A stretch of 38,507 nucleotides of DNA, taken from Bacteroidales bacterium. GTDB lineage: Bacteria > Bacteroidota > Bacteroidia > Bacteroidales > F082. Both the position numbers and the translations under genes were made by a program. The stretch lies in the NCBI GenBank assembly GCA_017530365.1, contig JAFXMK010000032.1:1-38507 (forward strand), given 5' to 3'. Of this stretch, positions 1 through 38,507 are shown piece after piece. Every line of letters starts with the position of its first letter. The stretch's first letter is position 1. The notes beneath the pieces are model-generated. The model worked only from the letters and a program-made list of their open reading frames with translations, had not been told where the DNA came from and searched no databases.

Positions 1-345
1 TGGAAGAAACGCAAGGAGGGCAAGGCCGTCTCCACGACCGACACCGGCACCGGTGCGCTTCCGGGCTCCCTGGAGTACATCCTGGCCAACGTGCCCTTCA
101 CCAACAAGGAGGTCCGCAAGATCAACGCCACCATGGCCCGTGTCAATGCCTCGACAGTCGCGCGTGAGGAAATGCAGGCCAAGGCCTCCCGCAACGGAAA
201 CACCTTCGACGAGCAGGTAGTCCTCGACGCCATCTGGCTGCTCTATCATCCTGACCAGAATGCCAACGCCGCCTGGATCGCCGGTCCCGACGGAAAGACT
301 GACTACGGCTGGCGCCTTCAACAGAAGGTGCTGAACCTCAACTAA
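1..345 (+). CDS. Partial phage protein, 5' end outside window
   Basis: The frame is open from the first base, so the gene starts to the left of the window; the 115 visible residues end at a TAA. The visible part begins with a basic stretch (WKKRKEGK), the pattern that follows the single membrane helix in several downstream proteins, so I infer that an N-terminal anchor lies just outside. The rest is soluble, helix-rich, and ends in YGWRLQQKVLNLN. A GTG at 91 could serve as a start but would discard residues that read as normal coding sequence. It is the first gene of the rightward virion block and is separated from the next by 38 bases of A/C-rich leader. I do not recognise the family. Confidence 0.7.
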   Translation, partial: WKKRKEGKAVSTTDTGTGALPGSLEYILANVPFTNKEVRKINATMARVNASTVAREEMQAKASRNGNTFDEQVVLDAIWLLYHPDQNANAAWIAGPDGKTDYGWRLQQKVLNLN

Positions 346-383
346 CCAACAAACCGAAAACTAACCAAAAAAACCTTAAACAA

Positions 384-974
384 ATGTTTGACACATTAAG
401 AGAAGCCCTCAGGGCTCAAGTAACATTCAACTTTGTCGGCGACAACAACAACGCCAAGAAGCTGTGCCTTCTTCCCGGCCTCTACAGCGCCATGAAATTC
501 GTCCAGGACGGCACCAGCAAGGCCGCCACGCTGTCCTTCAGCGACCCGACTGACCTTAACAACGCCGGCTACGCCTGTGACCAGGTTGCCGACGACTACA
601 ACGCCAACGACCCCGGACAATACGTCCAAGTGAACTCCGTGGGCCGCACGAAATACCGCGACTTCCTCAACGCCGTCCAACGTGTCGGCCTCCGTGTTTC
701 GCAGATCGTCATCCAGGCAGCCAACGCCGCCAGCCAGTCGTTCTACAACACCGAGATTGAGATCGCCAAGACAGCCTTGGGCGCCAAGGGTGGCACCGAC
801 TTCATCACCCTGCAGCAGTACGTCAACGTGAACGCCTACGACCGCAGCAAGATCACCATCGATCTTTCCGGCCAGACTTTGGATCTCACTCCGGAGGTGT
901 TCATGGCCATCACCGTTCCTGCACAGGCCCAATTCTCCATCCAGTTCACCTTCGAGCCAAGCGCAGCCGCATGA
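384..974 (+). CDS. Candidate major virion (capsid) protein
   Basis: The product has 196 residues with no signal peptide or membrane helix, the only soluble protein of this size among membrane-anchored neighbours. Composition is rich in Asn, Ala, Gln, Thr and Val, with alternating hydrophobic patterns that suggest beta strands; the C-terminus (FSIQFTFEPSAAA) reads like a closing strand. Its Met start follows an A-rich leader, the usual translation signal in this phylum. It stands at the head of the membrane-protein run and is followed by a strong hairpin, as expected for a heavily expressed structural gene. I infer a capsid or other abundant virion protein, possibly jelly-roll. It is short for a double jelly-roll capsid protein, so a single jelly-roll or minor protein is equally possible. 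I cannot assign a family by sight. Confidence 0.5.
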   Translation: MFDTLREALRAQVTFNFVGDNNNAKKLCLLPGLYSAMKFVQDGTSKAATLSFSDPTDLNNAGYACDQVADDYNANDPGQYVQVNSVGRTKYRDFLNAVQRVGLRVSQIVIQAANAASQSFYNTEIEIAKTALGAKGGTDFITLQQYVNVNAYDRSKITIDLSGQTLDLTPEVFMAITVPAQAQFSIQFTFEPSAAA

Positions 975-1009
975 TCTGAAACGGGCAAGGATTTTTTCAT
1001 CTTAGATGG

Positions 1010-1042
1010 CACGGCGAGCGGGTTTTAATCTCGCCCGCCGTG
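1010..1042 (+). promoter_or_regulatory. Strong intergenic RNA hairpin
   Basis: Thirteen bases at 1010-1022 pair with 1030-1042 with one A-C mismatch and one G-T wobble, around a 7-base loop (ttttaat). The stem is GC-rich. No T-run follows, so it is not a standard intrinsic terminator. Its place, 36 bases after the stop of the candidate capsid gene and before the membrane-protein genes, suggests an mRNA-stabilising or partial-termination element that sets capsid message apart from the rest. Confidence 0.6.
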
Positions 1043-1076
1043 TCTGCTAAAAAGACCAACCAAAAACCAAGAAACC

Positions 1077-1451
1077 ATGAACGAAATCTTCAATCCAGCA
1101 CCGACAGAACCCGTCGCCATCAAAAGCGGAGCCTTCGGCCGCAAGCGCTACAGCAACTATAACGGCAGCGAGGTGGGTCCAACCATGGACGACGGCAGCT
1201 TCTACAGCAACACCGCCGGTCTTGGCCAAAACACATCCGGCTCCGGTGCGTTCAGCTGGGGCTATGTGGGCGACTGGCTCAGTTCCGCCGCCAACGTGGT
1301 CTCAAGCATCTGGGGCACGTCCGACAAATATGTGGCCAACGCCTACCAAACCATGTATAACCAGGAGCGCAAAAACGCCAACATCCTCATCTTCATCGTG
1401 GTGGCGCTCGTGCTGCTGGCTTTCGCATTCCTCATTCTCAAAAAGAAATAA
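1077..1451 (+). CDS. Tail-anchored small virion membrane protein
   Basis: The 124-residue product has a Gly/Ser/Asn-rich soluble part and one C-terminal membrane helix at about residues 100-121, ending in LILKKK. The polybasic tail predicts that the C-terminus stays inside the membrane and the body faces outward. The N-terminal region carries SGAFGRKRYSNY at about residues 17-28, a motif repeated in the next gene's product. The stop and the next start are 3 bases apart, so translation is probably coupled. I infer a virion membrane protein; nothing suggests catalysis. A second frame open across 1222-1458 is a shadow. Confidence 0.65.
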   Translation: MNEIFNPAPTEPVAIKSGAFGRKRYSNYNGSEVGPTMDDGSFYSNTAGLGQNTSGSGAFSWGYVGDWLSSAANVVSSIWGTSDKYVANAYQTMYNQERKNANILIFIVVALVLLAFAFLILKKK

Positions 1452-1454
1452 GCC

Positions 1455-2303
1455 ATGACAAACTTCCCATATTCAGGCGCCTATTCGCGCCGCCGTTTCA
1501 GCAACTACAGCGCTGCATCCAAACAGTCCGCCGTCGATCCCGGAGGCTACACCCTGAGCGTCACATCTGGCAATCCGTCGATGGGGGAGGTGAAGGTGGA
1601 CAAACTCACCGATCCTTCGCCGCTGTCGTCGGAATCGGCTTCCCTGGAGGCCGCTTCGGGCCGCAAAGGATCTGGAGACAGATTCCGCGCCAGGGCAACC
1701 GCTTACAAAGGATACCGCTTTGTGCGCTGGGACACCAACATCGACGGGGTGGGCAATACAACGCAGAACCCCGTTTCATTCGGTCTCACCAAGGATACCT
1801 GGCTGGTTGCCCGTTTCGAGAAAGCCGGCGACGACGCCCAGAAGGTGTTCACCGCCAACATCCGGTGGGACGGCAAGATGGGCCGCGTAAACGGCAACGG
1901 CCTTGTCCTTGACGACAAGAGCCGCGCCGGCAGCGGAACCATCAGCGCCACCAACGGCAACTCCGTCACCCTCACGGCCACGCCGCTCGACGGCTACCGC
2001 TTCGTAGCATGGCACGGCGCTCCTGTTGACGGAAAGACCTCAAAGGAAATCACTTTCCAGATGAACGGGAACTACGCCATCAGGGCTGAGTTCGCCGCCG
2101 TCGATCCCGGTACCGGATCCGGATCGGGAAACGTCGTCGGTGGAGGTGGGGGCGGATCATCCTCAAGCAACGGCGCCGTGGAAGCTACCGTCGTTTCCAA
2201 GCCCAAGGAATCCGGCATCATGGCCTTCCTCAAGAAATGGTGGTGGGCCGTGCTGATCGCTGCCTTCGTCATCTACAAAGACAAGGAAGGAGGCTTGAAA
2301 TGA
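1455..2303 (+). CDS. Tail-anchored protein with two B-repeat-like domains
   Basis: The 282-residue product has an N-terminal motif SGAYSRRRFSNY shared with the preceding protein, then two copies of a beta domain with the pattern GYRFVRW / GYRFVAW followed by a strand ending in ARFE / AEFA. This matches bacterial InlB-B-repeat-like (Flg_new-type) modules found in surface proteins. A Gly/Ser hinge follows, then one C-terminal membrane helix (about 261-276) and a charged end. I infer a spike or surface-display protein fixed in the phage membrane, possibly involved in host contact. Its stop overlaps the next start as ATGA. The repeat family is inferred by pattern and not by search. Confidence 0.65.
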   Translation: MTNFPYSGAYSRRRFSNYSAASKQSAVDPGGYTLSVTSGNPSMGEVKVDKLTDPSPLSSESASLEAASGRKGSGDRFRARATAYKGYRFVRWDTNIDGVGNTTQNPVSFGLTKDTWLVARFEKAGDDAQKVFTANIRWDGKMGRVNGNGLVLDDKSRAGSGTISATNGNSVTLTATPLDGYRFVAWHGAPVDGKTSKEITFQMNGNYAIRAEFAAVDPGTGSGSGNVVGGGGGGSSSSNGAVEATVVSKPKESGIMAFLKKWWWAVLIAAFVIYKDKEGGLK

Positions 2304-2545
2304 TCGGCCAGTCGGGATGCTTCGGCAATACATACGAGCCGCCCATCGACGACATCCATGAGGCGGGCGCCGCCGTGACCGACATCATGGAGGGAATGAC
2401 GGTGGGGAATCCGGAGCCATGCGCTCCGGATCCTTCCGCCGATCTGGCCGCCAGGCTGCTCTGCGTGACGATGCGCCGCGTCCGTCTGCTCACCTGGGCA
2501 GTGCTGGCCGTCGTCGCTTACCTTGTAATTAAGGAAATTGACTAA
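2300..2545 (+). CDS. Small tail-anchored membrane protein
   Basis: I choose the ATG at 2300 because it overlaps the previous stop as ATGA, giving 81 residues; an upstream start at 2237 would read back through the preceding gene. The body is acidic, with Pro/Asp/Glu and three Cys residues before the helix region, and a single membrane helix lies at about residues 62-78 with a very short end (KEID). It is the third of five consecutive genes whose products carry a C-terminal anchor. The family is not recognised; I infer a small virion membrane protein. Confidence 0.6.
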   Translation: MIGQSGCFGNTYEPPIDDIHEAGAAVTDIMEGMTVGNPEPCAPDPSADLAARLLCVTMRRVRLLTWAVLAVVAYLVIKEID

Positions 2546-2563
2546 CAACCAAACCTCAACAAA

Positions 2564-3004
2564 ATGGCACAACTTACAGGAGAACCCTTGAAATTCGCCG
2601 CGGAACACATGACGAACTGCCGCAAGCACGGTTACAAGAAATACCGCGTGCTCGTTTCTGCCGACTCAAACACGGATGGCAAAACACTGTGCACCTATCT
2701 GCAGCAGGTTTACAAACCTTCCGGCATTGCCGATTACAGCGGCGGGTACCGCGATTTCTCCTTGGTGTTCGACACCGTGAGCCGTCGCGACGAGGTTGTG
2801 AACGACATCAATGATGCCGTCACCGCATACCGCATGGCCCACCCTGGCAGTGCGCCGACCAACGGCGGATCCTCCACGGTTTATACCAGTGAGGAGCCGG
2901 TGGATGTGCAAACAAACAAAACCGGTTGGACCACCTACCTGATCATCGGGGCCGCTGCCGTGGCCATCATCATGCTGCTATGGAACCGCAAGAAGAAAAA
3001 ATAA
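2564..3004 (+). CDS. Tail-anchored virion protein, alpha/beta body
   Basis: The 146-residue product has an alpha/beta soluble domain of about 95 residues, a Gly/Ser/Thr linker, and a C-terminal membrane helix (about 120-139) ending NRKKKK. The start follows a G-poor A/C-rich leader. The 3' end overlaps the next gene by 25 bases, so the two are probably translated together. The anchor type matches the neighbouring tail-anchored proteins. I do not recognise the soluble fold and assign no activity; it is probably a structural membrane protein of the virion. Confidence 0.62.
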   Translation: MAQLTGEPLKFAAEHMTNCRKHGYKKYRVLVSADSNTDGKTLCTYLQQVYKPSGIADYSGGYRDFSLVFDTVSRRDEVVNDINDAVTAYRMAHPGSAPTNGGSSTVYTSEEPVDVQTNKTGWTTYLIIGAAAVAIIMLLWNRKKKK

Positions 3005-3705
3005 GGACCAAGGACCGTGAAGACCTGGGACCGGTGCTGTCGCGTGCCGACCACGATCTCAACGTCATCGAGGTGAACAAGGCTGCATTCTACAAGCTTC
3101 CCCCGATGATGCAGGAGTTCATTCTGTGCCACGAGGTAGTGCACCTCCGGAACAACGAGTGGGACGAGGCGGAGACCAACCGCATCGCCTCCCGGATCTT
3201 CCTGGACCGCGCCGCCAACGCCGACGACCTGGAGAAACGGAAGGAATTCCTTTCCTACCTCGACGGATCGGACAGCCAGTACAGCAACTTCTTTGCTGAA
3301 GCGATGTCGATCATCGGCGGTGCCTGGAGCCTTGGAACGTCTATCTACGGGGTCATCAAGCAGCGCAACGCCGGCTGGTACAGCTGGGACGATGCCGCAC
3401 AGCGCTCCAACATCAAGGCGATGCTTGGCCAGGCCTTCGAGCAGAGCCGCCGCAGCTCCTCCAGGAGCGCCGGCGATTTCCTTTGGGACCAGCTCCGAAA
3501 CTACACCAACAAGGACAGTTCCCTTGACGAGTTCCTGGATCGGTCGGGCAACGCCTGGGTGAAAGCAGTGATCGCCAAATACGAGAACGCCTACGACTTC
3601 AAGCTGGATGAGGTGACCCCCATCGACATCACCGCATTCCCGTTGCTGGTCGTCGCCATCGGCGCTCTGATCGGCCTGGCTGTTTACAAAACCATCAAAA
3701 AATAA
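2980..3705 (+). CDS. Membrane-anchored HExxH metalloprotease
   Basis: The 241-residue product carries the zinc-protease motif CHEVVHL at residues 50-56 (His51, Glu52, His55), followed by NNEWDEAETNRIA, where an acidic residue at 62-65 could be the third zinc ligand. A long helical region follows, then one C-terminal membrane helix (about 218-236) ending YKTIKK. The ATG at 2980 is chosen because it lies just inside the previous gene's end and directly precedes a natural N-terminus; the frame is open further upstream to 2926 but only as shadow. I infer that it cleaves virion or cell-surface proteins from the phage membrane, or matures a capsid component. The residues support a zinc peptidase; the substrate is unknown. 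Confidence 0.65.
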   Translation: MEPQEEKIRTKDREDLGPVLSRADHDLNVIEVNKAAFYKLPPMMQEFILCHEVVHLRNNEWDEAETNRIASRIFLDRAANADDLEKRKEFLSYLDGSDSQYSNFFAEAMSIIGGAWSLGTSIYGVIKQRNAGWYSWDDAAQRSNIKAMLGQAFEQSRRSSSRSAGDFLWDQLRNYTNKDSSLDEFLDRSGNAWVKAVIAKYENAYDFKLDEVTPIDITAFPLLVVAIGALIGLAVYKTIKK

Positions 3706-3709
3706 GACA

Positions 3710-4210
3710 ATGAGCAAAACTAAAATAACCAAGACAATCGACTACCTGAGCGACCCAAAGAAGGGCATCACTGCAGCCGTGCTGCTGGTGCTCGCCATTG
3801 TAGCCGTCGCTTTCGTGTGGCGGAAGGTCAGAGGCCTTTGGAACGGATCTTACTCTTCCGGATCATCCGCTGTAACGATCCTCGGCGATGCCGCTATAGA
3901 GACGGGCACGGGAACATTCATCACAAGTTCCTTGGATTTCGCACATCTATGGCTGCGCCTTTGGGAAGCGACTGTTTGGACTGGCACTAACGAACAGGAG
4001 ATTTATGATGTGCTTGGGATGCTGAACAGCCAGGCTGATTACATGAAACTATGTAATGTATGGGCGCAGCACTGGGCGTCTGCAGGCTGGCTTGCCCGAA
4101 TGGATGTCCGTTCGACACTTCCGGCCACGCTGAAATCAGAACTCAGTTCCAGCGAGCTTTCCAAGGCACGCAATATCCTTTTGTCCAAGGGCATAACACC
4201 AGATTTCTAA
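3710..4210 (+). CDS. N-anchored protein with annexin-like GTxE segment
   Basis: The 166-residue product has a basic N-terminus, a membrane helix at about residues 20-38, a basic flank (WRKVRGLW), a Gly/Ser linker and a helical domain. The domain opens with WTGTNEQEIYDVL and closes with LKSELSSSELSKARNIL. This spacing of a GT-x-E motif followed by helices resembles small annexin-like helical modules seen in Bacteroidota proteins; that link is by eye only. It is the first of the run in which the anchor moves from the C-terminus to the N-terminus, and starts 4 bases after the protease gene. The base composition is somewhat less GC-rich than its neighbours. It is probably a virion membrane protein. 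Confidence 0.6.
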   Translation: MSKTKITKTIDYLSDPKKGITAAVLLVLAIVAVAFVWRKVRGLWNGSYSSGSSAVTILGDAAIETGTGTFITSSLDFAHLWLRLWEATVWTGTNEQEIYDVLGMLNSQADYMKLCNVWAQHWASAGWLARMDVRSTLPATLKSELSSSELSKARNILLSKGITPDF

Positions 4211-4228
4211 CCATTTAAAACATAGACC

Positions 4229-4558
4229 ATGAAACCGAAAACCAAAAAAATCCTCATCATCACCTTTGCCTTGGCCCTGGTGGCCGTCATCATCTGGGTT
4301 GTCACCAGAAAGGCCAAGAAGGGAACCGCTGAAGGCTACATCGACCGTATCAACACCACGGCGGCCAACCGCCGCGCCATCAAGGGCTATCTTGAGCGTG
4401 CCCGGATGGAACAGGACATCGACCAGAACGCCACCGACAACGGTGTCAGCTACGAGAAGTCACTCGCACTGTCGGCAGCCTATTATCTGGTGCAGGACGG
4501 AACCATCCCGCTGATGACCTGGTACGACTGGAAGAACCAAGTCAAAGCCATGGAATAA
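4229..4558 (+). CDS. N-anchored small virion membrane protein
   Basis: The 109-residue product begins MKPKTKKIL, then has one membrane helix (about residues 8-25) and a basic flank (RKAKK), followed by a helical soluble domain. The first 19 bases of the gene are identical to those of the muralytic gene at 5914, so the same anchor has been reused on two unrelated bodies. The soluble part is acidic-to-neutral with Tyr and Trp near the end. No catalytic motif is visible. I infer a structural membrane protein of the virion. Confidence 0.6.
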   Translation: MKPKTKKILIITFALALVAVIIWVVTRKAKKGTAEGYIDRINTTAANRRAIKGYLERARMEQDIDQNATDNGVSYEKSLALSAAYYLVQDGTIPLMTWYDWKNQVKAME

Positions 4559-4570
4559 GGAGGCGTCGCC

Positions 4571-4720
4571 ATGAACGAGCAGATAGTGCAATTACTGGAG
4601 AACTACAAGGACGGTGTGCCCGTAAAGATAGAGCGTTCAACGCTGGTCACGCTCGCGCTGACCGAATTGGCGGTCATCGTGCTGGGCGCCCTCGTTGTGA
4701 AGATCATCAAGAAACTCTAA
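4571..4720 (+). CDS. 49-residue single-helix membrane protein
   Basis: This short gene reads from ATG at 4571 to TAA at 4720 and fills the gap between two well-supported genes with no wasted space (12 bases on each side). The product has an amphipathic N-terminal segment, one membrane helix at about residues 24-43 and a basic end (KIIKKL). It fits the pattern of the block: one helix, polybasic inner side. Small proteins of this type are common in membrane-containing phages and as holins. With only one helix and a charged N-terminus, a pinholin-like role is possible but unproven. Confidence 0.55.
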   Translation: MNEQIVQLLENYKDGVPVKIERSTLVTLALTELAVIVLGALVVKIIKKL

Positions 4721-4732
4721 AACCGGAAAACC

Positions 4733-4963
4733 ATGACCAAGAAGAGAACAAAGCCGGCCAAGGCCTCAGCCGTCACCAAGAAGGCCGTGGCCATCTACGA
4801 CGAGCAGAAGGCCACCTATCGGAAGCTGCTGAAGACCAAGGTCCGCCAGGGAAAGAAAGTGACCACCGCGGCCAAGGAAGCCTCGAAGATCTATAAGGAA
4901 ATGTACGGCGCCACGCCCACGACACGCTGGAAACGTGCCTTGCGCGAGGCCAAAAACGCCTGA
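4733..4963 (+). CDS. Small highly basic protein, possible DNA-binding
   Basis: The 76-residue product is rich in Lys and Arg and Ala, begins MTKKRTKPAKAS, and has no membrane helix. The body is predicted helical with a repeated KxxK pattern and ends in RWKRALREAKNA. It lies 2 bases before the peptidase gene. A basic soluble protein among virion membrane proteins suggests a genome-condensing or internal virion protein, similar in style to the product at 6557. The family is not recognised. Confidence 0.55.
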   Translation: MTKKRTKPAKASAVTKKAVAIYDEQKATYRKLLKTKVRQGKKVTTAAKEASKIYKEMYGATPTTRWKRALREAKNA

Positions 4964-4965
4964 AG

Positions 4966-5631
4966 ATGGACAAATCGACCAAAAGAACCCTGATCATATC
5001 CTCCTCGGCGGTGGGCGCCGTGGCGCTCTCCGTCGTCGCCTGGTGGCTGTGGATCACATTCCGAGGCCGTAAAAAAAGCACAACCTACACCATGAACCAG
5101 AACCAGACCAACACATCGACCGGATCCACCACGCCCTCAATAGCCGGAAAGACCGCCTCCGGACTTGTCGCCTATTGCCGTGCCCAATTGGGCCGTCCCT
5201 ACTGGTATGGCACTTTCGGCCAGCGCGGATCGGAGTCGCTATACCAGTACAAGAAGAAACAGTATCCGGCCTATTACACCGCCTCGAACTACGTTTCACA
5301 GTACGGTCAGAAGGTCCACGACTGTGTTGGCCTGATCAAGGGTTATTTCTGGTGTTCCGGCCCCGATGACACAAACCCGACCTATCTGGGCAACGGCTTC
5401 CCGGACGTCAGCGCCAACGGGTTGCTCTCCTACTCACAGGAGAAAGGCCTGGTAGCCGTCGATTTTCCCGACATCCCGGGTGTCGCCGTCTTCATGCCTG
5501 GTCATGTAGGCGTGTATATCGGCAACGGACAGGTGATAGAGGCGATGAACCACAGCCGGGGAGTTGTGCAGACTTCGCTCAAAGGACGCCCGTGGGTTTC
5601 ATGGGCAAAAATACCTGGACTAAAATACTGA
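4966..5631 (+). CDS. Membrane-anchored NlpC/P60-type peptidoglycan peptidase
   Basis: The 221-residue product has a basic N-terminus, a membrane helix at about residues 8-31, a Thr/Asn/Ser linker (40-60) and an NlpC/P60-like domain (65-221). The domain shows the expected Cys in HDCVGLIKG (Cys120) and His in MPGHVGVYIGNG (His180), with a polar candidate at Asn195/His196. Enzymes of this type cut peptide cross-links of peptidoglycan, usually next to D-Glu. A tether in the virion membrane would let it open the wall during genome entry; a lysis role at exit is the alternative. It is grouped with a coiled-coil membrane protein and a muralytic protein downstream, in a nearly gapless run. Confidence 0.8.
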   Translation: MDKSTKRTLIISSSAVGAVALSVVAWWLWITFRGRKKSTTYTMNQNQTNTSTGSTTPSIAGKTASGLVAYCRAQLGRPYWYGTFGQRGSESLYQYKKKQYPAYYTASNYVSQYGQKVHDCVGLIKGYFWCSGPDDTNPTYLGNGFPDVSANGLLSYSQEKGLVAVDFPDIPGVAVFMPGHVGVYIGNGQVIEAMNHSRGVVQTSLKGRPWVSWAKIPGLKY

Positions 5632-5635
5632 AGCC

Positions 5636-5917
5636 ATGGATATCTATCACATTCTGGAACTGCTCCTGGTACCCATCACCAGCGTCGTAACCTGGCTCGC
5701 CACCCGCAACAAGCGCCGAAACGACGCCATAGGCGAGCTGCAGACCACGATCGACATGCTGGTGAAGAAGAACGGATCCATCTATCAGGATCTAATCAAC
5801 ACAAGGAAAGAATTGTCGGAAGCTTGGGTGCAGATTGAGATTTTGAAAACCAACACAGATAAACTGCTTGTCGAAAACGCCGAGCTGAAGAAACTCATAG
5901 AGGGCAAAAAGAAATGA
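5636..5917 (+). CDS. Membrane-anchored coiled-coil protein
   Basis: The 93-residue product has a hydrophobic N-terminal segment (about residues 5-22), a basic turn (RNKRRND), then a continuous heptad-patterned helix to the end (LQTTIDMLVKK through LVENAELKKLI). The layout resembles phage Rz-type inner-membrane spanins or small membrane-tethered oligomerisation proteins. Its 3' end overlaps the next start by 4 bases (ATGA). With a lipoprotein spanin-like gene downstream, one reading is an i-spanin; the other is a virion-internal membrane protein that trimerises. Confidence 0.6.
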   Translation: MDIYHILELLLVPITSVVTWLATRNKRRNDAIGELQTTIDMLVKKNGSIYQDLINTRKELSEAWVQIEILKTNTDKLLVENAELKKLIEGKKK

Positions 5918-6528
5918 AACCGAAAACCAAAAGGATCCTTTCCGTCGCCGGCATGGCGGCCGTTATCGTCGCCATTGCCGTCGCCGGTTACCTGCTGTGG
6001 CGCAAGCGTCGCAACGGTGGCATCCTGGTTGTCGGCGGCACCAACACCCAAACCAACGGCAACATGAACACCACACCTAACACCACCGGATCATCAGGAA
6101 CCCATTTCAACGACACCAGCCTTCCACTGGGCTACCGCAACAACAACCCGCTGAACATCCTCTACGGGTCGAGCCTGTGGAAAGGGAAGGTGATTCCAAA
6201 CACCGACACGAGCACTCCGCGCAAGGAACAGTTCATCTCGATGGCCTACGGCTACCGCGCCGCACTGTACCTGTTCCGCAAGCACATCCGCGGAGGCTAC
6301 GACACCCTGGCCCGCCTGGTGAACCGCTGGGGAACCGGCGCCACCAGCGATGCAGAGACCAACTATGTCCGATATGTCTCGTCGAAGACGGGCATTTCTC
6401 CTGGTACCAGACTCAACCCCGACGACATGGACACCCTTTGCCGCGTCGCCTACGCAATGGCCGGCTTCGAGAACGGCAAGCTTCCCTCATCGATGGAAGA
6501 GATCTACCAAGGGTGGACGCTACTTTAA
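5914..6528 (+). CDS. Membrane-anchored P5-type muralytic virion protein
   Basis: The 204-residue product starts with the anchor MKPKTKRIL and a membrane helix (about 10-29), a Gly/Asn/Thr linker, then a domain from about residue 70: LPLGYRNNNPLNI, followed by WKGKVIPN, FISMAYGYRAA and a Trp/Gly pattern. This matches the family annotated as 'structural protein P5' in Bacteroidota phages, a lysozyme-like domain in virions that digests peptidoglycan. The recognition is by motif and moderately secure. The ATG overlaps the preceding stop by 4 bases. With the NlpC/P60 protein it gives the phage a pair of tethered wall-cutting enzymes with different bond specificities. Confidence 0.72.
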   Translation: MKPKTKRILSVAGMAAVIVAIAVAGYLLWRKRRNGGILVVGGTNTQTNGNMNTTPNTTGSSGTHFNDTSLPLGYRNNNPLNILYGSSLWKGKVIPNTDTSTPRKEQFISMAYGYRAALYLFRKHIRGGYDTLARLVNRWGTGATSDAETNYVRYVSSKTGISPGTRLNPDDMDTLCRVAYAMAGFENGKLPSSMEEIYQGWTLL

Positions 6529-6556
6529 TATTGTATAATCTCAAAAATCAGAAAAT

Positions 6557-6790
6557 ATGGCAACGAAGAAAACATCACAGAAAAAGACCGCCAAGCGGCA
6601 CGTCACAAAAAAAGAGTACGATTCTATCACAGACAGCTACTACCGCCTGAAGAAGAAGGTGTATAAGCTTGCCGAAAACGACAAGCTCTACGATGGCGCA
6701 CGAAGCGAAATGAAGTCCTTTGTCCGCGCCCTTGAAAAAGCCCGTTCTGGCGTCAACTGGGCGAAAGCCACCAACTATACCGCCGGTTGA
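6557..6790 (+). CDS. Small basic protein, possibly nucleoid-like
   Basis: The 77-residue product opens with a run of Lys, Thr and Ser (MATKKTSQKKTAKRH), then forms a helical body with alternating charged and aromatic residues. There is no signal peptide or membrane helix. The leader is AT-rich and ends with an A-rich stretch before ATG. It resembles the basic protein at 4733 in composition but not obviously in sequence. It may be a packaged DNA-binding protein or a small regulator; neither can be shown. Confidence 0.5.
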   Translation: MATKKTSQKKTAKRHVTKKEYDSITDSYYRLKKKVYKLAENDKLYDGARSEMKSFVRALEKARSGVNWAKATNYTAG

Positions 6791-6811
6791 TTGTGTCACC
6801 GTACTAAGACA

Positions 6812-7291
6812 ATGAAAACGAGCATCAAAACATTCATCATAGTCTTCGCCATGGCCATGCTTCCCGCCTGTAGTGTCCAGAAAAGGGCAGATAGGCACAT
6901 CCGGCGTGCTGTGGAACTGTGTCCGGACCTGGTGCAGATGAAAGCGCACCCGATCGACACGTTCCTCAGCGTGCCAGGATACACCGATATCGCCAGGGTA
7001 CCCATCGACAAGGTCTTTGAAGACGATGCCATTTTCGTCGGTACCGAGCACGGCATGATCACGCTGTCCATGGACAAGACCGACAGCACCTTGACCGTGG
7101 CTTTTTCCGCTGCGCCTTCAGAGATCCGCTATCGGGACACGGTAAACTACAGCCAGGTTGTCCTGGCTAAGGAGCAGAAACAGGCCAAAGAATGGTCGTT
7201 CAAGAACTGGCTGGCCACGTTGGTATGCGGCCTGTGCATAGGCGCGGCATTTATCCTGTGGCTGTTACGAGAAAAACAAGAAAACAAATAA
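6812..7291 (+). CDS. Unimolecular-spanin-like lipoprotein
   Basis: The ATG at 6812 gives 159 residues with a lipoprotein signal: MKTSIKTFIIVFAMAMLPAC, so Cys20 is lipidated. A periplasmic domain of about 110 residues follows, then one membrane helix near residues 136-152 (NWLATLVCGLCIGAAF) and a basic end (REKQENK). A lipid anchor at one end and a membrane helix at the other is the layout of u-spanins, which fuse inner and outer membranes in the last step of lysis (known from phage T1). An upstream ATG at 6791 gives a poor N-terminus. The alternative is a plain structural lipoprotein. It follows the muralytic genes, fitting a lysis role. Confidence 0.6.
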   Translation: MKTSIKTFIIVFAMAMLPACSVQKRADRHIRRAVELCPDLVQMKAHPIDTFLSVPGYTDIARVPIDKVFEDDAIFVGTEHGMITLSMDKTDSTLTVAFSAAPSEIRYRDTVNYSQVVLAKEQKQAKEWSFKNWLATLVCGLCIGAAFILWLLREKQENK

Positions 7292-7302
7292 AACCCAAAG
7301 AC

Positions 7303-7575
7303 ATGTACTTCATCAATTATTCAGAATTGGCCGGCTTGACAAATGCAGGCTTCAATAAAACCGAGATAAAAGTTTCCGTCAGCGGAACCACCAAAACCAC
7401 GACTGTTTACGGCGGCAAAGCCAACGTCACGGATCCAGCCACGGCGGACAGCCGCACCGACTGGGAAATCATGAGAAGCGTCATCGTCGAAGACGGAGAC
7501 ACCACCAACGTCACCACGGCTTGGAGTAGGGGATCCTGGAACGACCGTGAAAGTCTAATCTACAAATACCTTTGA
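7303..7575 (+). CDS. Small hypothetical virion-region protein
   Basis: The 90-residue product from ATG 7303 is Thr/Ser-rich, beta-prone and soluble, with tandem KTTTVYGG and WSRGSWNDRES segments. An upstream start at 7192 overlaps the previous gene and is rejected. It lies 3 bases before the receptor-binding protein gene, so it may be an adaptor or chaperone for that protein, but the family is not recognised. Confidence 0.55.
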   Translation: MYFINYSELAGLTNAGFNKTEIKVSVSGTTKTTTVYGGKANVTDPATADSRTDWEIMRSVIVEDGDTTNVTTAWSRGSWNDRESLIYKYL

Positions 7576-7578
7576 GCC

Positions 7579-10527
7579 ATGACCGGAATAATGTTTGACA
7601 AAATGATGAGGAAACTCCGCCAGGGAGGCAATGAGATCACGACCGAGGACCAGAGCAATCTCACAAACGAGCAGCGGATCCAGGCCCTGGCCAACATCAG
7701 CGACCAGACCGCCAACGCCAACACCGGAAAAATGGGTTACAAGGTGCTCCTTCCAGGAAAGAGCTTCGCCGAACAGGTGACGGAGGCGAACACCATTTAC
7801 GAGATCAGAGACGTGTTTGATTTAAATGAAACAACTATTTCAACACCCATTTTACTACCAGAAGGTTGCACGTTGAAGTTCAACGGAGGAATGCTGAAGA
7901 ATTGCACTCTTGTCGGTCAGAACTCGACTATAGAAGCTGACGGAAAGATATTTGACAATGTTTCCGTAACAGGCTCATGGGCTTGCGTTGGAAAGATAGC
8001 ATGGTGGGCTATTGGATCTAAATTCAACACATCCACCAACTTGCCTATTGACAATGATGAGACGACTGCAATTCAGCTTGCATTGGACTCTTCTTTCAAG
8101 GAATTGGTGTTTGATCCAGTACCCTATTGCATTACAAGCACATTGATACTTAGAAACGCAAAGAACCTAAGGCTTAGTGGCGTGCCAAACACAACAATTG
8201 CATCTTCTGGTAACACAAAAAAGGCGAATGCAACATATATTTATACAAGAAGCAATATAGATGTGTTGAATGTTAGTGTTTACATCTCAGACCCGTTACA
8301 GAAGATAGTCATTGAAGGGGGTGCCTTTGACGCAAGTCTTTGCTCCACATTCACAGGTAACCTGATACATGTTAGCACTGGGAATGGACAAAAGGTATGG
8401 GGGATGGAAATCAACACAACACTATTTGGAAAGAACAACGGTGTAGGAACAATACCTGGAGGATATGGCATAATGATTGGCGACACCACAGGGACAAGTG
8501 CAGCTGGATATGCAACCATGATAAGGATAAATTCGCATTTCCAATATTTGAATACTGCCGTTTACATACTGTCTAACTCATCTACTGGTGGATGGGTTAC
8601 TGATGTGGTGGTTGACGGAGAGTGTTCAAGTTGCGCAAAGGCTGTTTATACCAATGCAGGCAATACCGATGTAAGACTTTCGATACAAACAGCAGCATTC
8701 TTTGACATAGATACCAAAGATACCAATGCTGCAATCACTTTTGATGGGACAAGAAGTTCACAATTGGCGTTTTCGGTTTCATCGTGGGTATGGGATTTGG
8801 GAGCTAATCCTAGCGGTACTACAAGATATTCTAATGCAAAATCTCTGGAGATTCTTGGAAATGCAAGGGTTGAGATATATGGGAGTTTTGCAGTCCAAGC
8901 GGCTCTTCAAGGAAATTCTTTTATAAATAAAATAATTGGTTCCGTAAACAATATATACGGAAGAGTCGGTAATTTGCCAAGAAGCATTCAATTCCCATAT
9001 AAGTTACAGAATTTTGTCCCAAATGCTTTGAATGACATATTGCTTGGATGCGACTTGACTGGTCATGTGACTACTACTGCAAAGCTCATGCGATATAATA
9101 ACGGTGAGTATTCCGAGGATGCCAACTTGGAAACTCCTAATACAGTAGCCAATTTATATCGTGACAATTCAGATATTTATTACCTTAGAGTAGGAAGTGG
9201 ACCATCTATGGGTGAAAAAGATTATTTCCAACTCGACTTGGAGTTTGATAGCAATTCATACCATCGGATAGCTTCATTTTTCCTGTTCTTCAGGAAATAT
9301 TCGGCAACAGAAACAATTAACAACCAGCCGAATAAAGTTGAGGCATACATTAATCCAGACAATGAAAATTACAAGATGTATGCAAGTAGTCCGGTGAATT
9401 ATTCTACTGAAGGCTTTTTTGGTGATTATATTGAATTTTCCACCGATTTATATTCTACAACGACTAAAAAGATTGCAATTAAGATATTTGCACCGAATGC
9501 ATCTCAAGTTAATCTATATAGATTATCCGCTTTTGCTTTCTTTAATAATACTAGTAGTAATGTTTACAATCTTCATAATCCTTACATATCAAGATGTGGT
9601 GGTGACATATATGGACCATTGAATATATATGGTACTGTAAATTTCGGAGATAATGCAAATGTAGGATTTTTGCCTTTTGGGAAAAGTGTTGTCATTTCAA
9701 ACAATTTGACATCGTTTGTTTCAAACATTAACTTGCTTCCAAATATTACTAAGGCAAGAGCCTTGCGTTTTACTCCTCCTACTACAAGCGGAAGGTTCCA
9801 GTACTCATATCTTGTCGCTATAGGAGGTTCAAAAAATAAAGCGACTTATTATGCATGGTCTGGGCTTTACATGATTATGTTCATGGGTGATGCAACAGGG
9901 ACTGACAATACAAATGTCAAGTTTATCGTCAGGAAAATCTACAGCAATTTCAATGCTTCTTTTGATTTGTATTACAAGGCATCGACAAATAATGTGATAT
10001 TTGATGTGAAAGTTGTAAACAATGATTCAATAACAAACACATTCGTATCCGTACTTAATCCAGACAAGTATCTTTCTGTTGCTAATGACAAGCAGTCGGG
10101 AAGCACACAAAGACCGTCATCTGATTCAAACTACATACTTATTGATGTCAAAGGAGACACTGCAAGCAGGCCTAATCAGAACTACATAGAGACTGGATTC
10201 CAGTATTTCGACACAGACTTGGGGAAGGTAATTGTCAATAATGGCTCTACATGGGTAAATCCAGACGGCTCACCTCTTGAAACCCACACCATTACAAACA
10301 CCCTCGCCTCTGTAACCAACAGCAACCCTGCCACTGAGATTGATGGCAACAAGACCTACATGGTGACCCTCACGCCTGGAATGGACTATGTTATCCAGTC
10401 CGTGACGGTGACCATGGGCGGCACAGACGTCACTTCGTTTGTCTATAACCCGACGACCCATGTGATCTATATCGCTTCCGTTACCGGAGACATCGTCATC
10501 ACAGCCACTGCAGGAACACCCAATTAG
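7579..10527 (+). CDS. Receptor-binding (tailspike/fibre-like) protein
   Basis: The 982-residue product has an N-terminal attachment region with the pattern NTGKMGYKVL, NTIYEIRDVFDL and LPEGCTLKFNGG, which I know from receptor-binding proteins of Bacteroides phages. A beta-helix-like middle follows (about 80-700), then a segment with ASRP and a YFDTDLGKVIVNN pattern common at fibre ends, and an Ig-like C-terminal domain (TLTPGMDYVIQSVTVTMGG). The gene's ends are GC-rich like the other phage genes, while its centre (about 7,810-10,250) is clearly AT-rich, so the binding core was probably acquired by exchange. It likely recognises a surface glycan or capsule. No depolymerase active site can be shown. 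Confidence 0.75.
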   Translation: MTGIMFDKMMRKLRQGGNEITTEDQSNLTNEQRIQALANISDQTANANTGKMGYKVLLPGKSFAEQVTEANTIYEIRDVFDLNETTISTPILLPEGCTLKFNGGMLKNCTLVGQNSTIEADGKIFDNVSVTGSWACVGKIAWWAIGSKFNTSTNLPIDNDETTAIQLALDSSFKELVFDPVPYCITSTLILRNAKNLRLSGVPNTTIASSGNTKKANATYIYTRSNIDVLNVSVYISDPLQKIVIEGGAFDASLCSTFTGNLIHVSTGNGQKVWGMEINTTLFGKNNGVGTIPGGYGIMIGDTTGTSAAGYATMIRINSHFQYLNTAVYILSNSSTGGWVTDVVVDGECSSCAKAVYTNAGNTDVRLSIQTAAFFDIDTKDTNAAITFDGTRSSQLAFSVSSWVWDLGANPSGTTRYSNAKSLEILGNARVEIYGSFAVQAALQGNSFINKIIGSVNNIYGRVGNLPRSIQFPYKLQNFVPNALNDILLGCDLTGHVTTTAKLMRYNNGEYSEDANLETPNTVANLYRDNSDIYYLRVGSGPSMGEKDYFQLDLEFDSNSYHRIASFFLFFRKYSATETINNQPNKVEAYINPDNENYKMYASSPVNYSTEGFFGDYIEFSTDLYSTTTKKIAIKIFAPNASQVNLYRLSAFAFFNNTSSNVYNLHNPYISRCGGDIYGPLNIYGTVNFGDNANVGFLPFGKSVVISNNLTSFVSNINLLPNITKARALRFTPPTTSGRFQYSYLVAIGGSKNKATYYAWSGLYMIMFMGDATGTDNTNVKFIVRKIYSNFNASFDLYYKASTNNVIFDVKVVNNDSITNTFVSVLNPDKYLSVANDKQSGSTQRPSSDSNYILIDVKGDTASRPNQNYIETGFQYFDTDLGKVIVNNGSTWVNPDGSPLETHTITNTLASVTNSNPATEIDGNKTYMVTLTPGMDYVIQSVTVTMGGTDVTSFVYNPTTHVIYIASVTGDIVITATAGTPN

Positions 10528-10544
10528 AAATTGGGTGCTTTTTT
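10517..10544 (+). terminator. Intrinsic terminator of the phage late operon
   Basis: The 8-bp stem cacccaat/attgggtg (10517-10524 with 10530-10537) is followed by CTTTTTT. The stop codon of the receptor-binding gene (10525-10527) and, on the other strand, the stop of the integrase gene (10524-10526) both lie inside the hairpin, so one element ends two convergent genes. Confidence 0.85.
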
Positions 10545-11657
10545 CGATATCGTATCGACCAAAAGAGGATCAGCATGATTGGCGTAACGGGTGGTCATCG
10601 AAAGGTCGTGGTGATCGGCATGCTGCATCACCGTCAGTGGGTCGATGCCCGCCTTGATCATTTCATTGATGCCGGTGTCTCGGAGACTGTAAAGCTGCAT
10701 TTCCGGAGGCAATCCCAAGGCTTCACGCATACTGAGCCAGTCCTTATCGAAACGAGAATGGTTCATGGCCTTTTTGCCAGGCGCATAGTCTTTGCTTGAG
10801 ATGAGATAATAATCGGGTGAAGCATTTACGATCCATCCGGCTACAAGTTCCTCAAGTTCCGGGTTCATTGTTGCCACTCGTGGATAGTGTGTCTTTGAGA
10901 TCTCTGACCGGATGTAGATGTAGTGTTCTTTAAGGAACACGTCGCTGACCTTCAGGCCGCGGATCTCCTTCGGACGGATAAGGGAGGAATATACAAGTTG
11001 GCTCACAATCAGCAGGCCAGGATTTTGAGCCTTACAGTACGCGGCAATTTTCTTGCGGTAAACGGCCGGTATCGGCACGCGTTGTTTCTCGGACTCACGC
11101 TTTGTTTTGATTCCCGCAAAAGGGTTTTCCTTGCAGTAACACTTGCCAATCGCCCAAGAGAACAAGGCTCTCGCCGCCTTCAGCTGGTTGTTCCAGGACC
11201 GTCCAGTCAGGCCACGATCTTTGAAACAGTGGTCGAGGTATCTAACTGCCAACACCTTATTAAATAAATAAGCCTGACAGTTTGGGACATTTTCATCCAA
11301 CCACTTTTCGAAGCCTCTGCAAAACGACCGGTATGACCGCATCGTGTCCGGACGAAGTTCCGCTGACTTTTCATCCAGGTAGTCTTTTATCACTATTGAT
11401 AGGGGAGTGTAGAGCCTGGTATTGTTGAACTCACCGATCGGGTTCCAACCGCCTGCCAGTTTGGCGTTGATTGTGCATACAATGCGGTTACAGTGTTCCT
11501 TGAAATCCGATATCCTGGTGTAATGTCTTCGCAGGGTGTTAAGGTGTTGCCGGTACCGCTTCATCTTTCCGGTGGCCGGATCGATAACCTGGTACTCAAG
11601 GTACCAGCCATGACTGTTCTTTTTTATGAGAGCAGGAAGGTAGTCAGTTGCAAGCAT
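10524..11657 (-). CDS. Tyrosine recombinase (phage integrase)
   Basis: The 377-residue product has an N-terminal arm-binding and core-binding region (about 1-170) and a catalytic domain with the tyrosine-recombinase residues: Arg228 (LIRPKEIRGL), Lys255, Arg326 (YSLRDTG), His349 and the nucleophile Tyr358 (TTRYANH). The usual His three residues before the second Arg is replaced by Tyr323. I choose Met at 11657, directly after an A-rich leader; an upstream Met at 11702 adds 15 basic residues and is less likely. It is the only leftward gene of the phage, next to the end repeats and tRNA-like fragment, and is transcribed away from the chromosome boundary. It would catalyse integration and, with helper proteins, excision. 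Confidence 0.92.
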   Translation of the reverse strand: MLATDYLPALIKKNSHGWYLEYQVIDPATGKMKRYRQHLNTLRRHYTRISDFKEHCNRIVCTINAKLAGGWNPIGEFNNTRLYTPLSIVIKDYLDEKSAELRPDTMRSYRSFCRGFEKWLDENVPNCQAYLFNKVLAVRYLDHCFKDRGLTGRSWNNQLKAARALFSWAIGKCYCKENPFAGIKTKRESEKQRVPIPAVYRKKIAAYCKAQNPGLLIVSQLVYSSLIRPKEIRGLKVSDVFLKEHYIYIRSEISKTHYPRVATMNPELEELVAGWIVNASPDYYLISSKDYAPGKKAMNHSRFDKDWLSMREALGLPPEMQLYSLRDTGINEMIKAGIDPLTVMQHADHHDLSMTTRYANHADPLLVDTISKKAPNF

Positions 11658-11712
11658 TTTTTTTCTTTTCGCAATCCGGATCCGGGCGAAAAGAATTGCC
11701 AATCTCTAAAAA

Positions 11713-11757
11713 TTTTGTGCAGTTTTTTGTGCAGTTTTTTGTGCAGTTTTTGTGCAG
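11713..11757. repeat. Four tandem GTGCAG-T repeats near the attachment end
   Basis: GTGCAG occurs at 11717, 11729, 11741 and 11752, each separated by a T-run of five or six, giving a 12/12/11-base period. The block lies between the integrase start and the tRNA-like end. Such regularly spaced direct repeats are typical of arm-type binding sites of an integrase; this assignment is inference. Confidence 0.7.
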
Positions 11758-11767
11758 ATTAAACCAG

Positions 11768-11793
11768 AAAACCAGCCCTAAAAGGCTGGTTTT
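11768..11793 (-). terminator. Hairpin terminator inside the phage end
   Basis: Bases 11768-11777 (aaaaccagcc) pair with 11784-11793 (ggctggtttt) around a 6-base loop; on the minus strand the stem is followed by a T-rich run. It lies just beyond the tRNA-like fragment, where a tRNA gene's own terminator would be, and would stop reading from the interrupted host gene into the integrase. Confidence 0.6.
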
Positions 11794-11802
11794 CAGCGCA
11801 TG

Positions 11803-11830
11803 TGACCCGGCTGGGGCTCGAACCCAGGAT
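11803..11830 (-). other. 3' tRNA fragment / candidate attachment core
   Basis: On the minus strand this reads as the T-arm (CTGGG-TTCGAGC-CCCAG) and the 3' acceptor strand (CCGGGTC then A) of a tRNA. The 5' partner GACCCGG is not found at the right distance upstream; the sequence there is a protein-coding frame. So this is a fragment and not a functional tRNA. It marks the end of the prophage and is the probable crossover site of the integrase. The isotype cannot be told. Confidence 0.55.
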
Positions 11831-13184
11831 GCACGCCCTCGAAGGCTTGTTCGAATCCCGTCCAATGGTCTTCGCCCTCAAACAGGGCTTTTTCCAAGTC
11901 CTTGAACCCCATGGGGTTGTTACGGTCACGGGAATACACTTCAAAGCATCGGATGATATGGCACTTCTGAAGGTATTCGTCTTTGAGTCGGTCGCCGGTT
12001 TGTTTTTGGAGGGTCTAGATTTGGGTTTGAAGGTCGCTCTGTTCCTGTTGTTGCTGCTCGTTGCGTTTCTTGAGTTCCAACAGGTTGGCGTTGATTTCGG
12101 CTTCGATGCGTTTCTTTTTCAAGGCATTGAAGACCAAACCAGTGATGATGGCCAGGGCGATCATTAAGACGACGATGAGCACGATGATGAGCCGTTGTCG
12201 CGAGAGCATCTGACGGTTGTGCTGGTTGGCTTGGGTCTCGAAGTCGTATTTCTTTTGGATCTCGAGCACGGAGCTCTGGGTTTGGTCGGAGAGGATGTCG
12301 GGGGCGACTTCTTCGTGTTTTTTCTCCAGGTCGAACGCGGTGGCGTAATCACCGTTGGCCAGGGCATCTTTGATCAGGAAGGCATAGACGGCGGCCATGG
12401 TCTCGGGGCGGCATTCCGTCAGTTCCATGGCGTTGAGCATCGCAGTTTTATAGTATTCGAGGGAGTCGCGTTCGTCCAAGGCAAGATACACTTTGGCGAG
12501 GTTCATCAGGGCGATGGGACGGCGCTTGACATCCACCAAAGGCAAGGTTTTCCGAAGACAGTCTTTGGCCGCGTCGAAGTTGTCGGTAAGCTGGTAAGCC
12601 ACGGAGTAGTTGTTCCAAACGGAGGCTTCCGTGACGGGGTCATGGGAGGTCTGGGCGAGCTGTAAGGCTTGTTCCAGATAGATCAAGGCGCTGTCATACG
12701 CATCGATGACGATGTTCATCATGGCTACGGCGTTGAGGCACTTGGCCTTGCGGGAGAGGCTGTCGCCCCAAAGCTCGGCAGCCGCTTTGTAGTTGACGAT
12801 GGCCTCGTCTTCATGGCCGCTGTTGTTGAGGAGGTCACCTATGTAATATTGGGCGAAGGCGGCGCTGACCGAATCGCCCGTCAAGCGACCATAGCGGTCG
12901 GCCTCTTGGTAACAGTTCATGGCGGCCTCGTATTCCTTTTTGGCTTGGCGTACCCGACCGCTGTAGAGGGCGGCTGGAGCGGCGTTCCGGTAATCCTTGG
13001 CGTGAAGGAAATAGTCGTACGCCTCGAAGATCTGGTCGTCGTTGCTGATGTCCTCGTCGGCACGGTAACGGTCGCGCACTTCGTTCACCACGGCCTCCAT
13101 ACGCTCCGTCTTGGCCTTCGAGCGGAAAGTGCAGGAGGGGAGCAGGAGGAGGACGATGCCGAAGATAAACAATGACCTAACCAT
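11820..13184 (-). pseudogene. TPR membrane regulator, cut at 3' end and with internal stop
   Basis: From Met at 13184 the product has a lipoprotein signal (Cys at LLLLPSC), about seven TPR-like helical repeats, a membrane helix (about 317-338 of the visible frame) and a Gln-rich coiled coil. This is the layout of Bacteroidota membrane-bound regulators that end in a LuxR-type HTH, as the gene at 15979 does. A TAG stops the frame at 12015, but the same frame continues for about 65 codons with recognisable family sequence (MGFKDLEKALF, EQAFEGVHPGF) until it runs into the tRNA-like phage end near 11820. The HTH is missing. I infer that phage integration removed the 3' end and that the stop arose afterwards or is a base error. 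An upstream Met at 13226 is less likely. Confidence 0.75.
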
Positions 13185-13485
13185 ATTGATCTGTTTCTTT
13201 TTCGCAAAATTAGGAACTCTTTTCAAACAAAATACACTTGGTAGTGGGTGTTACAAACGATTCCAAAATGGTAGTTCTGATTATCAATGAATTAGGTTTT
13301 TTGATTACAAGTTTTTCTGCTTTACAATCCAAGTGGTTTTAATTCAGGAAGCATCGTTCCACCATTAAGGGCATGTTTCTAAAAAGTTGTAATGACAACA
13401 TATCAAATGGTTTAATAACAGATAGTTACTGGAAAAATATCTTGTAATGAAGACGAAACCCTTCACAAAGAACGTTTATCTGTTG

Positions 13486-13493
13486 TACTTTTG
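13486..13493 (+). promoter_or_regulatory. TAnnTTTG promoter for the lipoprotein pair
   Basis: TACTTTTG matches the Bacteroidota -7 box. It lies 27 bases before the start at 13521. The surrounding gap (13185-13520, about 336 bases) is AT-rich; apart from this box I see no further gene or clear structure in it. The promoter of the leftward TPR gene must also lie here but no exact box was found. Confidence 0.6.
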
Positions 13494-13520
13494 TATTGTG
13501 AAATTTCAAATCATCGAACC

Positions 13521-14171
13521 ATGAAAAGAATCTTGTTTTTGTTGACGGCTTTTGTAGCGGTCATCGGCTTTACGGGATGCCCGAACAAAGAGCCCGAGTA
13601 CATCGACCTCGGGACGATTCCGGAACAGTATCTTGCCACCGTGCCTTACGAGGACGGCCAGACCTTTTATCTCCAACATGAAAGCGACCGGGTGGTCATT
13701 CCTTTTAAGGTGATGCGCTACCGGGTGAAGGCACAAGGCAACAACGCTTGGGGTTTTGACGAACATTTGGAAAAAAGCAAACCCTCACCAACGGTGTATT
13801 TCGATTATGAAATCGACATCACTACCTGTAAGCCCGACTATCCGCTGTTTGACATCGACATCCGTTTTTCTAATGGCTACATGGCTGACAGTGTATATTA
13901 TGACTATCCGGCCCGGCACAAGTATGCCCAGCTGAGCTGCCATCAAATGTATGCCTCCATCCCTTTCATCGGCGAACCCACGGACCTGTTCAAGGTCCAT
14001 GAGACCTTCGAGGTCAACGGCCATGTCTATCACGATGTTTTCGAGTTCCCCAACGAGAACCAGGACCTGCAGGGCATCTATATCGAGAGGCTCTATTACA
14101 ATTATGAAAAGGGCGTGATTGCCATTGATATGTCGAACGGTGAAAAATATTTGCGTTATGAAGAAGAATAA
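13521..14171 (+). CDS. Lipoprotein, family unrecognised
   Basis: The 216-residue product has a lipoprotein signal ending GFTGC (Cys at about 19), followed by a beta-rich domain with many aromatic residues. Its C-terminal part (VNGHVYHDVFEF then LYYNYEKGVIAID) is paralleled by the next gene's VNGVVYNDVLHF and LYYAKHYGPIEYE, so the two are paralogues. The start codon is chosen because the signal peptide begins there; ten residues upstream are also open. It overlaps the next gene by 14 bases. It is probably an outer-membrane-tethered protein; the function is not known. Confidence 0.7.
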   Translation: MKRILFLLTAFVAVIGFTGCPNKEPEYIDLGTIPEQYLATVPYEDGQTFYLQHESDRVVIPFKVMRYRVKAQGNNAWGFDEHLEKSKPSPTVYFDYEIDITTCKPDYPLFDIDIRFSNGYMADSVYYDYPARHKYAQLSCHQMYASIPFIGEPTDLFKVHETFEVNGHVYHDVFEFPNENQDLQGIYIERLYYNYEKGVIAIDMSNGEKYLRYEEE

Positions 14172-14781
14172 GATTTGGATGGCCGTCGTGCTGCTGATGG
14201 CCCTCACTTCGTGTGTGAAACCGGAATACCACTATGTGGATGACCGCTTCAAGGAATGGTTTGTGGACCAGGACAAGTTGGCGTTCCACGTTCAAGACCA
14301 GAACGGCATCACCCAGGAGTTTGACTTTTCGGCTCCCCAAACCGATATGTTGGAAGGCAATGCGTATTTCTTGTTTGTGAAGACCGATGAAGACCTTTGT
14401 GAAAACATTTATCAGGAGGGTCGCGTCAGCTTTTATGAGGGTAGGGCTTGTAACTTGAGTGTCACCAACTATTATAGCAAAAGCATGCACTTCGCCCTTT
14501 ATTTCTATGATGTGAGGTTTGTGGTTGATGTGGATGAAGGGCTTTTTACCTGCACGACATGTAGCGATGAAAGGTTTATCGAGCGTCAATATTGTTGTTC
14601 GATGGAGATGCTCCGCAGCCACGAGGTGAACGGGGTGGTTTACAACGACGTATTGCACTTCAGGATTACCGACCAAGATGCCATCACCCGCAACACCTTC
14701 CCCACGGAGCTGTACTACGCCAAACATTATGGTCCCATCGAGTATGAACTGGGAGGTGAAGTGCGGTGTTTGAGACAATAA
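14158..14781 (+). CDS. Lipoprotein, paralogue of the preceding gene
   Basis: The ATG at 14158 lies inside the end of the previous gene and starts a lipoprotein signal (LLMALTSC). An earlier ATG at 14119 would add 13 residues of shadow sequence. The 207-residue product shares the VNG-V-YNDV and LYYAK motifs with its neighbour near the C-terminus and is also rich in Tyr and Phe. Two Cys pairs (TCTTC and YCCS, about residues 138-157) have no match in the neighbour. The pair likely forms a translationally coupled, duplicated unit. The function is unknown. Confidence 0.7.
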   Translation: MKKNKIWMAVVLLMALTSCVKPEYHYVDDRFKEWFVDQDKLAFHVQDQNGITQEFDFSAPQTDMLEGNAYFLFVKTDEDLCENIYQEGRVSFYEGRACNLSVTNYYSKSMHFALYFYDVRFVVDVDEGLFTCTTCSDERFIERQYCCSMEMLRSHEVNGVVYNDVLHFRITDQDAITRNTFPTELYYAKHYGPIEYELGGEVRCLRQ

Positions 14782-14895
14782 AATCTATACTTCATCCATT
14801 GGAAAAGTTCAGTAATTCAATGGATTAAGGATTAATTATCTCTAGATAAATCTGTATTAGCCTCTGAGGAATCGTTTTTTTGAGAAAAGATTCGA

Positions 14896-14903
14896 TACCT
14901 TTG
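14896..14903 (+). promoter_or_regulatory. TAnnTTTG promoter very close to the start codon
   Basis: TACCTTTG matches the -7 box and ends only 5 bases before the ATG at 14909. Transcription would start at or a few bases from the ATG, so the message may be leaderless or nearly so. Confidence 0.6.
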
Positions 14904-14908
14904 TTCCC

Positions 14909-15982
14909 ATGAAAAGATCCTTGATTATCGTTGTGTTGCTATGCCTGATAGGAGGTCTTCGTGCTCAGCATTTCTATCGGACCAAAAGCGGGCGCTATAT
15001 CGCCGATATTGCCTTTTCGGGAAACCAAGTCCTTGTGCTGGAGAACCGAAGCCGCAACTCGGTGCTGAGTCTGCTCGACCTTGAGGGAAACAAGCTGAGC
15101 GAGACTGAGTTCCAACAGCTGTATGAGGAACTGTATATAGATCCCTTCGGGCATTTCTTGCTGATGAATCGCGACAGCTGTTTGCAGGTGTATTTCGATC
15201 ATCAGTGGAAAGCCTTGCCTTTGACGACGTTCTCCAAACAACAATTCAACGACAAAGTGTCTAGGTTTGTGATGGAGTTCAATGGGGCCAACGTGCTCCG
15301 TAGCATGGTTTACGACAAACACGACTACCACGTTCAAGAGTTTCACGGACAAACACAAACTTATTCGTACATCCTGAAAAACGATCCCGAAAAGAAAAAC
15401 CGTCCTTTGTGCCGTTTTATCAATACGGCTGCTGTTGAGATGTGCCAGGATCAATTGAACAGGATCATCGCCATGTATGACCATGCGGTTCCTCTCGGGG
15501 CCAATGAGCTGCGAATGGGCACCTGGGATGGTGACTTGCGACGCCTGAATAAGACCTTAAACATCCATCTTCAGATCCTTTGGTACCGACAAAACGTTGC
15601 CAAAGAATACCATACAGCGGCATTGAAATACAACGGTCTTCTGCAATTGATCGACCTACAGGGACTCAAGATCGTGGAAGTTGACAAGGATTTCAAGGTG
15701 TCCGATCCACGGCCGTTGAAAATCCTGTCGGGAGAGTCTTCTTTTAAAAACCAATTCCTCACCGATGAGCTCACGGGTAAGACTTACGGACTTTTTGTGA
15801 AGGATGGTATGGATTACTTGGGGCTATACAACCCGTCAAAAGGCACTATAGGCATCATTCACAAAGCCTGCTCCAGCATCTATCCGAGGGCTTTCAAGGT
15901 GCACGGCGGATATGCCTATAGTGTCTATTTTGACGCTGGTCGGAGTCAAGGAGTGCTTCAAAGGGTAAAGATTAAAGAATGA
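14909..15982 (+). CDS. Secreted beta-propeller-like protein
   Basis: The 357-residue product has a signal peptide (cleavage near LRAQ, residue 20) and a repeated beta pattern through its length (VLVLENRSRNSVLSLLDLEGN; YGLFVKDGMDYLGLYN) like the 6-bladed propeller proteins of Bacteroidota. Its body resembles the C-terminal parts of the three proteins at 17405-21213 but lacks their N-terminal domain. Its stop overlaps the start of the regulator gene at 15979 as ATGA, so the two are probably made together. I infer a periplasmic or outer-membrane sensor-like partner of that regulator; no ligand can be proposed. Confidence 0.65.
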   Translation: MKRSLIIVVLLCLIGGLRAQHFYRTKSGRYIADIAFSGNQVLVLENRSRNSVLSLLDLEGNKLSETEFQQLYEELYIDPFGHFLLMNRDSCLQVYFDHQWKALPLTTFSKQQFNDKVSRFVMEFNGANVLRSMVYDKHDYHVQEFHGQTQTYSYILKNDPEKKNRPLCRFINTAAVEMCQDQLNRIIAMYDHAVPLGANELRMGTWDGDLRRLNKTLNIHLQILWYRQNVAKEYHTAALKYNGLLQLIDLQGLKIVEVDKDFKVSDPRPLKILSGESSFKNQFLTDELTGKTYGLFVKDGMDYLGLYNPSKGTIGIIHKACSSIYPRAFKVHGGYAYSVYFDAGRSQGVLQRVKIKE

Positions 15983-16788
15983 TTTTGGCGATGCGTCAAC
16001 GGTTGAGTTCTATACGGCTTTTCATCATGGTCATCGTTTGTATGATGGCTTTGAACGCTGTGGCCAAATCCAATCCTAAGGAAGAACAATGGTTGAACAA
16101 GGGCACGGAGTTTTATTTTGAAGGACAACAGGATTCTGCCAAAGTCTATCTGGAACAAGTGTTTTTAACCGACACAGATGAAAAGATGACCGCAGCAAGA
16201 TATCTGCTCGATATCGCCATTGCTCAAGGCGACACGCCGAAAATCAACGAATATGCGCTGTTCTTGGCGGATAACTACGACCTTTCCCTTAACCAAGAAC
16301 GGAAGCATGCCCGCCAACGATACCTGCTTATCGGTGCAGGGGCCTTGTTGGGGCTTTTGGTGATGGGATGGGTGTTGCTGCGATTGCGTAAAACCAACAA
16401 CCAACAACGCAGGGCGTACGACCAAGAACGTGAGGCTTTTGACCAACAATTGAACGAGGCGCAATCCGCTATTGAACGCCAGACGTTCGAGAACCTCCAG
16501 CGGCAGGCCAGGGAAGTATTGTCACGAGGCAGCCAGCGCAAGCGCATCCTCGAAGCCTTCAATGCCACTTACCCCCAAGCCTACGAGCGGTTAAAAACCA
16601 CCTATCCCGACTTGAGCGAGCAGGAATACGACCTACTGATCCTTAACTTCCTCGAATTCCGCATCAAAGAAGAGGCTGAAATCTTGGAGTTGAGCCAAAA
16701 CACGGTGATGAAATATCGCTCCAATTTGCTAAAAAAGGTTGGGAAAGACCCTGTTTCAGCGGTTTTGAATGCTATGCCAACATCTTAG
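15979..16788 (+). CDS. Membrane-bound LuxR-type transcription regulator
   Basis: The 269-residue product has an N-terminal hydrophobic signal (about 10-29), a short TPR-like periplasmic part (EEQWLNKGTEFYFEG onward), one membrane helix (about 114-132), a cytoplasmic coiled coil rich in Gln and Glu, and a C-terminal LuxR-like HTH (YPDLSEQEYDLLIL through ILELSQNTVMKYRSNLLKKVG). This is the complete form of the layout that is truncated at 11820. It couples by ATGA to the propeller gene, so an external signal could pass through the membrane to DNA. The 3' end overlaps the convergent gene at 16772 by 17 bases. Confidence 0.72.
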   Translation: MILAMRQRLSSIRLFIMVIVCMMALNAVAKSNPKEEQWLNKGTEFYFEGQQDSAKVYLEQVFLTDTDEKMTAARYLLDIAIAQGDTPKINEYALFLADNYDLSLNQERKHARQRYLLIGAGALLGLLVMGWVLLRLRKTNNQQRRAYDQEREAFDQQLNEAQSAIERQTFENLQRQAREVLSRGSQRKRILEAFNATYPQAYERLKTTYPDLSEQEYDLLILNFLEFRIKEEAEILELSQNTVMKYRSNLLKKVGKDPVSAVLNAMPTS

Positions 16789-17161
16789 CGCAACGGTCGA
16801 TGATATCGTTGGCGAGACGTATTCCTTCGCTACATACGTTTTTGCTCGGGTTACCATCATAGTCCATTGATAGGTGCATTGTGTTATAACTACTGTTTAC
16901 CAAAGCAAGTAACTTGCGGTCCCTTTTTCTTACCGCTTCGTAATAGTCGTCAACGGCCACACGAGTGCGTCGGTCAGTCCTTACATGGAATACCGCATCC
17001 AAGGCCATCAGCACAGCATGCCACAGGTAATGTCCCGCCGTCCGTACGTATTTTTCATCTTCATACAGTTTCAGCTCGGGATTGTAGCGACCGTTTTCCG
17101 AAAGCGTCTTCTCCGCATTGTCAACATAACGTCTTGCCTCTTTTATCAAATCTTTTTTCAT
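16772..17161 (-). CDS. DUF5618-like helical protein
   Basis: The 129-residue product is all-helical with a spread of conserved-looking charged residues (RRYVDNAEKTLSENG, YVRTAGHYLWHAVLMALDAVF, DDYYEAVRKRD). I recognise it, with moderate confidence, as the DUF5618 family found in Bacteroidota; HEPN-like helical folds have a similar look. No catalytic RxxxxH motif is evident. The last 17 bases overlap the end of the convergent regulator gene. A TATTTTTG box on the minus strand lies 26 bases upstream. The function is unknown. Confidence 0.55.
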   Translation of the reverse strand: MKKDLIKEARRYVDNAEKTLSENGRYNPELKLYEDEKYVRTAGHYLWHAVLMALDAVFHVRTDRRTRVAVDDYYEAVRKRDRKLLALVNSSYNTMHLSMDYDGNPSKNVCSEGIRLANDIIDRCAKMLA

Positions 17162-17186
17162 AGAAATGTTTCTTTTATTAATGCTG

Positions 17187-17194
17187 CAAAAATA
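17187..17194 (-). promoter_or_regulatory. TAnnTTTG promoter (minus strand)
   Basis: The reverse complement reads TATTTTTG, a match to the -7 box, 26 bases before the start of the DUF5618-like gene. It lies in a strongly AT-rich gap (17162-17404). Confidence 0.55.
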
Positions 17195-17367
17195 CGATCA
17201 TTTTTAAAAATATCAATAGTTTTGCTGTTGAAATTTTAGATACTTTTTTTATTATTCTATACAAAAGAAAAAACTATCTTATTGATTTTCATTAAAATAT
17301 AACTATTTTTAATCAAGAAAAATCTATATCACAAAACAAGACCCTATAAAACAAAAGAAACGTAACT

Positions 17368-17375
17368 TAATTTTG
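17368..17375 (+). promoter_or_regulatory. TAnnTTTG promoter for the three-paralogue operon
   Basis: TAATTTTG matches the -7 box and lies 30 bases before the GTG start at 17405. The three genes that follow have no larger gap than 12 bases and are probably transcribed from here. Confidence 0.6.
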
Positions 17376-17404
17376 TAGTGATGAAATCCTAACACCGCAT
17401 CGCT

Positions 17405-18679
17405 GTGAAAAATATTCGATTTTACTTACTGTTGACATTCTTTCTATTGCTTGTTTTTACAGTTCGGAGCACGGCTCAACAACGCTCTATCATCCATGGT
17501 AGATGTATCGACTTGAGAAAGCAGCCGATCCAAGGCGTGAACATTTATTCCACCGACTCGCTTCTGCTTTCGGTCTCCGACAAGAATGGCAGATTCACTG
17601 TGAATAAAGTCAAAGTAGGTGACACCTTGTGTTTGTCGCACGTGACCTACGAATACACTCGGTTTGTCATCGAGCAGGAGGATTTCGCCAAGAAAGAAGT
17701 TCCAATGATGTTACTAGAAAACGCTTACGGATTAATGGAGGTGGAGATTGTTGGCTCGGCACCTGTAATCGCTTATCGAAACAAGGTAAATAGTGTTATC
17801 GATTACGAAATCAACGATATGGGATTCTACATGATTGCCTATAGGCAGGATGCCAACTGTTCTTTGCTGCACACGACGATGAATTTTGACACGCTTTCGG
17901 TGCTGCCTATCCGAAGGAAATTCCAGCGGCTTTATAAGGATGTTTACAATCAAATCCACCTGATCAGCAATGACTCGACCTATCAGATTGGTCATCGGCA
18001 GTATCGTGGCCAGTATATGAACATGGAGCTTTTTTATGGTATGCAACGGGATGAGTTCTACGCCTTGATGGGCAACAACGTGCTTGCCAACGACAAGGTG
18101 TTTATTGTGGCTGACTATGGAGATAACGGACAGGAGATTTATTACAACTATTACGAGATTGACAGCCATAAAGGGTATTTCATGGAATATGTCAGCGACA
18201 ACGGAGGTCTCGACTTGGCGGAAAACTTCCGCAAATTCGGTGGCAGAGGAGGAGGTTTGTTTCTTAAAGCCATTTATGATCCAGTGTTCGAGACCCACGA
18301 TACCATTTTCCTTTTCAATTTCGAGGCCGACAAAGTCGTTTACTTCAACCACGAGGCACAACGTCTTGGATGGAGCTGGATCACTTTCCATCGGGAAAGG
18401 ACTTGGGATAACAAATGGCAGATGCGTAAAGAATGGAAGAAGTTGGTGTTGCTGGATGAAGTCCAATCCAGATTCTATGCGGTGTTCGAGAAAGATGGCG
18501 TCATGATTTTGAAACGAATCGATCTGAAAACAGGCAAAGCCGATGAGGTAGCCAAATTGACAGGGTTTCCTTTTGTGACTAACCCTCAAGTCCACGATGG
18601 GGTGCTGTATTTCCTCTATTCCAAAGAGGATAACCATGCAAAACAACTGTATCGAATGAGAATTAATCAAGATTTATAA
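17405..18679 (+). CDS. Secreted carboxypeptidase-regulatory-like / propeller protein 1
   Basis: The 424-residue product has a signal peptide (to about residue 24), a carboxypeptidase-regulatory-like beta domain (about 28-110; IIHGRCIDLRKQPIQGVNIY, VSDKNGRFTV) and a long beta-rich region consistent with a propeller (about 120-424). The start is GTG. The same leader, ACCGCATC-CT before the start, is found at the next gene with ATG, which supports this start and points to tandem duplication. It is probably a surface or periplasmic protein; regulatory-like domains of this kind are common at the N-termini of TonB-dependent transporters but no plug or barrel is present. Confidence 0.68.
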   Translation: MKNIRFYLLLTFFLLLVFTVRSTAQQRSIIHGRCIDLRKQPIQGVNIYSTDSLLLSVSDKNGRFTVNKVKVGDTLCLSHVTYEYTRFVIEQEDFAKKEVPMMLLENAYGLMEVEIVGSAPVIAYRNKVNSVIDYEINDMGFYMIAYRQDANCSLLHTTMNFDTLSVLPIRRKFQRLYKDVYNQIHLISNDSTYQIGHRQYRGQYMNMELFYGMQRDEFYALMGNNVLANDKVFIVADYGDNGQEIYYNYYEIDSHKGYFMEYVSDNGGLDLAENFRKFGGRGGGLFLKAIYDPVFETHDTIFLFNFEADKVVYFNHEAQRLGWSWITFHRERTWDNKWQMRKEWKKLVLLDEVQSRFYAVFEKDGVMILKRIDLKTGKADEVAKLTGFPFVTNPQVHDGVLYFLYSKEDNHAKQLYRMRINQDL

Positions 18680-18691
18680 GACCGCATCACT

Positions 18692-19987
18692 ATGAAAAAC
18701 ATCAGATTATATACACTTTTGGCATTCGTGCTTTTAATGTTTGTTTTTGTCATTCGGGTTAAGGCCCAAGATCAGCTCTACCTCCAAGGCGTATGCGTCA
18801 ACGAAAAAGGCCGTGCCATCGAAAACGTAGGCGTTTACATCCATGATACGATCCTGGTTTCCATCACAGATGAAAACGGACATTTTGCCTTGTCACGACC
18901 CAAGGTGGGACAGAAGATCCGCTTTGCCCATATCGTTTACGAGCCGATGACTTACACGATCAAAGAAAAAGACCTGATAGGGCAGGAGCTCAAAATCGAG
19001 ATGAAAACCAAAAAACACGAGTTGTTGGAGGTAGAAGTAATCGGCAATGCCCCCCACATTGCATTCGACAACCCAGTCCGAAGCGTGCTCGACTATGTAA
19101 TTGCCGACGACGGCATCTATCTCGTCGCTTATCGTAAGCGAAACACGGCACTGCTACATCTGTCGTTCGAGATGGACACGCTGCACGAGATGAAGATCTC
19201 GTCAGCATACAAGAACCTCTACCGGGATTTCTATGGCTTTGTCCATGTCATCAGCAACGAAGACGCTTGTCAGGTAGGTTTCACCGAAACCACCGACGGA
19301 CTAAAGAAAGACATGTTTCTGTATGCCCCCATCTCGCTGGAGAACTTTTACAAAACCTACGGGATTATCGTGGCCGCTTCTGACAAAGTGGTCATCACGG
19401 GAAGATATGCCTTTTACGGATTGGAACAATACTATTATTGCGTCACTCCGACGGCTGACACATCGTATCTGCTGGAGCACATTGTGGACGAAGATGCGCG
19501 CGATGATTTACGTCGGGCAGGTGACAACGATTATTATTTCTTTTCCACCAATTTCTTCCCACATCTGCTTTATATCTACAATCCAATTTACAGTCTCGAC
19601 AATAAGTTCTACCTTTTTGCCTACACGGATGCCGAGACTGTCATTTATGATGAAGTGGGCGAAGAATTGGAGCGTTATCCCCTGACCTTTCACCAGCGCA
19701 AGAAATGGACAGGAGATGTCGTAGTTGACAAACGCTGGAAGAAGTCCATGATGGTAGATCGGGCGAGAAACGAGTTTTATTCGTTTTTTGTGGAAGATGG
19801 CATGTTCACTTTGATGCGCATCGATTTGCCCACGGGCACCGCTACCCCCGTACTCGACCTCAGCGGCTATCCCTTCGCGGAGATGCTAAGGGTGCACAAC
19901 AGGGTGCTGTATTTCCTTTATCCTACCGGGAACAACCATCGGCAAGCTTTGTATCAAGTGAATATTGAAGATAAAGAAACCCTATGA
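18692..19987 (+). CDS. Secreted carboxypeptidase-regulatory-like / propeller protein 2
   Basis: The 431-residue product has a signal peptide (to about 25), the same regulatory-like domain (GVCVNEKGRAIENVGVYIHD, ITDENGHFALSRPKVG) and the same propeller-like body as its neighbours. Shared anchors include VEVIGNAPHIAF against VEIVGSAPVIAY in the first gene, and VLYFLYPTGNNH against VLYFLYSKEDNH near the end. It follows the first gene after 12 bases and overlaps the third by ATGA. Divergence of the middle suggests different partners or ligands for the three copies. Confidence 0.68.
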   Translation: MKNIRLYTLLAFVLLMFVFVIRVKAQDQLYLQGVCVNEKGRAIENVGVYIHDTILVSITDENGHFALSRPKVGQKIRFAHIVYEPMTYTIKEKDLIGQELKIEMKTKKHELLEVEVIGNAPHIAFDNPVRSVLDYVIADDGIYLVAYRKRNTALLHLSFEMDTLHEMKISSAYKNLYRDFYGFVHVISNEDACQVGFTETTDGLKKDMFLYAPISLENFYKTYGIIVAASDKVVITGRYAFYGLEQYYYCVTPTADTSYLLEHIVDEDARDDLRRAGDNDYYFFSTNFFPHLLYIYNPIYSLDNKFYLFAYTDAETVIYDEVGEELERYPLTFHQRKKWTGDVVVDKRWKKSMMVDRARNEFYSFFVEDGMFTLMRIDLPTGTATPVLDLSGYPFAEMLRVHNRVLYFLYPTGNNHRQALYQVNIEDKETL

Positions 19988-21213
19988 AAAAGCTCTTTTT
20001 ACTATTACTTAGCGGCATCATTAGCGTTGCCTCGTTGGCGCAGACAAAAACCGTGGTGTACGGCAACCTCGGCGTGGATAACGTGAATATCAGCGTGCTA
20101 GACACCCAGCACGGAACGGTTTCCAACGCCCAGGGACACTACTCGTTAATGCTATCTGATCAAAACAAACGCATCAACCTGCATTATTCCTGTATCGGCT
20201 ATCAAGATACCGTGGTGGGCATCACGCCGAAGCAGTTGGAAAAGGACTCCCTCAACATCAGTTTCAGGATGCGGAAACAGGCATACGCCTTGAATGAAGT
20301 CAACATCTTGGCTGAACGTCCTCATTTCGAAGGCGACCGGAACATCATCATGGATTTTGAGGTCTATGACGGTATCATCTGCATGCTTCAGGGCAATGGC
20401 AACAAATACCGGATGCTTCTGGCAGATGTGGATTTAAGAGTGTTTGACACCATACCCCTTTCCAAACGCATCAAGCCAGTAAGGCTGCTGAAAGATTGTA
20501 TGGGCAATTGCCAGCTGATGGCCTCCGACAGCGTCTATCAAATCGATCTGGAAGATAAAAAGAAACCTTTTCTTGCCACGGAGCGCAACCGCTATAACGC
20601 CGTGATGGGCGACTGTCTGTTTCTTACCGACCAACATCTTTATCTGAGGAAAACCATCATGGGAGGCTTTTCAGCGATGTTTTACAGGATCGACGTGGCA
20701 ACCAAACAAAAACAGCCTTTGTTCGTTGATGACGGGTCGGACGAATTCAAGGCGTTTATCGATGAAATGAAATTTGATGCCGCAAACCGGCCAAAACACG
20801 GCCCTTCCCATGAAGACTGGGAGCGGTTTTCGAGGATTGCATGGTTTCGTGATAGCTCGGCACATTTGGCCTTGGTGCGCAAAAGACTGGTGTATTTTGA
20901 CCATGAAAACAACCAGATTCGCCAATATGACCTGAACTTGAACGAGCTCAAGTCGTGCCCCATCGACTATCCCCAGAAAAGTAATTGGAAGCCCCAGATC
21001 TTGCAAGACCCAGCCAAAAACAAGTTTTATACGTTTATCGGCCCGTGGCTTCATGAGATAGACATCAATACGGGAGAAATCACGCCGAAAGCAAGGGTGA
21101 ATGTCGATATTTACAGCAAAGTGGCGCTGTGGAACCGTCATCTGTATATCCTTAGGCGACAGCACACCTCGTCGGGAAAGTTGAGAAGCTATGTCGAGAG
21201 GGTGGATTTTTAA
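19984..21213 (+). CDS. Secreted carboxypeptidase-regulatory-like / propeller protein 3
   Basis: The 409-residue product has a signal peptide (SVASLAQ, residue 20), a shorter regulatory-like domain (TVVYGNLGVDNVNISVLDTQHG, then NAQGHYSLMLSD) and a propeller-like body. The ILAERPHFEGDRNIIMDFE segment aligns in place with the second protein's IGNAPHIAFDNPVRSVLDY. It is the most diverged of the three copies and starts inside the previous stop. No enzyme motif is seen. The set is probably a co-translated family of surface proteins with a conserved scaffold and variable faces. Confidence 0.66.
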   Translation: MKKLFLLLLSGIISVASLAQTKTVVYGNLGVDNVNISVLDTQHGTVSNAQGHYSLMLSDQNKRINLHYSCIGYQDTVVGITPKQLEKDSLNISFRMRKQAYALNEVNILAERPHFEGDRNIIMDFEVYDGIICMLQGNGNKYRMLLADVDLRVFDTIPLSKRIKPVRLLKDCMGNCQLMASDSVYQIDLEDKKKPFLATERNRYNAVMGDCLFLTDQHLYLRKTIMGGFSAMFYRIDVATKQKQPLFVDDGSDEFKAFIDEMKFDAANRPKHGPSHEDWERFSRIAWFRDSSAHLALVRKRLVYFDHENNQIRQYDLNLNELKSCPIDYPQKSNWKPQILQDPAKNKFYTFIGPWLHEIDINTGEITPKARVNVDIYSKVALWNRHLYILRRQHTSSGKLRSYVERVDF

Positions 21214-21223
21214 GAAAAAACCT

Positions 21224-21231
21224 TAACTTTG
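21224..21231 (+). promoter_or_regulatory. TAnnTTTG promoter for the S46 peptidase
   Basis: TAACTTTG matches the -7 box, 28 bases before the start at 21260 and just after the stop of the preceding operon. Confidence 0.65.
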
Positions 21232-21259
21232 CCCAAATTTCAAATTTAGCAAAGTTATC

Positions 21260-23389
21260 ATGAAACGACTTCTTCTATCACTCGCCATCGTTTTGACCTC
21301 AGCGATGGCCTTCGCCGGAGAGGGGATGTGGATCCCGATGCTCCTTCAGTACAACGAGAAAGAGATGCAAGAGATGGGCATGCGCATCACTGCCGACGAC
21401 ATCTATTCCATCAACCACAGCAGCCTGAAAGACGCCATCGTGCTCTTTGGCGGTGGCTGCACGGGTGAGATCGTCAGCGACTACGGTCTGCTGCTTACCA
21501 ACCACCACTGCGGCTACGACTACATCCAGCAGCACAGTTCGGTGGAGCACGACTACCTTACCGAGGGCTTCTGGGCCATGGACCGCTCGCAGGAGCTGCC
21601 TTGTCCAGGCTTGACAGTCATCTTCCTCCGCGAGATGCGCGACGTGACCGCCCAGGTGCTCAACGAGGTCACCAGCGAGATGACAGAAGCCAAGCGCCAA
21701 GCCACCATCAGCGAGAACATCAAGAAAATCATCGCCGAGGTGGAGAAAGAAACCAAATACAAGGCTTCCGTTAAGCCTTTCTTCCTTGGTAATGAATATT
21801 ATCTCCTGCTGAACGAGGAATATACCGACGTGCGTCTGGTGGGCTGTCCCCCGAGCAACATCGGCAAGTTCGGCGGTGACACCGACAACTGGGTTTGGCC
21901 CCGCCATACGGGCGACTTCAGCGTGTTCCGCGTCTATGCCGGCAAGGACGGCCATCCTGCCGATTACAGCGCCGACAACGTTCCTTACAAGCCCGCCAAG
22001 CATCTCGAGATCTCGCTGAAAGGCGCCGATGAGGGCGACTTTGCCTTTGTGTTCGGCTATCCTGCCCGTACCAGCGAGTATCTGCCCGCCATCGCTGTCA
22101 ACCAAGAAGCCAACGTCATCGATCCCATCGCGGTCGATCTTCGCGGCAAGATCCTCGACATCTACAACACCTATCAGGAGAAGGACAAGAAGGTGCGCAT
22201 CCAGTATGCTTCCAAGCACGCTGGTCTCGGTAACGGCTGGAAGAAGTGGATGGGCGTCACCGAAGGCATCAACCACTTCCACGGCGTGGAGAAGAAGCAA
22301 GCCTACGAAAAGGACTTCATGGAATGGTGCAACGCCAGCCGCCAGCGCTATCCCTATATCGGACTCTTGAATGCCTTCGAAAAGAAATACAAAGAGCTGG
22401 AGCCTTACCGCGTGGCTTATACCTATCTTTCCAATGCCGGTTTGAACATCGAGTTGATAGACTTTGCCGGCAGCTTTGGAAGACTGTCGCGGGTTACCAA
22501 AGAGACCCCGCAGGAAGACATCGACGATATGGTCGCCTCACTGAAAAATGCCACCAAAGCCTTCTTCAAGGATTACCATCAGCCGATCGACGAGGAAGTG
22601 GCCAAGAGCATGCTAACCGAATACCTCAAGCAGCCTGCTGATTTCCGTCCCGGTTTCCTGAACGAGATCAAGGATGTGAACAGCTACGTTACCGAGCTCT
22701 TCAGCAAGTCGATGTTCGTCAACGAAGAGAAAGTCAACGAGTTCCTGGATGGCTTTAAAGCCAGCAAGGTCAAGAAACTGCAGAAGGATCCTGCTATGAA
22801 GGCCTATCAGAGTCTGATTGAGTTCTATCGCAACGACGTGAATCCCAAGATGGCTCCCATCAACAAAGCGATCGACAGCTTGCAGCGCATCTACATGAAA
22901 GGCCAGATGGTGATGGAACCCGAGCGTCGTTTCTCGCCTGATGCCAACTTTACGTTGCGTGTCACCTACGGCAAGGTGGAGGGCTTCAAGCCGCAGGACG
23001 GCAAGACTTTCCGTCATTTCACCACGCTGGAGGGCATCATGGAGAAGGAGAACCCCGACATCTACGACTATGTGGTGGAACCCAAGCTGAAGGAGCTATA
23101 CAACAACAAAGACTATGGCCGTTATGCCGATAAGGACGGCACCATGCACGTCGCCTTCACCGCCAGTGTCCACACCACAGGCGGCAACTCCGGCAGTCCC
23201 ATCTTGAATGCCGATGGTCGGCTGTTGGGCCTCAACTTCGACCGCTGCTGGGAAGGCACCATGAGCGATTTGGTCTATGACCCCGACATCTGCCGTAACA
23301 TCTCGGTGGATATCCGCTATGTGCTTTTCATCATCGACAAGTTTGCCGGTGCGAAGAATCTCATTGCAGAAATGGACATAGTAGAATAA
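21260..23389 (+). CDS. S46 dipeptidyl-peptidase, DPP11 type
   Basis: The 709-residue product has a signal peptide (to FAGEG, about residue 20) and the S46 serine-peptidase triad: His82/83 in TNHHCGYDYI, Asp219 in HTGDFSVF and Ser644 in GGNSGSPILN. Length agrees with the about 720 residues of Porphyromonas DPP11. Eighteen residues after the catalytic Ser is Arg662 (LNFDRCWEG). In this family that position is Arg in DPP11 (Asp/Glu at P1) and Gly in DPP7 (hydrophobic P1), so acidic specificity is predicted. The enzyme removes dipeptides from peptide N-termini in the periplasm, supplying amino acids. It has its own promoter; a GNAT gene follows after 3 bases. Confidence 0.9.
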   Translation: MKRLLLSLAIVLTSAMAFAGEGMWIPMLLQYNEKEMQEMGMRITADDIYSINHSSLKDAIVLFGGGCTGEIVSDYGLLLTNHHCGYDYIQQHSSVEHDYLTEGFWAMDRSQELPCPGLTVIFLREMRDVTAQVLNEVTSEMTEAKRQATISENIKKIIAEVEKETKYKASVKPFFLGNEYYLLLNEEYTDVRLVGCPPSNIGKFGGDTDNWVWPRHTGDFSVFRVYAGKDGHPADYSADNVPYKPAKHLEISLKGADEGDFAFVFGYPARTSEYLPAIAVNQEANVIDPIAVDLRGKILDIYNTYQEKDKKVRIQYASKHAGLGNGWKKWMGVTEGINHFHGVEKKQAYEKDFMEWCNASRQRYPYIGLLNAFEKKYKELEPYRVAYTYLSNAGLNIELIDFAGSFGRLSRVTKETPQEDIDDMVASLKNATKAFFKDYHQPIDEEVAKSMLTEYLKQPADFRPGFLNEIKDVNSYVTELFSKSMFVNEEKVNEFLDGFKASKVKKLQKDPAMKAYQSLIEFYRNDVNPKMAPINKAIDSLQRIYMKGQMVMEPERRFSPDANFTLRVTYGKVEGFKPQDGKTFRHFTTLEGIMEKENPDIYDYVVEPKLKELYNNKDYGRYADKDGTMHVAFTASVHTTGGNSGSPILNADGRLLGLNFDRCWEGTMSDLVYDPDICRNISVDIRYVLFIIDKFAGAKNLIAEMDIVE

Positions 23390-23392
23390 GTC

Positions 23393-23875
23393 ATGAGCCA
23401 GTTCACCATACGTCCCGCAAAACCTGAAGAAACGAGTCTTGTCCTTGACTTCATCAAGAAACTCGCCGTTTACGAGAAATGCGCCGATGAAGTCGTAGCC
23501 GACGAAGCCACGTTGTACAACTCATTATTTGTCGAGCGTTCCGCTGAGGTGGTCTTTGCCGAGGAGGACGGCATGGTTATCGGTTTCGCCTTGTTTTTCC
23601 ACAATTTCTCGACATTTGTCGGTCGCAAGGGCTTGTATCTTGAGGATCTGTTTATCCTTCCCGAGAAGCGCGGCAGGGGCTATGGCAAGGCTTTGTTGAA
23701 ATACCTCGCCAAGCTTGCCGTGGAGCGCAACTGCGGCCGCATGGAATGGATATGCCTCGACTGGAACAAGCCCGCTTTGGCTGTTTATCGCAGCATCGGG
23801 GCTATCCCCATGGACGAGTGGACGGTGCAGCGATTGGACGAGAATGCACTAAAGGCTTTCGCTGCAGATAATTAA
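23393..23875 (+). CDS. GNAT-family N-acetyltransferase, diamine-acetyltransferase-like
   Basis: The 160-residue product shows the GNAT fold: an N-terminal alpha/beta half (RPAKPEETSLVLDFIKKLA), the acetyl-CoA motif RGRGYGKALL at about 102-111, and a C-terminal strand-helix (DWNKPALAVYRSIGA). This pattern, with the LEDLF strand before it, is that of spermidine/diamine N-acetyltransferase-like proteins; the substrate is not certain. The start lies 3 bases after the peptidase stop, so the two are probably co-translated. It acts in the cytoplasm. Confidence 0.82.
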   Translation: MSQFTIRPAKPEETSLVLDFIKKLAVYEKCADEVVADEATLYNSLFVERSAEVVFAEEDGMVIGFALFFHNFSTFVGRKGLYLEDLFILPEKRGRGYGKALLKYLAKLAVERNCGRMEWICLDWNKPALAVYRSIGAIPMDEWTVQRLDENALKAFAADN

Positions 23876-23896
23876 TCAACTCAGCAGGGCCCCATT

Positions 23897-23986
23897 TTAT
23901 TTCATAATCCGCTTGGCCAACCCTATGGCTCCGACGGGGCAGACCAGTCGGCGCAGGATGTCGAAGTCTACCTCAAAATGAGTCAT
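23897..23986 (-). CDS. Possible 29-residue small protein
   Basis: The minus-strand frame from ATG at 23986 to TAA at 23897 encodes 29 residues (MTHFEVDFDILRRLVCPVG, then AIGLAKRIMK). A TATATTTG promoter box lies 11 bases upstream on the same strand. The small gene sits in the otherwise empty 178-base space between the GNAT gene and the Fic gene. It has one Cys and a mildly amphipathic C-terminal half. I know no family for it; the promoter spacing is the main support. Confidence 0.42.
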   Translation of the reverse strand: MTHFEVDFDILRRLVCPVGAIGLAKRIMK

Positions 23987-23996
23987 TGTTAGGATA

Positions 23997-24004
23997 CAAA
24001 TATA
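23997..24004 (-). promoter_or_regulatory. TAnnTTTG promoter (minus strand)
   Basis: The reverse complement reads TATATTTG. It would start a leftward transcript around 23990 that covers the 29-residue ORF. Confidence 0.5.
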
Positions 24005-24027
24005 GAAAAAGGATTCGAGTTTTTTAT

Positions 24028-24035
24028 TATCTTTG
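24028..24035 (+). promoter_or_regulatory. TAnnTTTG promoter for the Fic gene
   Basis: TATCTTTG matches the -7 box, 18 bases before the ATG at 24054. It faces away from the minus-strand box at 23997-24004, so the two transcripts diverge. Confidence 0.6.
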
Positions 24036-24053
24036 CAGATTAGTCGATGTGTC

Positions 24054-25232
24054 ATGGCAGAGAAACAAGGATATTTGGATTTCGATGAATATATCCGTCA
24101 GGGAGAGCCCAACAAAAAAGAGAAGGCTGTTATCTGGCAGACGGCCATCGGTTTGCAAGCTGTTGATGGGCTCAAGACTTCCGATTACCTTAAAGAAACT
24201 GCGCGTAGGCATATTGAGGGTGAGATTGGTATCGATGAAGTTCGAAACCTTATCAAGACTTACTATCAGTCGAAGACCAAGCATGATTCCGATGATGCCG
24301 ACAAGCAAGAAGCCGACAAGGTTTCAGCCAACATCACCAAGATACTCTCCTCGGCGACACTCGATTTCAGTGCTAATGGGTTCATTGCCCTTCACCGCCG
24401 TATTTTTGACGGTGTATTCAAACATGCCGGAAAACTTCGTGATTATGACATCACCAAGAAAGAATGGGTGTTGGAAGGTGATACGGTTCACTATTTGAAC
24501 TGGGAAGACTTACGTCGTGCTTTGGACTACGATATCAAACAAGAACGCGAGTTCAGTTACAGAGGTTTATCACAAGACGAACTCATCATCCATATTACCC
24601 GTTTTGTCTCTGGTATCTGGCAGATTCATGCTTTTGGCGAAGGCAACACACGAACGACAGCCATCTTCAGCATTCTTTATTTGCGTGATATCGGCTTTGA
24701 GGTGGACAACAATATGTTTGCCCGTCATTCATGGTATTTCCGCAATGCGTTGGTGCGAGCTAACTACAAAAACGCCATAAAAGGGATCGACTATTCACCT
24801 ATCTATCTGGAACGATTCTTCCGTAATCTCTTGCTTGGTGAGCAGTGGGATCTTCGCAATCGGTATCTTCATATTCATCCGACGGCGGAATGGAGTGTAC
24901 AACCTAACTTAGCTGATAGGGCAAGTACGGGACAAGTACCCGAACAAGCACCCGAACAAGCACCCGAACAAGCACATGATTTACTACATACTGATAATCA
25001 TTTGATTATTGATTTAATAAAGAAATTTGGTTACGAAGAACTGTCTGTTTCCCAGTTGATGGACAAAGTTGGTTTGAAACACAGACCTAACTTCTTAGAG
25101 TATCATCTCAACCCTGCCATCGCTGCAGGTTATGTCCGCATGCTTTATCCTCAGTCGCCCCGTCATCCTCGGCAGAAATATCTGTTGACGGTGAAAGGAT
25201 TGGCGCTTTATGAAAAAACGAACAATAAATAA
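24054..25232 (+). CDS. Fic-domain AMPylase-like protein with winged-helix end
   Basis: The 392-residue product from ATG 24054 (a TTG at 24033 is also open) has an N-terminal helical part with TARRHIEGEIGIDEVRNL, like the antitoxin VbhA-type helix that restrains Fic enzymes. The Fic core carries HAFGEGNTRTTA, matching HxFxxGNxR, so the catalytic His and Arg are present. A hinge with three copies of PEQA (residues about 296-308) joins a C-terminal winged-helix-like domain (LSVSQLMDKVGLKHRPNFLEYHL). Fic enzymes transfer AMP or other groups to Ser/Thr/Tyr on target proteins. The winged helix could bind DNA or fix the target. Confidence 0.82.
   Translation: MAEKQGYLDFDEYIRQGEPNKKEKAVIWQTAIGLQAVDGLKTSDYLKETARRHIEGEIGIDEVRNLIKTYYQSKTKHDSDDADKQEADKVSANITKILSSATLDFSANGFIALHRRIFDGVFKHAGKLRDYDITKKEWVLEGDTVHYLNWEDLRRALDYDIKQEREFSYRGLSQDELIIHITRFVSGIWQIHAFGEGNTRTTAIFSILYLRDIGFEVDNNMFARHSWYFRNALVRANYKNAIKGIDYSPIYLERFFRNLLLGEQWDLRNRYLHIHPTAEWSVQPNLADRASTGQVPEQAPEQAPEQAHDLLHTDNHLIIDLIKKFGYEELSVSQLMDKVGLKHRPNFLEYHLNPAIAAGYVRMLYPQSPRHPRQKYLLTVKGLALYEKTNNK
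24939..24974 (+). repeat. 12-base tandem repeat in the Fic hinge
   Basis: Three perfect copies of CCCGAACAAGCA occupy this span, with a degenerate copy just upstream (about 24928-24938). The unit is a multiple of three, so gain or loss keeps the frame and changes the hinge length by four residues (PEQA). Confidence 0.85.
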
Positions 25233-25259
25233 ATCATCCATAAATAAAAGAACAAAAAA

Positions 25260-25847
25260 ATGAAAAGATTCACATTGTTATTGGCATTCGTTGCCATCGT
25301 CGGATTTGCCTCGGCACAGAACTGCTGCGGTTCGGCAACATGCCCGCATTCAAAACAAGCAAAAGACAAGACCATGAAAACCTTAGTAACCTATTTTTCG
25401 GCTTCGGGCGTGACCAAGGGAGCCGCACAAGAATTGGCTGGCATCATTGGTGCCGACCTCTTTGAGATTGTTCCTGAACAACGTTATACCGATGCCGATC
25501 TCGACTGGCGTGACAAGAAATCGCGTTCCACCATCGAGATGAACGACAAAAGCTCACGTCCCGCCCTCAAAGACGGCGGCAAGGTCGATCTGAGCAAGTA
25601 CGACGTGGTGTATGTGGGCTTCCCCATCTGGTGGTACACTGCCCCGACCATCATCAACACCTTCATTGAGGCCAACGACTTCACTGGCAAGACCATCGTG
25701 CCTTTTGCCACCTCGGGTGGAAGCAGCATCAAGCAAGCCTGCAAGGACCTTGCGGCCGCCTATCCCAAGTACAAGTTCGGCGAAGGCAAGTTGCTCAACA
25801 GGATCGACAAGACCGATATCGAAAAGTGGGCTGGGGCTGTCAAGTAA
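25260..25847 (+). CDS. Flavodoxin-like protein with signal peptide
   Basis: The 195-residue product has a signal peptide (MKRFTLLLAFVAIVGFASAQ) and then a flavodoxin domain starting at MKTLVTYFSASG (residue 39), with the FMN phosphate loop at SASGVTKGA, an aromatic patch at FPIWWYTAP and a C-terminal loop TSGGSSIKQ. Flavodoxins are normally cytoplasmic, so the leader is unusual; a start at the internal Met (25374) would give a standard one. The first part has two Cys pairs (NCC, TCPH). It follows the Fic gene by 27 bases, so it may be read with it. It is likely an FMN-dependent electron carrier or reductase. Confidence 0.75.
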   Translation: MKRFTLLLAFVAIVGFASAQNCCGSATCPHSKQAKDKTMKTLVTYFSASGVTKGAAQELAGIIGADLFEIVPEQRYTDADLDWRDKKSRSTIEMNDKSSRPALKDGGKVDLSKYDVVYVGFPIWWYTAPTIINTFIEANDFTGKTIVPFATSGGSSIKQACKDLAAAYPKYKFGEGKLLNRIDKTDIEKWAGAVK

Positions 25848-25884
25848 ATTTATGATCGCTTAGCTCGGTTTAAGCTGGATTTCA

Positions 25885-25916
25885 AAAAAAGCCTCTCAGT
25901 TTTGGGAGGCTTTTTT
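25885..25916. terminator. Bidirectional intrinsic terminator
   Basis: The stem AAAAAAGCCTC/GAGGCTTTTTT (25885-25895 with 25906-25916) around a 10-base loop has T-runs on both strands. It sits between the convergent flavodoxin and YqaA genes. Confidence 0.88.
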
Positions 25917-25939
25917 AATGGAAATTGTCGATGAAGACG

Positions 25940-26377
25940 TCACAGCGCCCCAATAATGAGATTCCATACTAAAAACCTCAGGAACTTGCCGACGAGGAGC
26001 AGCACCATGGTTCCTAGCGGCTTGGCTTTGTAGAAGCCCAGTGCCAGGGTGATGATGTCGCCGACGATAGGTACCCAGGCGAGAAGGGCGAGCCAGATGC
26101 CGTAGCGATCCACTTTTTCTTTTTGTTGTTCCAGTTTTTCAGGCTTGACTTTGAACCATTTCTCGATCCATTCCCATTTGCCGATGCGTCCAATCCAGTA
26201 GGTGGAGACGCTTCCGAGCCAGTTGCCCAGTGTCCCTACGATGAGGCAGGCAACAGGATTCTTTGTTGCTACCAGCACCGCGATATACAGCGCACTCGAG
26301 CTGATCGGCACGATGGTCGCCGCTAGAAAGGTGCCTATGAACAGGCCCAACAGACCGAGACTTTCCAACCAAGACAT
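25940..26377 (-). CDS. YqaA/DedA-type membrane protein
   Basis: The 145-residue product has three or four hydrophobic segments and the pattern of the VTT/DedA family (GTFLAATIVPISSSALYIAVL, GTLGNWLGSVSTYWIG, ALLAWVPIVGDIITLALGFYK). It is short and resembles YqaA-type proteins. Members are involved in membrane lipid homeostasis (scramblase-like) in bacteria; the role here is inferred. A TATTTTTG box on the minus strand lies 20 bases upstream. Confidence 0.72.
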   Translation of the reverse strand: MSWLESLGLLGLFIGTFLAATIVPISSSALYIAVLVATKNPVACLIVGTLGNWLGSVSTYWIGRIGKWEWIEKWFKVKPEKLEQQKEKVDRYGIWLALLAWVPIVGDIITLALGFYKAKPLGTMVLLLVGKFLRFLVWNLIIGAL

Positions 26378-26396
26378 GAGGTGGGGTTTTAGGGTG

Positions 26397-26454
26397 CAAA
26401 AATAGCGTATTATTTGTCGTTTTCGAAAAATAACGTATTATTGCAAGCAATAAT
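26397..26454. promoter_or_regulatory. Divergent control region with repeats
   Basis: On the minus strand TATTTTTG (26397-26404) is the -7 box of the yqaA-like gene. Two direct 14-base repeats, AATAgCGTATTATT and AATAaCGTATTATT, lie at 26401 and 26429, 28 bases apart with one mismatch. The inverted repeat ATTATTGC/GCAATAAT (26437-26444, 26447-26454) overlaps the second copy, just before the start at 26464. The layout suggests operators for a regulator that controls the helicase gene and perhaps both neighbours. Confidence 0.5.
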
Positions 26455-26463
26455 CGAGAACAA

Positions 26464-29400
26464 ATGATTGTTTTTATTGACACTGAGGTTGGTGTTCAAA
26501 CCAAGAAAGTGGAAGATTATGGCGCTATTAGGGATGATGGTGCCATGTTGCACACACACTCAAAATCCGAATTCGATACCTTTGTGTCAAAATGTGATAC
26601 GGTTTGCGGCCATAACATCATTAATCACGATTTACAGTACATCACGCTGAAAGGGAATCAGACTATTGTGGATACGCTGTTCCTTTCGCCTCTTTTGTTT
26701 CCCAAGCGTCCCTATCACAATTTGGTGAAGGATGATAAACTGCAAGTTGATGAGTTGAATAACCCATTAAACGACGCCATAAAAGCACGCGACTTGTTCA
26801 ATGATGAGGTGGCGGCATGGAGACGACTTTCACCGGATAGACAAGAAATATACTATCAGCTTCTGAACGACACCAATGAGTTTAAGGGATTCTTCAAATA
26901 TATAAATTACAAATCTACAAATCAACAATCTTTATTGGGTAGGTTTTTGAGAACCCAACCCGATTGGACTTCTCTGATCCTAAAAGAATACCAAGGCAAA
27001 ATTTGCAGCCATGCTGATTTTACCGTATTGGCACGACAATACCCCATAGAGACGGCCTATTGTCTGGCAGTGATTGGAGCCGACGATGTTTTTTCCATCA
27101 CCCCCGCTTGGGTAACTAGAAATTTTCCGAAAGTGGCCAATGTGATGAACTGGCTCTGCAACACCTCTTGTGGTAATTGTGATTATTGTCGCCAAAAGCT
27201 GGATGCACATTACGGTCTTAAAGAATTCTTCGGTTACGACGAGTTTCGCGCTTTTGATGGGATTGCCATGCAACAACAGGCGGTGGAATCAGCCATTCGA
27301 GGAGAATCTCTGTTGACGATATTCCCGACAGGAGGCGGCAAATCGCTTACTTTTCAATTGCCTGCGTTGATGGCAGGTCGCAATACCCATGGTCTTACAG
27401 TAGTCATCTCCCCGTTGCAATCGCTGATGAAAGACCAGGTGGACAACTTGGCCGCTCGAGGCATTAGTGATGCGGTGACCATCAATGGCTTGCTGGATCC
27501 CATCGAACGTGCGGTGGCTATTAGTCAAGTGGCTGACGGAACCGCCAATCTGCTTTACATCGCCCCCGAGATGCTTCGTTCCAAGACGATTGAACGTCTG
27601 CTGCTGGGTCGAAATGTAGTTCGTTTCGTAATCGATGAAGCCCATTGTTTCTCGGCATGGGGACACGATTTCCGTACCGACTATCTGTTTATCGGCGACT
27701 TTATCCGTCAGTTGCAAGAGAAGAAGCGTCAAAGCCAACCGATTGCTGTTTCATGCTTCACGGCTACAGCCAAACAGAAAGTCGTTAGTGATATTTGCGA
27801 CTATTTTAGAGCAAAGCTGAAATTGGAGTTAAAGGTGTTCGCCGCCAATGCCGAACGTAAAAATTTGCGTTATTCTGTATTACACGCGGATACGCCTGAC
27901 GAGAAATACAACCTGTTGAGGTCTCTTATCATCGGCCACAATAGTCCTACAATCGTATATGTGTCCCGCACAAGACAGACACAAGAATTGGCAGAACATC
28001 TAGTCAACGATGGTGTCCGAGCACTTCCGTTCAATGGCAGGATGGAAGCCGCTGAAAAAGTAAAAAACCAAAATGCCTTTATGGCTGGTGAGGCACAGGT
28101 CATCGTGGCTACTTCCGCCTTCGGAATGGGGGTGGACAAGAAGGATGTGGGGCTAGTGGTCCATTATGATATCAGTGATTCTCTCGAGAACTATGTACAG
28201 GAGGCCGGACGCGCTGGTCGTGACCCTCAAATGCAAGCTGATTGCTATGTGCTCTATTCCGATAACGATCTTGACAAACATTTCATCCTCCTCAACCAAA
28301 CCAAACTTAGCATTAGTGAGATCCAGCAGGTTTGGAAAGCCATCAAAGACCTTACCGCCAAACGGGACCAGGTGAGCTGTTCGCCATTGGATATTGCCCG
28401 TCAGGCAGGCTGGAGCGAAGAGGTTCACGATGTAGAGACACGTATCCGTGCCGCCATTGCCGCTTTGGAGGAGGCGGGATTCATCCAACGAAGAAGCAAC
28501 TCCCCACATGTATTCGCTACTGGCATTGCTGTAAAAAACATGGACGAAGCCCGTCATCGGCTGATGCAATCTCAGTTGTTTGACGATCATTCTCGCGAAG
28601 AGGCGGCTCGCATCATCAAGTCGCTCATCAGTGCTCGTGCCACAGCAGAAGGTCGAGGGGCCGAGGCAGAAAGTCGTGTCGATTATCTGGCCGACATCCT
28701 CGGCATGAGCAAGGCCACCGTCATTCGAAACATCAACTTGATGCGGCAAGACGGTCTTTTGGCAGATAGCCGCGATATGCAGGCCTGGATTTCAAAGAGC
28801 ACCTCCTTACGCAACCTCGATGCCGTTTTGCGGTTGGAGCAGTTCATGATCCAACGTTTTTCGGAAGAATCGCACCGTTTCAACTACAAGGAATTAAACG
28901 AGGAAGCCCTTAAAGCAGGATTGACCTACTCCAATGTGAAGCGATTGAGGATGCTTCTGCATTTTCTCTCATTGAAAGGATATATACACAAGCAAGAGCA
29001 TGGTTCCACTGAAAGTGTCAGTGTCCGTCTGCAAGCTTCCGCTGAGGTGACAAAAGCCCGTCTCGAACGCCGGATGGGCATCTGTCGGTTTGTGGTGGAA
29101 ACATTAAACGCCCGTCGCGATCCCGAAAAGGAACCTTCGTTGGTCAACTTCTCTTTGGTTGAGTTACTGAAACAGTACCAGTTAGCTAGCCAGCAGTCCA
29201 TGTTTGCCGACAATGAAAAACCAACGATTGCCGACATAGAAGAAGCCCTGTTGTATCTTTCCAAAACGGAATTGATGAAAATTGAGGGCGGTTTTCTTGT
29301 CATCTACAACACCATGCAAATCGGTCGCCTGGTGGACCGTCGCACACGCTACGGGAAGGAGCAGTACCGATTGTTGGATGAGTTTTACAAACAGCGTATC

Positions 29401-31161
29401 CGTCAGATTCATATCGTCGGCGAATACGCCAACCTCATGGTACGCGACTATGATGCGGCGTTGCGTTTTGTGAGTGAATACTTCACGATGGATTTCCGAA
29501 AATTCGTCAACAAATATTTCAAGGAAGAGCGTCGAGTTCAGATTGACCAGAATATCACCCCCGCCAAATACAAGAAACTGTTCGGGTCGCTTTCTGATCG
29601 ACAGCGTGAGATCATCAACGACCAGCAGTCCAAATACATTGTAGTCGCAGCGGGTCCTGGTAGTGGCAAGACTCGGGTGCTGGTTCACAAGTTGGCTTCG
29701 TTGTTGTTATTGGAGGATGTGAAACACGAGCAACTGCTGATGCTCACATTCTCGAGGGCGGCGGCCACAGAATTCAAGAAACGTCTTATTGAATTGGTGG
29801 GTGGAGCAGCGCATTTTGTGGATATCAAGACTTTCCATTCCTACAGCTTCGATTTGATTGGAAAACAGGGTAATCTGGAGGAAGCGGGCGATGTAGTACG
29901 GCATGCGGCAGAGATGATTGAGAGGGGAGAGGTGGAGGTATCAAAAATCGCCAAGAGTGTCTTGGTCATCGATGAAGCCCAAGACATGGGTGCCGATGAT
30001 TTCCGTTTGGTTCAAGCCTTGATGCGTCACAACGAAGAGATGCGTGTTATTGCAGTGGGCGATGATGACCAGAACATTTATGCTTTCCGGGGTTCCGATT
30101 CCAGTTATATGCAGTCGCTTGTTCGGAATGAGGGAGCTAAGCTCTTTGAGATGACGGAGAATTATCGTTCCATGCGCGCCATCGTCGATTGTGCCAATCG
30201 TTTTGTGCAGCGCATTCCGAATCGGATGAAACATAACCTGATCGTGGCCGTCTCTCAAGAACAAGGCCACGTTGAAGCACCTGCCGTTTTTCGATTCACC
30301 CCTCTTGCTTTTCAAGTTGAAGGTACCACGGCAGTCCTCACCCGTACCAACGAAGAAACCCTTCAGGTAGCGTATGAATTGGAGCAGCTTGGGATACACA
30401 CAACGGTTGCCCAGTCTATGGGTGGTTTCCGTTTCTGTAATCTTGCGGAAGTAAGATATTTCCTGAAACAGTTGGCCTCTTCTGATGATGTCTCCATCTC
30501 AAGAGACCAATGGCAAGAAGCAAAAAAACGCACCATTGAAACGTATGCTACCAGTAAATGCTTGGAGGTTATGCGTCATTTCTTCGCGGACTTTGAGGAT
30601 ACGCACAAGGTTTATTATCGTAGTGATTTACAAGAGTTTATCTTTGAGTCTAACCCGGAAGACTTCATTACAGCAGACAAAAAATCGGTTTTTATCAGCA
30701 CCATTCATAAAGCAAAAGGTCGTGAATTTGACAACGTCTATTTGATGTCAGCAGTACCAGATAGTTCAAAGGTCGAAGACGTGCGCTCCTATTATGTGGG
30801 TCTTACACGAGCCAAGCGCAACCTCTATCTTTTACAAAACCAGTGTAGTCAAAGTACATGGGTCTCAGTGTCTTTATCGATGCATGATGTGTGGCTTGAC
30901 TTTTGTAAATCTCGAAAAACCACCATTCTTCAACTTCGCAGTGGCAATCAGCTGACTTATCGGGATGGCTATCTTTTTAATGAGCAAGGTCTCAGTGTAG
31001 CAGCTTTGTCCTCTACAGGTAAGGGAAAATTGAAGGCTTGGCAGGACAAAGGCTATGAGGTTGTGGGTGCGGAGGTGAGTTACACGGTTGCCTGGCGACC
31101 GAATCATGCTGACACCGATTATGCAGTGTGTTTGGCGAATGTCGTTTTGGAAAGACAATAA
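26464..31161 (+). CDS. Exonuclease-RecQ-UvrD-like fusion helicase
   Basis: The 1565-residue product combines several parts. Residues 1-120 look like a DnaQ-type exonuclease (FIDTE with Asp6/Glu8; GHNIINHD at 49-56; NDAIKARD at 103-110). A cysteine cluster CNTSCGNCDYC (about 230-240) resembles the RecQ zinc site, here placed before the helicase. A RecQ-type SF2 helicase follows: PTGGGKS (about 289), VIDEAH (about 388). A helical and winged-helix-like middle leads to a UvrD/Rep-type SF1 helicase: AAGPGSGKT (about 1061), VIDEAQD (about 1167), DDDQNIYAFRG, ISTIHKAKGREFDNVYL and YVGLTRAKRN. It likely unwinds and trims DNA in repair, or attacks foreign DNA. The gene heads an operon. Confidence 0.86.
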   Translation: MIVFIDTEVGVQTKKVEDYGAIRDDGAMLHTHSKSEFDTFVSKCDTVCGHNIINHDLQYITLKGNQTIVDTLFLSPLLFPKRPYHNLVKDDKLQVDELNNPLNDAIKARDLFNDEVAAWRRLSPDRQEIYYQLLNDTNEFKGFFKYINYKSTNQQSLLGRFLRTQPDWTSLILKEYQGKICSHADFTVLARQYPIETAYCLAVIGADDVFSITPAWVTRNFPKVANVMNWLCNTSCGNCDYCRQKLDAHYGLKEFFGYDEFRAFDGIAMQQQAVESAIRGESLLTIFPTGGGKSLTFQLPALMAGRNTHGLTVVISPLQSLMKDQVDNLAARGISDAVTINGLLDPIERAVAISQVADGTANLLYIAPEMLRSKTIERLLLGRNVVRFVIDEAHCFSAWGHDFRTDYLFIGDFIRQLQEKKRQSQPIAVSCFTATAKQKVVSDICDYFRAKLKLELKVFAANAERKNLRYSVLHADTPDEKYNLLRSLIIGHNSPTIVYVSRTRQTQELAEHLVNDGVRALPFNGRMEAAEKVKNQNAFMAGEAQVIVATSAFGMGVDKKDVGLVVHYDISDSLENYVQEAGRAGRDPQMQADCYVLYSDNDLDKHFILLNQTKLSISEIQQVWKAIKDLTAKRDQVSCSPLDIARQAGWSEEVHDVETRIRAAIAALEEAGFIQRRSNSPHVFATGIAVKNMDEARHRLMQSQLFDDHSREEAARIIKSLISARATAEGRGAEAESRVDYLADILGMSKATVIRNINLMRQDGLLADSRDMQAWISKSTSLRNLDAVLRLEQFMIQRFSEESHRFNYKELNEEALKAGLTYSNVKRLRMLLHFLSLKGYIHKQEHGSTESVSVRLQASAEVTKARLERRMGICRFVVETLNARRDPEKEPSLVNFSLVELLKQYQLASQQSMFADNEKPTIADIEEALLYLSKTELMKIEGGFLVIYNTMQIGRLVDRRTRYGKEQYRLLDEFYKQRIRQIHIVGEYANLMVRDYDAALRFVSEYFTMDFRKFVNKYFKEERRVQIDQNITPAKYKKLFGSLSDRQREIINDQQSKYIVVAAGPGSGKTRVLVHKLASLLLLEDVKHEQLLMLTFSRAAATEFKKRLIELVGGAAHFVDIKTFHSYSFDLIGKQGNLEEAGDVVRHAAEMIERGEVEVSKIAKSVLVIDEAQDMGADDFRLVQALMRHNEEMRVIAVGDDDQNIYAFRGSDSSYMQSLVRNEGAKLFEMTENYRSMRAIVDCANRFVQRIPNRMKHNLIVAVSQEQGHVEAPAVFRFTPLAFQVEGTTAVLTRTNEETLQVAYELEQLGIHTTVAQSMGGFRFCNLAEVRYFLKQLASSDDVSISRDQWQEAKKRTIETYATSKCLEVMRHFFADFEDTHKVYYRSDLQEFIFESNPEDFITADKKSVFISTIHKAKGREFDNVYLMSAVPDSSKVEDVRSYYVGLTRAKRNLYLLQNQCSQSTWVSVSLSMHDVWLDFCKSRKTTILQLRSGNQLTYRDGYLFNEQGLSVAALSSTGKGKLKAWQDKGYEVVGAEVSYTVAWRPNHADTDYAVCLANVVLERQ

Positions 31162-31169
31162 AGAACATC

Positions 31170-31973
31170 ATGTCCGAACATTGGGAGATTTACGCCGACT
31201 GGAATCCGTGGCACGGATGCACCAAGATCAGTCCTGGGTGCAAGTACTGCTATGTCTATCGTCAGGATGCGATGTATGGCAGTGAGATTTCCAGCAGTGA
31301 ATGTCGCAAGACAGGTAATTACAATCTCCCCATTAAGCGGAAGCGCGACAAGTCGTGGAAGATTGAGAGCGGGAAGGTCGTTTTTACCTGCTTCACCTCG
31401 GATTTTCTGTTGAAAGACGCCGATGAATGGCGTCCCGACTGTTGGCAGATGATGCGTCGCCGAAGCGATTTGTGGTTCTTTTTCTTCACCAAGCGCATCG
31501 ACCGTTTTATGGAGTGTGTGCCCGACGACTGGGGTGACGGCTATGACAATGTCATCGTGGGCTGTACCGTTGAGAACCAAGAGATGGCTGATTACCGTTT
31601 GCCCATCTTCCTGTCGTTGCCTATCAAGCGCAAGAGCATTATTGCCTCGCCCTTGCTCACGGCCATGGACCTCACGCCCTATCTGAACGAAACCATCGAC
31701 GAAGTGTCGGTGGGCGGCGAGTCAGGCGTGGATGCCCGTCCTTGCGATTACGATTGGGTCCTTGCTCTTAGGGAGCAATGTATCGCCAAGGACGTTGCTT
31801 TCCGTTTCCACCAGACCGGAGCCCATTTCATCAAGGACGGCAAGATGTACCGTGTGCCCCGTTGCTACCAGCTCAGCCAGGCCCACAAAGCCAACATCGA
31901 TTACAAAATCGGCAAGTACCTCGTTCCCGAAACGGTGAAGTTCCAGTGGAAGGAGGAGGATTATCATGATTAA
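31170..31973 (+). CDS. DUF5131 (phage Gp37/Gp68-like) radical-SAM-type protein
   Basis: The ATG at 31170, 8 bases after the helicase stop, gives 267 residues; an upstream ATG at 31128 overlaps that gene. The N-terminus has a Cys triad CTKISPGCKYC, spaced C-x6-C-x2-C, in the position where radical SAM proteins hold an iron-sulphur cluster, preceded by WNPWHGC. The body (VFTCFTSDFLL, FFTKRIDRF, VGCTVENQEMADYR, SVGGESG) matches the DUF5131 family, often named after phage proteins Gp37/Gp68. The spacing is not the standard CX3CX2C, so the chemistry is uncertain. Its place after a helicase suggests a role in nucleic-acid metabolism. Confidence 0.75.
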   Translation: MSEHWEIYADWNPWHGCTKISPGCKYCYVYRQDAMYGSEISSSECRKTGNYNLPIKRKRDKSWKIESGKVVFTCFTSDFLLKDADEWRPDCWQMMRRRSDLWFFFFTKRIDRFMECVPDDWGDGYDNVIVGCTVENQEMADYRLPIFLSLPIKRKSIIASPLLTAMDLTPYLNETIDEVSVGGESGVDARPCDYDWVLALREQCIAKDVAFRFHQTGAHFIKDGKMYRVPRCYQLSQAHKANIDYKIGKYLVPETVKFQWKEEDYHD

Positions 31974-31982
31974 AACAAAGGA

Positions 31983-32474
31983 ATGAATATGCGTAAACTT
32001 AGAGAAATAGCTGGTTATGTCCTTGGGGGATTGATGTTTGTGTTGCTGATCCCGACGGTGATGTGGTTGGTTTCGGGCCGTCCCGGATTTTTGGCGGCTC
32101 CGATCTGGAGGATGGTGGTTGCCCTTATTTTGTCGTTGGTTGGACTGTCGCTGAGCGTCTGGTCCATCGTCTATATGCGTCGCAAAGGCGATGGTAATCC
32201 CATGGACGCCTTTGGCCACGAGGTCGCTCCCCGCACGAAGCACCTGATGACCGAAGGTCCCTACCGTCTGAGTCGCAACCCCATGCTCTCTGGAAGTTTC
32301 ATCTACTATGCCGGAGTATGTATCTGGCTTTGGACCTGGCAGGCACTGTTAGTCTTCGTGGCGTTCATTGCCATCATGATGCTGCAAGTCTTTTCTGAAG
32401 AGAAGCGCCTCCGCAAGGATTTCGGCGAGGAATATGAAGCTTATTGCCGGCGGACGGGGAGGTTTTGGCCTTAA
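31983..32474 (+). CDS. ICMT/PEMT-like membrane methyltransferase
   Basis: The 163-residue product has four or five hydrophobic segments and the family signature GPYRLSRNPMLSGSF (about 97-111), with FGEEYEAYCRRTGRFWP at the end. Members of this isoprenylcysteine carboxyl methyltransferase/phospholipid methyltransferase group use S-adenosylmethionine at the membrane; the substrate in bacteria is usually unknown. The start follows the DUF5131 stop by about 9 bases, so it is probably in the same operon. A second ATG at 31989 is also possible. Confidence 0.8.
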   Translation: MNMRKLREIAGYVLGGLMFVLLIPTVMWLVSGRPGFLAAPIWRMVVALILSLVGLSLSVWSIVYMRRKGDGNPMDAFGHEVAPRTKHLMTEGPYRLSRNPMLSGSFIYYAGVCIWLWTWQALLVFVAFIAIMMLQVFSEEKRLRKDFGEEYEAYCRRTGRFWP

Positions 32475-32524
32475 CGCAGACGGAGTCTGAACGCAATTAA
32501 AGACGATAATTGAATACGGCAATT

Positions 32525-33403
32525 CTATAGGTTATCCTCCACGATATATTCCTCATTGATATACATACAGCAACCTGGATTTTGTTCGTATTTATCAATT
32601 GGCTTCTTCACCAATTGAAAAGGGAAAGCGTTTGGTTCGCCATATCTGTACTTCCAAGAGTCAAAATACTCCACCACACTCTCCTCTCCTTTGTACTTCA
32701 CTCTACAGCGCTTGTGAAACTTGGGGTCGAAATACTTCGCCAGATCGTCCCAATCCAAAAGAGCATCAATATCTGAAAGGAGACCCACCGAGTACCGGTT
32801 TTTTCCCTCTTCTTCATGCTCCACCACCTTATAACTTATATTCCCCAAATCACCTTCCATCACTTCAATCCATTTATACATCGCCAATTGTTCGTCAGTA
32901 CGAATGTCATTTTCTAACATGAAACGCATCAGCAAGTCAATGGGATTCAACCAACGTTCTGCCTCAATACGGAGGTGAAAATTGAACGAGATGCTCAAGT
33001 GCCATGATATTTCACGCCTAATGTCGAATGCACAGAACTTCCTTCTTTCGGGCGAAAGCACCTCGCGTCCGTACCTGACGATGTCGTGGCAATGCGAACC
33101 CGCATACGATTTACGCCCTAGGGCATAGTGAATTGAATACCACATCATGTCTCTTTCCATCCAGCGGTTGCTCAAGTTGACCACATCCTTGATTTTCTTA
33201 CGCTTCAAATAGTTTGCAATCTCAGCCGCCAATTCATGGAAAGCAGGTGTATCGTACTCAATGTCGCGATATACTTTGAACTGCTCCAGTATCTTGCGGC
33301 CACTCTTGCTGTTTTTGTCAGTTAATCCGATAGCGTATCTGTAGCCCATCCATATCAGCGATTCTTGGTAGAAATTGTCAGTCTTTTTGATTTTGTTTGT
33401 CAT
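32525..33403 (-). CDS. Hypothetical protein, AT-rich accessory gene
   Basis: The Met at 33403 gives 292 residues; an upstream Met at 33475 would add 24 basic residues with no homology-like pattern. The product is charged, helical in its first two thirds (LAAEIANYLKRKKIKDVV, RWMERDMMWYSIHYALG) and ends in a beta-rich part with several aromatic residues. There is no signal peptide, membrane helix or recognisable motif. Base composition is lower in GC than the operon to its left, and the gene is opposite in direction to its neighbours, so it is probably acquired. I do not recognise it. Confidence 0.65.
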   Translation of the reverse strand: MTNKIKKTDNFYQESLIWMGYRYAIGLTDKNSKSGRKILEQFKVYRDIEYDTPAFHELAAEIANYLKRKKIKDVVNLSNRWMERDMMWYSIHYALGRKSYAGSHCHDIVRYGREVLSPERRKFCAFDIRREISWHLSISFNFHLRIEAERWLNPIDLLMRFMLENDIRTDEQLAMYKWIEVMEGDLGNISYKVVEHEEEGKNRYSVGLLSDIDALLDWDDLAKYFDPKFHKRCRVKYKGEESVVEYFDSWKYRYGEPNAFPFQLVKKPIDKYEQNPGCCMYINEEYIVEDNL

Positions 33404-33560
33404 GGCTTTTCTGTTTTTTTGGTGTTTTTTACCTGTAAGTACCTTTTTTTCTGAAATGTTACATGTTTTCCCCATTTTTTTGAGGGTAAAATACTAGAAC
33501 AAATGAAACATTCGGCCCTCTTTTGCTACTTATTGGCGAAGTTGTAAAACACAAGTAGTT

Positions 33561-33887
33561 ATGACACCAACTCGTGAACAATTCAAAGAATTCATTGCCG
33601 CCGTGAAGAAGGCGCAGCAAAAAGAAGACAACTTAAACAAAGCATTGGAACTGATTTGGGATGATGACCAGGGTCAACATACCCCATTTTACATTTCACC
33701 ATTTTGGGATGCTATTTATAAAGCCTTCAACTTCATGTTTGGACTTGAAGATGATGAATATGTTGGGAATGAACTATCTTGGTGGTTGGAGGAAGCACCC
33801 CAAAATGAGGCAAAGTACTGGATTGATAAGAGAGAATATAACGTCAGCGATATTGACGCGTTCTATGATTTTCTGGTTGAGTTTTAA
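33561..33887 (+). CDS. Small acidic hypothetical protein
   Basis: The 108-residue product is acidic and aromatic-rich (ISPFWDAIYKAFNFMFG, LSWWLEEAP, YDFLVEF), helical and soluble. This look, and its lone place with a second small gene, resembles immunity proteins of toxin systems or phage-type anti-restriction proteins, but no toxin gene is beside it and I make no claim. It starts 158 bases from the divergent gene at 33403 and is followed after 15 bases by the next gene. Confidence 0.55.
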   Translation: MTPTREQFKEFIAAVKKAQQKEDNLNKALELIWDDDQGQHTPFYISPFWDAIYKAFNFMFGLEDDEYVGNELSWWLEEAPQNEAKYWIDKREYNVSDIDAFYDFLVEF

Positions 33888-33902
33888 AGGGAAATAGATG
33901 AT

Positions 33903-34151
33903 ATGAAAAAGAACAATATAACTGTAGTTGATAATATTACAACTTCAGCACCAAAATTCAAAATAGGTGATACCATATACTGGTATTGCGATAAGGAACA
34001 AAGAACACATCATGCTCGGGTGAAATATGTTAATTATGTTCATATTGGCGATTTTTACAACGATATCAATTATGAGGTCGAATCAATATGTTGTAGTGAA
34101 ATGAAAACTTTTTTTATTGACGAAAATGATGCCATGACGACAGATAATTAA
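33903..34151 (+). CDS. Small beta-barrel-like hypothetical protein
   Basis: The 82-residue product has an alternating hydrophobic pattern (APKFKIGDTIYWY, HARVKYVNYVHIG) that suggests an SH3-like beta barrel, and a pair of Cys near residues 62-63. The start is preceded by an A/T-rich leader with GGGAAATAGATG nearby. It is probably co-transcribed with the gene at 33561. The function is unknown. Confidence 0.5.
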   Translation: MKKNNITVVDNITTSAPKFKIGDTIYWYCDKEQRTHHARVKYVNYVHIGDFYNDINYEVESICCSEMKTFFIDENDAMTTDN

Positions 34152-34170
34152 ATAACAATGGATTTTTATG

Positions 34171-34178
34171 TATTTTTG
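34171..34178 (+). promoter_or_regulatory. TAnnTTTG promoter for the nuclease-helicase operon
   Basis: TATTTTTG matches the -7 box, 27 bases before the ATG at 34206. The three following genes overlap or lie within 15 bases of each other, so this would drive the whole cassette. Confidence 0.6.
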
Positions 34179-34205
34179 TGAAGCAATACTCCTACATTAT
34201 GAATA

Positions 34206-36308
34206 ATGATGATTAACCGTTATTTCTATAAGGCTTCAATAACAGATTTTACCAGTGATTCTTTGGACGTCATTTTCGGCAAGATAGCCCGAAATGACGA
34301 AGGGGATAGTGTGGCCGAACAAAAGTATGCCTGGTCTGAAGAGATTGAGATTATGCAGCAGGTGTTGTTACCATGGAAGGATGAAAACGGAGAAATCATA
34401 TTTGAGTATTCTATTCCTAGGCTTGGCAAACGCATCGATGTGGTCGTGTTGTTGAGAAGCATCGTGTTTGCCGTTGAGTTCAAGGCAGGCGAGGACGCCT
34501 ATCTACAGTCGGCCGTCGAGCAAGTGATGGATTATGCGCTTGACTTAAAGAATTTCCATCTGGCCAGTCATCATCGCACGATAGTACCGATTCTGGTGGC
34601 TACAGAGGCAAAAAAGAGCAGTCATGAATTGAGATTCTCGGTCTATGATGACCATATTTATAATCCACTTCTGACCAATACTGACAATCTGGGTAGACTG
34701 ATTGGTGAGGTGTTGGAGCGTGAGCAGGTACAGCCTTCTACTGCGGATGAATTTGCGGATTGGGCAATTAGCAGATACTCGCCAACGCCCACTATCATCG
34801 AAGCTGCAAGTGCATTGTATCAGAGTCATTCGGTGGAGGATATCACTCGTCATGAGGCTGCTGGTGCGGCATTGGAAGAGACGACACAGTTTGTGCTAGA
34901 TGTCATTACTCACAGTAAAGAACATGGCGAGAAGAGTATTTGTTTTGTGACAGGCGTGCCGGGTGCTGGCAAAACGCTTGTGGGACTGAATGTGGCTATT
35001 CAGCAGTCGATTAAAGCAGAAAATGACCCGACAGGCGAGCGCAATCTGGCGGTATATTTGTCAGGGAATGGCCCTTTGGTGAAGGTGTTGAAGGCTGCAT
35101 TGGCCAAGGATAAACAAAAACGTGAGTATGAAAAAGGCAACAAATGTAACATTACTGACGCTAAGCGCGAAGTGTCGCAGTTTATCCAGATCATTCACCG
35201 TTATCGTGGTAACATGTTGGCAAAAATCAAACTACCTATCACAGACGGAAAGTTAGAGATTGACGAGTCAAAATCAGTTGCCCATCACACAGCTGGACAC
35301 GGCGAGGTAGAACATGTGGCCATCTTCGATGAAGCACAGCGCTCCTGGGATTTAGATCATTTGGCGGGTTGGTTGGCACGGGGTGGTAGTCGTGGTGGAA
35401 TGAAGAAAATGCCAGCTTTCCCTATGTCGGAAGCCGAATTTCTTATATGGTCGCTCAACCTCCGTAAAGACTGGGCTGTTATCGTGTGTTTGGTAGGTGG
35501 TGGACAGGAAATCAATACAGGCGAGGCGGGTATTGGGGAATGGATTCGAGCCGTTAATGAAACATTCCCCGATTGGAAAGTGTATTTATCAAAACACCTT
35601 ACTGATAAGGAATATGCAGAAGGTAATATAGCAGAATTAGTTAGTCATAATCCCAATGCACAGCAAGTTGACCAATTGCATCTAGCTGTATCGATGCGTT
35701 CTTTCCGTGCCGAGAGTTTATCAAAGTTTGTTCATTGTGTGCTAGATAGAGATGTGATACAAGCTCAGATACTTTATCAATCGTTCAGAGACAAATACCC
35801 CGTTGTTTTGACACGTGATTTGGAACAAGCCAAAGCTTGGCTGGAAAAAAAGGCTCGTGGCTCGGAGCGATATGGATTGGTTGTATCGTCACAGGCGTAT
35901 CGTCTGAAACCCCTGGCTATCGATGTTCGTTTACAGCCCGATATAGAGAGTTGGTTCTTAGCCGATAAGAAGGATGTGCGTTCATCATTATTCTTGGAAG
36001 ATGCAGCCACAGAGTTCGATATCCAAGGATTGGAACTTGATTGGACTTGCCTTGTGTGGGATGGTGACTTCCGATATACTCCGAATGGTTGGGATCACAA
36101 CGCATTTAGAGGAAGCAAATGGCAGAAAATCCGCCAAAAAGAAGCACAATCATACCAACTTAATGCCTATCGTGTTTTATTGACTCGCGCTCGGCAAGGA
36201 ATGATTATCTGTGTTCCTGAAGGAAAACTTGAAGACCACACGCGACAACCGGAGTTTTATGATGGAACATTTGAATACCTAAAGTCAATTGGATTAGAAG
36301 TTATATGA
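34206..36308 (+). CDS. PD-(D/E)XK nuclease fused to Schlafen-group-3 (DUF2075) helicase
   Basis: The 700-residue product begins with a nuclease-like domain: Asp78 in GKRIDVVVLL, Glu91 and Lys93 in AVEFKAG, and Gln106 later, the layout of PD-(D/E)XK enzymes. A helicase core follows: GVPGAGKT (250-257), FDEAQRSWD (about 375-383), LVGGGQEINTGEAGIGEW, DIQGLELDW, and LLTRARQGMII near the end, matching the DUF2075/Schlafen group 3 family. I infer that it cuts and unwinds or translocates on nucleic acid, possibly as a defence effector. It overlaps the Nudix gene by ATGA. It is the first gene of a three-gene operon. Confidence 0.8.
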   Translation: MMINRYFYKASITDFTSDSLDVIFGKIARNDEGDSVAEQKYAWSEEIEIMQQVLLPWKDENGEIIFEYSIPRLGKRIDVVVLLRSIVFAVEFKAGEDAYLQSAVEQVMDYALDLKNFHLASHHRTIVPILVATEAKKSSHELRFSVYDDHIYNPLLTNTDNLGRLIGEVLEREQVQPSTADEFADWAISRYSPTPTIIEAASALYQSHSVEDITRHEAAGAALEETTQFVLDVITHSKEHGEKSICFVTGVPGAGKTLVGLNVAIQQSIKAENDPTGERNLAVYLSGNGPLVKVLKAALAKDKQKREYEKGNKCNITDAKREVSQFIQIIHRYRGNMLAKIKLPITDGKLEIDESKSVAHHTAGHGEVEHVAIFDEAQRSWDLDHLAGWLARGGSRGGMKKMPAFPMSEAEFLIWSLNLRKDWAVIVCLVGGGQEINTGEAGIGEWIRAVNETFPDWKVYLSKHLTDKEYAEGNIAELVSHNPNAQQVDQLHLAVSMRSFRAESLSKFVHCVLDRDVIQAQILYQSFRDKYPVVLTRDLEQAKAWLEKKARGSERYGLVVSSQAYRLKPLAIDVRLQPDIESWFLADKKDVRSSLFLEDAATEFDIQGLELDWTCLVWDGDFRYTPNGWDHNAFRGSKWQKIRQKEAQSYQLNAYRVLLTRARQGMIICVPEGKLEDHTRQPEFYDGTFEYLKSIGLEVI

Positions 36309-36691
36309 ACCATATCGTAGTCTCTGCTGCCATCATCCGCAAGGAAAACCGCATCTTCGCAACCCAACGAGGCTACGGCGAATGGAAGGACTGGTGGGAG
36401 TTTCCTGGAGGGAAAATGGAAGAGGGTGAAACACCAGAGGAAGCGCTAAAGAGAGAAATTCTCGAGGAGCTGTCAACGGATATCAGTGTGGATGAGTTCC
36501 TTTGCACTGTGGAGTATGACTATCCAAAGTTCCACCTTACCATGCACTGCTACTTGTGTTCGTTGCTAACAGAAGCACTTCATCTGAATGAGCACGAGGC
36601 AGCAAAATGGCTCTCGGAAAACGAGTTGGATAGCGTGAAGTGGCTTCCAGCGGATTTGGAGGTGATAGATAGAATTAGATGTCTGATGTAA
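36305..36691 (+). CDS. MutT-type Nudix hydrolase
   Basis: The 128-residue product has the complete Nudix box GGKMEEGETPEEALKREILE followed by EL (residues 38-59), with the metal-binding REILEE. The N-terminus (VVSAAIIRKENRIFATQRG) and WWEFPGG match 8-oxo-dGTP diphosphatases (MutT). It could clean oxidised nucleotides or hydrolyse a nucleotide signal; the neighbours make a role in a defence cassette worth testing. It starts inside the previous stop (ATGA). Confidence 0.85.
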   Translation: MNHIVVSAAIIRKENRIFATQRGYGEWKDWWEFPGGKMEEGETPEEALKREILEELSTDISVDEFLCTVEYDYPKFHLTMHCYLCSLLTEALHLNEHEAAKWLSENELDSVKWLPADLEVIDRIRCLM

Positions 36692-36705
36692 GATAAAACA
36701 ATACT

Positions 36706-37485
36706 ATGACAAACAACTGGACAGAAGAACAGATAACGGTAGTGCTGTATGAATATTGCCGGCGACCATTTGGTCAGTTTTCAGGAAAGAAGCCGTTTAT
36801 TATGGAACTTGGAAAACTGCTCCATCGTACTCCTGGAGCTATTGTCCGTAAGGTTGGTAATCTTGCCCACTTCGATCCCCAGATGAAAGCAAGAGGAGTA
36901 GGTGGTTTGGAGCATACAGGGAAGCTCGATGCAGTAGTGTGGAACCGCTATTTTGGCCATTGGGATCAACTTGCGTTTGATGCCGAGAAATTGATAGCAG
37001 CTTTCAAAGAAAAAGAATTAGAAACATCTTTGGAGGAATCGCTATCGATTGACCTCTCAACATTACCACAGGGAAAAGAACGCAAGCAAGAGATTAAACG
37101 TCGGATAAACCAAGATTTTTTTCGCAGAACTGTTCTTTCTTCGTACAACTTTAAATGCTGTATCACGGGAATTAACAATCCTGCACTCATACAGGCCAGT
37201 CATATCGTGGGCTGGAGTGAGGATGAAGAGAATCGTACTAACCCACAGAACGGTCTGTGTCTAAATGTCCTGTTTCACAAGGCTTATGACGAGAATCTAC
37301 TTGGTATATCACCTGATTATGAGGTTTTTATATCAGATCGATTCTTGGGAGAAAGGCTAAAAGAAGTTGATCCCGGAACAGTGAATTATATCAGAAGTTT
37401 CGATAGACAAAAACTAATCCTTCCAAGGCGATTCAGTCCAGATAGAGATATGCTTGCTTTGCATTTTGAGAAGTATAAGCACTAA
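36706..37485 (+). CDS. HNH endonuclease (predicted restriction type)
   Basis: The 259-residue product has an N-terminal helical domain (YEYCRRPFGQFSGKKP, LGKLLHRTPGAIVRKVGNLAHFDP) typical of predicted restriction HNH enzymes, and a C-terminal HNH_2-type domain with CCITGINNPALIQASHIVGW, the Asn in NPQNGLCLN and His in LFHKAYD. The second of the CxxC Cys pairs is absent, so zinc binding is not obvious. It begins 15 bases after the Nudix stop. The enzyme would cut double-stranded DNA, perhaps modified or unmodified phage DNA. No methylase is in the window. Confidence 0.82.
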   Translation: MTNNWTEEQITVVLYEYCRRPFGQFSGKKPFIMELGKLLHRTPGAIVRKVGNLAHFDPQMKARGVGGLEHTGKLDAVVWNRYFGHWDQLAFDAEKLIAAFKEKELETSLEESLSIDLSTLPQGKERKQEIKRRINQDFFRRTVLSSYNFKCCITGINNPALIQASHIVGWSEDEENRTNPQNGLCLNVLFHKAYDENLLGISPDYEVFISDRFLGERLKEVDPGTVNYIRSFDRQKLILPRRFSPDRDMLALHFEKYKH

Positions 37486-37516
37486 TTGTCAATGGATTAG
37501 GAAGTTATTGATTGAA

Positions 37517-37524
37517 TAATTTTG
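37517..37524 (+). promoter_or_regulatory. TAnnTTTG promoter
   Basis: TAATTTTG matches the -7 box, between the HNH gene stop and the small gene that follows. Confidence 0.5.
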
Positions 37525-37591
37525 CTGTCCAGTTGTAACATTTTCCTGTTTCATGGTACTATATGATGGAAAGCAATTAAACAATAGCATC

Positions 37592-37858
37592 ATGAATAAG
37601 TCGGCTTATGCAAATTTATGGAGTTTTTTTAACGAGTATCTACCAGGTTATTACTCGAGAAATGACGTACTAAAAAGCGACATCCTTTTTCGTTTCCTTG
37701 AAGGTGATGAAATAAGCGAAAGCAACATGGAATGGATTAAAGAAGAATATGGTGACGATGTGCTGCGTATTAGACAGGAATGCCAACGCTTGGACACGTT
37801 GTTTTTTACCGAATCATTACAAGCGTTTTATGACCAGCTAATCCGTAATAGACCATGA
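37592..37858 (+). CDS. Small hypothetical protein
   Basis: The Met at 37592 gives 88 residues; an earlier ATG at 37553 is in frame and also after the promoter, so the start is not settled. The product is acidic and helical (NLWSFFNEYLPGYYSR, ILFRFLEGDEI, MEWIKEEYGDDVLRIRQEC) with no motif I recognise. It could be a late member of the neighbouring cassette or a separate gene with its own promoter. Confidence 0.5.
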   Translation: MNKSAYANLWSFFNEYLPGYYSRNDVLKSDILFRFLEGDEISESNMEWIKEEYGDDVLRIRQECQRLDTLFFTESLQAFYDQLIRNRP

Positions 37859-37869
37859 AAACAACATCC

Positions 37870-37899
37870 TTTGCGTTTTACCTTTTTTACCTATCTTTG
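37870..37899 (+). promoter_or_regulatory. Complete -33/-7 promoter for the sugar kinase
   Basis: TTTG at 37870-37873 and TATCTTTG at 37892-37899 are separated by 18 bases, both boxes of the Bacteroidota promoter. The start codon follows 5 bases after the -7 box, so the leader is very short. Confidence 0.6.
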
Positions 37900-37904
37900 C
37901 AATC

Positions 37905-38507
37905 ATGACTAACCCTCGCGTCCTCGGTATCGGAGAAACCGTCCTCGACATCCTGTTCAAGGATGACCAACCCCTAAAAGCGGTCCCGGGCGGCTCGACG
38001 TTCAATAGCATCGTCTCACTAGGAAGGGCAGGGGTAAACTGTGCCATGGTGACGGAAGTGGGGGGCGACCACGTAGGCGATCTGGTATGTAACTACCTGA
38101 AAGAGAATGGCGTTTCTTCGGAATATGTCTGCCGTTGCGAAAAGGCCAAATCACCCATTTCGCTGGCGTTCCTCGATGAGCATAACGATGCGCAATACGT
38201 GTTCTATAAAGATCCATCGCCCGCTGCACTCAGCGGAAAACTGCCGGAGTTTAACAGCGACGACGTGGTGCTCTTCGGGTCGTTCTTCGCCATCAATCCG
38301 GCCATACGTCAAAAAGTGGTCGGTTTGCTGCGTAAGGCGCACGAAGCGGGGGCTTGGCTTTATTATGATGTCAACTTCCGCAAAAACTATATCGCCGATA
38401 TCCCTGTCCTGAAGCCAAATGTCGAAGAGAACATGAGTTTGGCCAACGTGGTGCGTGGGTCGATGGAGGATTTCAACTATCTGTACGGCCTGAATGACGG
38501 TGATGCC
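37905..38507 (+). CDS. PfkB-family carbohydrate kinase, 3' end outside window
   Basis: The 201 visible residues include the first PfkB signature (PGGSTFNSIVSLGRAG, about residues 28-43), the substrate-binding GIGETVLDIL at the N-terminus, and VGGDHVGD. The later DYDVNFRKN pattern (YYDVNFRKN, about 158-166) fits fructokinase-type enzymes. The C-terminal DTxGAGD motif that holds the catalytic Asp would be beyond the window. The enzyme phosphorylates a sugar such as fructose with ATP in the cytoplasm; the exact substrate is open. Confidence 0.88.
   Translation, partial: MTNPRVLGIGETVLDILFKDDQPLKAVPGGSTFNSIVSLGRAGVNCAMVTEVGGDHVGDLVCNYLKENGVSSEYVCRCEKAKSPISLAFLDEHNDAQYVFYKDPSPAALSGKLPEFNSDDVVLFGSFFAINPAIRQKVVGLLRKAHEAGAWLYYDVNFRKNYIADIPVLKPNVEENMSLANVVRGSMEDFNYLYGLNDGDA

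Follow-up and report, generated by a model that had tools for sequence, protein, structure and literature searches.

What kind of phage combines a long run of short, single-helix membrane proteins with one soluble candidate capsid protein? This question is raised by the left end of a Bacteroidales contig (JAFXMK010000032.1; the whole 38,507-nucleotide stretch analysed is hereafter the window), for which an earlier note had proposed a temperate phage with an internal lipid membrane. We give a probability of about 0.72 to the best explanation, a temperate phage of ~22.2 kb that lacks a tail and has an internal membrane and, probably, a double-stranded DNA genome. We place it no higher because the fold matches of the candidate coat have low TM-scores, its models share alignments, and the PDB matches of the packaging ATPase are generic P-loops.

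A prophage at the 3' end of tRNA-Lys(UUU)

The element occupies the 3' end of tRNA-Lys(UUU) and is bounded by 28-bp repeats. Its left part is absent from the window and sits on another contig of the assembly, C6, which ends in the very 141 bases with which the window begins (an identity of contig ends). We treat C6 and the window as continuous because of this overlap and because a relative, L018, has the identical gene order on a single unbroken contig. A complete tRNA-Lys was found at C45:192-265. The right end of the element comprises:

10524..11657 (-): tyrosine integrase (ATG start); PF00589, E 2.7e-18; homologues at the same end of related prophages
11802..11829 (no strand): right attachment repeat, the 3' end of tRNA-Lys(UUU); 28 bp identical to L003:2425-2452

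The earlier note had placed an integrase at this end, and the Pfam match (obtained with a slice slightly longer than 10524..11657) bears this out. Its description of the phage as temperate is also supported by the integrase and the paired attachment repeats in tRNA genes, here and in all four relatives examined. The repeats in those four (a set without L042 and L043; the left end of G420 is off its contig) measure 17-37 bp, and the tRNA sites that relatives occupy are tRNA-Thr, -Val, -Met and -Ser. The related prophages are 22-27 kb long. The sequence also shows a protein resembling a repressor, a replication protein that is primase-helicase-like (in Pfam it has DUF5906 and DnaG-type matches, both weak, and it matches PHROG 28855), a packaging ATPase that is A32-like and, in the late region, a series of short single-helix proteins.

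Late genes and membrane proteins

From the first base of the window to the integrase, the genes are:

1..345 (+): C-terminal end of a membrane protein of ~130 aa; N-terminal helix on contig C6 (L003:12712-12915), joined by the 141-base overlap; full-length relatives, helix included, in L018, L047, L049 and L053
384..974 (+): 196 aa candidate for the major capsid protein, predicted to be a single jelly roll (profile hit, models and fold matches)
1077..1451 (+): 124 aa protein with one C-terminal membrane helix (score 3.46), presumed virion membrane protein; homologues in L018, L019, L047, L049 and L053
1455..2303 (+): 282 aa candidate for a surface or spike protein, with InlB-type repeats (PF18998, E 2.7e-17, from searches of Pfam and PHROGs) and a weak helix at its C-terminus; homologues in L018, L047, L049 and L053
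2300..2545 (+): 81 aa protein with one C-terminal membrane helix (helix scan, relatives)
2564..3004 (+): 146 aa protein with one C-terminal membrane helix (helix scan, relatives)
3034..3705 (+): membrane-anchored HExxH protein, candidate metallopeptidase; sub-threshold YgjP/M78 Pfam matches; start uncertain (2977 used for Pfam and PHROG searches)
3710..4210 (+): 166 aa protein with an N-terminal membrane helix (helix scan, relatives)
4229..4558 (+): 109 aa protein with an N-terminal membrane helix (helix scan, relatives)
4571..4720 (+): 49 aa protein with one membrane helix (helix scan, relatives)
4733..4963 (+): 76 aa soluble protein; homologues in L018, L045, L049 and L053
4966..5631 (+): membrane-tethered NlpC/P60 wall enzyme; PF00877, E 4.7e-5 (23.8 bits, cut-off 23)
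5636..5917 (+): membrane protein of 93 aa that may be an inner spanin (weak match to a PHROG spanin, E 0.026)
5914..6528 (+): membrane-tethered endolysin-type protein; PHROG 873, E 1.6e-23
6557..6790 (+): 77 aa protein; homologue in L045
6791..7291 (+): lipoprotein-like, with a second helix and an ATG start at 6812; may be an outer spanin; weak PHROG spanin match, E 0.14; homologues in L018, L048, L049 and L053
7303..7575 (+): 90 aa protein adjoining the receptor-binding candidate; homologues in L018, L047, L049, L052, L054 and L055
7579..10527 (+): candidate receptor-binding protein of 982 aa, matched close to its C-terminus by PHROG 20787 'virion structural protein' (E 3.6e-4); the last 218 aa gave no hit when searched against relatives

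A simple gene caller found 16 genes in positions 1-7291, and a Kyte-Doolittle scan (17 residues, cut-off 1.7) assigned one membrane segment to ten of them that are shorter than 300 aa. Two more, gene 1-345 (helix at residue 6 on C6) and 1455-2303 (a weak C-terminal segment scoring 1.61, visible only with a lowered cut-off), bring the count to 12 of 16; the earlier note had counted twelve of seventeen, of which the twelve stands and the total does not. The product of 6812-7291 scores two segments, and those of 384-974, 4733-4963 and 6557-6790 score none. The same scan found four short single-helix proteins among 35 sampled host genes and 101 among the 155 genes in the late regions of 14 related loci (length limit 360 aa, region bounds chosen by the analyst). 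The tethered wall-cutting enzymes described earlier are recovered at 4966-5631 and 5914-6528, each with an N-terminal helix before its domain; L053 carries a Peptidase_M15 at the place of the NlpC/P60 gene. The HExxH motif occurs in 17 of 22 elements (16 by scan and L089 by eye).

Many short single-helix proteins beside a P-loop ATPase could also suggest a filamentous, inovirus-like phage with small single-helix coats and an assembly ATPase. The inovirus assembly ATPase (Zot/pI) belongs to the same broad superfamily, three of the capsid candidates have signal-like helices, and there is one weak Phage_Coat_B match (E 0.033). We regard this explanation as extremely improbable, given that the ATPase has no membrane helix and matches A32, that the elements reach 22-27 kb, that the tethered wall enzymes, along with spanin matches that are weak, point to lysis, and that the conserved core is a protein without a helix in most family members.

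Packaging ATPase, tail question and candidate coat

The earlier note had suggested looking left of base 1 for an FtsK/HerA-type packaging ATPase, and one is present on C6 (A32-like; Pox_A32, E 2.5e-7, above gathering). We compared its family profile with 83 reference proteins, a library of five viruses with some of their proteins left out and pairwise scores that carry no database statistics. The four annotated packaging ATPases took places one to four. P23-77 gave the best and longest match (97.4%, 167 columns) and PRD1 came third; SNJ1 scored only 2.2%. In a separate comparison IN93 scored 97.2%; of the six P-loop controls listed there, two (L056_665 and L028_9700) were themselves search hits, and the other four scored 87.8, 4.8, 0.1 and 7.3%; since controls reach 87.8%, the P23-77 score is not decisive alone. 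A PDB sequence search with the ATPase profile returned generic P-loops and nothing of use. For the protein encoded before the ATPase, PM2 gp-h ranks first (78.8%) and PRD1 P10 second (40.2%), with third place at 9.8%. Both are membrane-assembly factors. This gp-h/P10-like family was detected in 19 of 22 elements, in one of them weakly, with no hit in L024, L025 or L026.

Portal, tail and terminase large subunit genes in the missing left part were named in the earlier note as evidence that would count against a membrane phage. In a PHROGs scan of 33 element proteins (one 44 aa ORF, L003:5395-5529, was left out) we found no portal or tail module, and the ATPase, although A32-like, matches PHROG 2666, labelled 'terminase large subunit' (E 7.9e-10), which we read as a loose label for A32-like ATPases. 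Other head, tail or terminase labels at E <= 1e-3 were given to both wall enzymes, to the C-terminal end of the 982 aa protein and to a pair of short DNA-binding proteins. The product of 4966-5631 matches a 'minor tail protein' (PHROG 329, E 8.2e-7), and that of 5914-6528 a 'tape measure' (2276, E 5.6e-10) and a 'head protein' (992, E 1.1e-5); PHROG 873 'endolysin' is itself filed under head and packaging. We do not take the tail labels as evidence of a tail because the matches fall within larger profiles, in which a fused wall enzyme is common. The 'terminase small subunit' labels on a 57 aa protein (E 7.6e-4) and on the repressor-like protein (E 2.6e-4) stand beside other DNA-binding families and are read as helix-turn-helix matches.

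The lack of a portal or tail module in the 33 proteins would also fit a defective or satellite element whose tail genes are gone and which borrows the capsid of a helper. This seems very improbable to us, as the late order is the same in L018 and the genus relatives with its core also in other host families, the ATPase and the capsid family occur together in 20 elements, and the attachment ends are precise.

The family of the candidate coat (178-343 aa) was found in 20 of the 22 ATPase-selected elements, downstream of the ATPase and on the same strand. Its profile matches once in each of 21 elements, where 20 of the hits are sequences within the profile itself and L089 is not; five distant members were new hits (E 8.7e-21 to 9.7e-5). 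The 384-974 product has no significant sequence match (best E 0.028 in Pfam, 0.038 for PHROG 33171 'virion structural protein', 0.074 in the PDB), and none in phage or plasmid records. Its profile has no detectable sequence relation to the coat proteins of PRD1, PM2 (0.8% for P2) or FLiP, and no sequence link to VP16, VP17, PB7 or PB2, a comparison that could overlook structural homology to VP16/VP17. As to the structure prediction called for earlier, AlphaFold models of two members ~20% identical, built on overlapping alignments, suggest one jelly roll at moderate confidence. Against solved structures the TM-scores are low, and the neighbours are mostly viral coat proteins, FLiP and PRD1 among them; no Helvetiavirae coat protein is among the fold matches listed, which excludes nothing. 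One fold search matched a single barrel-sized part of PRD1 P3 (255-384), STIV (184-314) and FLiP (160-286), and in another the PR772 match spans 26-247. At 196 aa, the candidate is shorter than the smallest known double-jelly-roll coat, 239 aa according to the accessible part of PMC9719478. The models are of moderate confidence; together with the missing sequence matches they lean against a double jelly roll of the PM2 P2 kind and towards a single one, and the candidate coat looks smaller than, and unrelated in sequence to, the coats of the membrane phages compared.

A PM2/FLiP-type double-jelly-roll capsid, with the 196 aa protein a compact double or a minor, penton-like protein beside a missed shell, would agree with the PM2-like gp-h and ATPase, with the order gp-h/P10, ATPase, small proteins, MCP shared by PM2 and PRD1, and with the FLiP and PRD1 fold neighbours. 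We consider it unlikely in view of the 239 aa minimum against members here down to 178-200 aa, the single-barrel matches, and the gene lists, in which by eye (not systematically) we recognised no further soluble protein >200 aa that the elements share downstream of the ATPase. Kinship with the single-jelly-roll membrane viruses (Helvetiavirae/Singelaviria, P23-77-like), which otherwise overlaps our best explanation, appears doubtful. It draws on the P23-77 and IN93 ATPase matches, a similar order of ATPase, small protein, ~140 aa protein and small MCP, and the predicted single jelly roll. P23-77 and SNJ1, however, have two annotated major capsid proteins, whereas the gene lists, by eye, offer one candidate here; the coat has no sequence link to theirs, the upstream protein matches gp-h/P10 and neither P23-77 VP11 nor SNJ1 VP5, and the SNJ1 ATPase scores very low. 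The best reading is a putative new phage family, temperate, tailless and membrane-containing, with a predicted single-jelly-roll coat.

Known membrane phages and relatives in Bacteroidales

The earlier note had described the profile as PRD1-, corticovirus- or FLiP-like. The tailless membrane-phage type is supported, but the candidate coat has no detectable sequence relation to those of PRD1, PM2 and FLiP and is apparently a single jelly roll. PM2 and Vinavirales share the order gp-h, packaging ATPase, small protein, MCP, small membrane proteins and spike, and gp-h is the top match of our upstream protein; Vinavirales also often occur as prophages (accessible part of PMC9502842). PM2 differs in its MCP (double jelly roll, no detectable sequence relation) and its 10 kb genome, against 22-27 kb here, and the gut hosts of Vinavirales are mostly Alphaproteobacteria and Verrucomicrobia (same source and extent). 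PRD1 resembles the element in its P10-like assembly factor, packaging ATPase, wall enzymes and many small proteins, but no DNA polymerase or terminal protein was matched among the proteins scanned, the element is integrated with an integrase, and the MCPs are unrelated in sequence. P23-77 and IN93 (Matshushitaviridae, Helvetiavirae) share the best ATPase match and a small capsid protein after the ATPase, and IN93 an annotated integrase and repressor; they differ in having two capsid proteins and in the sequences of the capsid and upstream proteins. FLiP and phiCjT23 (Finnlakeviridae) are lipid-containing Bacteroidetes phages with a compact jelly-roll coat, phiCjT23 being temperate (PMC9719478, accessible part). 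They have circular ssDNA genomes of 7.6-9.2 kb, and FLiP is described without a packaging ATPase in the accessible part of PMC5894146; the small ssDNA genome, rolling-circle Rep and missing ATPase of that family contrast with the ATPase and 22.2 kb found here. The phiCjT23-like prophages use dif/Xer-type integration, and the FLiP/phiCjT23 coat has no sequence relation to the candidate.

On induction, the integrase would excise the prophage and the late genes would be expressed. The gp-h/P10-like protein may help to form a membrane vesicle studded with single-helix proteins, around which the 196 aa protein would build an icosahedral shell and into which the ATPase would pump DNA. The tethered wall enzymes could open the wall for entry, exit or both, lysis may be completed by the spanin-like proteins, and attachment at the surface may be the task of the 282 aa and 982 aa proteins. 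Prophages of 22-27 kb with exact ends make this directly testable by induction. More tentatively, and at somewhat less than even odds, the phages may form a new high-rank dsDNA membrane-phage lineage, in which a PM2/PRD1-type assembly module was joined to a single-jelly-roll shell of its own origin and spread as prophages in Bacteroidales. Such a lineage would be an intermediate between the single- and double-jelly-roll worlds, or would mark the third time that a jelly roll was independently recruited for the shell. A single-jelly-roll coat with a PM2/PRD1-type assembly factor and ATPase would bear on the origin of double-jelly-roll viruses, the issue behind the recent Singelaviria-Varidnaviria split (accessible part of PMC12714852).

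Tailless phages are reported to be a minor part of those in the human gut and mostly to infect other hosts (PMC9502842, in the part accessible). Among 50,697 phage records, neither the ATPase nor the capsid protein of the element found a match, and in PHROGs the capsid had no significant one, so homology-based surveys may miss such phages. The family is described in none of the literature searched, which included the accessible parts of PMC5894146, PMC9502842, PMC12714852, PMC8812541, PMC8682789 and PMC9719478, most subscription papers being outside its scope. In IMG/VR, single proteins or two close rows as query returned nothing, and alignment queries returned five contigs in total, one of which (L090) stops within the ATPase.

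Among named relatives of the phage, the nearest is in an uncultured Bacteroidales bacterium. L018 is 61-72% identical to the window's element in three proteins. The phage family occurs in several host families of one order and is unmatched in the phage records searched. All elements except L024 were selected by the ATPase, so that its presence in them is by design; L024 entered through the capsid search and has no ATPase in the stretch read. With queries and thresholds that differ between samples, ATPase searches were positive in 9 of 149 genomes in the family sample (own included), 9 of 295 in the order sample (own and G027 included) and 1 of 395 in the phylum sample (own genome alone; E 1e-10, profile A10). 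Besides L024, two loci were dropped: L028 (genome G027), which entered through the first ATPase search and has weak ATPase-profile hits, no capsid hit and no run of membrane proteins, and L022, a 3 kb contig that holds just the ATPase and the gene before it. In G379, another short ATPase match was observed (L041).

Left part of the element and its ends

The window is contig C30 in a genome of 50 contigs, and its first 141 bases exactly repeat, in the same orientation, the final 141 bases of contig C6. This identity looks like an assembly-graph overlap. The join is supported by locus L018 (CAMJRR010000002.1, uncultured Bacteroidales bacterium), which encodes an ATPase 72% identical to that of the element and carries the genes of both sides on a single contig, in the order seen in C6 plus the window. 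The earlier note had expected a packaging ATPase left of the window, and one is indeed encoded there, in the final 12,915 bases of C6 (L003).

Genes of L003, in order
First, leftward: two small genes
3454-3783, minus strand: helix-turn-helix repressor-like protein (PF01381, E 5.2e-6)
After the repressor-like gene: 77 aa protein, then 217 aa protein
5559-5954: DUF5618 protein (E 3.8e-29)
5968-8748: replication protein, 926 aa (PHROG 28855, E 5.2e-28; weak matches to DUF5906 and to a DnaG zinc ribbon)
9368-9847: PBECR1 nuclease domain, early region (E 3.3e-20)
Between the PBECR1 gene and the ATPase: 201 aa, 104 aa and 215 aa proteins
11590 (ATG)-12246: packaging ATPase (Pox_A32, E 2.5e-7, score 30.9 bits with the cut-off at 22.8; query slice one codon longer than the ATG-started gene)
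3' of the ATPase: 57 aa and 40 aa proteins, then the start of window gene 1

Homologues of the PBECR1 protein occur in several relatives. When 33 proteins of the element were scanned against PHROGs (E <= 1e-3), head, packaging, tail or terminase names were confined to the ATPase, both wall enzymes, the 982 aa receptor-binding candidate (at its C-terminus), the repressor-like protein and the 57 aa product.

A 28 bp repeat at L003:2425 and window:11802 gives a repeat-to-repeat length of about 22,179 bases (computed; 10,491 on C6 and 11,688 on C30). The repeat is the 3' end of tRNA-Lys(UUU); the whole tRNA lies on another contig, C45, where a copy of the phage end, 95% identical, directly precedes it. 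On C6, the flank left of the element matches the tRNA-Lys neighbour in genome G427 (L072). All four related prophages tested have repeats that overlap a tRNA: tRNA-Thr (29 bp), -Val (37 bp), -Met (27 bp) and -Ser (17 bp), with spans of about 27.1, 23.1, 23.5 and 25.8 kb in the same order (computed).

Conserved core and likeness to reference viruses

In a sample of 295 genomes from the order, the ATPase search matched 9, each from a different family (G027, one of these, was later dropped), and in the same family it matched 9 of 149; the capsid-candidate search matched 4 of 198, the own genome being counted each time. IMG/VR gave five contigs. The profile searches covered 26 loci translated in six frames, representing 23 elements (three in two halves). 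The capsid family is present in 20 of the 22 ATPase-recruited elements, own included, and in all 20 its gene lies 3' of the ATPase gene and in the same orientation; the six-frame profile search did not find it in L022 (a 3 kb contig) or L028. L024 was recruited by the capsid search and shows no ATPase within the stretch read; the other counts out of 22 include it and exclude L028.

The late core is kept among members, while the long replication-slot protein varies (e.g. 926, 777, 763, 739 and 735 aa). Wall enzymes also differ in type, NlpC/P60 in the window element versus Peptidase_M15 in L053. Judged by motif, the family of the window 3034-3705 product carries HExxH in 17 of 22 elements (16 by motif scan, including L031 without a helix, plus L089 by eye), mostly with a C-terminal helix, and its Pfam matches are sub-threshold; this mostly membrane-anchored protein is possibly a virion or assembly peptidase. 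Three capsid-family members (L023:5061-6089, L025:6556-7410 and L026:10694-11557) open with a signal-peptide-like helix, which is unexpected for a shell protein. L025:1339-2753 holds three tandem ORFs of equal length (154 aa) with the same two-helix pattern.

Profiles of the 215 aa (16 rows), ATPase (20 rows) and capsid (20 rows) families were aligned with 83 proteins from PM2, PRD1, P23-77, FLiP and SNJ1. The 215 aa family matched PM2 gp-h best (78.8%, 75 columns), followed by PRD1 P10 (40.2%, 48 columns), the third reaching 9.8%. PMC9502842 calls gp-h and P10 homologous, describes P10 as a factor in membrane-vesicle assembly and places the gp-h/P10 gene upstream of the ATPase, as is the 215 aa gene here. 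The ATPase family ranked P23-77 first (97.4%, 167 columns), then PM2 P9 (69.3%, 30 columns) and PRD1 P9 (42.6%, 53 columns); SNJ1 came fourth at 2.2%, on a par with an unrelated protein. No protein among the 83 exceeded 1.6% with the capsid family.

Proposed working of the phage

Lysogeny would proceed via the integrase and repressor, both present as genes, with the ends located. As these families suggest, the membrane proteins and the gp-h/P10-like factor may shape a vesicle in late assembly, which the small jelly-roll protein would then coat and the ATPase load with DNA. The tethered wall enzymes would serve lysis and entry. Because the ATPase is present, the genome is probably dsDNA; FLiP is an ssDNA phage without a packaging ATPase, according to PMC5894146.

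We put the probability of the whole explanation, a temperate tailless phage with an internal membrane and a single-jelly-roll coat working in this way, at roughly 70%; that it is tailless, membrane-containing and temperate is very probable. Tailless membrane phages are already known as a kind. Our literature search found no description of such a family, and the predicted combination of a PM2/PRD1-type assembly factor and ATPase with a single-jelly-roll coat in a Bacteroidales-type host appears to lack a described example.

Sequence around the right end

The DNA right of window 11829 (window 11820-11840; G000:C45:192-265, on the own genome's C45; G427:C32) differs from the natural tRNA-Lys neighbour. 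It continues a host gene that extends further in G427 and G440, and this host locus has GAACCCAGGA in common with the att repeat (G427). The explanation is either an additional insertion of the phage at a secondary site or a mixture of two strains. Contig C21, which carries the remaining half of the interrupted host locus, opens with AT-rich DNA of other origin (C21:1-281), in which the phage left end found no match. The phage right end on C45 (C45:1-219) has one GTGCAGTTTTTT-type unit fewer than that in the window (11700-11760), so that two or more versions of this end are present in the assembly.
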